64,000 nucleotides of DNA from Pseudomonas sp. B21_DOA. Lineage in GTDB: Bacteria > Pseudomonadota > Gammaproteobacteria > Pseudomonadales > Pseudomonadaceae. A program made the translations under genes and the position numbers. The stretch spans positions 3,286,001-3,350,000 of the forward strand of contig CP086683.1 of NCBI GenBank assembly GCA_030544685.1. Direction: 5' to 3'. Positions 1-64,000 of the stretch are shown piece by piece. The notes below the pieces were generated by a model, which had not been told where the DNA came from, searched no databases, and worked only from the letters and a program-made list of their open reading frames with translations. Each line of letters starts with the position of its first letter. Position 1 is the stretch's first letter.

Positions 1-773
1 GCCGATTCCTCCGGCGGCAACTCGCTGCGGTTGTCGTGAATGACCAGCGGTTCACCGGCGCGCAGCAGACGCACTGCCTTCTCACCGAAATCGCGCAATT
101 GATAATGGCCGACAATGCTCGGTGAACCCGGCGCCGCGTAATCGCCACGAATGGTGAAACCATCTTCGTCGGCATCCATGTCGGCGTAGGCGCAGTTGGA
201 CAGTTGCAATTGCTCGACCATCAGCCGCGTGCTCGCCGCCAGGATCGCTTGCGCATCCGTAGCGTTGGTTACCGCGTTGCCAATGGCATCGAGGACGGCC
301 AGGCGGCGGTTGAGATAAACGGTCTGGGTGGTTTCGGTAACGGTGTCGATCATGCCGACGACATTGCCGTGGGAGTCGCGAATCGGGCTGTAGCAGAAAG
401 TGAAGAACGCCTGCTCCGGCCCCTTGCCGCGCTCGATCTGCAGGGCGAAGTTTTCGATGTAAGTGGCCTGGCCGGCATACGCGGCCTCGGCGATCGGGCT
501 GATCTCATGCCAGGCTTCCTTCCAGATGTCGCTGAAAGGACGTCCCAACGCGTGCGGCTTGTCGCCAAGAATCGGTACGAAGGCGTCGTTGTAAAGGGTG
601 ATCAGTTGCGGGCCCCAGACGATCGCCTGAGGGAAATGCGACGCGAGACTGAGCGAGACGGTGGTCTTGAGTACATCGGGCCAGTTTTCCAACGGGCCGA
701 GGGGCGAATTCGCCCAGTCGTGACGGCGAATCTGCCCGGCCATCTCGCCATTGTCCTGCAACCAGTCTGTCAT
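1..773 (-). CDS. PAS/GAF-domain sensor protein, N-terminal part (runs off left edge)
   Basis: Reading leftward from an ATG at 773 gives an uninterrupted frame of 257 codons that continues past the window. It begins MTDWLQDNGEMAGQIRRHDW. Residues about 20-150 look like a PAS fold (conserved WGPQLITLYNDAF, then FCYSPIRDSHGNVVGMIDTVTETT), and from about 160 a GAF-like segment starts (AVLDAIGNAVTNATDAQAIL). Soluble PAS-GAF starts of this kind usually precede a histidine-kinase module of the HWE or hybrid type, but no kinase residues lie inside the window, so the output domain is unknown. No transmembrane segment is visible. It probably senses a small ligand or redox signal in the cytoplasm. Confidence 0.75.
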   Translation of the reverse strand, partial: MTDWLQDNGEMAGQIRRHDWANSPLGPLENWPDVLKTTVSLSLASHFPQAIVWGPQLITLYNDAFVPILGDKPHALGRPFSDIWKEAWHEISPIAEAAYAGQATYIENFALQIERGKGPEQAFFTFCYSPIRDSHGNVVGMIDTVTETTQTVYLNRRLAVLDAIGNAVTNATDAQAILAASTRLMVEQLQLSNCAYADMDADEDGFTIRGDYAAPGSPSIVGHYQLRDFGEKAVRLLRAGEPLVIHDNRSELPPEES

Positions 774-890
774 GGGGTTCGTGCTTTTCCGGGCGTCTGT
801 CTGAGACAAAGACCTTCGCGCAGGGTGTTTGGTTTCAGCACAGCAGGCACTTGTTTGCGCAACAGGATCTCTGGATATGCATCATGGCAG

Positions 891-931
891 CAAAAATGTG
901 CGCTGGCGAAAGTGGGTGCCCCTTCGCCAGC
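891..931 (-). terminator. Rho-independent terminator after the CMD gene
   Basis: GCTGGCGAA (902-910) and TTCGCCAGC (923-931) form a perfect 9-bp stem with a 12-nt loop. Read on the minus strand the stem is followed within a few bases by five T residues (892-896), as expected for the end of the leftward CMD-family gene. Confidence 0.65.
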
Positions 932-960
932 GGTTATTTCGCGGTTTTTTGAACCACTGC

Positions 961-1478
961 TCAGGCATCGATTGCCGGGAAGTCGATATCGGTGAGCGCG
1001 GTGTTGTTCAGGTAGTTGGTCAATGTCTGCACGGCCACCAGGGCAATCACTTCGATGATCTTGCGGTCATCGATACCGGCAGCGCGGGCAGCGGCCAATT
1101 GTTCATCGCTCAAGTGGCCACGGGTTTCGGTCAGTTGGCTGGCAAGGGCGGCGTAGGCATTCAGGTCGCCTTGACGGGCCGCGTTGATGTCCTCCGCCGA
1201 CAGCCCGGCCTTGCCGGCAAACACGGTGTGTGCGGACAGGCAATAGTCGCAACCGTTGACCTGCGAAGTGGCGAGGTAAACGGCTTCTTTCTCTTTGCCG
1301 CTCAATGAGGTCTTGCCGAGGATGGCCGAGGCTTGCAGGTAAGTGTCGAGGGCGACCGGCGCCTGGGCGAGGGTGGTAAAAACGTTGGGCAGGAAACCAA
1401 TTTTTTCTTCACGCCTTCCAGTGCAGGACGGGTGGCATCGGTGGTGGTGTCGAGGCTGATTGCAGGGATGCGGCTCAT
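961..1478 (-). CDS. Carboxymuconolactone decarboxylase/AhpD-like protein (frame broken by one missing base)
   Basis: The N-terminal frame starts at the ATG at 1478 (MSRIPAISLDTTTDATRPAL, then GVKKK), and the C-terminal part lies in the next frame from about 1400. It carries the peroxidase CxxC of the AhpD/CMD family in NGCDYCLSAHTVF. Adding one A to the six-A run at 1401-1406 restores ...VKKKIGFLPNVF... and a single 172-residue protein, the usual length for this family. Such proteins reduce peroxides using the two cysteines. The gene is divergent from a cupin-type AraC regulator, a common pairing in Pseudomonas that suggests the regulator controls it. I consider the frameshift a probable sequencing error. 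Confidence 0.8.
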
Positions 1479-1551
1479 GGTGATTCTCCGAAATTCCGCA
1501 GCGAAGTGCAGCGGCGATGGAGAGATCTTAGGAGCTGCCAATGGCGCTTTG

Positions 1552-1592
1552 GCGGCAAATCGTCGAGGATATGCGGCAGATCGTCCAGATAT
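1552..1592. promoter_or_regulatory. Tandem 20-bp direct repeat, candidate AraC-regulator site
   Basis: GCGGCAAATCGTCGAGGATAT (1552-1572) is followed immediately by GCGGCAGATCGTCCAGATAT (1573-1592). Direct repeats about 21 bp apart are the usual binding arrangement of AraC-family proteins. The pair lies between the divergent CMD gene and the AraC gene, just upstream of the latter's start. Confidence 0.4.
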
Positions 1593-1609
1593 GCCTTCGG
1601 GAGTCAGCC

Positions 1610-2425
1610 ATGGATCGCCTTTCCACATTACTCAGTCATTTCGGCGTGAACGCCGGCACCTTCCATAGCGGCGCGTTTTGTGGCGTGAGCATTCACGAAG
1701 GCGAACCGGTCGGCCATGTGCATGTTCTGCAAGCCGGGGCGTTGCTGCTCAAACCGGGCAACGAGCGGGAGATCCGTCTGGACGAACCGTCACTGATTTT
1801 CTTTCCCCGGCCCTTCACTCACCGGATGTCTGCCGACGAGGCCATGGTCAGCCAAGTGGTGTGCGCCTCACTGACCTTCGATGGCGGTTCGGGCAATGCC
1901 CTGGCCGCTGCGTTACCCGACTATCTGGTACTGAAACTCACCGATATTCCGGAATTGCGCAGCACCCTTGACTGGTTGTTCAGCGAGGCCTTCGAAGGCC
2001 ACTGCGGGCGGGTGGCGGTGATGGATCGCCTGTTCGAATTGCTGGTGATTTTGCTGCTGCGCCATCTGATTGGCAGTCGCGATCAGCAGCCGGGCATGAT
2101 GGCCGGGCTGGCTGACGCACGTTTATCCCGCGCCTTGAACCTGATTCACGAGCAACCCCACAAACCGTGGAGCGTTGCCGACCTCGCCGCTGCAGCGAAC
2201 CAGTCCCGCGCCGGTTTCGCCGAGCAGTTTCGCCGCGTGGTCGGGCAGACGCCGGCCGATTACCTGTTGAGCTGGCGCGTCAGCCTCGCGCAGAAACGCC
2301 TGCGCGAAGGCCGCCCGATTGCACTGATTGCCGAGGAGGTTGGATACGAAAGTCCGTCGGCGCTGGCCCGGGCGTTTCGGCGCAAGACCGGGCTCAGTCC
2401 ACGGCAATGGAAAGCCGGACACTGA
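1610..2425 (+). CDS. AraC-family regulator with N-terminal cupin domain
   Basis: This is a 271-residue regulator. Residues about 5-170 form the cupin-type ligand domain (GHVHVLQAGALLLKPG, then EPSLIFFPRPFTHRM). The C-terminal 100 residues hold two helix-turn-helix motifs of the AraC type, ending GYESPSALARAFRRKTGLSPRQWK. I chose the ATG at 1610 because the family alignment starts there; an upstream in-frame start at 1541 would add unrelated residues and run over the direct-repeat site. It is divergent from the CMD/AhpD-like gene, which it probably activates. Confidence 0.85.
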   Translation: MDRLSTLLSHFGVNAGTFHSGAFCGVSIHEGEPVGHVHVLQAGALLLKPGNEREIRLDEPSLIFFPRPFTHRMSADEAMVSQVVCASLTFDGGSGNALAAALPDYLVLKLTDIPELRSTLDWLFSEAFEGHCGRVAVMDRLFELLVILLLRHLIGSRDQQPGMMAGLADARLSRALNLIHEQPHKPWSVADLAAAANQSRAGFAEQFRRVVGQTPADYLLSWRVSLAQKRLREGRPIALIAEEVGYESPSALARAFRRKTGLSPRQWKAGH

Positions 2426-2428
2426 ACA

Positions 2429-3322
2429 TTACCTGGCGAATTTCTTCGCTCCGGCCACGCAAAGAATCACCCCCAGTGTGACGCCGAGCATGCCGACACT
2501 GACCTGCTCATGCAGCAATGTCGCCGCCAGTGCCAGACCAAAAAACGGTTGCAGCAGCTGCAGCTGCCCGACCGCGGCGATCCCGCCCTGAGCCAGGCCG
2601 CGGTACCAGAACACGAAGCCGATCAGCATGCTGAACAACGACACATATCCCAGGCACAGCCACGCCGACACGCTGATGTTGGCAAACGAGGCGGGCGCCA
2701 GCCACAGGCTCAGCAGCGCCATCAGCGGTAATGACAACAGCAGCGCCCAGCAGATCACCTGCCAGCCGCCGAGGCTGCGTGACAGTTTCGCGCCTTCGGC
2801 GTAACCAAGGCCGCAGGCCAGGATCGCCGCGAGCATCAGCAAGTCCCCGGTCGGCGAGGCGCTCAGCCCTTGAGACAAGGCGAAGCCCACCACCAGCGCA
2901 CTGCCCAGTATCGAGAACATCCAGAACACCGGTCGTGGCCGCTCACCGCCACGCAAGACTCCAAACATCGCCGTGGCCAGCGGTAGCAATCCTACAAACA
3001 CGATCGAATGCGCCGACGTTACGTGCTGCAATGCCAACGCAGTCAACAGCGGAAAACCCAACACCACGCCCAGCGCCACAATCAATAGCGACAGCCACTG
3101 ATGACGCGCCGGTCGCCGCTGTTTGAACATCAGCAAAAGCGCCACCGCCAACGCTCCCGCAATGGCTGCTCGCACGACGGTCAGAAATACGGGATCGAAT
3201 TCCAGCACCGCCAGACGTGTCGCCGGCAGCGAACCGCTGAAAATCAGCACGCCGATAAAACCGTTGATCCAGCCGCTGGTTTTTTCCAGCCTCGGGTTGG
3301 CCGCAGTCGATGTTGTGTGCAT
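2429..3322 (-). CDS. EamA/DMT-family transporter
   Basis: An inner-membrane protein of 297 residues with ten predicted hydrophobic helices arranged as two EamA repeats (first from about residue 20, second from about 155). It is typical of drug/metabolite exporters. I used the ATG at 3322; a TTG at 3337 is possible. Its stop lies 4 bp from the stop of the AraC gene, so the two converge. It is divergent from a MocR-type regulator, and this regulator-transporter arrangement recurs in Pseudomonas, with the regulator controlling the exporter. The substrate cannot be told from sequence. Confidence 0.85.
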   Translation of the reverse strand: MHTTSTAANPRLEKTSGWINGFIGVLIFSGSLPATRLAVLEFDPVFLTVVRAAIAGALAVALLLMFKQRRPARHQWLSLLIVALGVVLGFPLLTALALQHVTSAHSIVFVGLLPLATAMFGVLRGGERPRPVFWMFSILGSALVVGFALSQGLSASPTGDLLMLAAILACGLGYAEGAKLSRSLGGWQVICWALLLSLPLMALLSLWLAPASFANISVSAWLCLGYVSLFSMLIGFVFWYRGLAQGGIAAVGQLQLLQPFFGLALAATLLHEQVSVGMLGVTLGVILCVAGAKKFAR

Positions 3323-3379
3323 GTCGGTCGCGCTCAAGAAGTGGCTTGTGTCGCTGTGATCCTAGGGCTGAGAATCAGC

Positions 3380-3395
3380 ACAATCAAAAAATTGT
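3380..3395. promoter_or_regulatory. Short inverted repeat in the EamA/MocR intergenic region
   Basis: ACAAT-N6-ATTGT lies immediately upstream of the MocR start and within the shared promoter region. It is a weak candidate operator for the divergent regulator; MocR proteins often use direct repeats, so this may be chance. Confidence 0.25.
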
Positions 3396-3396
3396 C

Positions 3397-4743
3397 ATGG
3401 ATACAGCCGACATGCCCAGTTCCCGTTACAAAACTCTGGTAGACCGTTACGCGGCGGACATTCGTGGCGGACGATTGGCGCCGGGTACGCGATTGCCAAC
3501 GCATCGGCAACTGGCAGCGCAGGAAGGACTGGCGCTGGTGACCGCATCACGGGTCTACGCCGAGCTTGAGGCGATGGGCCTGGTCAGCGGCGAAGCCGGG
3601 CGTGGCACTTTTGTCCGGGAAACGTCGCTGGCGCCGGGGCAGGGCATCGATCAAAAGGACGTGGCGGTCGGCATGATCGACCTGAATTTCAACTATCCAT
3701 CGTTGCCCGGTCAGGCCGAGCTGTTGCGTACTGCGTTGCGTCAACTGGCGTTGTCCGGTGATCTCGAAGCACTGCTGCGTTATCAGCCCCACGCCGGGCG
3801 TGCCCACGAGCGCGCCGCGGTCGCGCAACATTTGTCGGCACGCGGCGTGACGGTCGAAGCTGCGCAGGTGCTGATTGTCAACGGCGCTCAGCAGGGCCTG
3901 GCGGTAACGCTGATGGCGCTGCTTAAACCCGGCGATGTGATCGCCGCCGATGCGTTGACCTATTCCGGGTTCAAGGTGCTGGTCGACGCGTTGCATCTGG
4001 AAGTGCTGGCGATTCCGATGACGCAACAGGGTCCGGACTTGCCGGCACTGGACAGACTCTGTCGCCAGCGTGCAGTGCGCGCCGTGTACTGCATGCCGAC
4101 GCTGCACAATCCGCTGGGCTGGGTCATGCCATTGGAACAGCGCGAGCAATTGATCGCGATTGCGCGTCGGCACGATCTGACGATCATTGAAGACGCGGCC
4201 TACGCGTTTCTGGTCGAGAACCCGCCATGTCCGCTGATTGAACTGGCACCGGAACGGACGTTTTACGTATCGGGGCTGTCGAAAAACATTGCCACCGGAT
4301 TGCGGGTCGGCTTCGTTGCCGCGCCGCTGCCTCAAGTGCCCGCACTGGAGCGGATCATTCGCGCAACGACGTGGAACACGCCCGGGGTCATGACCGCCAT
4401 CGCTTGCGGCTGGCTCGATGACGGTACAGTGACACTGCTTGAACAGCAGAAACGCCACGATGCCATGGCCCGACAGGCCTTGGCGGCCGAGTTGCTGAAA
4501 GGGCTGCGCTACATCGCTCATCCGGCCTCTTATTTTCTGTGGCTGCCGTTGCCCGAAGATGTGCGGGCCGATCAGATCGTGGTCGAGTTGATGCAGCAGC
4601 AGATTTCCGTAACCACCGCCGAGCCGTTTTCGCTGTTGGCCAATACGCCCCATGCGATTCGTCTGGCGCTCGGGTCGGTGGACATGCAGGTGTTGCGTCA
4701 GGCGTTGATCACTGTCAGGACGATTGTCGGCGCTTATCTGTAA
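3397..4743 (+). CDS. MocR/PdxR-type regulator (GntR HTH fused to PLP aminotransferase domain)
   Basis: This 448-residue protein has a GntR winged helix at residues 10-75 (LPTHRQLAAQEGLALVTASRVYAELE) followed by a fold-type I aminotransferase domain. The PLP-lysine region is YVSGLSKNIATGLRVGF. Members bind DNA and use PLP or an external aldimine as signal rather than acting as enzymes. Starts at 3397 or 3412 (MPSSRYKTL) both fit. It is divergent from the EamA transporter and probably controls it. Confidence 0.85.
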   Translation: MDTADMPSSRYKTLVDRYAADIRGGRLAPGTRLPTHRQLAAQEGLALVTASRVYAELEAMGLVSGEAGRGTFVRETSLAPGQGIDQKDVAVGMIDLNFNYPSLPGQAELLRTALRQLALSGDLEALLRYQPHAGRAHERAAVAQHLSARGVTVEAAQVLIVNGAQQGLAVTLMALLKPGDVIAADALTYSGFKVLVDALHLEVLAIPMTQQGPDLPALDRLCRQRAVRAVYCMPTLHNPLGWVMPLEQREQLIAIARRHDLTIIEDAAYAFLVENPPCPLIELAPERTFYVSGLSKNIATGLRVGFVAAPLPQVPALERIIRATTWNTPGVMTAIACGWLDDGTVTLLEQQKRHDAMARQALAAELLKGLRYIAHPASYFLWLPLPEDVRADQIVVELMQQQISVTTAEPFSLLANTPHAIRLALGSVDMQVLRQALITVRTIVGAYL

Positions 4744-4782
4744 ACTGCGCCCACGCCATGAAAAGCCAGTTTGGACTGTTCA

Positions 4783-5163
4783 ATGAAATTCACCACAACA
4801 CTGTTTCTCGCTTTGCTCTTCAGCACCAGCGCTCAGGCTGAGGGCGATCCTGAGGCCGGGGCGAAAATCTTTCCGCGTCTGTGCGGCGGTTGCCATCAGG
4901 TTGGCGAGTCGGCTCGTCCGGGGTTTGGTCCGCAGTTGAACGGCATCATTGGCCGGGCTGCGGGGACTTCGGCCAATTATGTTTATTCCGATGCGATGAA
5001 GAACTCGGGGATTACCTGGGATAGGGCGACGCTCAAGGCGTATCTCGAGGATCCGAAAGGGGTGGTGCCGGGGACACGGATGATTTTCTGGGGGCTGAGT
5101 GATGAGGAGAAGCTGGAGAATCTGTTGGCTTATTTGCAGATGTTCAGCCCTGAATCAAGGTAG
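4783..5163 (+). CDS. Class I cytochrome c
   Basis: A 126-residue periplasmic protein. MKFTTTLFLALLFSTSAQA is a clear signal peptide, the haem site is CGGCH, and the distal methionine ligand is in GTRMIFWGLSDEE. The single c-type domain resembles mitochondrial-type small electron carriers. ATG 4783 is preferred over an upstream TTG because it places the signal peptide correctly. It starts 39 bp after the MocR gene on the same strand, but no functional link is obvious. Confidence 0.85.
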   Translation: MKFTTTLFLALLFSTSAQAEGDPEAGAKIFPRLCGGCHQVGESARPGFGPQLNGIIGRAAGTSANYVYSDAMKNSGITWDRATLKAYLEDPKGVVPGTRMIFWGLSDEEKLENLLAYLQMFSPESR

Positions 5164-5170
5164 GAGCGGA

Positions 5171-5478
5171 GTACATATCCATTGCTGCGGTAACGGCTGC
5201 TTAGGGTTTCGCCCTTACGGCGACTCACTTTTTTACAAACGCCTAAAAAAAGTAAGCAAAAAAACGCTAGCTCCTACGTTCGGCCCTCGCAGGCTCGGGT
5301 TCCTTCGCTGCGGGATCGATCCGGGCGCAGCGGCTACGGTTTGCTTCGCTGCACCTCCTTGCGCTGTGTCTGGCTTCGCCAGACGGTCGCTGCGCTCCCA
5401 CGCCCGGATCAATCCCTCCACTCAGCCTTCCGACGTCGCCGGTGGATCAAGATCAAGAGCAGGCGAGCTGACACTCGG
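5171..5478. repeat. Dispersed intergenic repeat of about 300 bp, copy 1
   Basis: From gtacatatcc at 5171 to about 5478 this segment is nearly identical to 30756-31049 in the same orientation. It contains the hairpin GTCTGGC-TTC-GCCAGAC. Large intergenic repeat families of this kind are known in P. fluorescens genomes and give rise to spurious small reading frames. The gap 5164-5663 holds no gene. After this element come REP-like fragments at about 5500-5525, 5541-5565 and 5610-5635. Confidence 0.75.
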
Positions 5479-5663
5479 CCTATAGGTGAACGTGGGACTG
5501 TAGGAGCTGCCGAAGGCTGCGATCTCTTGCTCTTGCTCTTGTAGGAGTGAGCCTGCTCGCGATAGGTATCTCAAAAACGCTGGTGAATAGCAGGTGTACT
5601 CAATCCCTGTGTGAGCTGGCTTGCCAGCGATGGGGCCGGCAAGTCGACCTGTCTACGCCGCTG

Positions 5664-7319
5664 TCAGCGGGCATGGAACGCCACCTGATTGCGCCCCGCA
5701 GCCTTCGCCTGATACAGCTGCTGATCGGCACGTTTGACCAGCGTCGTATGGTTGTCGTCTGCCGGATCTGCCAGGCCGAGGCCAATACTCACGGTAACGT
5801 TGCCGACACCGGGAAACTCCGCTTGGGCCACCGCCGCGCGAATCTTCTCGGCGACGACTTCCGGGGTGTCGGGTTGCGCCACTTCCGGTAGCAGTACGGC
5901 GAATTCTTCGCCACCGTAACGGGCGACGAAATCGGTGCTGCGCACGCTGTCCTGAATCAGCTTTGCCAGTTGTTGCAGGACCTCGTCACCGACCGCATGG
6001 CCGTGGCTGTCATTGATGCGTTTGAAGTAATCAGCGTCGATCAGCAGCAGGGCGAACGGGCGTCCGGTGCGCCGCGACAGCAGCGAGTACTCTGTGATTT
6101 TTTCGTCAAATCGGCGACGGTTGTAGACGCCGGTCAAGCCGTCGTGGGTGGCCAGACTCAGCAGCTCGGCATTGGCTTCGGTGAGTGCGGCGGTGCGTTG
6201 TGCCACGGTGGCTTCCAGCGAGGCGTTGGCTTCCTGCAGTTCGCGTTCCTTGCCGAGCAGTGATTGCGTCATCGCGTCGATGGACTGGCCGAGCTGGGCA
6301 ATTTCCAGTACCGGATGCTGGAGCTGGAATTGCGCGCCGGACTGGTTGTTCTGCACCTGTTTGGCCGAGTGCGCGAGTTGTTCGATCGGGCGACTCAGGT
6401 ACAGCGCCAGGTAATAAGCCACCAGGCCGAAAACGATGGCGGCGAAAACGCCGAGGATCAGCAATTCGTATTGCAGCGTCCGCGCCGGTTGCAGCGCGGT
6501 TTCCAGTGGCTGGCGGACGGCGATCGACCACGACAGCGCCGTGCCCGATGGGGTCGGCACGGTGACCATGCTGGTCAGGTAACCGTTGGCCGCCGTCCAG
6601 CCCGGCAATACCGGGTCGTTGGTCGCCAGCTGTTGGCCCATCAGCGCTTCGGGGTAGAGCACCTTGCCATCGTGGTCGACGATCAGCGCCTGAATATCCG
6701 GTGCCGAGTTCTTGTGGGAAAACGCCGCCGACTCGACGATGCGGGTCACCCAGCTCCAGTGCGCATGTGCGCCCAGCACGCCAATCACCAGACCTTCGGC
6801 GTTATGGATCGGTGCGGCGAAATCGATGAAGCGCAGTGGCTCGCCATTGGGCAGGCCCGGCAACAATTTCGCCAGCAACACCGCTTCGTGGGGATCGCCG
6901 GTGTACTGGCCGCGCAAGCCGGTCTGGAACCACGGGCGTTTTTGAACTGACTGGCCGACCAGCAAATCGTTGACGGCCTGGCGGACGTTGCCTTCGGCGT
7001 CGGTGACGCCCATCCACGCATATTCGGCGCGTGCCTGGGTGCGCAGTTGCATCGATTTGAGAATGGCGGGGTTATCCAGATCACCACGTTCCAGATGCGG
7101 AGCGCGACTGAGCAGGTAGACCTCCAGTTGCCGCTCGCGCAGTTGCTCACCCAACAACGTCGCCGCCGAGCGCGCCGTGTTCAGCAAGGCATTGCCGCTG
7201 GCCTGCTTCATTTGCTCGGTGGCGATGTGACCGACATAAAAGCCCACACTCAATAGCGTAAGCAGGGACAAACCGCCGAACCACAGGGTGAGATGGCTAC
7301 GCAGACTGGCTTTGAACAT
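5664..7319 (-). CDS. Membrane diguanylate cyclase (Cache-HAMP-GGDEF)
   Basis: A 551-residue protein with one N-terminal membrane helix (about 13-33), a periplasmic double-Cache sensor domain (about 35-275), a second helix (about 285-308), HAMP (about 310-362), a short coiled coil and a GGDEF domain. The active-site motif GGEEF is at 469-473, and the inhibitory I-site RSTD is at 460-463 with the canonical five-residue spacing. It should therefore make c-di-GMP from GTP and be product-inhibited. The ATG at 7319 is followed directly by the first membrane anchor. The ligand is unknown. Confidence 0.92.
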   Translation of the reverse strand: MFKASLRSHLTLWFGGLSLLTLLSVGFYVGHIATEQMKQASGNALLNTARSAATLLGEQLRERQLEVYLLSRAPHLERGDLDNPAILKSMQLRTQARAEYAWMGVTDAEGNVRQAVNDLLVGQSVQKRPWFQTGLRGQYTGDPHEAVLLAKLLPGLPNGEPLRFIDFAAPIHNAEGLVIGVLGAHAHWSWVTRIVESAAFSHKNSAPDIQALIVDHDGKVLYPEALMGQQLATNDPVLPGWTAANGYLTSMVTVPTPSGTALSWSIAVRQPLETALQPARTLQYELLILGVFAAIVFGLVAYYLALYLSRPIEQLAHSAKQVQNNQSGAQFQLQHPVLEIAQLGQSIDAMTQSLLGKERELQEANASLEATVAQRTAALTEANAELLSLATHDGLTGVYNRRRFDEKITEYSLLSRRTGRPFALLLIDADYFKRINDSHGHAVGDEVLQQLAKLIQDSVRSTDFVARYGGEEFAVLLPEVAQPDTPEVVAEKIRAAVAQAEFPGVGNVTVSIGLGLADPADDNHTTLVKRADQQLYQAKAAGRNQVAFHAR

Positions 7320-7494
7320 GGGGGCGGTGTCTGTCTTGTTAAAGTGGCGCCATGGTATGCGACATCGCCGATGGCCGGCCAGCGAACAAGTTCATGTAAA
7401 CAAGAACAACATTGATGCTAATGAGCCATCATTTTGGTTAGAATGCGCGCCGCCCGAGAGATGGATCCCGGGCGTTCCCCCATGGAGTTTTACT

Positions 7495-7830
7495 GTGAAA
7501 TACCTCAGCAAAGTAGTCGCCGCCGCACTGTTCGGTGTGGTTCTGGCAGGTTGCACCGGCGCCCCGATGAAATCCGCACATTACGACAGCAACCAGTACA
7601 CCGTGGTTGGCCACAGCGAAGCCTCGGCCACCGGCCTGCTGCTGTTCGGTATTATTCCGATCCGCCAGAACAGCCGATTTGTACGTGCGCAAGACGCGGC
7701 GATCAAAGCCAAGGGTGGCGATGCATTGATCAACACCCAAGTGCAGGAAAACTGGTTCTGGGCCTGGGTCCTGACCGGCTACACCACCACCATCTCCGGC
7801 GACGTGGTCAAGCTGAAAACCGCGCAATAA
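7495..7830 (+). CDS. Small lipoprotein
   Basis: Using GTG at 7495 the 111-residue product begins with a lipoprotein signal ending in the lipobox LAGC (Cys19 by my count). The mature part contains a hydrophobic stretch TGLLLFGIIPI and later WFWAWVLTGYTTTISGDVV, so it probably packs against a membrane. An upstream in-frame start at 7288 would destroy the signal peptide. A terminator follows directly, so it is monocistronic. I do not recognise a function. Confidence 0.75.
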   Translation: MKYLSKVVAAALFGVVLAGCTGAPMKSAHYDSNQYTVVGHSEASATGLLLFGIIPIRQNSRFVRAQDAAIKAKGGDALINTQVQENWFWAWVLTGYTTTISGDVVKLKTAQ

Positions 7831-7844
7831 GCGTCGGCTGAATG

Positions 7845-7876
7845 CAAAAAGCCCGGCTGATCAGGCCGGGCTTTTT
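7845..7876 (+). terminator. Rho-independent terminator after the lipoprotein gene
   Basis: AAAAAGCCCGGC-TGATCA-GCCGGGCTTTTT: a perfect GC stem flanked by A and T runs. It can serve both the lipoprotein gene and the converging repeat-protein gene. Confidence 0.85.
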
Positions 7877-7903
7877 CATGGGGGTTGCGGTACTGCACTT
7901 GAT

Positions 7904-8304
7904 TCATGCCACGCGGCGTTCGATCAGACGATCCGAACCACCTTCGGCCACGCGGCGTTCGATCAGACGATCCGCACCACCTTCGGCCACACGGCGTTCG
8001 ATCAGACGATCCGTACCACCCTCGGCCACGCGGCGTTCGATCAGACGATCCGCGCCACCTTCGGCCACACGACGTTCCATCAGACGATCCGCGCCACCCT
8101 CGGCCACGCGGCGTTCGATCAGACGATCCGAACCACCCTCGGCCACGCGGCGTTCGATCAGACGATCCGAACCACCTCAGCCAAACGGCTTTCGATCAAC
8201 TTGTCCGAGCCGCCTTCAGCGACCAGGGTGTGAGCAGGGGTTGCCGCAAAAGCGTTAACTGCGAAAACCGAGAAAGCGATGCCGAGAAGGGTTTGGCGTT
8301 TCAT
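7904..8304 (-). CDS. Secreted 13-residue-repeat protein (frame broken by one missing base)
   Basis: From ATG 8304 the protein starts with a signal peptide (MKRQTLLGIAFSVFAVNAFA) and, after one missing G near 8175, continues as a perfect-phase array of a 13-residue unit of the type AEGGSDRLIERRV. Restored length is about 133 residues. Small exported Pseudomonas proteins with this repeat exist and have sometimes been labelled phage infection protein; I cannot confirm that role. The alternating acidic and basic units (SDRLIERR) would form charged amphipathic segments. It converges on the terminator at 7845-7876. Confidence 0.7.
7908..8220. repeat. 39-bp tandem repeat, eight copies
   Basis: Eight head-to-tail copies of a 39-bp unit (about 7908-8220); the copy nearest 8220 is the most diverged. 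The unit equals 13 codons of the exported protein above, so it is a coding minisatellite. Confidence 0.9.
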
Positions 8305-8429
8305 GATCGTGTGCTCCAGAAAGTTGTTTGTTTGTCTGGAGCCGATGTTACGCCGTGCTTTTTTTATGAGAACTTCATTGACGTGATGGTGAACATCGAC
8401 GCCGATGATGTATTGCCGATACCCTCGCT

Positions 8430-8999
8430 TCAGAGCGGTTTTGCCCGGATGCATAACTCGCCGCTGGCACGAATCAGCGCCAGATCATGCAGCGCATCGG
8501 CGGCCAGACCGCTGCGGACAGTGGTCAGCCATGACGGGCAATTCGGGTCTTGCCGATAGTGGGAGAACTCGGCGTACTGTTGTAACAGGCGCTTTTGCAG
8601 TTCATCCAGACGCGGGCGTATCTGTTTCGCCAGGTCCGGGCGCGGTGTATCCGGTGCCGCGCCTGCCGCCTGCCATTGTGCGAGCAGACCGTATTGCACC
8701 AGTTTGTTGGCCTCCATTTGCGCGGCGATCAACTGTTCGACGTCATCCGGATCGAGTTTGTTTTCGTCTGCCAGGGTTCGCGCATTGGCAATCACCTGCG
8801 CCTCACGCGGGCTGTCCTGGATCGGTTTGCCGCTGTCCCATTTGGTCAGCGCAACCAGATCACCGATGTTCAGGCGTTCATTGAGCGTGACCAATAACGG
8901 TTTCAATGAATCAGGGGCCGCTGCAGGTGCGGCTGCCTGAGCGCAGGTCGCGAACAGCACGAAAAGGGAGCCGAGCAGAAAATTTGCAACGTTACGCAT
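8430..8999 (-). CDS. Periplasmic chorismate mutase (AroQ-gamma type)
   Basis: A 189-residue protein with a signal peptide (MRNVANFLLGSLFVLFATCAQA) and an all-helical AroQ fold. The first helix carries LVTLNERLNIGDLVALTKWDSGKPIQDSPREAQVI, where the Arg, Lys and Asp-x-x-Arg-Glu residues correspond to the chorismate-binding set of secreted chorismate mutases. These convert chorismate to prephenate outside the cytoplasm. The ATG at 8999 was chosen for the signal peptide. Monocistronic. Confidence 0.8.
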   Translation of the reverse strand: MRNVANFLLGSLFVLFATCAQAAAPAAAPDSLKPLLVTLNERLNIGDLVALTKWDSGKPIQDSPREAQVIANARTLADENKLDPDDVEQLIAAQMEANKLVQYGLLAQWQAAGAAPDTPRPDLAKQIRPRLDELQKRLLQQYAEFSHYRQDPNCPSWLTTVRSGLAADALHDLALIRASGELCIRAKPL

Positions 9000-9197
9000 G
9001 AACCTAGCCTCAATAGTACGTGTCGAGAGAATCGCTGATTTACCACAGCCGAACACTGACACAAAGCGATGCCTGGCATTTACACAAATGCAAAACTGAC
9101 AATCAACGCCGATTGGAAATGTTGATTGCACCGTGCACGCAACTCACCGAAGCTATCGTCAATCAGGCCTGCCGCCGTCGAGATGGACCTCCATTCA

Positions 9198-10556
9198 ATG
9201 CAAAGCGCCACCTTCGCCAAGCCGCTCTGGCAAACCTATCTATTGTTTCTCGCGCCGATGGTGCTGTCGAACTTCCTGCAATCGATGTCCGGGACAGTCA
9301 ACAGCATCTACATCGGTCAAATGCTAGGCACTCAGGCGCTGGCGGCAGTGTCCGGCATGTTTCCCGTGGTGTTCCTTTTCATCGCCCTGGTCATCGGTCT
9401 TGGCGCGGGTGCCGGCGTGTTGATCGGTCAGGCGTGGGGCGCGCGGGAAACGCACATGGTCAAAGCGATTGCCGGAGCGACGTTGCTGCTGGGTATGCTG
9501 ATCGGCCTGGTTGCCGCAGTGCTCGGTACCGTGTTTGCGCGCCAGGCGCTGACGGGGCTGGGCACGCCGGCGGATGTGCTCGACGATGCGGTGGACTATG
9601 CCCACGTCATGTTGTGGATTCTGCCGTCACTGCTGGTCTTCGTGCTGTTCACCCAGTTGCTGCGCGGGGTCAGCGATACGCTGTCGCCGTTGCTGGCGCT
9701 GATCGTCTCCACCGCGGTGGGGCTGGCACTGACGCCGGCGTTGATTCGCGGCTGGCTGGGTTTGCCACCATTGGGCATTCAGAGCGCGGCCTATGCCGGG
9801 CTGGCGGGGAATCTGTCGGCAATGGCGTGGCTGGCCTGGCGGCTGATCCGCAAGGGCCATCCGCTGGCGCCGGACCGGGAGTTCTTTGCCGCATTGCGAC
9901 TGGACCGGGTGATACTCGGCAAGGTTTTGCGTATCGGCCTGCCGACCGGAGTGCAGATGATCGTGCTGTCGCTGTCGGAGCTGGTGATTCTGGCACTGGT
10001 CAACCAGCACGGTTCTCAGGCAACAGCGGCCTATGGCGCGGTGACGCAGATCGTCAATTACGTGCAATTCCCGGCGCTGTCGATTGCGATCACCGCATCG
10101 ATTCTCGGGGCACAGGCGATTGGCGCCGGACATCTGCAACGAATGGGTCCAATCCTGCGCACCGGGTTGTTGATCAACGTGTGCCTGACCGGGGGCTTGA
10201 TTGTGCTGGGTTATCTTCTGTCGCACTGGCTGCTGGGCTTGTTCCTGACCGAGGACTCGACCCGGGCCATGGCCGAGCACCTCTTGCACATCATGCTCTG
10301 GAGCCTGCTGGTATTTGGCTTTCAGGCCATCATCGGCGGGATCATGCGCGCCAGTGGCACGGTGCTGGTGCCGGTGGTCATTTCGATTATCTGCGTGGTC
10401 GGCGTGCAGTTGCCTGCGGCGTATTGGCTGGACGGGCACTTCGGTTTGCAGGGCGTCTGGATGGCTTTTCCGGTTGCCTATCTGGGAATGCTGATACTGC
10501 AGACGCTCTATTACAAACTGGTCTGGAAGCACCAGAAGATCGAGCGCTTGATATAG
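9198..10556 (+). CDS. MATE-family efflux transporter
   Basis: An inner-membrane protein of about 452 residues with twelve hydrophobic helices in two MatE repeats. The first repeat begins LFLAPMVLSNFLQSMSG, and the second begins with GLPTGVQMIVLSLSELV. The family uses a Na+ or H+ gradient to export cationic drugs and metabolites. Starts at 9183 and 9198 are both possible; 9198 has a GAGATGGA stretch at a reasonable ribosome-binding distance. Confidence 0.88.
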   Translation: MQSATFAKPLWQTYLLFLAPMVLSNFLQSMSGTVNSIYIGQMLGTQALAAVSGMFPVVFLFIALVIGLGAGAGVLIGQAWGARETHMVKAIAGATLLLGMLIGLVAAVLGTVFARQALTGLGTPADVLDDAVDYAHVMLWILPSLLVFVLFTQLLRGVSDTLSPLLALIVSTAVGLALTPALIRGWLGLPPLGIQSAAYAGLAGNLSAMAWLAWRLIRKGHPLAPDREFFAALRLDRVILGKVLRIGLPTGVQMIVLSLSELVILALVNQHGSQATAAYGAVTQIVNYVQFPALSIAITASILGAQAIGAGHLQRMGPILRTGLLINVCLTGGLIVLGYLLSHWLLGLFLTEDSTRAMAEHLLHIMLWSLLVFGFQAIIGGIMRASGTVLVPVVISIICVVGVQLPAAYWLDGHFGLQGVWMAFPVAYLGMLILQTLYYKLVWKHQKIERLI

Positions 10557-10630
10557 GTGCTGGCGTGACGGCGGGTTGTTTGCTTAAGTGAACCAAGGCC
10601 CTCGACGGCACGCGCCGCCCGGAGAGTTCC

Positions 10631-11188
10631 ATGTCGATGCGATTGCTGCTGGTTACCGCGTTGTACCTGTATGCCTCGACCGTCGCTCAAGCCGGCGAAT
10701 ACACTCGCGTCAACACCAGTGCCAGCCAGATCAGCTTCACCTACCAGCAGATGGGCTCGCGAATGTATGGCACCTTCGGCAAGTTCGAGGCAACGCTGGA
10801 CTTTGACACCGACAACCTTGCCGACGCCCGTACGACTTTGCATATCGATCTCGGCAGCATCGATGCTGGCAGCGAAGACGCCAACGCAGAGCTGGTAAAA
10901 CCGGCCTGGTTCGACACTGATAAATTCCCGCTCGCGGTGTTCGAATCCAGCCGTTTCACCCAGGTGGCCGAACACCGTTACCAGATCGCCGGGCAGCTCA
11001 CACTCAAGGGCATCACTCGTGAGGTCGAGGTGCCGGTGCAGTTGAAACCGGACAACGCCATCGGCATCTTCGACGGTGAGCTGGTGCTCAACCGTGAGGC
11101 GTTCGGCCTCGGCGCAGGGGAGTGGGCTGACAGCGTGGTGTCCAGAGACATCAACATCAAATTCAGAGTAGTGGCGCCGCAACAGTGA
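10631..11188 (+). CDS. YceI-family periplasmic protein
   Basis: A 185-residue protein with a signal peptide to about residue 23. The mature part shows the YceI lipocalin-like pattern: SQISFTYQQMG early, FGKFEATLDFD, DTDKFPLAVFESSRF, and GQLTLKGITREVEVPVQL. YceI proteins bind isoprenoid or other hydrophobic molecules in the periplasm. It stands alone, with its stop 4 bp from that of the next, converging gene. Confidence 0.88.
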   Translation: MSMRLLLVTALYLYASTVAQAGEYTRVNTSASQISFTYQQMGSRMYGTFGKFEATLDFDTDNLADARTTLHIDLGSIDAGSEDANAELVKPAWFDTDKFPLAVFESSRFTQVAEHRYQIAGQLTLKGITREVEVPVQLKPDNAIGIFDGELVLNREAFGLGAGEWADSVVSRDINIKFRVVAPQQ

Positions 11189-11192
11189 CTGT

Positions 11193-11677
11193 TCAGTAGT
11201 ACCGGTCCTGTTCCTTCATCGCCTGAATCTGCCAGAACGTCCGGCCGGAAACCAGCAGGAACAGCAGGGCGAGCGATACGCCGCCGGCCATGATGTAAAA
11301 ACCTGCGCGATAGCTTTGCAGCTGGCCGGCGATGGCGCTTTTTCCGGCATCCAGGGCGAGACCAATAGCGCAATCGGTCCATTGACTTCGTACTGGGTGT
11401 GTTCGGCGTAGCGTTCGTCGACAAAATCACCTTCATGAAGCTGACCCTGCTCGTCGGCATAGCGATAGTGAATGATCTTGCCGTTCTTGTTCATGAGGAT
11501 CTCTTCCAACTGCGTGACAGTGCCGTTGGTTTGCGCGCCATTGAAATTCAACAGCGCATACAGAATGCCTTGATGGCGCGCCATCCCGGCGAGGAGCAAG
11601 ACCACGCAGCAGGCGACAGTGAGCATGACGATTCGGTTGTAAAGATGATCTTTTGCGGCTTCGCGCGGGTAATACAT
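11193..11677 (-). CDS. DUF3592-like membrane protein (frame broken by one missing base)
   Basis: From ATG 11677 the protein has a cytoplasmic start, a helix (RIVMLTVACCVVLLLAGMA), a soluble DUF3592-like section (GTVTQLEEILMNKNGKIIHYRYADEQGQ), then a break at the T run 11339-11343. Adding one base continues as SAIAGQLQSYRAGFYIMAGGVSLALLFLL, a second membrane helix, and a stop at 11193. Restored length is 161 residues. Function unknown. Confidence 0.65.
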
Positions 11678-11829
11678 GGCCCGGTCCTTGGTAGTGAAAT
11701 GAAAGGTGATCGTTACATCGGCCTTCGACAGCGGATCTTTAAACGGTGGTCTACCGCGGCGCGGTATGATGTCGCGGTTCGTCGACGGCTCTGATCATCG
11801 GCAACGTTATTTACCGCCGGAGTTTGTCC

Positions 11830-12516
11830 ATGCCACGCATCACCCACTACACCTCCCCATGCCCCGAGAGCGTCAACAGTCAGATCCTGCAAATGGTCGT
11901 CGACTACCTGACCGACATCAGTGCGGTGGGACTTGGCCCGAGCAATCTGCTGTACAACGTTTATCAGTACGCGGTCGGTTACGAGGTGTATCTGTACCTC
12001 GAGGCGTTGAATGGTCAGAAAGGCACCGAGGTGGAATTGCTGGTGGCCACTGACAATGAAGATCCGGAACAGGTCATCGGCTTTCTGCTGTACCTGCCGG
12101 TGCAGGGCGATTGGGAGGCGTGCAGCGTCGCCTACATGGCGGTGCGCGAAGGGCATCGGCGTCAGGGTGTGGCGCGGGCGATGCTCGCGGACATGGTCGG
12201 ACGCTATCCGCATGCGGAACTGGCCTGCAGCATTGGCAAGGTGCCGTACTTCGAAGCGTTGGGTTTTGAAGTGATCGGCCAGCGCGAGACTCAGGTGCTG
12301 ATGAGCACGCGGCATTACCGCAGCAACGGCTTGCGCGGCTTTATCGATACCACGCCGATCTACCGCTCGCTGGAAGTGCAGCAGATTCATACCTACCTGC
12401 TGCAGAAGAACGGCAAGCGCGCGATGCTCGATGCGGAAAAACAACGCGACCGTCATCTGGATCAGACCAGCCGTCACGTCGAAGAATTTGTCCGTCAGCG
12501 CCTGACCTTGCACTGA
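11830..12516 (+). CDS. GNAT-family N-acetyltransferase
   Basis: A 228-residue cytoplasmic enzyme. The acetyl-CoA-binding motif is VREGHRRQGVARAML, preceded by the strand SVAYMAV, and the late strand is VPYFEALGFEVIG. The C-terminal 60 residues are an extension rich in charged residues, outside the GNAT fold. The acceptor substrate is unknown. It is followed by its own terminator. Confidence 0.82.
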   Translation: MPRITHYTSPCPESVNSQILQMVVDYLTDISAVGLGPSNLLYNVYQYAVGYEVYLYLEALNGQKGTEVELLVATDNEDPEQVIGFLLYLPVQGDWEACSVAYMAVREGHRRQGVARAMLADMVGRYPHAELACSIGKVPYFEALGFEVIGQRETQVLMSTRHYRSNGLRGFIDTTPIYRSLEVQQIHTYLLQKNGKRAMLDAEKQRDRHLDQTSRHVEEFVRQRLTLH

Positions 12517-12528
12517 CCCGGCCAATCA

Positions 12529-12567
12529 AAAGCCCTTGCTGCGCATTGCGTAGCAAGGGCTTTTTTG
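12529..12567 (+). terminator. Rho-independent terminator after the GNAT gene
   Basis: AGCCCTTGCT and AGCAAGGGCT pair around an 11-nt loop, with A residues before and TTTTTT after, so the element can also serve the converging gene ending at 12579. Confidence 0.85.
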
Positions 12568-12578
12568 TGCGTGCAATT

Positions 12579-13018
12579 TCAACCCAGTTTGACGTTCATG
12601 GTGATGCGTGCGGTGAAGACTTTTTGCCCTCGGTATCATGAATGTCGACATTGACCACCTTGTCGCCATCGCTCTGCCAATCCACGCCTTCAGCGCTGGC
12701 CACGGCGGTGACGTCGGTTTTCGCTTTGGCCAGGTATTCCACGGTCATGCCTCTCGGAATCCAGCGCGCGCCGGCCGGGATGGAGACGTCGGTCATCATC
12801 CCGCCGGCCAGTTCCGCCGCGTTGCACATTGCGATGGCGTGCACTGTACCGAGGTGATTGGTGATCTCCTTGCGAAACGGCACTTGAACGGTGGCGGCGT
12901 TCGGGCGCAATTCGCTGATCAGTGGGTTGATGCTGCTGAAATACGGGGCGAACTGGCAGGCCATCTTGCTGAAAGCGTCCGGACCGACGCTGTTGAACAT
13001 GCTGAGAGATTGACTCAT
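12579..13018 (-). CDS. DUF4442/hotdog thioesterase-like protein (frame broken by one missing base)
   Basis: Starts at ATG 13018. The hotdog-fold features are NHLGTVHAIAMCNAAELAGGMMTD (helix with the active-site region) and RGMTVEYLAKAKTDVTAVA. Near the end the frame breaks at the T run around 12621-12625; one more base gives VFTARITMNVKLG and a stop at 12579, total 146 residues. Such proteins probably act on acyl-CoA thioesters. It is divergent from a TetR gene with a strong palindrome between them, so it is a probable target of that repressor. Confidence 0.75.
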
Positions 13019-13054
13019 GGAAGCCTCACGATTTGGTGGTTTAGCAGAATGATG

Positions 13055-13085
13055 TTCCGTTACAGAATAATGTTCTGTAACGGAA
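13055..13085. promoter_or_regulatory. Perfect inverted repeat, TetR operator
   Basis: TTCCGTTACAGAA-TAATG-TTCTGTAACGGAA: two perfect 13-bp arms around 5 bp, midway between the divergent thioesterase-like and TetR genes. Further GTTC/GAAC-type half sites flank it. The geometry is typical of a TetR dimer-pair operator. Confidence 0.75.
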
Positions 13086-13177
13086 CGGTATTCTGTTCAC
13101 CGTAAATCTGTCAACCTAGGCGCAATTTCCACGGGCAAACTTCGCCTTGTTCAAACCTTTTTCGGACCTCAAGCAGC

Positions 13178-13798
13178 ATGGACACCGCCGATCTACTGGA
13201 ACGCAGCTACCCCGGCCGCCGCGCCGAGCTCAAACGCGACATCTTTCGCAAGGCCTTGAAGCTGTTCAACGAGCAGGGAATCGAGGCGACCACCATCGAG
13301 ATGATTCGCGCCGAATGCGACACCAGCGTCGGCGCGATTTACCACCATTTCGGCAACAAGGAAGGATTGGTCGCGGCGCTGTTTTTCACCGCGCTGGAGG
13401 ATCAGGGACGTTTGCGTGATGCGTATCTCGACGCGGTCGATAGCACCGAAGCAGGCGTGCAGGCGCTGGTCTTCAGCTATGTCGACTGGGTCGAGCAACA
13501 GCCGCAGTGGGCGCGTTTTCAGTATCACGCGCGGTTCGCCGTGACCAAAGGCCCGTTCAAGGAAGAGCTGGCCGAGCGCAACAAGACGCGCAATCTGCGT
13601 CTGCGCCAATGGCTTGCGGAGTCGGGGCGTGCTGCCGAGCTGCAGAATTTGCCTGCCGAGCTGCTGCCTTCACTGATCATCGGGCAGGCGGACAGTTATT
13701 GCCGAGCCTGGCTGGCGGGGCGGGTCAAAGGCAATCCGACGGATTATCGCGAGGTGCTCGCACAAGCGGCGTGGCGCTCGGTTCGCGCTGAAAGCTGA
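13178..13798 (+). CDS. TetR-family transcriptional regulator
   Basis: A 206-residue repressor. The N-terminal helix-turn-helix is FNEQGIEATTIEMIRAECDTSVGAIYHHFGNKEGL (about residues 29-64), followed by a helical ligand domain with FVTK/AVTKGPFKEEL. It is divergent from the thioesterase-like gene and from the 13-bp inverted repeat, suggesting autoregulation and control of the neighbour, possibly in response to an acyl-CoA. Confidence 0.88.
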   Translation: MDTADLLERSYPGRRAELKRDIFRKALKLFNEQGIEATTIEMIRAECDTSVGAIYHHFGNKEGLVAALFFTALEDQGRLRDAYLDAVDSTEAGVQALVFSYVDWVEQQPQWARFQYHARFAVTKGPFKEELAERNKTRNLRLRQWLAESGRAAELQNLPAELLPSLIIGQADSYCRAWLAGRVKGNPTDYREVLAQAAWRSVRAES

Positions 13799-13812
13799 TT
13801 TGTATGAACAAA

Positions 13813-13901
13813 TGTGGGAGCGAGCCTGCTCGCGAAAGCGGTGTATCAGTCAGCAAATTGTTTTCTGACCCTGCGCTTTCGCGAGCAGGCTCGCTCCCAC
13901 A
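13813..13901. repeat. REPIN (inverted REP pair)
   Basis: tgtgggagcgagcctgctcg at the left and its complement at the right flank a short spacer: the paired palindromic REP arrangement common in Pseudomonas. It sits between the converging TetR and methyltransferase genes. Confidence 0.85.
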
Positions 13902-13914
13902 GGAATTTGATGTG

Positions 13915-14856
13915 TCAGGTGTTGCGCTGGAAAACCAGGGCTTTCAGGCCGCTTTCCGGGTCGACATCCGGAAATTCCGGCGGATTGTCCAGCCGGTGAT
14001 CGAAACGCAGGCTCGGCGCTTCCTGGGTCACGCCATCAATGAGAAAGTCCGAACCGAACGACGGATCGTTCATGCACGCCAGCACCGTGCCTTGCGCGGT
14101 CAGCAGTTCCGGCAAGCGGCGCAACACGCGTTGATAGTCCTTGGTCAGCAAAAAACTGCCTTTCTGAAACGACGGCGGGTCGATGATTACCAGATCGTAC
14201 GGGCCGCTGTTGATCACTTTGCCCCAGGATTTGAACAGGTCGTGACCGAGGAAGCTGACCTTGCCCAAGTCATGGCCGTTCAAACGATGATTGTCGCGAC
14301 CACGGCTCAGCGCTGCGCGGGACATGTCGAGATTGACCACATGGCTGGCGCCGCCCTCGATTGCCGCCACGGAAAAACCGCAGGTGTAGGCGAACAGGTT
14401 CAATACGCGTTTGCCCGCCGCTTGTTCGCGCACCCAGTTGCGCCCGAAACGCATGTCGAGAAACAGCCCGGTGTTCTGCTTGCGGCCCAAGTCGACGCGG
14501 TACTGCAAGCCACCCTCGACGATGGTCATTTCCTCGATTTCCTCGCCGATCAGCCATTCGGCCGTGCTCTGCGGCAGGTAACGATGCTGGATCAGCAAAG
14601 TGTGCGCACCGGACTGCTGCCATTCCGGCGAGGCGGCAAGGTGCAGCAGTAAATCTCGCAGATCCTGCAGTTGCTCAGGCGCCGGTTCCTTGAACAACGA
14701 CACCAGCACCACGCCCTGCAACCAGTCCACGGTCAACTGCTCGAGTCCCGGCCAGCAGCGCCCGCGCCCGTGGAACAGCCGGCGGGTTTCGCAGGGTGCC
14801 GCCCCCAGTGCGGGCAGCAAATGGGCGTGGAGGGTGGCGAGAGCTTCAGGGTTCAT
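13915..14856 (-). CDS. Class I SAM-dependent methyltransferase, RlmI-like
   Basis: A 313-residue enzyme. The SAM-binding motif is VLNLFAYTCGFSVAAIEGGA, the acidic loop is VVNLDMSR, and the catalytic motif is LVIIDPPSFQKGSF, as in rRNA cytosine-5 or related methyltransferases of the RlmI/YcbY group. It lacks the PUA domain of true RlmI and is shorter than the usual 400 residues, so the exact substrate is uncertain. Probably acts on rRNA in the cytoplasm. Confidence 0.8.
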   Translation of the reverse strand: MNPEALATLHAHLLPALGAAPCETRRLFHGRGRCWPGLEQLTVDWLQGVVLVSLFKEPAPEQLQDLRDLLLHLAASPEWQQSGAHTLLIQHRYLPQSTAEWLIGEEIEEMTIVEGGLQYRVDLGRKQNTGLFLDMRFGRNWVREQAAGKRVLNLFAYTCGFSVAAIEGGASHVVNLDMSRAALSRGRDNHRLNGHDLGKVSFLGHDLFKSWGKVINSGPYDLVIIDPPSFQKGSFLLTKDYQRVLRRLPELLTAQGTVLACMNDPSFGSDFLIDGVTQEAPSLRFDHRLDNPPEFPDVDPESGLKALVFQRNT

Positions 14857-15053
14857 GGATCAGGATCGGCCGGACAAAGGGCGCGCATTTTAACCACAAA
14901 TGAGCATTTTGGACGGAAGCTGCAGCCCGAAAAACAACACCTTGGCGAAATCTCCTGTATCAAAAGTGAATTTCTGCAGGGCGCGCTGCTCATACCTGTT
15001 AAGCAGCGGATTCAAAACCGCTATTCGAAAATGTAATTCGGGGAGTGCTGTTC

Positions 15054-15466
15054 ATGTGCCCTACACCTACGTCGAGCGCGCACCTTCCTGACGGGTTGAT
15101 TCTGGTTGTCGAGGACGATCCGTTGATTCTGGAGTTCCTTTGCGAAATTCTCCAGGAGGAAGGGTTCAAGGTCGAACCGCAAACCAGCGCCGACGCCGCA
15201 TCCTTGTATCTGGAAAAACACGCAGCTGATGTAGCGCTGTTGCTGACCGACATCACCATGCCCGGCACGCTTAACGGCGCCGATCTGGCCAACCTGTTCG
15301 GCGATCGCTGGCCGGACAAACCGGTGATGGTCATGTCCGGCTATGAAACGCCCGAGACCTCTGGGGTCAAGCACTCGGTGGCGTTCATCAAGAAGCCTTG
15401 GGCGATCGGTCAGTTGCTCGATTGTGTGGAAAGCGCGTTCAAATCCAAGGCCCGCAGCTGCACTGA
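15054..15466 (+). CDS. Single-domain response regulator (end affected by one missing base)
   Basis: A receiver domain: acidic pocket in LVVEDDPLI, phospho-acceptor Asp in LLTDITMPG, Thr/Ser and Lys in VMVMSGYE and FIKKPW. As read, the frame runs on to 15716, overlapping the next gene by nearly 200 bp, which is implausible. One extra C in the CCC at 15451-15453 gives KAPQLH and a TGA at 15464, making a 137-residue protein. A GGGGAG sequence precedes the ATG. No output domain, so it acts through protein contacts. Confidence 0.75.
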
Positions 15467-15523
15467 CAAGTGCTACATTGCCGGGCCTGTCTGCCCCAGC
15501 CATCTGTCAGAGGATTTGTTCTC

Positions 15524-16192
15524 TTGTCTGCACAAGCATCGGTTTTTGATCGCGCATTCGCCGCGTTCCTGTTCGATATGGACGGCACCGTCCTCAACTC
15601 CATCGCCGCCGCCGAGCGCATCTGGTCAGCGTGGGCGGTGCGCCATGGCGTTGATGTCGAAACATTTTTGCCGACCATCCATGGCGCGCGGGCGATCGAC
15701 ACCATCATCCGCCTGAATCTTCCGGGCGTGGATGCCGAGGAACAAGCGGCGTTTATCACCGCTGCCGAAATCGAAGACGTTGAAGGCATCGTCGAGATCC
15801 CGGCTGCGGCGGCGTTTCTCAACGCTCTGCCGAAAAATCGTTGGGCGATGGTGACGTCGGCGCCGCGTGACCTGGCCCTGCGCCGGATGGCGGCGGCGGG
15901 GATTCCCGGACCAGCGGTGATGATCACGGCGGAAGATGTGGAGGCCGGCAAGCCTGATCCTTCGGGTTATCTTTTGGCGGCGAAAAAGCTTGGCGTTGAA
16001 CCGGCGGATTGTCTGATTTTTGAAGATGCCGCGGTTGGCATTCAGGCTGCGGAGGCGGCGGGTGCGGCGTTGATGATCATCACCACCACGCACCAGCATC
16101 CGATCGAAACAGCTCATGCGACGTTGGCCAGTTACGATGCGATCAGCGTCAGGGTCGGCGCTGATGGTTTGCTTCGTCTGACGCAAATCTGA
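15524..16192 (+). CDS. HAD-family hydrolase (phosphatase)
   Basis: A 222-residue enzyme with HAD motif I FDMDGTVLNS, motif II around VTSAP, and motif III/IV K-x16-EDAAVGIQAA (GKPDPSGYLLAAKKLG, then LIFEDAAVG). It resembles sugar-phosphate phosphatases of the YfbT/GS1 type. I chose the TTG at 15524 because AGAGGA lies about 10 bp upstream and the next residues (SAQASVFDRAFAAFLF) lead straight into motif I. Confidence 0.82.
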   Translation: MSAQASVFDRAFAAFLFDMDGTVLNSIAAAERIWSAWAVRHGVDVETFLPTIHGARAIDTIIRLNLPGVDAEEQAAFITAAEIEDVEGIVEIPAAAAFLNALPKNRWAMVTSAPRDLALRRMAAAGIPGPAVMITAEDVEAGKPDPSGYLLAAKKLGVEPADCLIFEDAAVGIQAAEAAGAALMIITTTHQHPIETAHATLASYDAISVRVGADGLLRLTQI

Positions 16193-16357
16193 TCTGCATC
16201 AGAAGATGTTGCTCAACCACGTCAACGGTCGGCAGCTCTCTCGCAGATGCAACATCGCAACTACGCTGATCCATGCTTCTGAAATCGCCGCCATGGTCGA
16301 GTCCGCACAGGCATCGGCCGTCCGGCGCGAGCCCTTGCCAATCGATGAGGTAAACGC

Positions 16358-17155
16358 ATGAAGATTGATCTGAGTGGGAAATTGGCCATCGTCAGCGGCA
16401 GCACCGCCGGTATCGGCCTGGGCATCAGCCAGTCGTTGGCCGAGGCCGGGGCGACGGTGGTGGTGATCGGTCGTGACACGGCCAAGGTCGAGCAGGCGCT
16501 GGCGAGCATTCGCCAAGCCGTGCCCAGCGCGCAGTTGCGTGGTCTGACCGCCGATCTCGGGACGGCCGAGGGCGCGGAAAAGCTCTTCGCTGCCGAGCCG
16601 CGCGCGGACATTCTGGTGAATAACCTGGGCATCTTCAACGACGTCGATTTCTTCGAAACCCCCGACAGCGAGTGGACACGCTTCTATGAGGTCAACGTGA
16701 TTTCCGGCGTGCGCCTGGCGCGGCATTATGTGCCGGCGATGGTTGAGCAGGGTTGGGGCCGGGTGATCTTCCTGTCGTCCGAATCCGGGGTCGCGACGCC
16801 GGCGGACATGCTCAATTACGGCGTGACCAAAAGTGCCAACCTCGCGGTGTCCCACGGCTTGGCCAAGCGTCTGGCTGGCACCGGGGTCACAGTCAATGCG
16901 ATCCTGCCGGGGCCGACCTTCACCGATGGCCTGCAGGACATGCTCAAGGACGCAGCCGCCAAGTCCGGACGCGACCTGCGCGACGAAGCCGACGCCTTTG
17001 TGCGCAAGGCCCGCCCGACCTCGATCATCCAGCGCGTGGCGGATGTTTCGGAAGTGGCGCATCTGGTCACGTACATTGCTTCACCGCTGTCCTCGGCCAC
17101 CACGGGCGCGGCATTGCGCGTCGATGGCGGTGTGGTCGACAGCCTGACAATCTGA
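16358..17155 (+). CDS. Short-chain dehydrogenase/reductase (SDR)
   Basis: A 265-residue classical SDR: cofactor loop GSTAGIG (residues 14-20), NNLG motif, catalytic Ser in FLSSESG and YGVTK (Tyr-x3-Lys). The extended SDR ends TTGAALRVDGGVVDSL. A GAGG ribosome site precedes the ATG. It uses NAD(P)H; the substrate is unknown. It is followed 21 bp later by an SRPBCC gene and probably co-transcribed with it. Confidence 0.88.
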   Translation: MKIDLSGKLAIVSGSTAGIGLGISQSLAEAGATVVVIGRDTAKVEQALASIRQAVPSAQLRGLTADLGTAEGAEKLFAAEPRADILVNNLGIFNDVDFFETPDSEWTRFYEVNVISGVRLARHYVPAMVEQGWGRVIFLSSESGVATPADMLNYGVTKSANLAVSHGLAKRLAGTGVTVNAILPGPTFTDGLQDMLKDAAAKSGRDLRDEADAFVRKARPTSIIQRVADVSEVAHLVTYIASPLSSATTGAALRVDGGVVDSLTI

Positions 17156-17176
17156 ATTTTCCGAAAGAGAGGTTTT

Positions 17177-17587
17177 ATGCCAACAGCATCTGCAACCATC
17201 GACATCCCGGCCTCGGCCGATCAGGTCTGGCAATTGATCGGCGGCTTCAACACGCTGCCGGACTGGCTGCCGTTGATTACCAACAGTGAACTGAGCGAAG
17301 GCGGGCGCGTGCGCACTCTGCAATCCGCTGACGGCGGGGTGATTATCGAACGTCTGCAGACCTTCGATCACGCGGCCAGAACCTACAGCTATTCGATCGA
17401 ACAGGCACCGTTCCCGGCCAGCGATTACCTGGCGACGATCAAGGTCGAGGCCCAAGGGCAGGGCGCGCGGGTGACGTGGTCGGGACGCTTCAACGCGGTG
17501 GGCGTGAGCGATGAGGAAGTGGTGGCCTTGTTCAACGGCATCTACCAGGGCGGCCTCGATGCCTTGCGGGCGAATTATCCGACCTGA
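17177..17587 (+). CDS. SRPBCC-family (START-like) small-molecule binding protein
   Basis: A 136-residue protein of the polyketide cyclase/SRPBCC type: SATIDIPASADQVWQLIGGFNTLPDWLP at the start, and a C-terminal long helix (EEVVALFNGIYQGGLDALRANY). These form a deep hydrophobic cavity for lipids or aromatic products. Its position just after an SDR gene suggests that both act on the same ligand or pathway. Confidence 0.82.
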   Translation: MPTASATIDIPASADQVWQLIGGFNTLPDWLPLITNSELSEGGRVRTLQSADGGVIIERLQTFDHAARTYSYSIEQAPFPASDYLATIKVEAQGQGARVTWSGRFNAVGVSDEEVVALFNGIYQGGLDALRANYPT

Positions 17588-17593
17588 GACGCA

Positions 17594-17707
17594 GATCGTT
17601 CCCACGCTCCGCGTGGGAATGCAGCCCGGGACGCTCTGCGTCCCATTTCGAAGGCCGGAACGCGGAGCGTCCCTTGAGGCATTCCCACGCGGAGCGTGGG
17701 AACGATC
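17594..17707. repeat. Long inverted repeat between SRPBCC and histidine kinase genes
   Basis: gatcgttcccacgctccgcg begins the left arm and its complement ends the right arm at about 17707, enclosing a second nested pair (gggacgctctgcgtccc and ggacgctccgcgtt-like). It resembles the bipartite REP-like elements found in many Pseudomonas intergenic regions and may also terminate the two converging operons. Confidence 0.75.
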
Positions 17708-17718
17708 GGCGCGAGACG

Positions 17719-19111
17719 TCAGGCCTGGCTGATCAAACTCTGCCGACAATCCAGCACCAGTTTCGCCCCGCCCAGATCACTGCTGCCGACCTCAAGGCTG
17801 AAGCCATGCAGGCTGACAATCGCCGCGACGATCGACAGTCCCAAGCCAAAACCACGCTGCGGCTGGCCACCTTCAGTGCGATAGAAACGCTGAAACACCG
17901 CCTCACGTTCAGCCTCGGGAATCCCCGGCCCTGAATCGTGAACCTCGATCCGCGTCTGCCCACCCGCATTGACTCCACGCAACATCACCGTGCCGCCGGG
18001 CGGGGTGAATTTGATCGAGTTGCTCAGCAGATTCGCCAGCGCTTCGAACAACAACGCCCGGTCGCCATTGAGCGGCGGCAGCGTTTCCGGCATGTTCAGC
18101 TGGAAACGCAGATCGCCTTCCTCAGCCAGTGGCAGATAGAACTCGTGCAATTCTTCCAGCAACTGCGCGGGGTCGAGTTCGACGAAACCTGAACGGCGCT
18201 GACGATCCTCCAGTTCGGAAATCCGCAGCAGCCCTCGAAAGCGCGCCATCAGCGTGTCCGCTTCGGCCAGCACCAAATCCAGTTGCGCTGCTTGCTGCGA
18301 ACCTTCGCCGGCCTGTTGCTGCATGCGATACAACTGCGCGCGCAAGCGGGTCAGGAGTGCGCAAATCGTGGGCGATGTTGTCGCAGACGCCTTTGACCTC
18401 GTTCATCAAACGTTCGATGCGCTCGAGCATGGCGTTGACGATCGCGGCGAGCATGTCCAGTTCATCGCGGCGATTGGACAACGGCAAGCGGTGCGTCAGG
18501 TCGCCGGCGACGATAGCCTGGGCGCTATTCTGGATCGCGCGAATGCGCTGCAACGGTCGACGCCGCAACAGATGCCAACCGGCGATCCCGGGAATAATCG
18601 TCAGCGACACGCCCCAGAACAGCGCGTGCAAAATGATCCGGGTGACCGCAAACAGCGAGCCATTGTCACGCAGCAGCACCAGCCAGCGTCCGTCGCGGGT
18701 TTGCGTGGCCACCGCATCGCAGCTGTCGCTCGGCAGGGTCGGATCGTCGGAATCGGCGCATTCGGCGAGCATGTGGATCTTGCCATCCAGCGGCAGCCCT
18801 TCGGGGATTTGCTGGAGTGCACCGCCCAGGTAAACGCCGTCCGCGCTGAATAGACCGTAGGCATCGATGCCGCGGATATCGAAGGTCATGCTGGCGGCGA
18901 GGGCGTCCTCCAGTTGCTCGCCGCGAAAGTGCGAAAACAGGTGCTGACGTTGCATCAACGAATGTTTGGCGAGTTTGTCGAGGTAGCCGGACACCTCGTA
19001 GTACATGACCCCCATGAGGATCGCGCTCCACGCCACGAACAGCGAACTGTACAGCGCCAGCAGGCGGCTGCTGGAAGAGCGCCAGCCGTCAGACGGGTTC
19101 GGCAATGACAT
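17719..19111 (-). CDS. Two-component sensor histidine kinase (frame broken by two missing bases)
   Basis: From ATG 19111: first membrane helix (about 15-40), a periplasmic domain (about 41-160), a second helix, HAMP (about 190-240) and the H-box NIAHDLRTP. The frame is then lost at about 18355; two extra bases restore PLTRLRAQLYRM and the kinase domain, with N-box EALANLLSNSIKF, G1 VHDSGPGIP and G2 GFGLGLSIV. Restored length is 464 residues. The start overlaps the end of the OmpR-type regulator by 23 bp, so the pair is one operon. The signal is unknown. Confidence 0.82.
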
Positions 19112-19772
19112 AGCCGGAGCCCCGTACCGTGCGGATCAGCGGAACGTTGCCGGCTGCGTCGATCTTCTTGCGCAGTCGGCCGATGTGCACGTCGATCAGG
19201 TTGGTGCCTGGGTCGAAGTGATAACCCCAGACCTCTTCGAAAATCATCATCCGCGAGAGAATCTGGCCGCTGTTGCGCATCAGAAACTCGAGCAGCTTGT
19301 ATTCAGTCGGCAACAGCGTCAGCACCTGTTCGGCGCGTCGGGCTTCGTGGCTGATCAGGTCCAGTTCCAGGTCGGCGACTTTTAGCGTCGTGGCCTGGGT
19401 GGCGACGCTGTTCTGCCGGCGTAGCAACACTTCAACCCGCGCGGCCATTTCATCGGTGGCGAACGGCTTGGTCAGGTAGTCATCGCCACCGGCGCGCAAA
19501 CCGCGCACGCGCTCATCGACATCGGAGAGGGCGCTGATCATCAGAATCGGCGTCGCCACGCCCATGGTGCGCAGCGTGGTGACAATCGCCAGACCATCCA
19601 GCTCGGGCAGCATGCGGTCGAGGGTGATCAGGTCGTAGTTGCCGCTGACGGCGCGGTCGAGGCCTTCGCGGCCATTGTCGACCCAGTCGACGTCCAGCCC
19701 GTGGCTGCTCAGTTCGGCAACGATTTCCCGCGCGGTCACGGCGTCGTCTTCGATGGTCAAGATACGAGTCAT
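19089..19772 (-). CDS. OmpR-family response regulator
   Basis: A 227-residue regulator. The receiver domain has the acidic pair ED in LTIEDDA and the phospho-acceptor Asp52 in ITLDRMLPELDG, with Lys in YLTKPFA. The C-terminal winged helix ends RTVRGSGYVI. ATG 19772 gives the standard start MTRILTIEDD; a longer frame upstream is spurious. The stop overlaps the histidine-kinase gene, its evident partner. It resembles copper/cation-stress regulators but I cannot assign a target. Confidence 0.88.
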   Translation of the reverse strand: MTRILTIEDDAVTAREIVAELSSHGLDVDWVDNGREGLDRAVSGNYDLITLDRMLPELDGLAIVTTLRTMGVATPILMISALSDVDERVRGLRAGGDDYLTKPFATDEMAARVEVLLRRQNSVATQATTLKVADLELDLISHEARRAEQVLTLLPTEYKLLEFLMRNSGQILSRMMIFEEVWGYHFDPGTNLIDVHIGRLRKKIDAAGNVPLIRTVRGSGYVIAEPV

Positions 19773-19938
19773 AGGCAGGCCTGCTGATCGGTTCAAACGG
19801 AATGGCAGCATTTTGCCAAGAAATTACCGTGACGCTTTAAATTAACTTTCATGTTGCCGCTGCCATTCACCGGAACGGAAGCTTTGCTTGTCAAAAGATT
19901 GATATCATCTGGCCATAAAGTCCAACAGGAGTGGCGCG

Positions 19939-20274
19939 GTGAATACATTGATGAGCTCTGGCTGGAGGCCGATCGTCCTGCTCTTGCTGGTGTTTGCCAT
20001 CGGCCTCGCTTTTGCGGCCAATACGCCTTGTTCCGGCAAGAAAGGCGGAATCGACCGCTGCGATGGCGACTTGTTCCTGTGCAATGACGGCTCAATCAGC
20101 GGTTCGAAGAAGAGCTGCGCGGCAATGTTTGGCGAGCGCCAGCAGGCGCGTCCGCAAAACTTCCTGCAAGGCGACGATGGTTGCGTCTGCGGTACCGGCT
20201 CGTTTTGCACGGGGCCTCGCGGCGGCGTGTATTGCCTGACGCCAAGCGGTAAAAAGAGCTACAAGCGAAAATGA
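19939..20274 (+). CDS. Cysteine-rich exported protein of unknown function
   Basis: A 111-residue product starting GTG (19939) or ATG (19951). One N-terminal hydrophobic segment (PIVLLLLVFAIGLAFA) works as a signal peptide, and the mature part has eight cysteines (TPC, DRC, FLC, KSC, CVC, SFC, VYC) in a basic C-terminal setting ending KKSYKRK. Such density suggests four disulfides in the periplasm or outside. I do not recognise the family. Confidence 0.65.
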   Translation: MNTLMSSGWRPIVLLLLVFAIGLAFAANTPCSGKKGGIDRCDGDLFLCNDGSISGSKKSCAAMFGERQQARPQNFLQGDDGCVCGTGSFCTGPRGGVYCLTPSGKKSYKRK

Positions 20275-20393
20275 TCGACTTTGCCAATGCATAAAACCCG
20301 CTGTAATTTGGCAACTGTTGCAATTTGCAAGGTCCTAAGAAGTTCATATTTTATAAGCCATTGAAAAATAAGGATTTATTCAGTCGCTGTACC

Positions 20394-20409
20394 TGGCACG
20401 GTCACTGCA
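20394..20409 (+). promoter_or_regulatory. Sigma-54-like promoter motif
   Basis: TGGCAC-GGTCA-CTGCA matches the sigma-54 -24/-12 pattern (TGGCAC-N5-TTGCA) at 10 of 11 fixed bases and lies 54 bp upstream of the membrane-protein start. No enhancer site was looked for systematically. Confidence 0.4.
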
Positions 20410-20463
20410 ATTCCTCACATGACGAGTTGTAACACCATTTTTCATGCCTGGAGCAGCACAACA

Positions 20464-21393
20464 ATGAATAGATCCCCTGATGGCTATTATTCTGCCGTGG
20501 AAGAGTCGAGCAGTGTTTCAGGCGTGTCCTGGGGCGCGATCTTCGCCGGTGCTGCGGCTGCCGCTGCATTGTCGATGATTCTGGTATTGCTCGGTTTCGG
20601 CCTGGGCTTTTCGGCTGTTTCACCGTGGGCCGGAGAGGGCGTCAGCGCCAAGGGCCTGGGCATTTCGACGATTGTCTGGCTGGCTGTGACGCAGATTATT
20701 GCTTCCGGTATGGGCGGCTACATTGCCGGCCGTCTGCGTGTGAAGTGGGCCAACATGCACGGTGACGAAGTGTATTTCCGCGACACCGCCCATGGTTTCC
20801 TTGCTTGGTGTGTCGCCACTTTGGTCACCGCTGTGCTGGTCGTCGGTTCGGTCAGCAGCGTCGTCAGTGGCGGCGTGCAGGCCGGTGCTAACGTCGTTGG
20901 CGGTGCTGCCGGTGCGATGAGCCAGGCCGCCGGTTCGGCTGCTGCCAACACTGACAGCGATCAGAACGGTTACTTCGTCGACAGCCTGTTTCGCGATGAT
21001 CGTCCTGCTGCTGTCAGCGATGATGCCGCACGCGGCACCGTGACCCGCATCTTTGCCCAGAGCCTGGCCAACGGTCAGCTCAGCGCAGAAGACCGTACCT
21101 ACCTCGCGCAACTGGTGTCGCAACGCACCAACCTGAGCCAGGCCGATGCCGAACGTCGTGTCGACGAGATCTACGCCAACACCCAGAAAGCCATCGCTGA
21201 CGCCAAACTGAAAGCCCAGCAGGCTGCTGACACCGCCGCCAAAGTCGCTGCCTACACCTCGCTGTGGATGTTTGTAGCGCTGTTGGCCGGTGCGTTCTTC
21301 GCCAGCCTCGCAGCTACCTTCGGCGGTCGTCGTCGCGATGCGGTCGAGTACGTTGAAGTCGATACCTACACCACTACCACTCCGGTCCGTTAA
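20464..21393 (+). CDS. Conserved membrane protein (annotated elsewhere as PhnA-like)
   Basis: A 309-residue protein with hydrophobic helices at about 20-50, 65-90, 105-130 and 265-290, and a central soluble section (about 150-250) rich in Ala and charged residues. ATG 20464 has GGAG at a proper distance, better than an ATG at 20419. I recall the label PhnA-like for similar Pseudomonas proteins, but it shares no visible feature with phosphonate metabolism. A 24-residue membrane peptide follows 15 bp later. Confidence 0.7.
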   Translation: MNRSPDGYYSAVEESSSVSGVSWGAIFAGAAAAAALSMILVLLGFGLGFSAVSPWAGEGVSAKGLGISTIVWLAVTQIIASGMGGYIAGRLRVKWANMHGDEVYFRDTAHGFLAWCVATLVTAVLVVGSVSSVVSGGVQAGANVVGGAAGAMSQAAGSAAANTDSDQNGYFVDSLFRDDRPAAVSDDAARGTVTRIFAQSLANGQLSAEDRTYLAQLVSQRTNLSQADAERRVDEIYANTQKAIADAKLKAQQAADTAAKVAAYTSLWMFVALLAGAFFASLAATFGGRRRDAVEYVEVDTYTTTTPVR

Positions 21394-21407
21394 AAAGGAG
21401 AGTCACC

Positions 21408-21482
21408 ATGCGCTCATTACTGTTGTTCTTCCTCGGCGTACCGATCCCGATCATCATCCTGATCGCCCTGTTCGTGCACTGA
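21408..21482 (+). CDS. 24-residue hydrophobic peptide
   Basis: ATG at 21408 with an excellent ribosome site (AAAAGGAG, 8 bp upstream) encodes 24 residues: a single membrane span, MRSLLLFFLGVPIPIIILIA then LFVH. It sits 15 bp after the membrane-protein gene and before a terminator, so it is probably the second gene of that operon. Small single-span proteins often modulate a larger membrane partner, which here would be the preceding gene; this is inference. Confidence 0.7.
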   Translation: MRSLLLFFLGVPIPIIILIALFVH

Positions 21483-21505
21483 TCCCTCTGAGGCAGGATG
21501 CCTCT

Positions 21506-21537
21506 GCCGCTTTACCTTCGGGTAAAAGCGGCTTTTT
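21506..21537 (+). terminator. Rho-independent terminator
   Basis: GCCGCTTTACC-TTCG-GGTAAAAGCGGC followed by TTTTT. It has the stable UUCG-type tetraloop and ends the two-gene membrane operon. Confidence 0.85.
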
Positions 21538-21603
21538 GCTTTCTGCGGTGCCAAAAGCGAAAATCCCTGCGCAAAGCGGGCGTTCCGCTTTATCACTTTA
21601 AGG

Positions 21604-22152
21604 ATGAGTCAGTTGGACAAGAAGGAAACCAAACGCCAGGTCGGCGAAATGCTCGATGCCGGTCGCTCGAAAACCGAGACTTTCCAGGCATTCTCCGGTG
21701 GTGCGCTGAAAGACAAGGCGCTGGCCTACCTGATCGGCTCACGCCCCGATCCGGATCTGATTGAACGACACGCCGGCAAGATCAAAATCCTTCTCGGACT
21801 GATCTATGTCCAGGCGCTGATCGGTCTGGTGGGCGGCTATTTCCTCGGGCTGACTATCAGCACTGGCTTTGCCATCGGACTTGGTTTGTTTGCAGGTGGC
21901 GTGCCTTTGCTCTTTGCCTGGGGTTTTTATCGCAACGCAGCTCACGCTTACACGGTGTACGTGGTGCTCTCGATCAGCCAGGTGCCGCGCATGTTCAAGG
22001 AATACGGAGATGACCCGACCGGTACGGTGATCGGCGTGGCAATCACGCTGGCGATGATTTTCTACGTCGCGTGGTTGAAGAACCTGCTGTTCCCCGACCT
22101 CGGTTTCTTCGGCGCAAAGAAAATCAAAGGCCAGTTCGTCTTCTCCAACTAA
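21604..22152 (+). CDS. Integral membrane protein of unknown function
   Basis: A 182-residue protein. The first 55 residues are soluble and helical (KKETKRQVGEMLDAGRSKTETFQAF). Four hydrophobic segments follow: KILLGLIYVQALIGLVGGYFL, FAIGLGLFAGGVPLLFAWGF, a short one around VYVVLSISQV, and TVIGVAITLAMIFYVAWL. No family recognised. It lies upstream of hcnA but has a different promoter context and is probably not part of the cyanide operon. Confidence 0.72.
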   Translation: MSQLDKKETKRQVGEMLDAGRSKTETFQAFSGGALKDKALAYLIGSRPDPDLIERHAGKIKILLGLIYVQALIGLVGGYFLGLTISTGFAIGLGLFAGGVPLLFAWGFYRNAAHAYTVYVVLSISQVPRMFKEYGDDPTGTVIGVAITLAMIFYVAWLKNLLFPDLGFFGAKKIKGQFVFSN

Positions 22153-22175
22153 TCGTTACCATCCCGCCATTTTCA

Positions 22176-22189
22176 CTGGCCTGGATCAA
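22176..22189 (+). promoter_or_regulatory. ANR (FNR-type) box upstream of hcnA
   Basis: CTGGC-CTGG-ATCAA fits the TTGAT-N4-ATCAA half-site pattern with a degenerate left half (TTGGC type), as in known hcn promoters where ANR activates cyanide synthesis at low oxygen. Confidence 0.6.
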
Positions 22190-22369
22190 TATTTCGCGTG
22201 GCGATGTCGCCTACCGTAAATGACCCAGGCCTTTGCTGAGGTATGAGCTACAGTGCTTCTCGCGCACCTTGTTGCGCTGACGAAGTATCCGCGTCGACGT
22301 TGAAAACACAGCAAAAAAGCGTCGACGAGGCGTAGTGCAGCAAGGAGCTGTCACAACCTCAACTGAATC

Positions 22370-22380
22370 TTCACGGACGA
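22370..22380 (+). promoter_or_regulatory. RsmA/RsmE binding site at the hcnA ribosome-binding site
   Basis: TTCACGGACGA, with a central GGA, overlaps the ribosome-binding region about 10 bp before the hcnA ATG. Published hcnA leaders carry the almost identical TTCACGGATGA, where Rsm proteins repress translation and GacA-controlled small RNAs relieve it. A second GGA (CAAGGAG) lies at about 22341-22347. Confidence 0.65.
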
Positions 22381-22388
22381 ACACCGTA

Positions 22389-22703
22389 ATGAACTGCCTA
22401 GAAAGAACCTTCGATATCCAGCCCTTGGTGCAGGCGGACATGACCGTGCACATCAACGGCCAAACGATCAGCGCCGCCATTGGCGAAACTGTCCTCAGCG
22501 TCATCCAGTCCCTCGGCGTGCGGCAGATCGCACGCAACGACCACGATCAGATCAGCGGCGCCTATTGCGGCATGGGCGTGTGCCAGTGCTGTCTGGTGAA
22601 AATCAACGGTCGCCACAAACGCCGGGCCTGCCAGACCGTGGTGCGCGACGGCATGCAGATTGAGACTCAGGTCAACCGCGTCGTCGCGCAGGAGGTCGTA
22701 TGA
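22389..22703 (+). CDS. hcnA: Hydrogen cyanide synthase subunit A (2Fe-2S protein)
   Basis: A 104-residue ferredoxin-like subunit that takes electrons from glycine oxidation in the membrane-bound cyanide synthase (glycine to HCN and CO2). The cluster cysteines are at about 60, 65, 67/68 and 81 (YCGMGVCQCC, then RRACQT). ATG 22389 gives the known HcnA start pattern; later ATG 22440 would remove 17 conserved residues. Its stop overlaps hcnB by ATGA. Regulation by ANR and Gac/Rsm is suggested by the sites upstream. Confidence 0.93.
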   Translation: MNCLERTFDIQPLVQADMTVHINGQTISAAIGETVLSVIQSLGVRQIARNDHDQISGAYCGMGVCQCCLVKINGRHKRRACQTVVRDGMQIETQVNRVVAQEVV

Positions 22704-24108
22704 GCCTGCAACCGTTGATCGTCGGCGGCGGGCCGGCGGGGATGGCGGCGGCCATCGAACTGGCGCGCCACGGCGTGCGCAGCACCTTGCTCGAAGAGGC
22801 TTCGCGCCTCGGCGGGGTGGTCTATCGCGGGCCGTTGCGTGATGGCGTGCAACTGGATTATCTCGGGCCGCGCTATTCCGAAGCACTGGACAAACTGCAT
22901 GGTGAATTTCAGCAACAGTCGGGGCTGATCGACGTGCGCCTCAACCATCGCGTGGTCGGCGCCGAAGGCACCCGCGCGTTGGTGGTGCTCGACGGCGATG
23001 AGCAACTGCACGAGATCGCTTATCCGCAACTGCTGCTGGCCGCCGGTTGTCATGAACGCAGCGTGCCGTTTCCCGGCTGGACGTTGCCGGGAGTCATCCT
23101 GCTCGGCGGCCTGCAACTGCAGATCAAGAGTGGCGTGGTCAAGCCGCAAGGGCCGGTGATCATCGCCGGTACCGGGCCGCTGCTGCCGCTGGTGGCGACC
23201 CAATTGCATGCCGCTGGCGTGCGCGTCGCCGGTGTCTACGAGGCTTGCGCGTTCGGCAAGATCGCCCGCGAGAGTCTGGCGCTATTGAACAAACCGCAGC
23301 TATTCCTCGACGGCTTGAGCATGCTCGCTTACCTCAAGTTGCACGGCATCCCGATGAACTACGGTTGGGGGTGGTCGCAGCCCACGGCGAGGGCGAATTG
23401 AAGAGCGTCAGCGTCGCGCCGTATTCGTCGACGTGGGAGGCGGATCTGTCGCGGGTCGAACGCTTCGAAGCGCAGACGTTGGCGGTGGGGTACGGTTTTA
23501 TTCCGCGCACGCAATTGAGTCAGCAGATGGGTCTTGATCACGGCTTCAGCGACGATGGCTACCTGCGAGCCCACGCCAATATCTGGCAGCAAAGCAGCGT
23601 GGCGCATGTGCATCTGGCCGGTGACATGGGCGGAATTCGCGGCGGTGAAGCGGCGATGCTCGCCGGCAAGATCGCCGCCACTTCGATTCTGCTGCAACGT
23701 GGCGTACTCGACGCCGGACTGGCCCGCGTTCGCCGCGACCGTTACGCGAGCAAGCTCAGAGCCATCGTGCGCTTCCGCGCAGCGGTGGATCGCTACACCG
23801 AGCGCGGCGTCGGCCAGACTGCTTTGCCCGCAGCCGACACGGTGATCTGCCGCTGCGAACATGCGACCCGCGCCGACATCGACCTGGCCCTGGAGCAGGG
23901 CGTGCAAGACATCGCCAGCCTGAAAATGCGCACCCGCGTGAGCATGGGCGATTGCCAGGGGCGGATGTGCGTCGGTTATTGCAGTGATCGCCTGCGCCAG
24001 GCCACCGGACGTCAGGATGTCGGCTGGCTGCGCCCGCGCTTTCCGATTGATCCAGTGCCATTTTCCGCGTTTCAGTCCTTCGGCACGGAGGCCGCTTCCC
24101 ATGAGTAA
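22700..24108 (+). CDS. hcnB: Hydrogen cyanide synthase subunit B (frame broken by one missing base)
   Basis: An FAD/NAD(P)-binding subunit of cyanide synthase. It starts MSLQPLIVGGGPAGMAAA (dinucleotide-binding GxGxxG), has a second nucleotide site PVIIAGTGPLLPLVA, and ends with a cysteine-rich BFD-type 2Fe-2S domain (ICRCEHATRADI, then GDCQGRMCVGYC). The frame breaks at the G run 23367-23371: one more G turns the stop-terminated frame into NYGWGVVAAHGEGELK. Restored length is 469 residues, as usual. Given intact hcnA and hcnC, sequencing error is the likelier cause. Confidence 0.9.
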
Positions 24109-25360
24109 GTTCTACGACGTGGTCATTGCCGGTGGCGGTGTTATCGGCGCGTCCTGCGCCTACCAATTGTCAAAACGCAAAGACCTCAAGGTGGCACTGA
24201 TCGACGCCAAGCGCCCCGGCAACGCGACCCGCGCGTCGGCTGGCGGTTTGTGGGCGATCGGCGAGTCGGTCGGCCTCGGCTGCGGGGTGATTTTCTTTCG
24301 CATGATGTCGGCCAATCGCAAGCGCGCGACCCAGGGCGCAGCGGTGGCGGTGGACGCCAGTACGCCGCACATTTTGCCGCAGTCGTTTTTCGATTTTGCC
24401 TTGCAGTCCAACGCGCTGTACCCGGCGTTGCACCGCGAGCTGAAAGACAACCACGGCATGGATTGCAAGTTCGAGAGAACCGGGCTGAAATTCGTGATTT
24501 ATGACGACGAGGATCGGCTGTATGCCGAGCACATCGTCGGCTGCATTCCGCATCTGGCCGATCAAGTGCGCTGGCTCGATCAAGCGGCGTTGCGCGCGGC
24601 GGAGCCGAGTGTCAGTCATGAGGCTCGCGGGGCGCTGGAGTTTCTTTGTGATCATCAGGTCAGCCCGTTCCGCCTCGCGGATGCCTACATGGAAGGCGCG
24701 CGGCAGAACGGCGTCGACATCTTCGTCAACACCAACGTCACCGGCGTGCTGCATCACGGCACTCGCGTGACGGGAGTGCAGACGGCGGAGGCGGGGGTGT
24801 TCCACTGCAAGACGCTGATCAACGCCGCAGGCGCCTGGGCGGCGGATTTGAGCGAGTGGGCGACGGGTATTCGCATTCCGGTAAAACCGGTGAAAGGCCA
24901 GATCCTGCTGACCGAGCGCATGCCGAAGATCCTCAACGGCTGCCTGACCACCAGCGATTGCTACGTGGCGCAAAAGGACAACGGCGAAATCCTCATTGGT
25001 AGCACCACCGAAGACAAAGGCTTCGACGTCACCACCACCTACCCGGAAATCGCCGGGCTGGTGCAGGGCGCGGTGCGCTGTCTGCCGGAGCTTGTGGACG
25101 TCAATCTGAAACGCACTTGGGCGGGACTGCGTCCGGGCTCACCGGATGAATTGCCGATCCTCGGGCCGATGCGCGGGGTCGAGGGTTATCTGAATGCTTG
25201 CGGGCACTTCCGCACCGGCATTCTGACGTCGGCGATTACCGGGGTGTTGCTGGACAAACTGGTGAATGACGAGCCGCTGCCGCTGGATATCACGCCGTTT
25301 CTGGCGGAGCGGTTTGCAGTTGCAGCCGTCGAGCCGGTGCCCGCGCTGGAACTGGCCTGA
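24101..25360 (+). CDS. hcnC: Hydrogen cyanide synthase subunit C (FAD-dependent)
   Basis: A 419-residue DadA-type FAD oxidoreductase: N-terminal DVVIAGGGVIGASCAYQLSKR dinucleotide motif, glycine-oxidase-like substrate domain, and the final WAGLRPGSPDELPILGP-GHFRTGI signature. With HcnA and HcnB it oxidises glycine to HCN and CO2 at the cytoplasmic membrane. ATG 24101 overlaps the end of hcnB by 8 bp, so translation is coupled. Complete. Confidence 0.93.
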   Translation: MSKFYDVVIAGGGVIGASCAYQLSKRKDLKVALIDAKRPGNATRASAGGLWAIGESVGLGCGVIFFRMMSANRKRATQGAAVAVDASTPHILPQSFFDFALQSNALYPALHRELKDNHGMDCKFERTGLKFVIYDDEDRLYAEHIVGCIPHLADQVRWLDQAALRAAEPSVSHEARGALEFLCDHQVSPFRLADAYMEGARQNGVDIFVNTNVTGVLHHGTRVTGVQTAEAGVFHCKTLINAAGAWAADLSEWATGIRIPVKPVKGQILLTERMPKILNGCLTTSDCYVAQKDNGEILIGSTTEDKGFDVTTTYPEIAGLVQGAVRCLPELVDVNLKRTWAGLRPGSPDELPILGPMRGVEGYLNACGHFRTGILTSAITGVLLDKLVNDEPLPLDITPFLAERFAVAAVEPVPALELA

Positions 25361-25390
25361 CCCAGGCAGCATTGATGTTGAATGTGCCGG

Positions 25391-25490
25391 CCTCTTCGCG
25401 GGCAAGCCCGCTCCCACAGGGTTATATGTCGTACACGAAATATCGGTTCGACTCGACCAATGTGGGAGCGGGCTTGCCCGCGATGGCGGC
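25391..25490. repeat. REP pair between hcnC and the Kef antiporter gene
   Basis: Complementary REP units (gcgggcaagcccgctccc and gggagcgggcttgcccgc) in inverted orientation, about 50 bp apart, between converging genes. Confidence 0.8.
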
Positions 25491-25508
25491 TTGAGCAGCG
25501 CCGGATTT

Positions 25509-27317
25509 TCAGCTGTCGCGCGCTTGCTCTTCCAGTTGATCCGATTCAAACAACTTCGCCAGTTCCGCCCGGGCTTCCTGGGCGGTCTGCAGGACTTTGG
25601 CGGCGTCGTCGTAAACGGCGTGTTGCGCCTCCAGTACCTGTTCGTCGTGATGCTTGAAACGCTTGATGCGCGCATCGGCCTGGGCCTGGGTCAGCCCGAG
25701 GCCGACCAGCGTGCGCCGGCTCATTTCCAGGCTCGAATAATAGGTCTCACGAATCGCTTCCGCGCCGACATCAACCAGGCGATGCACGTGCTGACGGTTA
25801 CGCGCGCGGGCGATGATTTTCATGTGCGGATAGAGCTTGTGCACCACTTCGGCAGTCTTGATGTTGGTCTCCGGATCGTCCGTGGCAATGACGAAATACT
25901 CCGCTTCGCCAACCTTTGCCGCGTGAAGGATTTCCGGGCGCATCGGGTCGCCATAGAACACCGGCACACCGCCGAAGCTGCGCGACAGTTCGATGGTTTC
26001 CACCGAGGTGTCCAGCGCAACGAACTTGATGTTCTGCGCGCGCAGAATCCGCGCCACGATCTGGCCCATCCGGCCCATGCCGGCAATCACCACGCGCGGC
26101 GCTTCGGTGTCGATTTCGCGGAATTTCTCCGGCACTTCCACCGGCTGCACTTTGGGGCTGACCAGCCGTGCGCAGATCAACAGCAACAACGGCGTCAGCG
26201 CCATCGACAGGGTGATGGTCAGCACCAGCAAGTCGTAGAGACGCGGCTCGAACAGGCCTTGGTCGCGACCGATCTTGAATACCACGAAGGCAAACTCACC
26301 GCCGGCAGCGAGGACGATGCCGAGGCGGATTGCGCTGATCTTGTTCAATCCTCCCGCCAGGCGCCCGACCACGAACAGCAGCGGCAATTTCAGGCCGATC
26401 AGCAGCAGGGTCAGGCCCAACACGGTGATCGGCGCGCTCAACAACAGGCTGAGATTGGCGCCCATGCCGACGCTGATGAAAAACAGCCCGAGCAGCAGGC
26501 CTTTGAACGGTTCGATCTGCGCTTCCAGTTCATGGCGATATTCCGAATCCGCCAGCAGCAGGCCGGCAAGAAACGCACCCAACGCCATCGACACACCGAC
26601 CAGATCCATCAGCCACGCCGTGCCGATCACCACCAGCAGCGCAGTGGCAGTAGATACCTCGGGCAGACCGGTTTTCGCCACCACGCGGAACACCGGACGC
26701 AGCAGATATCGCCCGCCGATCACCACCACGGCAATGCCGCCGAGCACCTGCAGGCTGTGCCGAATATCGTCGGCGGTGCTGGTGTGGTGATCAACGCCAG
26801 CGAGCATCGGCACCAGGGCGATCAATGGAATCGCGGCGATGTCCTGGAACAGCAGAATCGCAAACGCCAGACGCCCGTGGGGGCTGGTCAGTTCCTTGCG
26901 TTCGGCGAGGCTCTGCAGGCCAAACGCGGTAGATGAAAGCGCCAGACCGAGGCCCAGCACGATCGCACTGTTCAGCGGCTGGCCGAACACCGACAGCGCC
27001 AGCCCGCCGATCACGGACGCGGTCAGCAGCACCTGCGCCAGGCCGACACCGAACACCGATTTGCGCATCACCCACAAGCGCCGCGGCGACAGCTCGAGGC
27101 CGATGATGAACAGCAACAACACCACGCCGAGTTCGGAAATATGCGCAACGCTTTGCGGATTGCCGATCAGTCCCAGCACCGATGGGCCGATGATCACCCC
27201 GGCAAACAGATAACCCAGCACAGCGCCCAGTTGCAGGCGTTTGGCCAAAGGCACGGTGAGCACCGCCGCGAACAGAAACACGACAGCGGCTTGCAACAGA
27301 TTGCCTTCATGGGGCAT
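25509..27317 (-). CDS. KefB/KefC-type cation:proton antiporter with RCK domain
   Basis: A 602-residue protein: a twelve-helix CPA2 antiporter domain (about 1-385) with the typical GVIIGPSVLG and LFIIGLELSP motifs, then a cytoplasmic RCK_N nucleotide-binding domain starting VVIAGMGRMGQIVARIL. Kef systems export K+ in exchange for H+ when glutathione conjugates accumulate, protecting against electrophiles. No ancillary KefF/KefG gene is adjacent. ATG 27317 is the first good start; ends with an acidic, coiled-coil-prone tail. Confidence 0.88.
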   Translation of the reverse strand: MPHEGNLLQAAVVFLFAAVLTVPLAKRLQLGAVLGYLFAGVIIGPSVLGLIGNPQSVAHISELGVVLLLFIIGLELSPRRLWVMRKSVFGVGLAQVLLTASVIGGLALSVFGQPLNSAIVLGLGLALSSTAFGLQSLAERKELTSPHGRLAFAILLFQDIAAIPLIALVPMLAGVDHHTSTADDIRHSLQVLGGIAVVVIGGRYLLRPVFRVVAKTGLPEVSTATALLVVIGTAWLMDLVGVSMALGAFLAGLLLADSEYRHELEAQIEPFKGLLLGLFFISVGMGANLSLLLSAPITVLGLTLLLIGLKLPLLFVVGRLAGGLNKISAIRLGIVLAAGGEFAFVVFKIGRDQGLFEPRLYDLLVLTITLSMALTPLLLLICARLVSPKVQPVEVPEKFREIDTEAPRVVIAGMGRMGQIVARILRAQNIKFVALDTSVETIELSRSFGGVPVFYGDPMRPEILHAAKVGEAEYFVIATDDPETNIKTAEVVHKLYPHMKIIARARNRQHVHRLVDVGAEAIRETYYSSLEMSRRTLVGLGLTQAQADARIKRFKHHDEQVLEAQHAVYDDAAKVLQTAQEARAELAKLFESDQLEEQARDS

Positions 27318-27395
27318 TGGAACGACTCCTGACTACGGGTACGGCGGGGCGACAAGGATAAGGGTTACGCGGTCTCCAGACCATTCGAGATCCAA

Positions 27396-27484
27396 TGTGG
27401 GAGCGAGCCTGCTCGCGAATGCGGCGGGTCAGTCACCTATGCATTGACTGATGCCCCGCATTCGCGAGCAGGCTCGCTCCCACA
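27396..27484. repeat. REPIN
   Basis: tgtgggagcgagcctgctcg and its complement flank a spacer that is itself imperfectly palindromic (ATGCGG...CCGCAT type). Located between the divergent Kef and LysR genes. Confidence 0.85.
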
Positions 27485-27565
27485 AGGGCAGCTCTTTCAG
27501 GCCTGTAATAATTTGCATCAAATGGTTACATTTATAACCCCTGCGCATCAATTTCCGGAAACGCC

Positions 27566-28480
27566 ATGGCCATCAACTTCGACCTCAACGACCTGCAAGC
27601 CTTTCGTGCGGTGGTCGAGCAGGGCAGTTTTCGCAAGGCTGCCGAGACCGTGCGCCTGTCGCAACCGGCGCTGAGCCGGCGCATCGAAAAGCTTGAAGAT
27701 GCCCTCGGCGTGAAACTGTTCGAGCGCACCACGCGCAAGGTCAGCCTGACCCAGGCCGGGCGCGGCTTCATGCCCAGCGTCGAGCGCTTGCTGGATGATC
27801 TCGACATTGCCTTGCTCGGCATCAGCGAAGTCGCCTCGACGCGTCTGGGCCATGTCACCGTCGCCTGCGTGCCGTCGGCGGCGTACTACTTCATGCCCCG
27901 CGTGGTCGCGCGCTATCATCAGCAGTTTCCACGGATCAAGGTCAAAGTCCTCGATTCCAGCGCCCACGATGTGTTGAGTGCGGTGGTCAATGGCGAGGCG
28001 GATTTCGGTTTGAGTTTTCTCGGCACGCAGGATGCCAAAGTCGAGTTCGAACCGCTTGTGCAGGAGTGCTACGTTGTCGCCTGTCGTCGCGATCATCCGC
28101 TGGCCGGGCGCAGCAGCGTCAGCTGGGACGAGTTCTATCAGCAGGATTACATCGCGCTGGACAAGACTTCGGGCAATCGCTTTCTGCTTGATCAGGCCTT
28201 GGGCGGGGTAGTGCCGCAGCGGCAGAGCATCTGCGAGACGCGGCATGTGACGACGATGATCGGGCTGGTGGAGGCGGGCTTGGGCGTGGCGGCGGTGCCG
28301 TTGATGGCGATGCCTGGGCCGGATCATCCGATCCTGACGCGGGTGCCACTGATTGAGCCGCAAGTGGTGCGCAGTGTCGGCATCATCAAGCGCCGGGATC
28401 GCACGTTGACCCCGGCGGCACTGGAACTGGAGCGGCTGGTCGTGGAAATGCGCGTCCAGCCGCCAACGCTCAGCGCTTGA
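27566..28480 (+). CDS. LysR-family transcriptional regulator
   Basis: A 304-residue regulator: N-terminal winged helix (LNDLQAFRAVVEQGSFRKAAE, then LSQPALSRRIEKLE) and a periplasmic-binding-like effector domain. Its last 11 bp overlap the converging binding-protein gene, itself followed by an MHS-type transporter, so it probably controls uptake of a carboxylate such as citrate or tricarballylate. The target is inferred from position only. Confidence 0.88.
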   Translation: MAINFDLNDLQAFRAVVEQGSFRKAAETVRLSQPALSRRIEKLEDALGVKLFERTTRKVSLTQAGRGFMPSVERLLDDLDIALLGISEVASTRLGHVTVACVPSAAYYFMPRVVARYHQQFPRIKVKVLDSSAHDVLSAVVNGEADFGLSFLGTQDAKVEFEPLVQECYVVACRRDHPLAGRSSVSWDEFYQQDYIALDKTSGNRFLLDQALGGVVPQRQSICETRHVTTMIGLVEAGLGVAAVPLMAMPGPDHPILTRVPLIEPQVVRSVGIIKRRDRTLTPAALELERLVVEMRVQPPTLSA

Positions 28481-29240
28481 CCGAATCCAGCCCGGTGGCC
28501 TGCACGTCAGCCTGAGCGGCCGGTGCAGCGAGGTAAGCGAGCAGGGCCTTGGCTTCTTCCGGATGCTCGGCCTTGACCGGAATGCCAGCGGCAAAACGCG
28601 TCACCGACTGTACCGATTCCGGAATCTTCGCGACGAAACTCACGCCCGGCACCGGCAGCAATTCGCTGACCTGCTGGAAGCCCAACTGATAGTCGCCAGT
28701 GGCAACCACCGAGCCGACCGGGATCCTGGCGATCATTTTCGCCTTCGGTTTCAGCTGGTCTTCGATACCGAGTTTCTTGAACAGCTGCTGCTCGATGTAC
28801 ACGCCGCTGGCGCTGTCGGAGTAGGCCACCGACTGCGCATCAAGCAGGGTTTTCTTCAGACCATCGACATTGCTGATGTCCGGTTTCGCCGCGCCCTCAC
28901 GCACCACCATGCCGATCCGCGAATCCGCCAGTTCAACGCGGGAGGCCGGGTCGACTTTGCCTTGTTTGATCAGCTCATCGAGGGCGTAGCCGACCATGAT
29001 CACCACGTCGGCGTGCTCACCGCGCGCCAGACGATTGGGAATTGCTTCCGGCGCCTTGCCCATCGACGGGCCGAGGCTGGTGGTCAGGGTGTTACCGGTG
29101 GCGGCAGCGAATTTCGGCCCGAGGATCTTATAAGCGGCAGTGAAGCCACCCGAGGTCATCACGCTGAGTTCTTCGGCCTGAGCCGCGAAGTTGAAGGCGA
29201 GACCGGCGAGCAGGGCAGTGACAGTAAAGAGTTTTTTCAT
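28470..29240 (-). CDS. Periplasmic ModA-like extracytoplasmic binding protein
   Basis: A 256-residue protein with a signal peptide (MKKLFTVTALLAGLAFNFAAQA) and the type II binding fold: LSVMTSGGFTAAYKILGPKF, GEHADVVIMVGYALDELIKQG, and AYSDSASGVYIEQQLFKKLG. It resembles the molybdate-type SBP_bac_11 group, but next to an MHS transporter rather than an ABC permease a carboxylate ligand is likely. It starts 12 bp after the transporter stop, so both form an operon. Confidence 0.82.
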   Translation of the reverse strand: MKKLFTVTALLAGLAFNFAAQAEELSVMTSGGFTAAYKILGPKFAAATGNTLTTSLGPSMGKAPEAIPNRLARGEHADVVIMVGYALDELIKQGKVDPASRVELADSRIGMVVREGAAKPDISNVDGLKKTLLDAQSVAYSDSASGVYIEQQLFKKLGIEDQLKPKAKMIARIPVGSVVATGDYQLGFQQVSELLPVPGVSFVAKIPESVQSVTRFAAGIPVKAEHPEEAKALLAYLAAPAAQADVQATGLDSVKR

Positions 29241-29252
29241 GGCGAGTTTTCC

Positions 29253-30545
29253 TCAGGCCGCGACAGGTTGCAGACGACCACCGGCACGGCGGTACAGATA
29301 AAGCGTGGCGCACAGCGCGCACAGGGCACCGATGCTCATCCAGTAACCTGGCGCGGCTTTGTCGCCGGTGTACTGGATCAGGAAGGTCGACATCGCCGGG
29401 GTGAAACCGCCGAAGATCGCCGTGGCCAGGCTGTAGGCCAGGGAGAAGCCGGCGACGCGCACTTCCACCGGCATGATTTCGGTCAGCGCCGGAATCATCG
29501 CGCCGTTGTACAAGCCGTAGATGAACGACAGCCACAGCAGCGACAGCAGCATGTTGGTGAAGCTCGGCGCCTGCACCAGGAACGACAGCGCCGGATAAGT
29601 CGTGGCCAGCGCCAGCAAGGCCATGCCGATCAGTACCGGACGACGGCCGATACGGTCGGACAACGCACCGCCAATCGGCAGCCAGAAGAAGTTCGAAACA
29701 CCCACCAGCAGCGTCACCAGCAGCGCGTCGGAAGTGCTCAGGTGCAGCACGGTTTTACCGAAGGTCGGCGCGTACACGGTGATCAGGTAGAACGCGGTGG
29801 TGGTCAGCGCGACCATCAGCATCCCGCCAAGTACCACGCCCCAGTTCTGGCCGAGGGTGCGGAACACTTCGCGCATGCTCGGACGGTGTTTGCGCGCGGC
29901 GAACTCTTCGGTTTCCGCCAGATTACGACGCAGGAAGAAGATGAACGGGACGATCATGCAGCCGACGAAAAACGGAATGCGCCAGCCCCACGCAGCCACG
30001 GCTTGCGGCTCCATCCACTGGTTCAGACCGTAGCCCAGCGCGGCAGCAACGATGATCGCCACTTGCTGACTGGCCGACTGCCAAGCAGTGAAAAAGCCTT
30101 TGCGGCCCGGCGTAGCGATTTCGGACAGGTACACCGAAACACCACCGAGTTCCGCGCCGGCGGAGAAGCCTTGCAGCAGTCGCCCGATCAGCACCAGCGC
30201 CGGGGCGAACAGGCCAATGGTTTCATATCCGGGCACCAGCACAATCAATATCGTGCCGCTGGCCATGATCGACAGGGTGACAATCAGACCTTTGCGCCGG
30301 CCGACATCATCGATGTATGCACCGAGCACAATGGCGCCGAGCGGACGCATCAGGAAGCCTGCGCCAAACACCGCGAACGTCATCATCAGGGAGGCGAACT
30401 CGCTGCTCGCCGGGAAGAACACCGCCGCAATCTGCGTGGCGTAAAAGCCGAACAGAAAGAAGTCGAACTGTTCGAGGAAGTTGCCCGAGGTCACCCGGAA
30501 GATGGCACCGGCCCGCGAGCCGTTGGTAGGGATTGAGGCTGTCAT
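29253..30545 (-). CDS. MFS transporter of the metabolite:H+ symporter (MHS) type
   Basis: A 430-residue twelve-helix permease: [22 protein letters not shown] in helix 1, [21 protein letters not shown] in loop 2-3, [14 protein letters not shown] in helix 4. These are the hallmarks of the MHS family (citrate/tricarballylate/alpha-ketoglutarate symporters). First gene of the two-gene operon with the binding protein. Confidence 0.88.
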
Positions 30546-30703
30546 AGGAAAAGTACTCCACCGCTTTTATGACGTGCGCTACGGAGAAGCGGCGCACGGT
30601 TTTTATTGAGGTGGATGGTGGCGCAGATGTAACAATCTGTTAATTGCATTGTTGGCATGGATTGATGCGCGGGGCGGATCAATGCTTTCGGTGCTTAGCG
30701 GCA

Positions 30704-30732
30704 TATGTGGGAGCGTGCGTGCCCGCGAAGGC
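30704..30732. repeat. Single REP-like unit
   Basis: tgtgggagcgtgcgtgcccg, a diverged REP unit without a partner. It begins the 808-bp gene-free stretch 30546-31353. Confidence 0.6.
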
Positions 30733-30755
30733 TTTTTGTCGAGCTGGTTGACCGG

Positions 30756-31049
30756 GTACATATCCGTTGCTGCGGTAACGGCTGCTTAGGGTTTCGCCCT
30801 TACGGCGAGTCACCTTTTCCAAACGCCGAAAAGGTAACCGAAAAGGCTTGCTCCTGCGTTCGGCCCTCGCAGGCTCGGGTTCCTTCGCTGCGGGATCGAT
30901 CCGGGCGCAGCGGCTACGGTTTGCTTCGCTGCACCTCCTTGCGCTGTGTCTGGCTGCGCCAGACGGTCGCTGCGCTCCCACCCCGGATCAATCCCTCCAC
31001 TTAGCCTTCCGACGTCGCCCGTGGATCAAAAGCACTCGAGCTAACGCTC
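30756..31049. repeat. Dispersed intergenic repeat of about 300 bp, copy 2
   Basis: Nearly identical to 5171-5478 over most of its length; the most variable part is the AT-rich stretch corresponding to 5228-5270. The two copies share the same ctttcgccagac-type hairpin (here GTCTGGCTGCGCCAGAC). Confidence 0.75.
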
Positions 31050-31085
31050 ATTGTTGAGTGGGGCGGCTTCGCTGCTTTGCTTTTC

Positions 31086-31173
31086 TGTGGGAGTGGGCCT
31101 GCTCGCGATAGCGGTATCAGGCGAAAATGATGTTTGCCAGTCGAAGGTTATCGCGAGCAGGCTCACTCCTACA
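31086..31173. repeat. REPIN
   Basis: gtgggagtgggcctgctcgc and its diverged complement in inverted orientation; an additional unit of another REP type (gggagctggctggccagcga) lies at about 31217-31247. Rest of 31050-31353 is without other recognisable features. Confidence 0.75.
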
Positions 31174-31353
31174 GAGATCGGAGCTCCGGTCAAAAAATTT
31201 GGTGAAACACCAATCTCTGTGGGAGCTGGCTGGCCAGCGATGGCGGTCTGATGGACGAAGCCCTCTAGTGTCCATCTCTGGCAAAAAACAAGGAATGTTT
31301 CCCGCGCCGCACAGTCGGAGTTCAGGTACTACCTATCTGAAAGAGGTTCACCG

Positions 31354-31662
31354 ATGAACAGCAAAACCCTAATCGCCAGCCTGGCCCTTGTTGCGGGCAT
31401 TGCCGGGATCACGCCCATTGTTCAAGCGGCGCAAACCTCCAGCGACCCCTCTGTGCAATCGCCGACCAGCGATCGCCAGCTGAAGGTCAACGACCGCGCG
31501 CCGGAAATGTACCAGCGCGAAGACAAGGCGCTGAAGAACTGGAAAGCCAAAGGTCTGAAAGCACCGATCGAGCAGGCGCAGTGGGTGCAGATCAATGACA
31601 AGTACGTGATGGTGATGATCACCAATGGCACGATTGTCGAGATGCAGCCGGTCGAGAAATAG
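31354..31662 (+). CDS. RcnB-like periplasmic protein
   Basis: A 102-residue protein with a signal peptide (to about residue 25) and the RcnB-family C-terminus: LKNWKAKGLKAPIEQAQWVQINDKYVMVMITNGTI. RcnB proteins are small periplasmic factors linked to nickel/cobalt homeostasis, but many Pseudomonas members lack adjacent metal genes, as here. An AAAGAGG ribosome site precedes the ATG. Confidence 0.72.
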   Translation: MNSKTLIASLALVAGIAGITPIVQAAQTSSDPSVQSPTSDRQLKVNDRAPEMYQREDKALKNWKAKGLKAPIEQAQWVQINDKYVMVMITNGTIVEMQPVEK

Positions 31663-31735
31663 CCTCGGCTTTACAATTGGCCACGGATGGCTGATTGCAT
31701 TCGAACGCCGTTCCGGTAAAACAGCGGACGTCTGG

Positions 31736-32263
31736 ATGAGGAACAAGGGATTGGACAAGAAACCGCTTTACCGCAAAGTGAATACTCGAACGTGGGGTGT
31801 TCGTCGCCACGAATCAGTTGCGCATTATCGCGATCAGCGCAACAGCAAAGCTGCAAGCCGTGACGAAGGCATGCGAAGTTCGATGCACCCAGGCAAACAA
31901 TACGGGCGAGATTACACGCCGTTGTTTCGCTTCCTGCTGTCTCGGGTTGGCGGTTCTTGGGATGCCATTTTCAGCGAAGCTGTGGCGCGACTGGATCAAT
32001 CAGCGCCGGTGTTCTGGATGGTTGCCATCCATGAGAAGGATCGCGAAGAAGTCGTGCGACTGGGTGAGTCCAGTTATTTCAACGGTCTTTACGTCGACGA
32101 GCAAAATCTCCTGCAACTGGTCAATCCGAAACTGAAGGCGCAGGACATGACGCCGAGCTGCGAGTGCTGTACGCACACGTTCAACGGTGTCGTATTCGGC
32201 CAGACCGCGGGCTTTGGCCCGCGCACATCGTCAGTTGTCGACGCAGAAGAACCGCCAGCATGA
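31736..32263 (+). CDS. Conserved unknown protein with a C-terminal Cys cluster
   Basis: A 175-residue soluble protein, from ATG 31736. N-terminus is basic (MRNKGLDKKPLYRKVNTRTW), the middle reads LFRFLLSRVGGSWDAIFSEAVARLD, and near the end CECCTHTFNGVVFGQ could hold a metal. I believe similar Pseudomonas proteins exist but know no function. It converges on the emfourin gene with 1 bp between stops. Confidence 0.65.
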   Translation: MRNKGLDKKPLYRKVNTRTWGVRRHESVAHYRDQRNSKAASRDEGMRSSMHPGKQYGRDYTPLFRFLLSRVGGSWDAIFSEAVARLDQSAPVFWMVAIHEKDREEVVRLGESSYFNGLYVDEQNLLQLVNPKLKAQDMTPSCECCTHTFNGVVFGQTAGFGPRTSSVVDAEEPPA

Positions 32264-32264
32264 A

Positions 32265-32575
32265 TCAGAGCAGCTCCCCCTTGTCCCACAAATGCACCAG
32301 CTCCCCGGTGCACGGTCCTCCGGCACCTTCAACACCATTTCCCCGGACTGATAGCGCACCTCAATCTGATAAAAGCGTTGATCACCACGTCCGGATTCGC
32401 TGCTGTCCAGCGGCAGGCACCCCTCAAGCACCGAGCAGATTCTTGAACGCTGACTGATGTCGCATTGCGCGAATTCAATTTCCCGTGGGCGGCTCAGGCT
32501 GTGAATCGCTGCAACGCCACCCTGGCGAGATACGCGCAAAACGGAATCGTCATCCAGCTCGGGTAGCGTTTTCAT
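32265..32575 (-). CDS. Emfourin-type protealysin inhibitor (frame broken by one missing base)
   Basis: ATG 32575 starts MKTLPELDDDSVLRVSRQGG; the body (EIEFAQCDISQRSRICSVLEG, then FYQIEVRYQSGEMVLKVPED) matches the emfourin pattern. The frame breaks in the G run near 32310: one more G gives ELVHLWDKGELL and a stop at 32265; total 103 residues. Emfourins are cytoplasmic inhibitors of thermolysin-like protealysins. The gene directly follows the protease gene (14 bp gap), the usual order. Confidence 0.75.
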
Positions 32576-32589
32576 ACAGTCTCCTCGGA

Positions 32590-33636
32590 TTATTCGATGC
32601 CGACCTGTGCCCAGGCTTGCTGCACTGAGCCGGCTGCTTCGGCGCCGAAGCGCTGACCAGCGTGGTCGATGGTCAATTTTGCAAACGCGTCGAACGTTGC
32701 CTCTTGGCTCAAGCGGTTGTCGCATAGTGTGTCGTACCAGATGCGTCCGGCTTTTTCCCAGGCAAATCCACCAAACGCGCGGGCCGTCAGATAAAACGCG
32801 CGGTTGGGAATCCCGGAGTTGATGTGCACGCCACCATTGTCTTCGCTGGTGATGACGAACTTGCGCATATGGTCCGGCTGCGGGTCCTTGCCCAGCAGCG
32901 GGTCGTCATACGCCGTGCCGGGGTGCGACATCGAGCGCAGGCCCTTGCCCTGGATCTTAGGCATCAGCAGGTCGGCGCCGATCAACCAGTCGGCCTGCTC
33001 GGCGGTTTGACCGAGGGTGTATTGCTTGGTCAAGACACCGAACACGTCTGACAGCGACTCGTTCAACGCGCCGGACTGGTTGGCATAAATCAGCCCGGCT
33101 TCGCTTTCGGTGACGCCGTGGGCCAGTTCATGGCCGATGACGTCGAGCGAGCGGGTGAAGCGCTGGAAGATTTCGCCATCGCCGTCACCGAAGACCATCT
33201 GCGCACCGTTCCAGAATGCGTTCTCGTAGCCCTGGCCGTAATGCACGCTGCCGATCAGCGCGAAACCTTGATTGTCGATCGAGTCGCGACCGAGCACTTT
33301 CCAGAAGAAATCATAGCTGGCGCCCAGCGCATCGTAAGCCTCATCGACCGCCGGATCGCCCGACGCCGGCTGGCCCTCGAGACGCACCGGCATGCCCGGC
33401 AAGAGCATTTTGTTCTGCGCATCATGCACGCTGCGCCGGGCCAGGCCAGGCTTGGTCGCCTCCGGCAGAATCGCGCGCGCCGGCGGCTGCGAAGGGCGGC
33501 CGGGATTGGGCAGCAGACTGCGCACGTGGTTGAGCGTCTGCATCGCGGCGCTGCGCTGCGGCTCCGAACCGTGAGCAATGATTCGGTTGAGGATGTAGGG
33601 CGGGATGAAACTGCGCAGCAATCGAGAGTCGGTCAT
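32590..33636 (-). CDS. Protealysin-like M4 metalloprotease
   Basis: A 348-residue thermolysin-family protease with a short N-terminal propeptide including PPYIL (the PPL-type protealysin precursor motif, residues 12-16). Zinc-binding H169, E170 and H173 lie in HELAH, the third ligand E193 in NESLSD, and the later catalytic His in GKDPQPDHM/NGGVHINSGI. No signal peptide, as in protealysins. Its inhibitor emfourin follows. ATG 33636 is preferred to upstream starts, which would add unrelated residues. Confidence 0.88.
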   Translation of the reverse strand: MTDSRLLRSFIPPYILNRIIAHGSEPQRSAAMQTLNHVRSLLPNPGRPSQPPARAILPEATKPGLARRSVHDAQNKMLLPGMPVRLEGQPASGDPAVDEAYDALGASYDFFWKVLGRDSIDNQGFALIGSVHYGQGYENAFWNGAQMVFGDGDGEIFQRFTRSLDVIGHELAHGVTESEAGLIYANQSGALNESLSDVFGVLTKQYTLGQTAEQADWLIGADLLMPKIQGKGLRSMSHPGTAYDDPLLGKDPQPDHMRKFVITSEDNGGVHINSGIPNRAFYLTARAFGGFAWEKAGRIWYDTLCDNRLSQEATFDAFAKLTIDHAGQRFGAEAAGSVQQAWAQVGIE

Positions 33637-33769
33637 CAAAGCATCCTTGTCGTCATACGATGTCGATACACATGTGAGCGGTAAGGCGTGTTTTCGGTTC
33701 CATGGATTGCCATCGGCAACGGATTCTGCGAAAAACGCCGCCTGCAAATATCTCAACAGAGCCAACGAC

Positions 33770-34114
33770 ATGACAGACGAACTGCAAATCATCGACCTGC
33801 AACCGGGCGACGGCAAAGCCGCGGTGAAGGGCGCGCTGATTACCACCCAATACACCGGTTGGCTGGAAGACGGCACTGAATTCGACTCGTCCTGGAGCCG
33901 GGGCAAACCGTTTCAGTGCGTAATCGGCACTGGGCGCGTGATCAAAGGCTGGGATCAGGGGCTGATGGGCATGCAGGTCGGCGGCAAACGCAAATTGCTG
34001 GTACCGGCGCATCTGGGGTACGGCGAGCGGACCATGGGCAAGATTCCGCCGAATTCGAATCTGGTGTTTGAGATTGAGTTGTTGGAGGTTTTGACGCGAG
34101 GGATTGACGTCTGA
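33770..34114 (+). CDS. FKBP-type peptidyl-prolyl isomerase
   Basis: A 114-residue cytoplasmic enzyme with the complete FKBP core: TTQYTGWLEDGTEFDSSW, FQCVIGTGRVIKGWDQGLMGMQVGGKR, PAHLGYGER, and IPPNSNLVFEIELLEV. It accelerates proline cis/trans folding. It is divergent from the protealysin gene. ATG 33770 starts the domain without spare residues. Confidence 0.9.
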   Translation: MTDELQIIDLQPGDGKAAVKGALITTQYTGWLEDGTEFDSSWSRGKPFQCVIGTGRVIKGWDQGLMGMQVGGKRKLLVPAHLGYGERTMGKIPPNSNLVFEIELLEVLTRGIDV

Positions 34115-34120
34115 GGAACG

Positions 34121-34152
34121 TGCGTCTGGATGAAGCCACCCTCATCCAGACG
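34121..34152 (+). terminator. Strong hairpin between convergent FKBP and immunity genes
   Basis: GCGTCTGGATGA-AGCCACCC-TCATCCAGACGC: perfect 12-bp stem, 8-nt loop, no long T run. Likely a bidirectional transcription end. Confidence 0.6.
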
Positions 34153-34169
34153 CTTGCAACTTCGGATGC

Positions 34170-34502
34170 TCAGGTGAACATCTCAATATCGTCAATTGTG
34201 TCCTCAATGATGCCCTGCAACGAGGGCATCCGACGCCTTAAGTTTTCGAGCGCCGGCAAAACGGTTTCGGTATCCAGTCCATGCCGACGAGCGATATGGC
34301 CCAGGGCGGTGATGGCAGATGCAGCAATCGCCTCGGTTTCGCTGGAGAGGTGCTGGAAGCAGATCGCCTGAGCCCACACTGCATCTTCTTCGCTCATACC
34401 AATCGACACTAAGCCCATTACCACATTTTCGGCGACGCCACTTGCAATGCGAGTCATCGCCGCGTCGCGGGAAATGGATGGATCTTGGTAGATGAGGCTC
34501 AT
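34170..34502 (-). CDS. Second candidate immunity protein (HEAT-like helical)
   Basis: A 110-residue acidic, all-helical protein starting at ATG 34502 (MSLIYQDPSISRDAAMTRIASG). The repeats LSSETEAIAASAITALGHIARRHG and LPALENLRRRMPSLQGIIEDTIDD resemble HEAT-type helical hairpins seen in immunity proteins of polymorphic toxins. It begins 8 bp after the first immunity gene and therefore is likely in the toxin operon. It could be immunity to a toxin no longer present. Confidence 0.55.
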   Translation of the reverse strand: MSLIYQDPSISRDAAMTRIASGVAENVVMGLVSIGMSEEDAVWAQAICFQHLSSETEAIAASAITALGHIARRHGLDTETVLPALENLRRRMPSLQGIIEDTIDDIEMFT

Positions 34503-34510
34503 CGTCGACG

Positions 34511-34750
34511 CTAGCCCCTGACGCCGATGAATAAGTCCAGCTCCTTCGGCAATTGCTCTCCGAGTATTTCGCTGATCCGTTGAGTTTGGTCCGCAGTCAG
34601 CAGCCATTCTCCGTCGGGACTTAGATTGAGTTCTGGCCAGCCCATTACGGCCAATATCGGACGCTCAGATTTCGAGTGGACCGTCAGCTCGAATTTCAGC
34701 GTATCGTCCTCGCTTTCGTCTGGTAAAAAACCACTAATCCATAAATACAT
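34511..34750 (-). CDS. Pyocin immunity protein (pyocin S6-type)
   Basis: A 79-residue acidic protein from ATG 34750 (MYLWISGFLPDESEDDTLKF), ending PKELDLFIGVRG. Its size, acidity, and position 14 bp after an rRNase toxin are those of a cognate immunity protein; I recall the wording pyocin S6 family immunity for such sequences. It should bind the toxin nuclease domain and block it. Confidence 0.72.
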   Translation of the reverse strand: MYLWISGFLPDESEDDTLKFELTVHSKSERPILAVMGWPELNLSPDGEWLLTADQTQRISEILGEQLPKELDLFIGVRG

Positions 34751-34764
34751 ATTTTTATTCCTCT

Positions 34765-35984
34765 TCACTTTGGAGTCCATCGCTCGGGATCGGCAGGATC
34801 GATTTGCTCGCCCGTTTCGTGATTAAACTCACCTAGATGTTTGCCTTGCTTGTTATAGAGTTCTATAGCCCCTGTTTTGCTATCCCATTCATAGATTCGA
34901 CCTTTCTTGTCTTTCCATCTGCTACGCTTGCCGCCACCACCTTGAACACTGCTTTTGGATTTGACGGGATAGGTATCCGGGAATGCTGGGAGAGTTACGG
35001 TAGGCCGGTGATATTTGATGTCACCGCCAAGAGCAGGTCTTGAAAGCACAACGTATAGCGGGCGTACTCCGCAGTCCGCCGGAAAGACCAGAATAAAGTC
35101 CTGGTATTCAGGCGGGTAAACCGGATTGACGATGACGTTGTCCGCCTGCTCGGTCGGCGGGAATACCCAAATGTGGGGAACCTGCGGCGCACTTTCCAGC
35201 GGCGCAATTGCCGATCCGCGTGACGAGTCTACTGAGGGAGTCCAGAGCAGGGTCGCCCCATTGCCAAAATCTGCGACGTACGAGGCGCCTTGCTTGACGA
35301 ACTGGACGACGGGAATCATTTCCCAGTCGCTGCGCGTTTGAGTGTTGTATCCGTATCCTTTCAACGTGCCGTCGGGCTGCTGTTCTACATGCAATCGAAC
35401 CCGAGTCCGAGCCGTCTCAAGCGACTGTAGCTGCTCCTCTGTGTAGAGAGCGCTATCGGCGAGACTCGATGGCCACAGCAGCGCAACCAATCCGAGCAAC
35501 CCGCCTGCGACGACACCGCCGGTGGCCAGGCTTGTAGTACTTGCGGCGGCAGTGCTAGTGCTCAGACTGCCAGAGCTGCCGAGAGCAAAAGCTCCGATCG
35601 ACGCTTGCAAACTGGTCGCGCCAATTGCCTTGAGTGCAATATTCCCGGCGGAGTCACGTTCACGCCCCGCTAGCAAGGACAGCGTTCCATAATCCGAAAT
35701 TTTCCCAACCGGTATAAATCCGGATGGATTGGCATCATTGATGACGCCGTTCGGCAGCTTGCAACTTTTCACAAACACACAGCCACTTAAATTGTGCTGT
35801 TGTCGTATGGCCTGATTGCCAAGTCGATCTTCGTGAACCTGCTGCCGCGCCAGCATGTCTTCATAAGCGCCCTGTGCGGCCTCGCGCTCAGCAAGTTCGC
35901 TGGCTGTCATGTAGCGGCTGGTGATGTGGTGTCCATCTCCCTCTGGCGGGTTTTGAACCCGGGGATGTCTTTCTTGCGAGCCAT
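34765..35984 (-). CDS. Pyocin_S-domain toxin with colicin E3-type rRNase end (frame broken by one missing base)
   Basis: ATG 35984 encodes MARKKDIPGFK; the T run at 35951-35954 then lacks one base, and the rest (NPPEGDGHHITSRYMTASELAERE...) follows, giving 406 residues. Central GCVFVKSCKLPNG and a Pyocin_S translocation-type domain (about 160-345) are followed by SRWKDKKGRIYEWDSKTGAIELYNKQGKHLGEF, the E3 16S-rRNA nuclease. The catalytic Asp and Glu of E3 are present, but its active-site His is replaced by Thr (DSKTG for DSQHG). There is no long coiled coil or receptor domain, so delivery may differ from classic pyocins. Confidence 0.78.
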
Positions 35985-35994
35985 GAGCGTCCTT

Positions 35995-36020
35995 GTCCGC
36001 TGTTTAAAAACGAAGCGGAC
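35995..36020. promoter_or_regulatory. Inverted repeat upstream of the rRNase toxin gene
   Basis: GTCCGCT-N12-AGCGGAC lies 11 bp before the toxin start. It could be a leader hairpin or a regulator site. No classical P-box or LexA box was seen. Confidence 0.3.
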
Positions 36021-36126
36021 GCTAAAGCAACGAAGAAGTGATGAATGTAGGACGCGTCTGAAAGTGTTGAAGTTGTTAGGACTGCAAGAAGATCAAATCC
36101 ATGACCAGTCAGGTCAACAAATCGCC

Positions 36127-37083
36127 TTACCGCCCAAACCGCTCCCGATAAACCGACGGCGGTACGCCCACCACGCTGCGAAACGCCACACGAAAACTTT
36201 CCACCGAACGATAGCCGCAGCGTTGGGCGATCTGCTCGGTGTGCTGGTGGGTGCTTTCCAGTAACTCCCGTGCTCGCGCCAGCCGTTCATGTTGCAGCCA
36301 CGCCTTGGGCGATTGCCCGCTGGCTTCGGTGAAGCGCCGCAAAAACGTGCGCTCGCTCATCGCCGCTTCACTGGCCAGATCGCGGACTTCCAGCGGTTCG
36401 TGCAGGCGTTCGCGGGCCCATTGCATGACGCGCGACAGGTCGTTGCGCGGCGTCGCGCTGACCGGGGTGGGAATGAATTGTGCCTGGCCGCCGGTGCGTT
36501 GTGGCGACATGACCAGGCGTCTCGCAACAGCGTTGGCGACCTGGGTTCCGAAGTCACGCGTCACGAGGTGCAGGCAGGCGTCGATGCCGGCTGCGCTGCC
36601 GGCGGAGGTGATCACCTGACCGGCGTCGACGTAGAGCACGTCCGGATCGACCTCGATCGCCGGGAAGCGTTGCGCCAGTTCACCGGTGTAGCGCCAGTGC
36701 GTGCTGGCGCGGCGGCCGTCGAGCAGGCCGCTGGCGGCGAGCACGAACACGCCCGAGCAGATCGACAGCAACCGCGCGCCACGCGCATGGGCCTGACGCA
36801 ACGCGTCGATCAGCGCAGGCGGTACCGGGGCGTTGCGGTCGCGCCAGCCCGGAATGACGATGGTCCGCGCTGCGGCGAGCAGTTCCAGGCCACCATCGGC
36901 CAGCACCTGAATCCCGCCCATAGCGCGCATCGGGCCTTTATCGACCGCGGCAATCGCATGTTCGTACCAAGGGAAGTCGAACTCTGGCCGCGCCAGGCCG
37001 AAGATCTCCACGGCGATGCCGAACTCAAACGTGCAGAGGCGATCGTAGGCGAGAATGGCAACCAGATTGGGCTGTGTGGGCAT
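36127..37083 (-). CDS. ftrA: GlxA-type transcriptional regulator FtrA
   Basis: A 318-residue protein: a DJ-1/PfpI-like domain (about 1-170; LLSICSGVFVLAASGLLDGRRASTHW) followed by a C-terminal AraC helix-turn-helix (SERTFLRRFTEASGQSPKAWLQHER, then GYRSVESFRVAFRSVVG). ATG 37083 gives MPTQPNLVAILAYD. It is divergent from a rhodanese gene, an arrangement seen with FtrA in other Pseudomonas, so it probably controls that gene. Confidence 0.85.
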   Translation of the reverse strand: MPTQPNLVAILAYDRLCTFEFGIAVEIFGLARPEFDFPWYEHAIAAVDKGPMRAMGGIQVLADGGLELLAAARTIVIPGWRDRNAPVPPALIDALRQAHARGARLLSICSGVFVLAASGLLDGRRASTHWRYTGELAQRFPAIEVDPDVLYVDAGQVITSAGSAAGIDACLHLVTRDFGTQVANAVARRLVMSPQRTGGQAQFIPTPVSATPRNDLSRVMQWARERLHEPLEVRDLASEAAMSERTFLRRFTEASGQSPKAWLQHERLARARELLESTHQHTEQIAQRCGYRSVESFRVAFRSVVGVPPSVYRERFGR

Positions 37084-37184
37084 TTGGCGGAAAACTCCCG
37101 GTCGGTGTCTTGCGCGCCACTGTAGCGGCAACCGCCGTCTCGATAAAGTTCGTTCATCCCCCACAGACAAAGGAGCAACACAGC

Positions 37185-37613
37185 ATGACCAGCCTGGTTC
37201 GCGAAATTCCCGCCGCGCCTTCGGCGGTTGCCCTGATGCATTTCAGCAATCGTCTGACCTTCGAAACCGATTGTTCCGACGTGTTCAGTAGCCACGAGGC
37301 CGGGGAGGTCGATTTTGTTCTGGTGGATGTGCGCGGCCCGTTGGCGTTCGACCGCGGCCATGTGCCCGGTGCGATCAATATCCCGACCCGCTTGCTCACG
37401 GCAGAGCGCTTGGCCGATTACTCGAAAAACACTTTGTTCGTGGTCTATTGCGCCGGGCCGCATTGCAACGGCGCGAACAAGGCTGCGGTGAAATTTGCCG
37501 CGTTGGGCTATCCAGTCAAAGAGATGATCGGCGGCGTCACCGGATGGCTGGATGAAGGTTTCAACCTCAACGCGGCGGCGGTCGCCAACACACCCATCGC
37601 CTGCGAATGCTGA
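37185..37613 (+). CDS. Rhodanese-domain sulfurtransferase
   Basis: A 142-residue single rhodanese domain: VDFVLVDVRGPLAFDRGHVPGAINIP and the active-site Cys in VVYCAGPHCNGANKA. It transfers sulfane sulfur or detoxifies cyanide. An AAAGGAG site precedes the ATG. Divergent from ftrA. Given that the strain carries hcnABC, a role in cyanide tolerance is possible but unproven. Confidence 0.85.
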   Translation: MTSLVREIPAAPSAVALMHFSNRLTFETDCSDVFSSHEAGEVDFVLVDVRGPLAFDRGHVPGAINIPTRLLTAERLADYSKNTLFVVYCAGPHCNGANKAAVKFAALGYPVKEMIGGVTGWLDEGFNLNAAAVANTPIACEC

Positions 37614-37889
37614 TCTCTCTGTACGCGCAGCCTTCGGCAGCGCCTGCAGGGAAACGACATTTTTTGCTCTGCAAACAGTCTTGTCCTACAGCCTTCGCAC
37701 CACCACGGCGCACGCGTTGATCCTCGTCAATGCGTGCGCCGATGTTCTGTAAGTATTTGTCGCTTAAAAACAATTGCCCCCGCGCGCGTCGCCATAGACT
37801 GCCGGCCACTTCGGTTTTTGCCGTTAGAACGCCATGACCGAATGCTGAATCGAAAGCTGCCAATAAAAGCCTCCGCACGGGAGTAATAA

Positions 37890-38669
37890 ATGAAAAAGCT
37901 AGTGATGTTCGGTGCCCTGGCACTGTCGATGTTGTCCCTGACCGCTGTGGCGGAAGACGCCAAGCCGATCCGCATCGGTATCGAAGCCGGTTACCCGCCA
38001 TTCTCGATGAAAACCCCTGACGGCAAACTCACTGGTTTTGACGTGGACATCGGCGATGCGCTGTGCGCGCAGATGAAGGTCAAATGCACGTGGGTCGAGC
38101 AAGAGTTCGATGGCCTGATCCCGGCACTGAAAGTGAAGAAAATCGACGCGATCCTGTCGTCGATGACCATCACTGACGATCGCAAGAAAAACGTCGATTT
38201 CACCATCAAGTACTACCACACCCCGGCGCGCTTCGTGATGAAGGAAGGCTCGGGCGTGAAAGACCCGCTGACCGAACTCAAAGGCAAGAAAGTCGGTGTG
38301 CTGCGCGCCAGTACTCACGACCGTTACGCGACCGAAGTGCTGGTTCCGGCCGGGATCGAACTGGTGCGCTACGGCTCGCAGCAGGAAGCCAACCTCGACA
38401 TGGTGTCCGGGCGTATCGACGCGATGCTGGCTGACTCGGTCAACCTCAGCGACGGTTTCCTGAAAACCGATGCCGGCAAAGGCTTCGAATTCGTCGGCCC
38501 GACCTACGAAGACGCCAAATACTTCGGCGGCGGCGCTGGCATTGCCGTGCGCAAGGGCGATACCGCACTGGCTGAGCAATTCAACAAAGCCATCACCGAA
38601 ATCCGCGCCAATGGCGAGTACAAGAAAGTCCAGGACAAGTACTTCGACTTTGACGTGTACGGCCATTAA
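37890..38669 (+). CDS. Periplasmic basic amino-acid binding protein of an ABC transporter
   Basis: A 259-residue protein with a signal peptide ([21 protein letters not shown]) and the polar amino-acid SBP_bac_3 fold ([53 protein letters not shown]). It looks like AotJ/HisJ, the arginine/ornithine or lysine/histidine carrier. The permease and ATPase genes are not adjacent here; an M14 deacylase gene follows, which in P. aeruginosa lies inside the aot operon. A rho-independent terminator follows. Confidence 0.85.
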
Positions 38670-38678
38670 TACGCCGTG

Positions 38679-38715
38679 AAAAAAGTGGCCCCGTTTGCGC
38701 GGTGGCCATTTTTTT
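38679..38715 (+). terminator. Rho-independent terminator after the binding protein
   Basis: AAAAAGTGGCC...GGTGGCCATTTTTTT: stem of GGCC-type pairs framed by A and T runs. Confidence 0.75.
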
Positions 38716-38744
38716 ATGTTTTCGTTGTACTGATAGAGATCCAT

Positions 38745-38833
38745 AGTGGGAGCGAGCTTGCTCGCGAATGCGGTTTAACATTCAGCATCTATGGTGGCTG
38801 ACACATCGCATTCGCGAGCAAGCTCGCTCCCAC
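38745..38833. repeat. REPIN
   Basis: agtgggagcgagcttgctcg and its complement in inverted orientation separate the binding-protein gene from the M14 gene. Confidence 0.85.
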
Positions 38834-38877
38834 AAGGATCTTAGTGATCCGGATTTGCCAGATTTCAGGAGTTTTCC

Positions 38878-39990
38878 ATGCAACGCATCGACCACGTTCT
38901 GCCCTGGAGCCATTTGGGCAGTGAGCGCTCGCTCAGCGTGTTCCGTTACGGCGCTGGCAGCCGGAAAGTCTATATCCAGGCCAGCCTGCACGCCGATGAA
39001 CTGCCGGGCATGCGCACCGCATGGGAACTCAAGCTGCGTTTGAACGAACTGGAGCAGCAGGGTCGTTTGCAGGGCGTTATCGAACTGGTGCCGGTGGCCA
39101 ATCCGATTGGTCTGGATCAGCATCTGCAAGGCAATCACATGGGCCGCTTCGAACTCGGCAGCGGAAAGAATTTCAACCGCGCATTCGTCGAACTCAGCGC
39201 CCCGGTCGCGGCGCTGGTTGGCGAGCGTCTGGGCGCGGATGCCGAGGCCAACGTCGCGCTGATTCGCCAGGCCATGGCTCAGGTCTTCGAGGGACTCCCG
39301 GCTCCGGCCTCGCAACTGGAAGCCTTGCATCGCCTGTTGCTGCGCCACGCCTGCGACGCCGACATCACCCTCGATCTGCATTGCGATTTCGACGCTGCGA
39401 TTCACCTCTACGCGCTGCCGCAACACTGGCCGCAGTGGCAGTCTCTTGCGGCGCGACTAAAGGCCGGCGTAGCTTTGCTCTGCGAGGATTCCGGCGGCAG
39501 CTCGTTCGATGAATCGTGCTCTACACCGTGGTTGCGTCTGGCCAAAGCATTTCCTCACGCGGCGATTCCGCCGGCGAACCTGGCGACGACGCTTGAGCTG
39601 GGCAGCATGGGCGACACTCGTGTCGATCAGGCGCAGGCCAACTGTGAGGCGATTCTGGGCTTTCTCGCCGAGCAGGGCTTCATCAGCGGCGACTGGCCGG
39701 CGGCGCCGAGCGAATGTTGTGAAGGTCTGCCGTTTGAAGGCACCGAATACCTGTTCGCCCCGCACCACGGCGTGGTCAGTTACTTGCGCAATGCTGGCGA
39801 GTGGGTCGAGCAGGGCGACGCGCTGTTCGAGGTTGTTGACCCGTTGCAGGATCGCGTGACCACCGTGCGCGCCGGCACCAGCGGGGTGCTGTTTGCGATT
39901 GATCGCGGGCGTTATACCGAGCCGGGGATCTGGCAGGCGAAAGTGGCGGGGCGGGTGCCTTTTAGAACCGGGAAGCTGACCAACGACTGA
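38878..39990 (+). CDS. M14-family succinylglutamate desuccinylase/aspartoacylase-like enzyme
   Basis: A 370-residue zinc enzyme: zinc motif SLHADELPGMRTAWEL (HxxE), third ligand in LDLHCDF, and the final beta-barrel domain (GVVSYLRNAGEWVEQGDALFEVVDP). It resembles the conserved deacylase gene embedded in the arginine/ornithine transport operon of P. aeruginosa, and here also follows a basic amino-acid binding protein. Its substrate is unknown, an acylated amino acid is likely. Confidence 0.8.
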   Translation: MQRIDHVLPWSHLGSERSLSVFRYGAGSRKVYIQASLHADELPGMRTAWELKLRLNELEQQGRLQGVIELVPVANPIGLDQHLQGNHMGRFELGSGKNFNRAFVELSAPVAALVGERLGADAEANVALIRQAMAQVFEGLPAPASQLEALHRLLLRHACDADITLDLHCDFDAAIHLYALPQHWPQWQSLAARLKAGVALLCEDSGGSSFDESCSTPWLRLAKAFPHAAIPPANLATTLELGSMGDTRVDQAQANCEAILGFLAEQGFISGDWPAAPSECCEGLPFEGTEYLFAPHHGVVSYLRNAGEWVEQGDALFEVVDPLQDRVTTVRAGTSGVLFAIDRGRYTEPGIWQAKVAGRVPFRTGKLTND

Positions 39991-40018
39991 TGGCTCTTCG
40001 CTGAATTTGCTGACCCCA

Positions 40019-40110
40019 TCGCTGGCAAGCCAGCTCCCACAGGGTTGCGGTTGATCTCAAATTTTGGAGACGCCGCAATTCTTGTGGGAGCTGGCTTGCC
40101 AGCGATAGCG
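40019..40110. repeat. REP pair of the gctggcaagccagc type
   Basis: Inverted tcgctggcaagccagctccc and gggagctggcttgccagcga, about 50 bp apart. Confidence 0.8.
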
Positions 40111-40196
40111 GCATTAGCCACAGCACAAAATTTGGATCCTCAGCCGGAGGATTGTTAGGCTCCCCGCGAACCCGACACTCTGTGAAGGAAGGCTTT

Positions 40197-40913
40197 ATGT
40201 TGAAACTATTCGCCCTGCTGACCCTGCTCGCATCCACCGCCGTCCACGCGCAAACCACCCTGCAATCCGATCTGCCACTCAAGTACCTCGAACTGGTCCA
40301 CGCCGACGCCGAACCACGTCCGCTGGTGATTTTCCTGCACGGCTACGGCAGTAACGAAGCCGATCTGATCGGCATGAAATTTCAGCTGCCGGCGCAGTAC
40401 AACTACCTTTCCGTGCGCGCGCCGATGACGTTGGGCGAAGGACGTTACCAGTGGTTTCGCAAGAAGGGCGAAGGTGCCTACAACGGCGAGACCGATGATC
40501 TGAAGGTCAGCGGTCAGAAACTGCGCGACTTTATCGCCCAGGCGGCGAGGAAATATCACGCCGCGCCGGACAAGGTTTACCTGATCGGCTTCAGCCAGGG
40601 CGCGATGATGAGCTACGAAGTCGGCCTGCGCGCCCCGGCGGCCGTGGGCGGCTTTGCCGCGTTGAGCGGGCGCTTGTTGCCGGTGCTCAAAGCCGAACTC
40701 AAGCCTGGCCAACCGCCGCTGCCGCTGAGCATCTTTATCGGCCACGGCACTGCCGATGACCCGGTGCCTTACCGTCACGGCACCGAGGCCAATGCGCTAT
40801 TGCAGAAACTCGATTACAAGCCCGAGTTTCACGCGTATCCGGGCGTCGGCCACAGCATCAGTTCGGCCGAATTGCGCGATCTGAATGGCTGGTTGCAGCG
40901 GCTCAATCCTTGA
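40197..40913 (+). CDS. Exported phospholipase/carboxylesterase-type hydrolase
   Basis: A 238-residue alpha/beta-hydrolase with a signal peptide (MLKLFALLTLLASTAVHA). Oxyanion region VIFLHGYGSNEADL, nucleophile Ser in LIGFSQGAMMS, acid Asp in GTADDPVPY and His in GVGHSISS. Its last 11 bp overlap the converging gene ending at 40903. Probable cleavage of short acyl esters in the periplasm. Confidence 0.85.
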   Translation: MLKLFALLTLLASTAVHAQTTLQSDLPLKYLELVHADAEPRPLVIFLHGYGSNEADLIGMKFQLPAQYNYLSVRAPMTLGEGRYQWFRKKGEGAYNGETDDLKVSGQKLRDFIAQAARKYHAAPDKVYLIGFSQGAMMSYEVGLRAPAAVGGFAALSGRLLPVLKAELKPGQPPLPLSIFIGHGTADDPVPYRHGTEANALLQKLDYKPEFHAYPGVGHSISSAELRDLNGWLQRLNP

Positions 40914-41459
40914 CGATGGCTTTGACCAGGGCATCGTGACCTTTTTGTCGCTGGCGCGGGAAATCACCTGCACCAGCGCCATCTTCGTCCCCGAGCCGGC
41001 CAGCAGCGTGGTGTTCAGCGTCTGGCCACCACCCTGGGTGGCGGTGCTGTCAACCTGACGCAGACCCAGGCCGGTACCTTTCTGGGTCAGGCTTTTCTCG
41101 CTGAGTTTGTTGAAGTCCGGCAGGGCCTTGCGCTGATCGTCGATGAAACTCGACACGCTGCCGTCAAGAAACTCACCGTCGTTGTCCTTGACGTTCTGCC
41201 CAGCCGGGATCTGGTTTTCGGCGGCGATGACCACGGTCTTGGTGGTCTGGTTGGTGTACATCGTGCCCTTGGCCCCGCTCGGGCTGGCGGGCAGCGGGTC
41301 AGCGACAAAGCCTTTGGGCAGGACGAAGGCGAATTTGCCGTCGAGCAGCGTAACCTTCTCGGTTTTGACCTTTTCCTTGGCGGCGTGTGCGTTGATCGCG
41401 GCGAAACCAGCGATGGCCGCCAGCATCAGGACGACGGCTTTTTTGCTCAACAATGACAT
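40903..41459 (-). CDS. Periplasmic protein of unknown function (frame broken by one missing base)
   Basis: ATG 41459 begins MSLLSKKAVVLMLAAIAGFA, a signal peptide to about residue 26. The body (VTLLDGKFAFVLPKGFVADPLPASPSGAKGTMYTN) resembles the DUF1795/PsbP-like fold. At the T run 40940-40944 one extra base changes the end to KKGHDALVKAIVKD with a stop at 40903; total 185 residues. Function unknown. Confidence 0.7.
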
Positions 41460-41543
41460 GTGAATCTCCGGTGAATGGTCGCGCGAGGCGGGCGATCATC
41501 CCACGGAGCGTGCCGGGCGTTCCAGCGCGATTCGTCCGGGCGG

Positions 41544-42317
41544 TTATTGCGCTTGCGCCTTGGCCACTGGCCGCGCCAGCAGACGCCGGGTCACCCCGAG
41601 CATCGCCACCGACACTGCCACGCCTACGACAAAACCGCTGAGGCCCATGCTCGGCAGCGTCAGGGCCGACACCAGGCAGAACGCCGAGAACGAATACATG
41701 CCGGTCGCCGTTGCGCGCAATAACGCAGCGGTAAACGCCGGGCCGCGAGTTTGTTGCGAGAACACTGCCATGACGCTGCCGAGCACCGGGAACACCGCGA
41801 GCAGGCCGCTCCAGCGTTCGCCGACGGTGCTGGCGAGCATCGTCACCACCAGCGTCAGCGCCGCACCGGCGATCATCCGCCAGATCAGTTTGTCCGACTT
41901 CGGTGCTGGCCCGTTCAATATTGGATGCACCTCAGGGAACAGATAAGGCGAAGCGAGCAGTGCCACCGCTGCCGCAATCACCGAGAACGGCAAGGACGCC
42001 GGAATCACCGACAACACCGTCGCCAGCGCGGCCCACACCGCCAGTGAAATGGTCAACGCCCACGGCCAGTTCGCCCGCTGCGCCACCTGCGCATAAGTGA
42101 TGCAGAAAGCGATCATCGCGAACATTGCCGACAGCGCGGCGACCGCCGATTGCGCGGCAAACTGCGGCCCTTGTTCAATCGCCAGAAAGAACAGAATCGG
42201 CCCGACCACCACTGGCAATCCTGACAGCCACCCGGCCACGCTCGGCCCCCAACGTTTGCCCGCCAGGGAAATCAGCAGGAGAAAACCGGGAATCAGCAGC
42301 AGTTTGAGGATCAGCAC
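41544..42317 (-). CDS. Eight-helix inner-membrane protein of unknown function
   Basis: A 257-residue protein with about eight hydrophobic helices in evenly spaced pairs, from GTG 42317 (preceded by GGAG on the coding strand). Typical segments: LSGLPVVVGPILFFLAIEQG, LSVIPASLPFSVIAAAVALLA and GLSGFVVGVAVSVAMLGV. No motif recognised. It is divergent from the chalcone isomerase-like gene with a perfect palindrome between them. Confidence 0.72.
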   Translation of the reverse strand: MLILKLLLIPGFLLLISLAGKRWGPSVAGWLSGLPVVVGPILFFLAIEQGPQFAAQSAVAALSAMFAMIAFCITYAQVAQRANWPWALTISLAVWAALATVLSVIPASLPFSVIAAAVALLASPYLFPEVHPILNGPAPKSDKLIWRMIAGAALTLVVTMLASTVGERWSGLLAVFPVLGSVMAVFSQQTRGPAFTAALLRATATGMYSFSAFCLVSALTLPSMGLSGFVVGVAVSVAMLGVTRRLLARPVAKAQAQ

Positions 42318-42387
42318 GCGGGTGTCTCCGTCGGGTCAGGATGAGCCACGTTAGCACTGCCGATTAAAGATTGCTGCCTATGTTCGC

Positions 42388-42407
42388 AATTTTTGTATAC
42401 AAAAATT
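42388..42407. promoter_or_regulatory. Perfect 20-bp palindrome, GntR-type operator
   Basis: AATTTTTGTATACAAAAATT, symmetric at every position. It matches the TTGTATACAA-type core recognised by FadR/VanR-type GntR proteins. It lies between the divergent membrane-protein gene (start 42317) and the chalcone isomerase-like gene (start 42464). No gntR gene is nearby. Confidence 0.6.
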
Positions 42408-42463
42408 CAGGCGCGAATCCGGCTATGCTTTGATCATCAGAATGCAGCGGAGACGATACGGCG

Positions 42464-43000
42464 ATGAACAGAACACCGAAGCTCGTACGTGGCTGTTGTG
42501 GCATCGGCTTGTGGGCACTGTTGCTGACGCCGACGTGGGCCAATTGGCAGGACGCAGTGCCGGGGGCGCAAATCATCGGCAGCGGCGATTTCAGCGTGTT
42601 CGGCTTCGATGTTTACAGCGCGCGGTTGTGGAGTGCCGCGCGGCCTCTGGCGGACGGCCAGCCGTTTGCCCTGGAGCTGATCTACCGGCGCAAAATCTCG
42701 CGAGACGATCTGGTCAGCACCAGCGTCGAAGAAATCAAACGCCTTGCCGGTCCCCGGGTCACTTCTGCGCAATTGGCTGGCTGGCAGACGCAAATGCAGC
42801 AATCGTTTGTCGACGTGCAGGCCGGCACGCGGATTACCGGTGTGTATCTGCCGGGGCAGGGCGCGCGGTTTTTTGTCGGCCAGAAGCTTCAGCATGAGAT
42901 CGAGGATCCGCAGTTTGCCAAGGCGTTTTTTGATATCTGGCTGGACCCGCGTACGCGCAGTCCCGAGTTGCGCGAGCAGTTGCTGGGGGTGAAACGATGA
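42464..43000 (+). CDS. Chalcone isomerase-fold periplasmic protein
   Basis: A 178-residue exported protein (signal peptide to about residue 27) with the Chalcone_3 pattern: ARLWSAARPLADGQPFALELIYRRKISRDDLVSTSVEEIKRL and LPGQGARFFVGQKLQHEIEDPQFAKAFFDIWLDP. Bacterial members are not true chalcone isomerases; they probably bind fatty acids. ATG 42464. Confidence 0.82.
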   Translation: MNRTPKLVRGCCGIGLWALLLTPTWANWQDAVPGAQIIGSGDFSVFGFDVYSARLWSAARPLADGQPFALELIYRRKISRDDLVSTSVEEIKRLAGPRVTSAQLAGWQTQMQQSFVDVQAGTRITGVYLPGQGARFFVGQKLQHEIEDPQFAKAFFDIWLDPRTRSPELREQLLGVKR

Positions 43001-43007
43001 GATCAGA

Positions 43008-43078
43008 AGATCGCAACCTTCGGCAGCTCCTGCAGGACATCGCATTACCCATGTACGAGCTGCCGAAGGCTGCGATCT
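43008..43078. repeat. Inverted repeat of the gatcgcagccttcggcagctcc type
   Basis: agatcgcaaccttcggcagctcc and gagctgccgaaggctgcgatct flank about 27 bp; the same unit recurs at 46669-46730, 5500-5525 and in a diverged form at 37620-37660. Confidence 0.8.
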
Positions 43079-43146
43079 TTGCTCTTCAAGGCTGTGGGCG
43101 AAACGACTAAGCTGCCGGGCTCCCGTGTTTGTTTCTGGATGTGTGC

Positions 43147-44466
43147 GTGAAATTCAGTTTGCCCAAAATCGCCACCGCGCCGTTTTGCCCGCCGGAAGTC
43201 GCCGGTAGCGTCGCGGTCGATCCGACTGCTTCCTTCTTCAAACGTGTGCTGCGTTTTGCCGGCCCCGGTCTGCTGGTGTCGATCGGCTACATGGACCCGG
43301 GCAACTGGGCCACCGCGATTGAGGCCGGTTCGCGTTTTGGCTACAGTCTTTTATTCGTCGTGTTGCTGGCGAGTCTGGCCGGCATGGTCGTGCAGTGCCT
43401 GTGTTCGCGGCTGGGCATCGCCACTGGTCGCGATCTGGCGCAGTTGTCCCGCGAGCGCTACAGCACGCCGACCGCGCGCCTGCAGTGGCTGCTGGCGGAA
43501 ATCTCAATCATCGCCACCGACCTCGCCGAAGTGCTCGGCTGCGCTCTCGCGTTTCACTTGCTGCTCGGTTGCTCGCTGACCTTCGGTATCGCTCTGACGG
43601 CGTTCGACACGCTGCTGGTGCTGGCCCTGCAGAACCGGGGCTTCCGCCGTCTCGAAGCGATCATGCTGGTGCTGGTCGCGACCATCGGTGTGTGTTTCTT
43701 CGTCGAATTGTTGTTGATCAAACCGTACTGGCCAGACGTCGCACTGGGCTTCAAACCTTCGCTGGCGGCCATCGGCGATGCGGCGCCGCTGTATCTGGCC
43801 ATCGGCATCCTCGGCGCCACAGTGATGCCGCATAACCTGTATCTGCACACCTCGATCGTGCAAACGCGGATGATCGGCAAGGACCTGGCGAGCAAACAGG
43901 ACGCGGTGAAACTGGCACGCATCGACACCATCGGTTCCCTGGCCCTGGCGCTGCTGGTCAACGCGGCGATCCTGATTCTCGCCGCGGCGGCCTTTCACCA
44001 GTCCGGGCACACCGATGTGGTCGACATTCAGGACGCTTATCATCTGCTCGATCCGCTGGTGGGCGGTGCGCTGGCCAGTGTGTTGTTCGGCGTGGCGCTG
44101 CTCGCGTCGGGGCAAAGTTCGACCTTCACCGGGACCATCGCCGGGCAGGTCATCATGGAAGGCTATCTGAACCTGCGCATCCCGTGCTGGCAGCGGCGTT
44201 TGATCACCCGCGGGCTGGCGCTGATTCCGGCGTTCATCGGCGTATGGCTGCTCGGCGATGGCGCTATCGGCAAGCTGCTGGTGTTGAGCCAGGTAGTGCT
44301 CAGCCTGCAACTGCCGTTTGCTTTGTACCCGCTGATTCGCATGACAAACGACCGGCAGTTGATGGGGCCGTTCGTCAATCGCTGGCCCACGCGGGTGCTG
44401 GCCTGGGGGCTGTTTGTGTTGATCAGCGGGGCGAACAGTTGGTTGATATTGCAGTGGGCGGTTTGA
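43147..44466 (+). CDS. mntH: Nramp-family divalent metal (Mn2+) transporter
   Basis: A 439-residue protein with eleven hydrophobic helices, family motifs MDPGNWAT (DPGN in helix 1) and ATVMPHNLYLHT (MPH in helix 6). It imports Mn2+ or Fe2+ with protons. I chose GTG 43147 with GGAT just upstream; GTG 43141 adds two residues. No Fur or MntR box stood out upstream. Confidence 0.85.
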   Translation: MKFSLPKIATAPFCPPEVAGSVAVDPTASFFKRVLRFAGPGLLVSIGYMDPGNWATAIEAGSRFGYSLLFVVLLASLAGMVVQCLCSRLGIATGRDLAQLSRERYSTPTARLQWLLAEISIIATDLAEVLGCALAFHLLLGCSLTFGIALTAFDTLLVLALQNRGFRRLEAIMLVLVATIGVCFFVELLLIKPYWPDVALGFKPSLAAIGDAAPLYLAIGILGATVMPHNLYLHTSIVQTRMIGKDLASKQDAVKLARIDTIGSLALALLVNAAILILAAAAFHQSGHTDVVDIQDAYHLLDPLVGGALASVLFGVALLASGQSSTFTGTIAGQVIMEGYLNLRIPCWQRRLITRGLALIPAFIGVWLLGDGAIGKLLVLSQVVLSLQLPFALYPLIRMTNDRQLMGPFVNRWPTRVLAWGLFVLISGANSWLILQWAV

Positions 44467-44493
44467 TCACTGAGTTGCGGTGACTGGCAGGGC

Positions 44494-44521
44494 CTATTCG
44501 CGAGCCGGCTCGCTCCCACAA
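44494..44521. repeat. Single REP unit
   Basis: ttcgcgagccggctcgctcc, unpaired, after mntH. Confidence 0.7.
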
Positions 44522-44589
44522 GCCGCAATTCAGATGGCCAGCCGACGAGGGGTCATCCGTCAACTTGTTTCGCGGCGGTCGAGCCTATA

Positions 44590-44605
44590 CTGTATATGCA
44601 CACAG
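44590..44605 (+). promoter_or_regulatory. LexA box
   Basis: CTGTATATGCACACAG fits CTG-N10-CAG exactly and matches the SOS consensus in CTGTATAT and CAG. It lies 16 bp before the start of the radical SAM gene. Confidence 0.8.
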
Positions 44606-44620
44606 TAAAGAGCCCGTGCC

Positions 44621-45841
44621 ATGCAAATCATCGACAAGCTCAGCATCCTCGCCGACGCCGCCAAGTACGACGCCTCCTGCGCCAGCAGCGGTGCGCCCAA
44701 ACGCAGCTCCGAGGGCAAGAACGGGCTAGGTTCGACGGATGGCATGGGCATTTGCCATAGCTACACGCCGGACGGGCGCTGTGTGTCGTTGTTGAAAATC
44801 CTGCTGACCAACTTCTGCCTTTACGATTGCCAGTACTGCGTCAATCGCCGTTCCAGTGATGTGCCGCGTGCGCGCTTCACCCCGGAAGAAGTCGTGACGC
44901 TGACCATGGATTTCTACCGGCGCAACTGCGTCAGCGGCCTGTTTCTCAGCTCCGGGATCATTCGCTCGGCAGACTACACCATGGAGCAACTGGTGCGCGT
45001 CGCCAAGTTGCTCCGCGAAGAGCACGAATTTCGCGGCTACATCCATTTGAAGACCATTCCCGAAGCCGATCCTGCCTTGATCGAAGAAGCCGGGCGTTAT
45101 GCCGACCGTCTCAGCGTCAACATCGAACTGCCCACCGACGCCAGCCTGCAGACGCTGGCGCCGGAGAAGGACATCACCTCGATCAAGCAAGCGATGAACA
45201 CCATCTACACCGGCGTGCAAACGGTGTTGAACGAGCCGCGCTCGGCCAAGTTCGCCCCGGCCGGGCAAAGCACGCAATTGATTGTCGGTGCCGATGACAC
45301 CGATGACAGCACCATCCTGCACAGCGCCCAGTCCCTGTATGGCAACTTCCGTCTGCGCCGGGTTTATTACTCGGCGTTCAGCCCGATCCCCGACAGCCCG
45401 AAAAGCGTACCGCTCGCCGCGCCGCCGCTGATGCGCGAGCATCGTTTGTACCAGGCCGATTTCCTCCTGCGCAGCTATGGCTACAGCGCAGATGAATTGC
45501 TCAAGGGGCCGGGCAATCTGGCGCTCGACATCGACCCGAAGCTGGCCTGGGCCCTGGAAAATCGCGACGTGTTCCCGCTGGACCTCAACCGTGCCGACGC
45601 GTCATTGATCGCACGCATCCCCGGCATTGGCTTGCGCACCACCGAGCGCCTGGTCGAGCTGCGCCGCCAGCGCCGCATCCGTTACGAAGACGTAGCGCGG
45701 ATGCGCTGTGTGCTGGCCAAGGCCAAGCCGTTCATCATCACCAGCGACTACCATCCGCAGCAGGCGGAAGTCACCAGCCACATGCTCTACCAGCAATTGC
45801 GCGACCGGCCGATGCCGCAGCAGATGGGGTTGTGGGGATGA
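44621..45841 (+). CDS. Radical SAM DNA modification/repair protein (SAM-linked UDG partner)
   Basis: A 406-residue protein: 4Fe-4S Cys cluster LTNFCLYDCQYCVNR (CxxxCxxC), GGE-like SSGI region, and at the C-terminus a helix-hairpin-helix segment (LNRADASLIARIPGIGLRTTERLVELRRQ). It matches the TIGR03916 group, always paired with a TIGR03915 gene. With a LexA box directly upstream, it is expected to be induced by DNA damage. Its reaction is not known to me. Confidence 0.85.
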   Translation: MQIIDKLSILADAAKYDASCASSGAPKRSSEGKNGLGSTDGMGICHSYTPDGRCVSLLKILLTNFCLYDCQYCVNRRSSDVPRARFTPEEVVTLTMDFYRRNCVSGLFLSSGIIRSADYTMEQLVRVAKLLREEHEFRGYIHLKTIPEADPALIEEAGRYADRLSVNIELPTDASLQTLAPEKDITSIKQAMNTIYTGVQTVLNEPRSAKFAPAGQSTQLIVGADDTDDSTILHSAQSLYGNFRLRRVYYSAFSPIPDSPKSVPLAAPPLMREHRLYQADFLLRSYGYSADELLKGPGNLALDIDPKLAWALENRDVFPLDLNRADASLIARIPGIGLRTTERLVELRRQRRIRYEDVARMRCVLAKAKPFIITSDYHPQQAEVTSHMLYQQLRDRPMPQQMGLWG

Positions 45842-46659
45842 TCAGTCTCGATTGCGACGATCTGTTCGACACATGGCGTCAGCAGGCGCGCTGGTTGCTC
45901 AGCCATGAAATCGATCCAAGTCTGGTGAGCTGGGCGGCGGAAGGCGTTGGCGATCTGTTTGCCAGTGATGATCACGTGCCGGAAGGGCAGGGGCCGTTTC
46001 AGGCGCGTATTCCCCGTGCGCTGCTCGACACCCTCGAGCAAGCGTCGCGCTATCGCGGTGAACAGCGCTGGAGCCTGTTGTATGAAGTGCTCTGGCGCGT
46101 CAGTCACGGCGACCGCACGGCGATGATGGCCGGCGATAAACTCGGCAGCGAATTGCAGCGCCGTATCAAACAGGTCAGCCGCGAGGCCCATCATCTGCAT
46201 GCGTTTGTGCGTTTTATCGAGCGGCCGAAGGATCAGCCCGGTCCACAATACGTGGCGTGGCACGAGCCGGCCCATGACATTCTGCACAGCGCCAGCGCGC
46301 ACTTCATCGGGCGCATGGGCCAGCATCGCTGGTTGATCGCCACGCCGCGTGACGGCGTTTATTACGACGGCGAGCAATTGATTCACGAACGGCAGTGCCC
46401 GATCGAATGGCAGCAACTGGCACAGAACGTCGATGACCCTCACGGCGATTTGTGGTTGACCTACTACAGCCACATCTTCAACCCGGCGCGGTTGAACCCG
46501 AAGGTCATGCAAGGGCATTTGCCGGTGCGGTTCTGGAAAAACCTGCCGGAGGGTGAATTGATCCCGGGATTGATTACCCAGGCGCGAATGGGCAAGCAAC
46601 AGAATGGGCAGGCGAGCGGGATTGCCAGTCGAGCCGGAAAGCGGATTGCTTTGAAATAG
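45838..46659 (+). CDS. TIGR03915-type putative DNA repair protein
   Basis: A 273-residue protein of the DUF4130 type: HEIDPSLVSWAAEG, SREAHHLHAFVRFIERP, VAWHEPAHDILHSASAHFIGRMGQHRWLIATPRDG and VKFWKNLPEGELI-type ending (here VRFWKNLPEGELIPGLI). ATG 45838 overlaps the radical SAM stop by ATGA, so the two are translationally coupled under one LexA box. Nuclease or glycosylase activity is not shown by motif. Confidence 0.82.
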   Translation: MISLDCDDLFDTWRQQARWLLSHEIDPSLVSWAAEGVGDLFASDDHVPEGQGPFQARIPRALLDTLEQASRYRGEQRWSLLYEVLWRVSHGDRTAMMAGDKLGSELQRRIKQVSREAHHLHAFVRFIERPKDQPGPQYVAWHEPAHDILHSASAHFIGRMGQHRWLIATPRDGVYYDGEQLIHERQCPIEWQQLAQNVDDPHGDLWLTYYSHIFNPARLNPKVMQGHLPVRFWKNLPEGELIPGLITQARMGKQQNGQASGIASRAGKRIALK

Positions 46660-46668
46660 AAGATCAAA

Positions 46669-46730
46669 GATCGCAGCCTTCGGCAGCTCCTACAGAGACC
46701 GTGTAGGAGCCGCCGAAGGCTGCGATCTTT
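46669..46730. repeat. Inverted repeat of the gatcgcagccttcggcagctcc type, copy 2
   Basis: Long perfect arms (agatcgcagccttcggcagc... and ...gccgaaggctgcgatct) round a short loop; same family as 43008-43078. Confidence 0.85.
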
Positions 46731-46756
46731 TGATTTTTTGATCTTCTGTAGCCCAG

Positions 46757-46795
46757 CAAAAAGCCCTCCATCAATCACTCAATGGAGGGCTTTCC
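46757..46795 (-). terminator. Rho-independent terminator of ilvE
   Basis: AAAAAGCCCTCCAT-N10-ATGGAGGGCTTT; on the coding strand of ilvE the stem is followed by five Ts. Confidence 0.8.
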
Positions 46796-46814
46796 AACAT
46801 CAATAACCGTCAAT

Positions 46815-47834
46815 TCAAACCTTGACGATCCAGCCCGCTGGCGCTTCGATGTCGCCGGTCTGTACGCCAGTCAGCTCTTTGTAGAGCTGCTGGGTCACCG
46901 GACCTACTTCGGTTTCGCTGTGGAATACATGCAGATGATCGTTGTAGCTGATGCCACCAATCGGCGTGATCACGGCAGCGGTACCGCAGGCACCGGCTTC
47001 CTTGAAGTCCGCCAGTTTGTCGATCAGCACGTCGCCTTCAACCACTTCCAGGCCCAGACGCGATTTCGCCAGCTCGATCAGCGACAGGCGGGTGATGCCT
47101 GGCAGGACCGATGGCGAGTTCGGGGTGACGAACTTGTTGTCGTGGGTGATTCCGAAGAAGTTGGCCGAACCGACTTCCTCGATCTTGGTGTGGGTCATCG
47201 GATCGAGGTAGATCGCGTCGGCGAAGTTGGCTTTCTTGGCTTTCGAGCCCGGCATCAGGCTGGCGGCGTAGTTGCCGCCGACCTTGGCCGCACCGGTGCC
47301 TTGTGGGGCCGCGCGGTCGTAGCTGGAGATCTGGAAGTTGTGCGGGGTCAGGCCGCCCTTGAAGTAGGCGCCGACCGGGATGCAAAAGATCGAGAAGATG
47401 AACTCGGGTGCGGTGCGTACGCCGATGTTGTCACCAACGCCGATCACGAACGGACGCAGGTACAGCGCGCCGCCGGTGCCGTACGGCGGGATGAAACGCT
47501 CGTTGGCGCGAACCACGGCTTTGCAGGCTTCGATGAACTGCTCGGTGTCGACCGTCGGCATCAGCAGGCGCGCGCAGCTGCGCTGCATGCGCAGGGCGTT
47601 CTGGTCCGGGCGGAACAGGTTGATCGAGCCGTCCTTGCAGCGATAGGCCTTCATGCCTTCGAAGCACTGCTGGCCATAGTGAAGGGCAGTGGAGCCTTCG
47701 CTGATGTGCAGGACGTTATCTTCGGTCAGGGTGCCTTTGTCCCACTCGCCATCGCGGAAGTACGACAGATAGCGCTTGTCGGTCTTGATGTAGTCAAAAC
47801 CCAGCTTGTCCCAATTGATGCTTTCGTTACCCAT
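46815..47834 (-). CDS. ilvE: Branched-chain amino-acid aminotransferase
   Basis: A 339-residue fold-type IV PLP enzyme (longer BCAT subgroup): LHYGQQCFEGMKAYRCKDGSI, ALYLRPFVIGVGD, the Lys-bearing loop GAAKVGGNYAASL, and EVGSANFFGITHD. It interconverts Leu, Ile, Val and their 2-oxo acids. The bkd genes downstream on the same strand order (48-53 kb) degrade those acids, so proximity is meaningful, though a large inverted repeat separates them. Confidence 0.92.
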   Translation of the reverse strand: MGNESINWDKLGFDYIKTDKRYLSYFRDGEWDKGTLTEDNVLHISEGSTALHYGQQCFEGMKAYRCKDGSINLFRPDQNALRMQRSCARLLMPTVDTEQFIEACKAVVRANERFIPPYGTGGALYLRPFVIGVGDNIGVRTAPEFIFSIFCIPVGAYFKGGLTPHNFQISSYDRAAPQGTGAAKVGGNYAASLMPGSKAKKANFADAIYLDPMTHTKIEEVGSANFFGITHDNKFVTPNSPSVLPGITRLSLIELAKSRLGLEVVEGDVLIDKLADFKEAGACGTAAVITPIGGISYNDHLHVFHSETEVGPVTQQLYKELTGVQTGDIEAPAGWIVKV

Positions 47835-47933
47835 GACACCCTCTATCACTGAACAACCGCCGAAACGGTTCAAGGCTTCTGACGTTTTTTGGATGGGCAC
47901 AACAATACTTCATTCTTGAGCGGTTTCGCAGCT

Positions 47934-48057
47934 TGTGGCGAGGGATTTATCCCCGCTGGGCTGCGAAACGGCCCCTTTGGCTCAGATATCTGACGTTCGG
48001 CGGTGGCCGATTTTGCGGTTGCTGGGCAACCCAGCGGGGATAAATCCCTCGCCACAG
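47934..48057. repeat. Inverted repeat of the gtggcgagggatttatcccc type
   Basis: tgtggcgagggatttatccc at the left and its complement at the right, around a 70-bp centre with further short pairs. A common Pseudomonas intergenic palindrome; it lies between ilvE and lpdV. Confidence 0.8.
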
Positions 48058-48076
48058 CGGCATTCGGCTGCATCTG

Positions 48077-49450
48077 TCACAGATGCAGCGCATGCCCCAG
48101 CGCACGCAATGCCGCTTCCTGCACCGCTTCGCCCAAGGTCGGGTGCGCATGAATGGTGCCGCCGATGTCTTCCAGCCGCGCGCCCATTTCCAGGCTTTGC
48201 GCAAACGCCGTCGACAACTCGGAAACCCCAACGCCCACCGCTTGCCAACCGACAATCACATGATTATCCCGACGAGCAACCACGCGCACGAAGCCGCTTT
48301 TCGATTCCAGGGTCATCGCCCGGCCGTTGGCGGCGAACGGGAAACTGGAAACGATGCAGTCCAGCCCGGCAGCCTTGGCTTCGTCCGGAGTTCTGCCGAC
48401 CACCACCAGTTCCGGGTCGGTAAAGCACACGGCAGCGATGGCGGTGGGGTTGAACTCACGGGTTTTGCCGCTGATCAGCTCGGCAACCATCTCGCCTTGG
48501 GCCATGGCGCGGTGCGCGAGCATCGGTTCGCCGCTGACATCGCCAATGGCGTAGACATTATGCATGCTGGTCTGGCAACGGCTGTCGATCCTGATCGCCG
48601 AACCGTTCATGTCCAGGTTCAGTGCTTCGAGATTGAAGCCTTGAGTGTTGGGTTTGCGCCCGACGGCGACCAGCACCTGATCGGTTTCCAGGTTCAAGGT
48701 TTCACCCTCGGGATCGCGCACCTGCAACGTGCCGTCGAAACCCAGAACGCTGTGCTTGAGGTACAGCTTCACGCCCAGTTGCTTCAGCGCTTCATGTACC
48801 GGTTGCGTCAGCTCAGCATCGTAGGCGGGAAAGATGCGATCCTGCGCCTCGACCACGCTGACGTCGGCGCCGAGCTTGCGATAGGCAATGCCCAATTCCA
48901 GGCCGATGTAACCACCGCCGACCACCACCAGGCGTTTTGGCACGGACGTCGGCGCCAGCGCTTCGGTGGAGGAGATGATCGGCCCGCCAATCGGCAGGAT
49001 CGGCAGGTTGACGCTGGTCGAACCGGTGGCCAGCACCAGATGCTCGCACTGGATGCGCGTATCGCCGACTTCCACGGTTTTGCCATCGATGATTTTCGCC
49101 CAGCCGTTGACAACCTGGACCTTGTTCTTCTTCAGCAGTGCCGCGACGCCAGTGGTCAGGCGATCAACGATGCCGTCCTTCCACTCGACGCTTTTGCTGA
49201 TATCCAGGGTTGGCGCGGATACGTTGATGCCTAAGGCCGAATGCTGGCTGTGATGCTGCGTCTGGTGAAACTGCTCAGCGACATGAATCAGCGCTTTTGA
49301 CGGAATGCAGCCGATATTCAGGCAGGTACCGCCCAACGATTGGCCTTCGACCAGAATGGTCGGGATGCCCAGTTGTCCGGCGCGGATCGCGGCGACGTAA
49401 CCACCAGGGCCGCCGCCGATGATCAGCAGCGTCGTGTTCAGAGATTGCAT
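48077..49450 (-). CDS. lpdV: Dihydrolipoyl dehydrogenase of the branched-chain complex (E3)
   Basis: A 457-residue flavoprotein: FAD site [21 protein letters not shown], redox-active CLNIGC, NAD site [21 protein letters not shown] and C-terminal [13 protein letters not shown]. It reoxidises dihydrolipoamide of the E2 subunit. Last gene of the bkd operon, 6 bp after bkdB. Confidence 0.93.
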
Positions 49451-49456
49451 GCAGGC

Positions 49457-50731
49457 TTACTCCACAAACAGAGTGGCAGGTTGTTCGAGCAAGCCACGGA
49501 TGGCCTGGATGAAGAGCGCCGCATCCATGCCATCGACCACGCGGTGATCGAAGGAGCTGGAGAGGTTCATCATCTTGCGGATTACGACTTGGCCTTTGAC
49601 GACCATCGGCCGCTCGACGATTTTGTTCACGCCGACAATGGCCACCTCCGGCAGATTCAGCACCGGCGTGCTGACAATCCCGCCCAATGCGCCGAGGCTG
49701 GTCAGAGTAATGGTCGAACCGGACAGCTCATCGCGGCTGGCCTTGCCATTGCGTGCGGCGTTGGCCAAACGCGAAATTTCCGCGGCGCTGTCCCACAAGC
49801 TGCGCGCTTCGGCGTGACGCACCACGGGCACCATCAGGCCGACATCGCTTTGCGTGGCGACGCCGACATGCACCGCGCCGAGACGGGTGATGACTTGCGC
49901 TTCGTCGTCGTAACGGGCGTTCATCTGCGGGAAGTCGCGGAGAGCGACAACCAGTGCACGTACCAGGAATGGCAGCAAGGTCAACTTGCCTCGGCTGGCG
50001 CCGTGCTTTTCATTGAGATGCGCACGCAGTTCTTCGATCGCGGTAACGTCGATTTCCTCGACGTAGCTGAAATGCGCGGCACGCTGAGTGGCGTCCTGCA
50101 TGCGCTGAGCGATCTTGCGGCGCATGCCGATCACTTGAATCTGTTCTTCGTCGTTGCGTTGGGCGTAAGCGGCAGCGGCCGGCGCCGAAGCGTTCGACTG
50201 ACCTTGCGCCAGATAGGTCTCAAGATCCTCATGCAACACGCGACCGGCTGGGCCGCTGCCGCGCACCAGACGCAATTGAATACCCAGATCCAGCGCGTGT
50301 TTGCGCACGGCTGGCGAGGCAAGCGGGCGTTCGTCTGGTTCGCGAGCAACCATCGGGCCTTGGCAGGCAGGAGCAGGGGCAGGGCGCGGCGCGGCTGCAA
50401 CAGGTTTGCTCTCCACGACGGCTTCAACTGTCGGCGCAACAGGCTCTTTCGTAACAACAGGCGCGGCGGACTCTTTAAGGTTGCCTGCACCTTCAACTTC
50501 GATGCTGATCAGCACACTGCCGACCGCCATCACTTCACCCGGCTGACCACCGAGCGCAATTACTTTGCCGTGCACTGGCGAAGGAATATCGACCATCGCC
50601 TTGTCGGTCATCACATCCGCCAGCACCTGATCTTCAACCACCAGATCGCCCACCTTGACGTGCCACTGCGACAGTTCTACTTCTGCGATGCCTTCGCCGA
50701 TGTCCGGCATCTTGATAACGTGCGTGCCCAT
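49457..50731 (-). CDS. bkdB: Branched-chain 2-oxoacid dehydrogenase E2 (lipoyl acyltransferase)
   Basis: A 424-residue E2: N-terminal lipoyl domain with the lipoylated Lys in MTDKAMVDIPS, an Ala/Pro linker (about 90-130), a peripheral-subunit binding domain (ASPAVRKHALDLGIQLRLVRGSGPAGRVLHEDL), and the catalytic domain ending FDHRVVDGMDAALF. Forms the core of the cytoplasmic complex. Directly adjoins bkdA2 and lpdV. Confidence 0.93.
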   Translation of the reverse strand: MGTHVIKMPDIGEGIAEVELSQWHVKVGDLVVEDQVLADVMTDKAMVDIPSPVHGKVIALGGQPGEVMAVGSVLISIEVEGAGNLKESAAPVVTKEPVAPTVEAVVESKPVAAAPRPAPAPACQGPMVAREPDERPLASPAVRKHALDLGIQLRLVRGSGPAGRVLHEDLETYLAQGQSNASAPAAAAYAQRNDEEQIQVIGMRRKIAQRMQDATQRAAHFSYVEEIDVTAIEELRAHLNEKHGASRGKLTLLPFLVRALVVALRDFPQMNARYDDEAQVITRLGAVHVGVATQSDVGLMVPVVRHAEARSLWDSAAEISRLANAARNGKASRDELSGSTITLTSLGALGGIVSTPVLNLPEVAIVGVNKIVERPMVVKGQVVIRKMMNLSSSFDHRVVDGMDAALFIQAIRGLLEQPATLFVE

Positions 50732-51790
50732 TCAGACCTCCATGACCCGTTTCAACGCCGCACCCACTCGGGACGGCCCTGGGAAATACGCCCACTCTTG
50801 CGCGTGCGGGTAGGGCGTGTCCCAACCGGTGACGCGTTCGATCGGCGCTTCCAGGTGATGGAAGCAATGCTCTTGCACCAGCGACACCAGTTCGGCGCCG
50901 AAACCGCAGGTGCGCGTGGCTTCGTGAACCACCACGCAACGACCGGTTTTCTTCACCGATTTGACGATGGTGTCCAGATCCAGCGGCCACAGGCTGCGCA
51001 GGTCGATGACCTCGGCATCCACGCCTGACTCTTCGGCAGCCACTTGCGACACATAAACGGTGGTGCCGTAAGTCAACACCGTTACATCTTTGCCCGGACG
51101 AGTGATGGCGGCGACATCCAGCGGCACGGTGTAATAGCCATCCGGCACTTGCGCGGCAGGGTGTTTCGACCACGGGGTTACCGGACGGTCGTGATGGCCA
51201 TCGAACGGGCCGTTGTACAGGCGTTTCGGCTCGAGGAAGATCACCGGGTCATCGTTTTCGATGGAGGCAATCAACAGGCCTTTGGCGTCATACGGGTTGG
51301 ACGGCATGACGGTGCGCAGACCGCAGACCTGAGTGAACATAGCCTCGATGCTCTGGCTGTGGGTCTGGCCGCCGTAGATGCCGCCGCCGCACGGCATGCG
51401 CAGGGTCATCGGCGCGGTGAACTCACCGGCCGAGCGATAACGCAGGCGTGCCGCTTCGGAAATGATCTGGTCGGAGGCGGGGTAGACGTAGTCGGCGAAC
51501 TGGATTTCGGCAACCGGACGCAAACCGTAGGCGCCCATGCCGACGGCCACGCCGACGATGCCGCTTTCCGAGATCGGCGCGTCGAACACCCGCGAGGTGC
51601 CGTACTTGGTCTGCAGGCCTTCGGTGCAGCGGAACACGCCGCCGAAGTAGCCGACGTCCTGACCGAAGACGACGACGTTGTCATCGCGCTCAAGCATCAC
51701 ATCCATGGCCGAGCGCAGGGCCTGGATCATGGTCATGGTGGTCGTGGTCATGGCGGTTTCCAACTGAATATTGTTGTTGTGATCGTTCAT
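50732..51790 (-). CDS. bkdA2: Branched-chain 2-oxoacid dehydrogenase E1 beta
   Basis: A 352-residue subunit: MTMIQALRSAMDVMLERDDNVVVFGQDVGYFGG at the start and ESGIVGVAVGMGAYGLRPVAEIQFADY, typical of E1 beta. With BkdA1 it makes the thiamine-diphosphate-dependent decarboxylase. It starts 1 bp after the corrected stop of bkdA1. Confidence 0.93.
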   Translation of the reverse strand: MNDHNNNIQLETAMTTTTMTMIQALRSAMDVMLERDDNVVVFGQDVGYFGGVFRCTEGLQTKYGTSRVFDAPISESGIVGVAVGMGAYGLRPVAEIQFADYVYPASDQIISEAARLRYRSAGEFTAPMTLRMPCGGGIYGGQTHSQSIEAMFTQVCGLRTVMPSNPYDAKGLLIASIENDDPVIFLEPKRLYNGPFDGHHDRPVTPWSKHPAAQVPDGYYTVPLDVAAITRPGKDVTVLTYGTTVYVSQVAAEESGVDAEVIDLRSLWPLDLDTIVKSVKKTGRCVVVHEATRTCGFGAELVSLVQEHCFHHLEAPIERVTGWDTPYPHAQEWAYFPGPSRVGAALKRVMEV

Positions 51791-51791
51791 G

Positions 51792-53071
<1,280 letters not shown>

Positions 53072-53211
53072 TCATTCCTGGGTAGAGGAAATCTTGTCCT
53101 ACAACAATCATAGGCGCGGCCAAGAAGAATATTTCTCTGTGTTTCGTTGCGCTGGCGACCATTTGCAGATAGAAATTCTGCATAAACATAAAAAACAGGT
53201 GGTTTTGTCTC

Positions 53212-53699
53212 ATGCGCAAACTGGACCGTACCGATATCGGCATTCTCAACAGCCTTCAGGAGAACGCGCGCATCACCAACGCCGACCTCGCCCGCTCGGT
53301 GAACCTGTCGCCGACGCCATGCTTCAATCGGGTCAAGGCCATGGAAGAATTGGGCCTGATTCGCGAACAGGTCACGCTGCTGGATGCCGATCTGCTGGGG
53401 CTGCATGTGAATGTGTTCATTCACGTCAGCCTGGAGAAACAGGTGGAAGAGGCGCTGCAGCATTTCGAGGAAGCGATCTCGGATCGCCCCGAGGTCATGG
53501 AGTGCTATCTGATGGCCGGCGATCCGGATTATCTGATCCGCGTGCTGGTGCCGAGCATCCAGTCGCTGGAACGCTTCATGATGGATTTTCTGACCAAGGT
53601 GCCGGGGTGGCGAACATCCGCTCCAGCTTTGCCCTCAAGCAGGTGCGCTACAAAACTGCGCTGCCCTTGCCGGCCAATGGATTGACGTTAGGCACCTGA
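53212..53699 (+). CDS. bkdR: Lrp/AsnC-family activator of the bkd operon (frame broken by one missing base)
   Basis: Starts [21 protein letters not shown]; helix-turn-helix [26 protein letters not shown]; then the Lrp effector domain ([29 protein letters not shown]). The G run at 53604-53607 lacks one base; corrected end is [25 protein letters not shown], 162 residues, typical for BkdR. It is divergent from bkdA1 with an AT-rich 185-bp intergenic region, as in P. putida, where BkdR activates bkd in response to branched-chain amino acids. Confidence 0.88.
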
Positions 53700-53826
53700 G
53701 CGGCCCGGCAGACCTGACGACGGCGGGCCGGCGTATTCCCCAGCGGAATATCCCCCATGAAATCATTGGATTTTTCTTCTGTTCGCTCATGGCGTAGCGT
53801 GCCCGTGAAGGACAAGGAGAATCACC

Positions 53827-54543
53827 ATGACTCAACCCGCCATCGATCCCGCCGGCAAATTCGACAACTCCAGAGCCAATGAATACGCCAGGCAAAGCCG
53901 GATTGCCCTGGCCGGCTACGATGCCTGTCACGATCTTTCCGCCTGCATGCTGGCCGCCAGCCTCGGCCCGTCGCGTCCGGCAAAAGTGCTAGTGGTGGGC
54001 GCAGGTGGCACGGCGCAGGAAATCATCGCCATGGCCGCGCTGGAGCCAAGCTGGAATTTCACCGCAGTCGATCCTTCCGAGCCGATGCTGGGTGCCGCCA
54101 CCGAGCACTTGCGCGCCAATGATCTGTTGCACAGAACCCGAATACATCTCGGCCATGTCGAAGACTTGCCGGCAGACGCGTCCTTCGATGCCGCGACGCT
54201 GATCGGCGTGCTGCATCACTTGGGCGGCGACACGGCCAAGCAACAGATCCTGCAATCCATTCACGCCCGGCTCAAACCCGGCGCGCCGTTGATCGTCGCC
54301 GGTAATCATTACGCTTACGAAAGTCAGCCGTTGCTGCTCCAAGCCTGGAGCCAGCGCTGGCGACAGCAGGGCGCCACCGCCGAGGAGGTGCAGGCGAAAC
54401 TCGGGAAGATTTTGCAGGGCGCTGATCCGCCGCACTCGGAGGCGGCGGTTCAGGCGTTGTTGCATGACGAGGGGTTCGGTGAGGCGACGCGGTTTTTCAG
54501 CAGTCTGTTCTGGGGCGCCTGGCTGACATGCAGAGTCGCTTGA
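53827..54543 (+). CDS. Class I SAM-dependent methyltransferase
   Basis: A 238-residue enzyme: SAM motif I VLVVGAGGTAQEIIAMA, acidic motif II FTAVDPSEPML, and DAATLIGVLHHLGGD. No substrate clue from domains. Preceded by an AAGGAGA ribosome site. Confidence 0.83.
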   Translation: MTQPAIDPAGKFDNSRANEYARQSRIALAGYDACHDLSACMLAASLGPSRPAKVLVVGAGGTAQEIIAMAALEPSWNFTAVDPSEPMLGAATEHLRANDLLHRTRIHLGHVEDLPADASFDAATLIGVLHHLGGDTAKQQILQSIHARLKPGAPLIVAGNHYAYESQPLLLQAWSQRWRQQGATAEEVQAKLGKILQGADPPHSEAAVQALLHDEGFGEATRFFSSLFWGAWLTCRVA

Positions 54544-54557
54544 GCCGCGCCGTTTGA

Positions 54558-54806
54558 CTATGCCTCCGTCCAGTCCAGTGCTGCGGTTTCGCGCCACTTC
54601 ACATCAGTGATGCCGTAGCGCTCGGCCTGGGGTTTGGAAACGACTTTCAACGGCGGTTTGCCCGGTTTTGGAATCGGCGCAATACCGGCGTCACAGCTCG
54701 CCCAATGCCAAGCGTCGGCGTTGCGCATACTCTTGGCGCGGATGACGAATGATTTTGGCTGGTCGTGCAGTTTGTATTCGATGACGAAAATATCGGTGCT
54801 ACGCAT
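54558..54806 (-). CDS. Small conserved Pseudomonas protein (DUF6555-like)
   Basis: An 82-residue basic protein: MRSTDIFVIEYKLHDQPKSF, then NADAWHWASCDAGIAPIPKPGK and ERYGITDVKWRE. I recall this pattern as DUF6555, a Pseudomonas-limited group without function. A GAGGA-type ribosome site (aggaggaact) precedes the ATG. Confidence 0.7.
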   Translation of the reverse strand: MRSTDIFVIEYKLHDQPKSFVIRAKSMRNADAWHWASCDAGIAPIPKPGKPPLKVVSKPQAERYGITDVKWRETAALDWTEA

Positions 54807-54972
54807 GAGTTCCTCCTTACGCTCATACGTAAATGATTTTGTCCGACAAAAAAATTCAAAGGATTTTCTGATCAGGTGATCAGCGAAACGAAACGCTCTG
54901 GAACGCGGTTCTCCAAGGATTCTCAGGAGCCGGAAAACCTTGCCGGCGCAGACACTTAAAGTCTCCCGCAAC

Positions 54973-55006
54973 AGCTTCGTCCGGCAAGTGCCGGGCGAAG
55001 CTTTTT
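54973..55006 (+). terminator. Plus-facing terminator with no obvious plus-strand gene
   Basis: AGCTTCGTCCGG-CAAGT-GCCGGGCGAAGC followed by TTTTT on the plus strand. The genes on both sides are minus. It may end an unrecognised short plus-strand transcript from about 54840, or act as a bidirectional stop for the gene ending at 55018. Confidence 0.55.
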
Positions 55007-55017
55007 CAGACCCGCAA

Positions 55018-55950
55018 TCAGTAATCCCAGATCGCCGGAATCCAGCGGAACGCATCGCCATTGACCGCCACTCGGCCCACCGATGGGAAGGCCAGATGCG
55101 TGGCGACGAACAGTTCGCCGCTGGCGGCGGCTTCCCTGAGCATGCGCACTCGGACTTCCACCGATTTCGCCGGATCGTGTTCGAAACCGTTGTGCCAATC
55201 AGGATGATCGAACGCCACCGGGAACAGCGCATCACCGGCGAAGGTAAGGCGCTCGCCGCCGGAGTTGACGTAGACCACGCAGTGGCCAGGCGTATGCCCG
55301 CCGGTGAGTTTGGCGACTACGCCGGGAGCAACCTGGCATTCGTCTTCAAAGATCTGCAGCTTGCTTTCATAGTGATCGATGAACGCGTTGGCAGTGCTGC
55401 GCAGGACGTCCGGCACAGGCGCGGGCATGTCGGTGTAGGTGAAGTCCGGCGTGGTCCAGAAATTCACTTCGGCGGCGGTGACGTGGATACGCACGTCTTC
55501 ACGCAGACGACTTTTCACCGAGTCGACCAGCAGGCCGCCGATGTGGTCCATGTGCATGTGGGTGATGACGATATCGGTGATATCAGCGAGGTCCACCCCG
55601 GCAGCGGCCAGGCGCTTGGGAAACTGCCCGGCGCGCGGGAAACCGGGGAACTGGCCACCGAGACCGGCGTCGACGAGGATGACTTGCTCGCCGCTGCGCA
55701 CCACCAGCACGTTGAGCGCCCAGTCGAACGCATCGGGGCCCAGGTACATTTCCTTGAACCAGGCGGCTCGGTCGGCGGGATCGGCGTTGGTCGACATGGT
55801 CTGGGTCGGCAACGGCAGCACGCCATCACTGATCACCATCACATCGATGTCGCCCAGGCGCAGAGCGTAGCGCGACGGCACCAGTTCTTCGCTCGGGCTT
55901 TGCAGGGCTACCGCGCGGTTGGCGGTGAAGGAATCCAGATGCAGGGTCAT
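55018..55950 (-). CDS. MBL-fold metallo-hydrolase
   Basis: A 310-residue hydrolase with the zinc motif THMHMDHIGG (HxHxDH), the later GHTPGH, and final His in ATHLAFPS. The closest appearance is to lactonase-like or aryl-esterase MBL enzymes. No signal peptide. It lies upstream of an NAD(P)H oxidoreductase-like gene on the same strand, 40 bp from its stop, so one operon is plausible. Confidence 0.83.
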   Translation of the reverse strand: MTLHLDSFTANRAVALQSPSEELVPSRYALRLGDIDVMVISDGVLPLPTQTMSTNADPADRAAWFKEMYLGPDAFDWALNVLVVRSGEQVILVDAGLGGQFPGFPRAGQFPKRLAAAGVDLADITDIVITHMHMDHIGGLLVDSVKSRLREDVRIHVTAAEVNFWTTPDFTYTDMPAPVPDVLRSTANAFIDHYESKLQIFEDECQVAPGVVAKLTGGHTPGHCVVYVNSGGERLTFAGDALFPVAFDHPDWHNGFEHDPAKSVEVRVRMLREAAASGELFVATHLAFPSVGRVAVNGDAFRWIPAIWDY

Positions 55951-55990
55951 GGTGTTCTCCTTGTTCTCAGGGCTAAAACGCAGGGTGAAA

Positions 55991-57193
55991 TCAGGCGACC
56001 GGGATCAGCGGGTCGGCGGCTGCGAGGGCAACGCGACGATCGGCGGCGGGCGGGTAGATCCACACCGTGTTGATTTGCGTCTTCAACTCTTTGGCTTCAG
56101 CCTTGACCAGTTTCAACTGACGATCCCAGCCTTCGGTGTACACCGCGCCCCAGGCGCCCAGATCCAGGCAAGTCACGTACTTGGGCTGGCGGTACATTGT
56201 CGGGGCAACACCGAGCAGATCGGCGGCGGCGTTGTTGCCGGCATAACGGCCCAGGCTGATCGCATGCTGGCAAGACATTGCCGCGTAATTGCCGAGGTCA
56301 TCAGTGGCCGCGCGAGCGACATCACCGGCGGCAAATACATGATCGATGCCTTGCACCTTCAGGTTGCCGTCGACATGCAGGCGGCCTTGGCCATCGCGTT
56401 CGGCGTCGAGTTGTTCAGTGAGCGGGCTGGCGCGGAAACCTACGGTCCAGATCACGGTGTGGCTTTCGATGTGGCGGCCATCGGCGAGGGTGACGCCATT
56501 GGCATCCACGGCAGCAACGCTGGCGTCGACGATCCATTCGATACCCAATTCATTGGACGCCTCGATGATCGATGGACGAATACCGTCGCCCATGGTCGCG
56601 GCGATGTCCTTGCTGCGATCGACAATGATCACGCGCAGATCTTGATCCTCACCGAGAATCGCGCGCAGGCGCGCCGGCATTTCCGTCGCGGTTTCAATCC
56701 CGGTGAAACCACCACCGGCGACCACCACGGTGTTGCGCGCAACGCTGGCCGGTTGGTCGGCGAGGGCGATGAGATGGCGTTCCAGACGCGCCGAGGATTC
56801 GATCTGATCGACATCGAACGCATGCTCCTTGAGGCCTGGAACCGGCGGCCGTGCGAGCTGGCTGCCGCTGGCGAGAACCAGCCGGTCGTAGCTCAGTTGA
56901 CCCGGACGCCCGGCCTCGTCGCGGTAACCGATTAGGCGCGCCTCGGCGTCGATGCTGTCAGCGGTGCCTTTGACGAAACGCACACCCACCGCATCGAACA
57001 GCGCGTCGAGCGGCGCGTACATACTGTGCACATCCGGCTCGTAGAAACGTGGGCGAATGCGCAATTCGGCTTGCGGGGCGAGCAAGGTGATCTCGACATC
57101 CTGACGGTCATGCATATCCAGCAAACGCGCAGCGCTCAGCGCACTCCACAGCCCGCCGAACCCCGCACCGATCACCAATAATTGCTGTTTCAT
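55991..57193 (-). CDS. NDH-2-like FAD/NAD(P)-dependent oxidoreductase
   Basis: A 400-residue flavoprotein: QQLLVIGAGFGGLWSALSAARL (FAD), NTVVVAGGGFTGIETATEMP (NAD(P)), and HVFAAGDVARA for FAD ribityl contact. Two-dinucleotide-binding fold like type II NADH dehydrogenases, but no C-terminal membrane helix is evident, so a soluble quinone or disulfide reductase role is possible. First gene of a likely operon with the MBL hydrolase. Confidence 0.82.
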   Translation of the reverse strand: MKQQLLVIGAGFGGLWSALSAARLLDMHDRQDVEITLLAPQAELRIRPRFYEPDVHSMYAPLDALFDAVGVRFVKGTADSIDAEARLIGYRDEAGRPGQLSYDRLVLASGSQLARPPVPGLKEHAFDVDQIESSARLERHLIALADQPASVARNTVVVAGGGFTGIETATEMPARLRAILGEDQDLRVIIVDRSKDIAATMGDGIRPSIIEASNELGIEWIVDASVAAVDANGVTLADGRHIESHTVIWTVGFRASPLTEQLDAERDGQGRLHVDGNLKVQGIDHVFAAGDVARAATDDLGNYAAMSCQHAISLGRYAGNNAAADLLGVAPTMYRQPKYVTCLDLGAWGAVYTEGWDRQLKLVKAEAKELKTQINTVWIYPPAADRRVALAAADPLIPVA

Positions 57194-57494
57194 AATGTGC
57201 TCCCTGACGCTGATGGATGGATGACACCCGAGCCCGACGCGGACTCTGGCGTGACGATCACTGGCCGCCGCAACTGGTTGCCGTACTGCCTGGCGCTCAA
57301 TCGTTCGCTGTCGAAAGCCATGCTAGGGCGGGAGGCTGCGGGCGCAGTTGTCCATCGGTGTGCGTGGGGTACGCATGGGTGGAAGAGGGGTATACGAAGG
57401 TATGGGGGGCGAGGTGGGAATACCGGCCAGGTGTTGTTCGAAACGAACATCGCCGCGCAGGGTGCCAGCACGCCTGCACGGCCGATGCCGTTGT
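57194..57494. other. Gene-free 301-bp stretch
   Basis: No convincing gene; overlapping reading frames on both strands lack ribosome sites and codon bias. It should hold the promoter of the oxidoreductase gene at 57193. A G-rich run (about 57351-57412) is the only notable composition. Confidence 0.5.
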
Positions 57495-57853
57495 TCAGTC
57501 GGTGGGCACTACGTTATCCAACGCTTTGTTCACGGCCAATTCTCCTAGCATGACCACCTGCGCGATGCCCAACAGGGTATTGCGCCGTGAGCCCTCCAGC
57601 ATCCCGGCGAAATCACCGAGCATCACCGTGGCTGAGGCCAGGGATTCGCAGGCGTTGACCAGCAGCGATTCGGTGTCTGATTCCGGGTTGACCATAAACA
57701 GGGTGTTGGGACTGTAGGGCGTGGCGTTGATATTGGTCGGCGCGAGGTAATGGTCGAGCGCGCGCTCGGCGGCGTCGTGCAGTTTTTTGAATGAAAGGAT
57801 TCGTAAGGCGATACCGGGTCGGTGACCGGCGGATGGGACGGTGTCTGTGACAT
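57495..57853 (-). CDS. DUF6124-like small protein, copy 1 (frame broken by one missing base)
   Basis: ATG 57853 starts MSQTPSHPPVTDPVSPYESF; the T run 57783-57788 lacks one base, after which KLHDAAERALDHYLAPTN...LFMVNPESDTESLLVNACESLASATVM... continues to 57495. Restored length 119. It matches its neighbour 57968-58333 throughout (DAAERALDHYL vs DAAARAINFYL; LLVNACESLASA vs LLVEACESLAAA). Pseudomonas-specific family, function unknown. Confidence 0.72.
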
Positions 57854-57967
57854 CAGCTGAAACTCCGGTGAGAGCCGCTTGAGCGTCTGAGTATGGGAAT
57901 GCCGCGCCACGGCTGTGGCGCGTCCGCTGGCAGTGAGGGAGCATGCCCCTCCTGCCTGGGTTGCCGG

Positions 57968-58333
57968 CTAGCTCGACACGCGTCGGCTGTCGAGCACGCG
58001 ATTGACGATCAGCTCACTCAACATGATCACCTGCTGCAACATCAGCAGCGATCGACGCTGTGGATGGTCGATCACGCCACCGATTTCGCGGGCCATGTCA
58101 TTGGCGGCGGCCAGTGATTCACAGGCTTCGACGAGCAACGTTTCCTCGTCCACCGTGGGATCGATGAGAAAGATCCTGCCCGGCTGGCGCTTGGGAATGG
58201 TGGTCTTGAGCGTCTGAGGGTCGAGGTAAAAGTTGATGGCACGAGCGGCCGCGTCTTTTATTCGCTGGGGTTCCAGAGCGGGGTCGTACGGGATCGAATC
58301 GGCTTCTGGCGGGTTTGGCGTTACTTTGAACAT
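57968..58333 (-). CDS. DUF6124-like small protein, copy 2
   Basis: A complete 121-residue paralogue of the previous gene: MFKVTPNPPEADSIPYDPAL, RIKDAAARAINFYLDP, IFLIDPTVDEETLLVEACESLAAANDMAREIGG, ending VIMLSELIVNRVLDSRRVSS. Tandem duplication with divergence; the first copy likely lies in the same transcript (114 bp gap). Confidence 0.75.
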   Translation of the reverse strand: MFKVTPNPPEADSIPYDPALEPQRIKDAAARAINFYLDPQTLKTTIPKRQPGRIFLIDPTVDEETLLVEACESLAAANDMAREIGGVIDHPQRRSLLMLQQVIMLSELIVNRVLDSRRVSS

Positions 58334-58929
58334 AAATGACTCTCTACCTTGAAGGAATGAAGAGCCGTCACTATCGCTACCAAACGATGGGTGGCGGCCA
58401 CGCGCGGGTTGGTAGACCGGTCAAGATAGTTAACCCCGGCGCTCACGAATGAGCCCCACGCATGGCCACCATAGAGAGCTGAGCCTCGAAATAGAGGCCG
58501 CATATGGGGAAGCCGTACAACTATCAAGAAACGGGCTACCAAACCCGATCACTGTTTTGCAGTGACAGGGAAACGATAAAGCCCAACCGATAGCTGTGTA
58601 AGCCGGCGGATTCTGAAGTACCGGTAGGCAGCGGCGCAAGGCGTTGTAGGCTTTTTGCAGTAACAGTCGGTGTAATTTAAACGTGATTGCCAAGTCGTGT
58701 TTATGCGCTGTACGTGCCTGCTCATCTCACCTTTTCAAAATGTAGGAGACCCGAATCTGTTTAGGCCGATCTCAAGGCCGTTGCGCCGTGGGGCGGAGAC
58801 ATTCAAGCAAGTCGGGTCGTAGACGGGCTTTTGGCTCTTCCACTGTTGGCCGTAGAGAAGCAGAAAAACGCCTCGGCCGGCAGGCGAAAAAATTACCTGC
58901 CAGCACTGGGATCACAAATGACATAGCGC
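58334..58929. other. Gene-free 596-bp leader region with nested hairpin
   Basis: No credible gene. At 58533-58584 GGGCT...AGCCC encloses TCACTG-TTTTG-CAGTGA, a nested stem-loop in the leader of the DUF6124-like pair. The rest (58590-58929) has reading frames without ribosome sites. This may be the promoter and structured 5' leader of the tandem genes. Confidence 0.5.
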
Positions 58930-59267
58930 TTAGTCTGCTTTGAAAACGAACTCAAAACCGATTCCCACAGCTCTCAAGAGCTCGGCCACGCGCTCGAAGA
59001 ACAATTCCCCCGCTCCGAAACCTCGTGCTTGCCGTAAACACGGATGACGAGTGACTTGCCGAGTGCAGCGGGAATCTTGTTATAGATCTCACCGCCTTCG
59101 ATGAAAGCGATGTAGCCGTTTATCTTCCGTTGTAGCGCGAGCAGGTGCTCGGCTTATAGGGTCTTATTGCCCCATTGTAGGTGGTCAGCGATGCCCAGGA
59201 TGATGGTGCCACTGTCCGATTTGGGGATTCCCCACATATCGATAATGTTCGGGTCTGTTAAGGACAC
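58930..59267 (-). pseudogene. Decayed copy of the DUF6572-type immunity gene
   Basis: From GTG 59267 the translation VSLTDPNIIDMWGIPKSDSG, IILGIADHLQWGNKT aligns with the intact immunity protein at 59378-59731 (VVLVITDHLEWGDKAQ). A TAA replaces the glutamine near position 42, and a later G run lacks one base; beyond it ELFFERVAELLRAVGIGFEFVFKAD matches the end of the family. Two independent lesions, including a stop, indicate genuine decay, unlike the other broken genes. Confidence 0.75.
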
Positions 59268-59377
59268 TGCGGATCCTTGGCCTCCAGCCGATTTGTTAAA
59301 TCCCTCTGAGGGAACCGAGCTACAGCTCTGTGGCTTGCCGCTCTTTTGCTTTGCTTTAGCTCGACTAGCTCACACGC

Positions 59378-59731
59378 CTAGTGTCGAACGGCAAAGTCGT
59401 CCTTCAGCACAAATTCCATTCCGATGCCTACGCCTTTGAGTACCTCGGTCACGCGGTCGATAAAGGTTTCACCTTGCTCAGGCAGCTCATATAAACCATT
59501 GATGCGAATTTTCGGATTCTTGCCCTTGGCTGGCGGATAGCTTTCCAGCAGTTCGCCGCTCTCGATGAAGGCGATGTAGGTGTTGATCTTTTCTTGTAGC
59601 AACAACAGATGTTCGCCCTGTTGGGCTTTGTCGCCCCATTCCAAGTGATCAGTGATGACGAGGACGACATTGTCGGGTTCCCACTCGGGCACTGCGATGA
59701 TGTCGACGACTTTGGTTTCGGTGATGGACAT
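59378..59731 (-). CDS. DUF6572-type immunity protein of the nuclease toxin
   Basis: A 117-residue acidic protein: MSITETKVVDIIAVPEWEPD, VVLVITDHLEWGDKAQQGEHLLLLQEKINTYIAF, and FIDRVTEVLKGVGIGMEFVL. It begins 10 bp after the pyocin-domain nuclease gene. Related DUF6572 proteins occur beside nuclease toxins, so immunity is the natural reading. Confidence 0.75.
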   Translation of the reverse strand: MSITETKVVDIIAVPEWEPDNVVLVITDHLEWGDKAQQGEHLLLLQEKINTYIAFIESGELLESYPPAKGKNPKIRINGLYELPEQGETFIDRVTEVLKGVGIGMEFVLKDDFAVRH

Positions 59732-59741
59732 GTCTGCTCCC

Positions 59742-60941
59742 TCAGAAGGTCGGGTCAGGTCGAATGATGTCGACTCTGGTAGGTGGGATTCGGGTGCCTC
59801 CGGTGAAGCCGGGTTTACCTTTGCCGACGACGGTTGCGCCGGTCTTCTCTATTTCTGGAAAGCCCAGTTTTTGATTGCGCGTCAGTGGCGCTGTTTCAGA
59901 AGATTTGCATTCGACGCAGGAGATGTTGCCGTCCGCATCGCGGCCCATCATATCAATGCGCGTGCGTACACCGCTGTCGGTTTTGACGGTGACCTCACGA
60001 GCGGCTTCAGGTTTGATCTTACTGAATTCGTCAAATGACGCTTCTTCGAACGCTTTACCCTTTTGCTTATTCTTCTCTAGCTGCGTGCTGAGCACGATGT
60101 AGATCGGCTCAAGCCCCGCATCCTCCGGGAACCAGATGATCGCATCCTGGAACTCAGGTGGGTGCGCGGGGTTGGCCAGCAGCGTGTCCGACTGTGGTGT
60201 CGGCGGATAGACCCAGACGGGAGGTAGCTGAGGCGCACCTTCCAGCGCTGGGATTCCCAGAACTCCGTCGAGGCTTGCTCCGGGTGTCCAGGTCAGACCG
60301 ATGCCGTCGCCGATGTCGGCGATGAATTTTTCGCCGTCTTTCTGCGCTTTGATGACCGGTACATTTTCCCAGTCCTTCTTGCCTCCGGTGTAAAAGCCGT
60401 AGGCGTTGACGGAGCCGTCCGGCAACGTTTTCACGTTGACTCGAACGCGCGTTCGGCCGGTTTCTAGCGTGGCGTATTGCTCGTCCTTATAGAAGGCACT
60501 GTCCGGGGCGATGCTGGTGTTGGGCATCAATAGCGCGACGGTGCCCACGGCAGCGCCTGCTGCCATGGCGCCTGCGCCGTCGAGTAGGCCTAGCGCGAGT
60601 GAGCCACCCAGCCGTTGGGCAACGGCACCGCCGGTTGCGGAGCCGCCGACAAACTGGAGGGGCGTGCCTTCGGCCGTAATCGCTGCGCCAGTGGCCAACA
60701 CGGCCCATAGCCCGTAGTCCGCCAGTTTTTCAACGGGGACGAACCCTGTCGGGTTGCTGTGGTTGATTTCGCCGTCGGGCAGGTTGCAGCTTTTGGCGAA
60801 GACGCATCCCTTGAGGTCGGGTTTCGAGTCTGGCGCTGGCGGGAGTTCTTTGTATTGCGCCCAGTGCTGGGCGTTTAGGTCGACGGGTTCGACGCCGGTG
60901 TTGCGGTAACCCTTGGGTGGGTTGGGGACGTAGCCGCTCAA
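59742..60941 (-). CDS. Pyocin_S-domain toxin with PD-(D/E)XK nuclease end
   Basis: A 399-residue protein from TTG 60941 (AAGGA ribosome site 8 bp upstream). It shares with the 34.8-kb toxin the module GCVFAKSCNLPDGEI, the hydrophobic middle and the Pyocin_S domain (about 145-295, ending VWVYPPTPQSD, PAHPPEFQDAIIWFPEDAGLEPIYIVLS). The C-terminal 100 residues differ: D330 in TRIDMMG, E344 and K346 in CVECK, a PD-(D/E)XK site likely cutting DNA. Its immunity gene follows at 59731. Confidence 0.8.
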   Translation of the reverse strand: MSGYVPNPPKGYRNTGVEPVDLNAQHWAQYKELPPAPDSKPDLKGCVFAKSCNLPDGEINHSNPTGFVPVEKLADYGLWAVLATGAAITAEGTPLQFVGGSATGGAVAQRLGGSLALGLLDGAGAMAAGAAVGTVALLMPNTSIAPDSAFYKDEQYATLETGRTRVRVNVKTLPDGSVNAYGFYTGGKKDWENVPVIKAQKDGEKFIADIGDGIGLTWTPGASLDGVLGIPALEGAPQLPPVWVYPPTPQSDTLLANPAHPPEFQDAIIWFPEDAGLEPIYIVLSTQLEKNKQKGKAFEEASFDEFSKIKPEAAREVTVKTDSGVRTRIDMMGRDADGNISCVECKSSETAPLTRNQKLGFPEIEKTGATVVGKGKPGFTGGTRIPPTRVDIIRPDPTF

Positions 60942-61080
60942 TCCTTGTTTCCTTGTTCTGGTCCTTTTGAACGGAGTGAAGGGTGACAGGCGCGGTTTCG
61001 AGTGGCAATAGATGGCAATTTGGTACTATATTTTGACTGTCCGTTCTTTTTTATTTTTTGCCAGATAACACGGGTAATAC

Positions 61081-61368
61081 ATGAGTGCTTATGCTTTCGA
61101 ACTGAAATTGGTATGTGGCGGTTTCGCTTACTTTTCGACCCTCACAATGGGCAGCATGCCAGGTGATGGAGGATTGGAGGTCCGAACGCCGTCATGTGTC
61201 GACAGAGCAAGGTTCGCTACGGCTTTGGCAGATATGGGCTTAAATTATTCATTCGTTCACGACGAGCAGAGTTTTTACGATTGGACTTGTATACAAGGCT
61301 GGGCCATCGCAGACCTTGATTTTGCCAGGACGCACATGAGTCACTGGCTAAAAAACGTGAATGCTTGA
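61081..61368 (+). CDS. Unknown 95-residue protein
   Basis: ATG 61081, 95 residues: AYAFELKLVCGGFAYFSTLTMG, then RARFATALADMGLNYSFVHDEQSFYDW, ending HMSHWLKNVNA. No family recognised. AT-richer than the left part of the window, and divergent from the nuclease toxin. Its stop overlaps the possible start of the HNH gene, so the two may be a transcriptional unit and it could be an immunity or accessory protein. Confidence 0.55.
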   Translation: MSAYAFELKLVCGGFAYFSTLTMGSMPGDGGLEVRTPSCVDRARFATALADMGLNYSFVHDEQSFYDWTCIQGWAIADLDFARTHMSHWLKNVNA

Positions 61369-61754
61369 TCTCACCCTTCGGCTCCTTCACCGACATGAGC
61401 ATCGCGTCCGACTCAATCAGAAAACGCACCTTTAGAGGGAAATTCAAGAAACGTATTTTAGATCGGGACAATAACAAGTGTGTGTTGTGCCCAAGAACTG
61501 ATCAGCTCACTCTACAACACGTCAGGCCCTATTCAGGCGGTGGTGAAACCAGCTTTAGAAACCTAGTTACTTTATGCGAGCCTTGCAATCAAAATATGGG
61601 TGCTGAGAGTTACCGTTTTTTATATGATCTAGCTGGCCTGCGATCCTCGTATGAACCTTCTATGCTGCGTAGCACTAAGTTGAACAAAAATGCGATGATC
61701 AGAGCTGTTCAGCTATCCAGCAATATAATGCACACTCGGTGCGAGCTGTACTGA
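61365..61754 (+). CDS. HNH endonuclease
   Basis: Up to 129 residues from TTG 61365 (overlapping the previous stop) or 119 from ATG 61395. HNH core: KRILDRDNNKCVLCPRTDQLTLQHVRPYSGGGETSFRNLVTLCEPCN, with two zinc CxxC pairs and the H, N and H-equivalent residues present. A small free-standing nuclease in an AT-rich accessory block; substrate unknown. The ATG start is the safer choice by sequence, the TTG by coupling. Confidence 0.75.
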   Translation: MISPFGSFTDMSIASDSIRKRTFRGKFKKRILDRDNNKCVLCPRTDQLTLQHVRPYSGGGETSFRNLVTLCEPCNQNMGAESYRFLYDLAGLRSSYEPSMLRSTKLNKNAMIRAVQLSSNIMHTRCELY

Positions 61755-61907
61755 CTTTTATGAGGCGCATGGGCCGCCGTAACTTCTACACCCTCTGAGG
61801 CACATTGCCTTTTAATGTTGCGAGGTCAGTAGATAAATGTTTTAGATTTTTGAGGGGGCTGGCGGCTGCAGCAGCATCTCATCGCTCACCTAAAATAAAC
61901 TATAAAT

Positions 61908-62876
61908 CTATTTAATCTCCCACGGCGGAATGTAATTATCATCTCGGACTTCACTCTCGACTTGACGGGAGTGATACACACCGTCCCCCAGCGAGAGCGA
62001 CTCAAGCTGTCGGATACTCCTGTTGTATGTCTCGGCAAGGGACTTAAAATCATCATCGAGATATGCTGCCTCGCCTAACAAACCACCAAGCTTATACTCT
62101 AGCTGAGTTTTGCTCAGCCCAAAACCGCTGTGCTTGCCTTCAATCGCCAATTTAACTAATCTGATTTTTCTAAACCTGGCGTTGGGGACTTTTAATGCCC
62201 CATCAAAGATCACTGTGCCGGTGATATGTTTAGGCATCTCTGGGCCAAACAGGCGAGTCTTCTTAGCCGCGGTCACATGCCCGTATTTTTTTACTAACTT
62301 CTCAACCTCCCACAATAAACTTCGAGTTATGTGGGGCCCCGAAAAGGTCAGGTCGTCTACATAGCATGTAAAATTAAGGTTTGACCTTTTTGCCAGCGCA
62401 CTTAGCTCATCGAATAAAGGCTTATTGGAGTAATATGAAAGAAGTGGGCTTAGTGGGCTTCCAGTCGGGATGCAGTCATCGCAGGTTACAAGCTCAGAGT
62501 AAAACTTGGCTATATCCCCGGGGCATTCAAGCCGATCCCTGAAAAAATTAAAAACTTGTGATTTCGTAGTGGAGCGAAAAAAACTACTGATATCGAGCGT
62601 AGCTACCATGGTGCCCATCAAGTGGGCTTCAGCATTTTTCTTATAAGAAGTCCCCTTAAGAGCAAATTGCATATATGTGGGAACTTCGACACAACGAAGC
62701 AACTTCAGAATACGCTCGTGAATAGCCAATAATGTGCCTTTTGGCTTTTGCACCCAGCGGCTTTTAGGAGTTTTACCAACATTGAAGGGGTCAACTTTTG
62801 GGGTCATTTCGAAACGCTTGTAGTCACCCACGCTATCAACAATCTGAGCAACAGTAAGAGATAGAATGGTCGCCAT
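61908..62876 (-). CDS. Retron-type reverse transcriptase
   Basis: A 322-residue RNA-directed DNA polymerase. Residues NAEAH (81-85, the retron NAxxH motif), DISSFF (95-100), TGSPLSP (138-144), the catalytic YVDD (172-175) and HITGTVI (VTG-like ITG at 218-220) form the retron set in order. The enzyme would copy an msr-msd RNA into branched ssDNA. It is the third minus-strand gene after a 54-residue basic peptide and an XRE protein; 63 bp separate it from the latter. Confidence 0.85.
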   Translation of the reverse strand: MATILSLTVAQIVDSVGDYKRFEMTPKVDPFNVGKTPKSRWVQKPKGTLLAIHERILKLLRCVEVPTYMQFALKGTSYKKNAEAHLMGTMVATLDISSFFRSTTKSQVFNFFRDRLECPGDIAKFYSELVTCDDCIPTGSPLSPLLSYYSNKPLFDELSALAKRSNLNFTCYVDDLTFSGPHITRSLLWEVEKLVKKYGHVTAAKKTRLFGPEMPKHITGTVIFDGALKVPNARFRKIRLVKLAIEGKHSGFGLSKTQLEYKLGGLLGEAAYLDDDFKSLAETYNRSIRQLESLSLGDGVYHSRQVESEVRDDNYIPPWEIK

Positions 62877-62939
62877 CCTCGATCTTGAGGTGGTTTTGTA
62901 CAGTGCGCTTTGTGATATGTCGTAGGATTTTTTTCTTTC

Positions 62940-63251
62940 TTAGCCTTTTTTACTCGCTTTGGCTTCATTTTTATTTTCAATCCATTCCAGAAGATGAATC
63001 ACTTTTTTAGCCACGCCCACGCGCAATTTATCCGAAGGCTTAGGAGTGTCGAGGTTTTCAGAAAAAAATAATATTGATGACAACGGAATGTCGAAACGGT
63101 AGCTGTATCTTCCCAGCAGTTCGATTGTCGGTTGTTTTTTGCCTGATTCCAGCTCGGAAAGGTGAGAGTTCGAGATTCCCAACTCCTTACTCAGCTCTGT
63201 TTGTGACAGATCGTGGTAGGTTCGAATCAAGCGTAATGCCTGGTTCAGCAT
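62940..63251 (-). CDS. XRE-family helix-turn-helix protein of the retron unit
   Basis: From ATG 63251 (GAGG 8 bp upstream; a TTG at 63278 would add 9 residues) 103 residues: RTYHDLSQTELSKELGISNSHLSELESGKKQP is a clear Cro/C1-type motif, then DIPLSSILFFSENLD and a basic tail (NKNEAKASKKG). Retron operons with a small HTH partner are a known group; the HTH may be effector, antitoxin or repressor. Confidence 0.78.
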   Translation of the reverse strand: MLNQALRLIRTYHDLSQTELSKELGISNSHLSELESGKKQPTIELLGRYSYRFDIPLSSILFFSENLDTPKPSDKLRVGVAKKVIHLLEWIENKNEAKASKKG

Positions 63252-63293
63252 CACAGCATCCTCGTTAGTAAGTGACAACAGCGGGGTTAGGCA

Positions 63294-63458
63294 TTAGAAG
63301 AGCTCACGAAGGTTTTCTAAAAGTTTTGGCCAGTGTTTGTCGATCAGAGCGCACAGAATTCCGACCCAACGTACAACACACATTACCTGCTTCAACCGTT
63401 TAATCATCTTCAGTTTTCTAAAAGCCGGGCGTCGCTTGGCGGGTTTATCAATTTTCAT
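63294..63458 (-). CDS. 54-residue basic/hydrophobic peptide upstream of the HTH gene
   Basis: ATG 63458 encodes 54 residues: a strongly basic start (KIDKPAKRRPAFRKLKMIKR), a hydrophobic stretch (VMCVVRWVGILCALI, about 31-45) and an amphipathic end (DKHWPKLLENLREL). Its stop is 42 bp before the HTH start, on the same strand, in the predicted transcript of the retron. The pattern resembles membrane-active peptides. No database family recognised; ribosome site is weak. Confidence 0.5.
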   Translation of the reverse strand: MKIDKPAKRRPAFRKLKMIKRLKQVMCVVRWVGILCALIDKHWPKLLENLRELF

Positions 63459-63530
63459 GGTGTTATTCCAGTTACCCCTCTCAGAATTTGAGAAGGTCTC
63501 GCATGCAACTGAAACGAAAATTGGAGCAAG

Positions 63531-63722
63531 CAACGCTTTTCCCCTTTCTGAGCACCTGCTTCCGACTCGCACGGAAGCAGTATCCCCGCGTGTCCGGATC
63601 CCTGTGCTGCCGGGTGCCGAATCGCTTGGGAAAGGGTTTAGAGGCAAAGCCTCCACTGGACCGAAGCCCTAACAGCAGCGAGATGATCTCCTTACCGCAA
63701 ATGCAGGCTATCTGAGGCGTTG
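63531..63722 (-). ncRNA. Candidate msr-msd RNA of the retron
   Basis: Gene-free, GC-rich block on the minus strand between the promoter region and the 54-residue gene. Inverted pairs readable by eye: CAACGC/GCGTTG at its outer ends (63717-63722 with 63531-63536; possible a1/a2), GAGGC-TTT-GCCTC (63641-63653, msr-type small hairpin), CCCTTTC/GAAAGGG (63630-63636 with 63542-63548) enclosing CTGCTTCCG-7-CGGAAGCAG (63556-63580), a possible msd stem. A TAGC lies just after the a1 arm, as retrons place the branching G. Outer stem is only 6 bp, so boundaries are tentative. Confidence 0.45.
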
Positions 63723-63738
63723 AAGCAAGTCAAAATAT

Positions 63739-63755
63739 TTTCGCTAATAGCGAAA
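63739..63755. promoter_or_regulatory. 17-bp palindrome upstream of the retron unit
   Basis: TTTCGCTA-A-TAGCGAAA with eight-base arms around one base. It lies in the promoter region of the minus-strand unit, near a TTGACT -35-like element. A likely binding site for the XRE protein. Confidence 0.55.
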
Positions 63756-63832
63756 TAAATACGCTGATTTTTCACCTATCGATTTTGTCGATTACCGTGT
63801 TTGATTAGCTTGTTGGCGCTTGAAGACACTTG

Positions 63833-64000
63833 CTAGGAGAGCTTTCGAGCTTGTTGGTCGAGGTGTGACATTGCCAAATCTAGAATGGCTTGTTCTGTTT
63901 CCGGTTGGAGTGTTCCCCCACTGTCTACGGGCAGATATTGCCGCGCAGGAATGTCGCCCCATAGGTGCGGAAAATCCGCCTGTTTTCCACCAAACTGCAT
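63833..64000 (-). CDS. Phage virion morphogenesis (tail completion) protein, C-terminal fragment
   Basis: The frame runs in from beyond the right edge and ends at TAG 63833-63835; 55 codons are visible: QFGGKQADFPHLWGDIPARQYLPV, then LQPETEQAILDLAMSHLDQQ. The IPAR-(P/Q)(Y/F)LPV pattern before an acidic helix is typical of the Mu gpG/P2 gpS-like family. It points to a prophage continuing to the right, with the retron unit just after this gene. Confidence 0.6.
   Translation of the reverse strand: MQFGGKQADFPHLWGDIPARQYLPVDSGGTLQPETEQAILDLAMSHLDQQARKLS

Follow-up and report, generated by a model that had tools for sequence, protein, structure and literature searches.

Near the end of the window, the whole 64,000-nucleotide stretch of DNA that was analysed, three genes form one unit on the minus strand. 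A small peptide gene (63458-63294) is followed by a gene for an XRE protein (start ATG 63251) and a gene for a reverse transcriptase, RT (62876-61908). All three were found where the initial annotation had placed them, in an AT-rich block on that strand; the G+C content of the retron block is 44-48%, compared to about 60% across most of the window. The 5' limit of the unit is a putative operator/promoter at about 63754-63705. The best PADLOC model for the RT was RT_VI (2e-69, 232 bits; the runner-up model scored 126 bits), and HTH_VI was the best model for the XRE protein (3.5e-37), which supports the retron identity suggested initially. A small auxiliary protein gene upstream of XRE and RT, as in type VI, is present as a 54-aa ORF and is kept in relatives, and a structured non-coding RNA with msr hairpins and a1/a2 arms is seen at family level. 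Judged from these sequence matches the locus is a type VI retron, the class of the RT being assigned by profile and not by tree. The three-part arrangement had not been recognised in the initial annotation. It is the known type VI gene set, which was published by 2021: in the available part of PMC8541194, citing Mestre 2020, type VI consists of an RT, a DNA-binding protein and a small protein. According to that description the gene triad is already known and the locus belongs to a known type; together with the RT_VI and HTH_VI matches, it rules out a new kind of three-gene unit.

Relatives were collected from several sources. Among 398 sampled genomes of the same genus, 8 (own genome included) carried a related RT at E<=1e-20; in one of these, L010, no XRE partner of the HTH_VI family was found. 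The best named relative was P. pisciculturae (L002). RT_VI was matched at E<=1e-30 in 27 of 369 genomes of the same class. Viral contigs yielded no relative when searched with the single RT protein, and 7 loci and 1 locus when searched with alignments; the search of genome contigs gave one locus. Thirty distinct loci had an HTH_VI profile score above 100. The set of 27 loci used below omits L002 and L075, near-duplicates of L004 and L074, and L079, which has no clear start. Loci whose RT was of another type or that lacked an HTH match of this kind (e.g. L010, L052-L068, L080) and L071, with a partial HTH, were not used.

Mu-like genes were observed on the same strand just past the end of the window, namely Portal_Mu, Phage_Mu_F and Phage_tail_S (L091:9833-12769). 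The last 168 bases of the Phage_tail_S gene (L091:9833-10402) are inside the window (63833-64000). This block next to the retron is a Mu-like prophage remnant. Other type VI loci sit in P2-like phages and on plasmids, and inspection by eye revealed no obvious phage gene within 4 kb of the L002 copy. Besides the retron genes, no gene was constant beside the annotated loci (by eye). The retron looks like a neighbour of old prophage remains, with a probable role in phage defence that is put down to its type.

Several other genes and RNAs were noted on the downstream side of the retron. An HNH endonuclease gene (61365-61754, plus strand) is located directly downstream and is convergent. An S-type pyocin protein (Pyocin_S, 399 aa, TTG start) is encoded at 59378-60941 on the minus strand, with a DUF6572 gene downstream, for which an immunity role would be a guess. 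By eye, a short ORF (59154-59267) resembles a fragment of a second pyocin-type gene. Rfam matches to C4 antisense RNA (74 bits) and to its a1/b1 target family (49.6 bits) were obtained at 58387-58579, minus strand, upstream of a DUF6124 gene (57968-58333); an overlapping isrK match was below the gathering score.

The RT (61908-62876, minus strand; PADLOC and alignment of relatives) is 322 aa long as an ORF. The motifs reported in the initial annotation, NAxxH (N81, A82, H85), YVDD (D174, D175) and a VTG-like motif (ITG, T219-G220), were all present and were invariant in 12 aligned RTs. A retron-type RT, by profile and without a tree, agrees with the remaining models: three retron-type NCBIfam models matched at 62-98 bits, below their own cut-offs, and no DGR RT model was among the NCBIfam models matched. 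A group II origin was rejected, as the NCBIfam group II model scored 12.9 bits at a cut-off of 300. The RT is the sole RVT_1 match in its genome. The ORF, starting at ATG 62876, lacks about 30-35 N-terminal residues that are present in relatives. The missing segment lies upstream, open and in another frame, past an A-rich run (62876-62980, minus strand), and is in frame in the L002 and L004 copies. The catalytic motifs are intact and the N-terminal segment is out of frame; the disruption may be a mutation, recoding or a sequence error.

The XRE/HTH protein of the HTH_VI family (62940-63251, minus strand; PADLOC and Pfam) has 103 aa when read from the start common to relatives, ATG 63251, in place of TTG 63278. 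A palindrome, TTCGC-N5-GCGAA, is present as an exact match at 63740-63754 and is a putative operator for this protein. It is the single match in the window, yet of 100 shuffled versions of the window, 22 contained at least one match. Across the loci it is found 88-113 nt upstream of hairpin 2 (described below), exact in 21 of the 27, in 24 with up to one mismatch and in 25 with up to two; it is absent from L015 and L083. A putative promoter was assigned by eye at 63705-63733 on the minus strand, with TTGACT (63733-63728), a 17-nt spacer and TAGCCT (63710-63705), and the start of the RNA is predicted near 63698. The TTGAC element is aligned downstream of the palindrome in 8 close loci; a consensus promoter scan of the window did not call the retron promoter. 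The conserved palindrome above a putative promoter makes the regulatory role that had been suggested for the XRE protein likely, and the protein would probably repress the operon via the palindrome.

The small gene (63294-63458, minus strand) encodes a basic, helical peptide of 54 aa with a charge of +11, a putative toxic effector. Seven relatives, L002 and L004-L009, carry it in the corresponding position; L004-L009 are of the same genus. BLAST of the peptide was weak for L008 (E 0.34) and gave E 0.010 for L009; the ORF is present in both. An absence of both small genes from relatives, which would have spoken against the initial annotation, was not seen, as relatives keep the peptide as well as the XRE gene. 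dN/dS values for the window against L002, L004 and L005 were 0.46, 0.34 and 0.37 over all codons and 0.46, 0.35 and 0.28 when the first 12 codons were removed. The near-identical pair L002/L004 gave 1.21, with only 11 differences. On these codon comparisons the peptide is under purifying selection and is more than a chance ORF. All 30 loci that encode a clear HTH_VI protein have a small ORF directly upstream of the XRE gene; 26 of these ORFs pass a hydrophobicity filter, three more fall below it, and in L079 the peptide frame is open but continues into the XRE gene. The same ORF was present in all eight usable held-out loci (see below). A divergent subgroup, L016-L020, has in five of five cases an ORF of 68-86 aa in the peptide position that by eye is unlike the peptide. 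A hydrophobic C-terminus was noted in several of these small proteins.

The structure predicted from a 6-sequence alignment was one helix, residues 11-53 (mean pLDDT 79, pTM 0.39). Neither PADLOC nor Pfam nor NCBIfam gave a family match to the peptide. Among 5.8 billion proteins, 6 clusters related to it were found, one named 'hypothetical protein' and the rest without a name. A longer peptide, from a 120-aa ORF starting at GTG, was rejected, since the extensions in relatives are in other frames and are not alike as protein. The short start was preferred because the short part and its ATG are common to relatives. It is plausible that the peptide is the effector.

When the region upstream of the XRE gene was aligned, conserved hairpins and blocks appeared. 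All elements are on the minus strand and are given in the order of the predicted RNA. The core of retron arm a1 (GCGG, 63695-63698), placed by leader:CDS pairing across loci, marks the predicted RNA 5' end. A purine-rich GGAGA/AAGAGAGA element after a1, at 63691-63687 in the window, was seen by eye in many loci and may be the holder of the branch G or a decoy ribosome site. The leader motif TCTCGC (63678-63683) is complementary to a motif of hairpin 4, as assigned by cross-locus pairing tests. Two msr-like hairpins were located by a 9-locus alignment. Hairpin 1 (GGGCTTCGGTCC, 63658-63669) has four pairs, two of which are fully kept, one of them changed on both sides, and the other two are 73% paired. 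Hairpin 2 (GTGGAGGCTTTGCCTCTA, 63639-63656) is paired in all cells, with two of seven pairs changed on both sides and five invariant. Hairpin 3 (63556-63580), msd-like and located per locus, carries the loop motif TGCGAG (63571-63566); just 72.8% of its cells are paired in the 9-row alignment, which partly looks shifted there. The 5' arm of a further helix, stem P (GCGTTGCTTG, 63527-63536), was defined by pairing tests and alignment. Hairpin 4 (63469-63511; predicted fold and cross-locus tests) lies ahead of the peptide start and holds the repeated motif GCGAGA (63502-63497) and a purine-rich GAGGGG (63480-63475). Two RNA arms were placed by the pairing tests within the peptide frame itself (63429-63442), namely the a2 core CCGC (63442-63439) and the 3' arm of stem P, CAAGCGACGC (63438-63429). 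Between the peptide stop and the XRE start, an 8-locus alignment revealed a conserved block, CCCCGCTGTTGTCAC (63272-63286), identical in six of the eight loci and with one-base changes in L008 and L009. In consensus folding only, this block can pair with GGGG at 63544-63541. An Rfam scan gave no match inside the retron unit.

In the window itself the hairpins and stem P are clear, and a1:a2 is 4 bp (GCGG:CCGC), whereas L008 has 8 and L009 has 7. The window copy of the retron may be inactive, because a1:a2 is only GCGG:CCGC and the RT frame is disrupted. The a1:a2 helix and stem P cross each other, which may reflect a pseudoknot or alternative states.

The pairings were evaluated across the 27 loci with the best contiguous helix between two windows of one locus as the score, compared with windows swapped between loci (20000 permutations; observed against permuted mean). 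Stem P, its upstream arm against codons 2-21, scored 22.44 against 16.29 (0/20000, n=27), and the control of the same arm with later codons scored 15.33 against 16.08. The contiguous-helix score of the own locus exceeded all cross-locus scores in 5 of 27 loci (mean 22.44 against 16.06); RNAduplex with long windows was uninformative for stem P, the own locus exceeding all others in 0 of 27. Within 9 aligned loci, 93.3% of the stem P cells are paired and 7 of 10 pairs are changed on both sides. Hairpins 1-3 and stem P together had a covariation score of 0.381, compared to 0.197 when shuffled (0/500), and 25 further pair types compared to 22.5 (51/500); slid versions of the same helices were at most 46.2% paired. 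The leader against the coding sequence had been entered first as a control and was found to be positive (84/20000), and therefore a test of a1 was made. Leader a1 against codons 2-11 scored 15.98 compared to 12.41 (0/20000, n=27), with controls of 10707/20000 for later codons and 5227/20000 for the 30 nt before the start.

Further signals connect the leader, hairpin 3 and hairpin 4. The loop motif of hairpin 3 recurs in hairpin 4, next to the ribosome site of the peptide, with a longest shared word of 6.07 nt compared to 4.46 nt (0/20000); the controls gave 700 (loop and coding sequence), 6573 and 8871 of 20000. The leader scored 15.39 against 13.40 with hairpin 4 and 13.85 against 11.83 with the hairpin 3 loop (both 0/20000, n=27), and no pairing signal was seen between the leader and the block after the peptide stop. 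In a reduced (21) and a distant-only (19) subset of loci the RNA signals stayed at 0-3 of 20000, with the exception of leader:hairpin 4, which in wider windows gave 161, 496 and 238 of 20000 for all, reduced and distant loci. In 23 of 27 loci the predicted fold around the peptide start is more stable than the one around the XRE start (p=4.6e-6). Accessibility of the peptide ribosome site was lower than that of the XRE site in 17 of 27 loci, which is not significant (p=0.18), and silencing by structure alone is therefore not supported.

Because the a1 window had been picked after a 75-cell grid scan, and start codons and hairpin 2 (its equivalents in the 27 and the 8 held-out loci included) had been assigned by eye, the tests were repeated on held-out loci. 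Ten records were held out and eight used; L095 begins too near its XRE gene and L101 is without an HTH match. Two pairs of close relatives are among the eight, as are kin of training loci (L092 of L083; L097 and L098 of L088). Relative to the cross-locus mean, a1:CDS scored 19.31 against 12.51 (8/20000, n=8), stem P 18.88 against 15.72 (1/20000, n=8) and leader:hairpin 4 15.12 against 12.90 (356/20000, n=8). L096 yielded no hairpin 3, which leaves n=7 for the repeated motif (5.86 against 4.09, 27/20000) and for the pairing of the leader with the hairpin 3 loop; the latter was not replicated (9673/20000). Three controls were flat.

Retron RNAs form a helix between a 5' arm, a1, and a 3' arm, a2, and the stretch immediately before a2 serves as the template of the RT. 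Since the partner of a1 was found in the first peptide codons, the template position would be that of the peptide start codon and ribosome site, and the start region of the peptide would occupy the place of the msd in other retrons. The preferred reading, to which we give a probability of about 0.6 on the strength of these patterns, is a type VI retron in which template RNA and toxin message would be one hybrid RNA, reverse transcription serving as the antitoxin. A single transcript would start just upstream of the leader and run through the msr-like hairpins and the hairpin domain into the peptide, XRE and RT genes. With a1 of the leader paired to a2 in the first peptide codons, priming by the RT would occur close to a1, the start region would be copied, and the RNA already copied would be degraded by RNase H. 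Loss of the start of the message would be the expected outcome of copying, because retron RT termination, like retron phage defence, depends on host RNase H1 according to the accessible part of PMC8989520. Reverse transcription would act as antitoxin since copying would destroy or mask the peptide start region. The particular claim that a2 of type VI lies inside the toxin gene, that the toxin message is the RT template, and that copying uses up the toxin start region and silences the message is one that we hold to be evenly balanced. The motif repeated in hairpins 3 and 4 implies that a DNA copy of hairpin 3 would be able to base-pair with hairpin 4, and this RT-DNA might also act in trans as antisense DNA on further copies of the message. 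The XRE protein would repress the operon at TTCGC-N5-GCGAA. The peptide would be released when a phage blocks the RT, breaks down the RT-DNA or interferes with the repressor, and the freed peptide, possibly a membrane-active or helical toxin, would abort the infection.

A classical retron could also be considered, in which the RNA ends before the peptide gene, a complex of RT, ncRNA and RT-DNA inactivates the peptide, and the pairings with the coding sequence are translational control. Sequestration of the effector by RT, ncRNA and RT-DNA is stated for retrons generally in the part of PMC12548924 consulted, and a peptide as basic as this one (+11) could bind nucleic acid. However, across the family the upstream RNA pairs with two distinct arms in the first codons, which a stand-alone ncRNA does not predict, and we regard this explanation as unlikely. 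It is quite improbable that the locus is a toxin-antitoxin pair with an RT attached, the XRE protein binding and neutralising the peptide. The leader, hairpins and coding pairings would be left without explanation, and the divergent subgroup keeps the XRE/RT pair with a small protein that looks unrelated by eye, although the palindrome suits an autorepressing antitoxin and HipB-type XRE antitoxins appear as weak NCBIfam matches, below cut-off. The peptide, given its lack of a family match, might instead be an RT accessory or membrane anchor and the true effector be elsewhere or absent, but this is very improbable, with no other gene constant beside the loci and the peptide start region wired into the RNA.

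For the hybrid RNA in which copying would silence the toxin, the pairings predict a start of the RT-DNA, codons that double as RNA arms, an XRE palindrome, and toxicity when the RT is dead. If true, reverse transcription can serve as gene silencing in bacterial immunity, in a defence switch that silences a message by copying it into DNA, and any editing tool built on a type VI RT would need part of the toxin gene as template. A literature search, with most subscription papers and preprints outside its scope, found no account of the RNA or mechanism of type VI retrons. A hybrid RNA of type VI retrons is reportedly the subject of a 2025 preprint; if this is right, part of the present reading is already known.

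The closest known system is the type VI retron itself (Mestre 2020, via the available part of PMC8541194 and PADLOC names), with the same RT_VI, HTH_VI and small upstream gene on one strand. The gene content differs in no respect, whereas the RNA architecture found here was not seen described in those sources. Shewanella phage vB_SspS_MuM16-1 (L085) has the same peptide ORF, of 48 aa, and the same XRE, RT, palindrome and stem P. There too a Phage_tail_S gene precedes the retron, the two being separated by one further annotated gene, but that retron belongs to a phage genome and not to a remnant, and the two RTs are 33% identical. The proposed control at mRNA level of a small basic/hydrophobic peptide resembles type I toxin-antitoxin systems, in which a small hydrophobic toxin is controlled by an antisense RNA; the regulator proposed here would be reverse-transcribed DNA together with removal of the template, and not a separate RNA. 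The msr-msd of the Retron Eco1 type shares the 5' arm, short msr hairpins, template and 3' arm, and differs in that the 3' arm predicted here lies inside a protein-coding frame.
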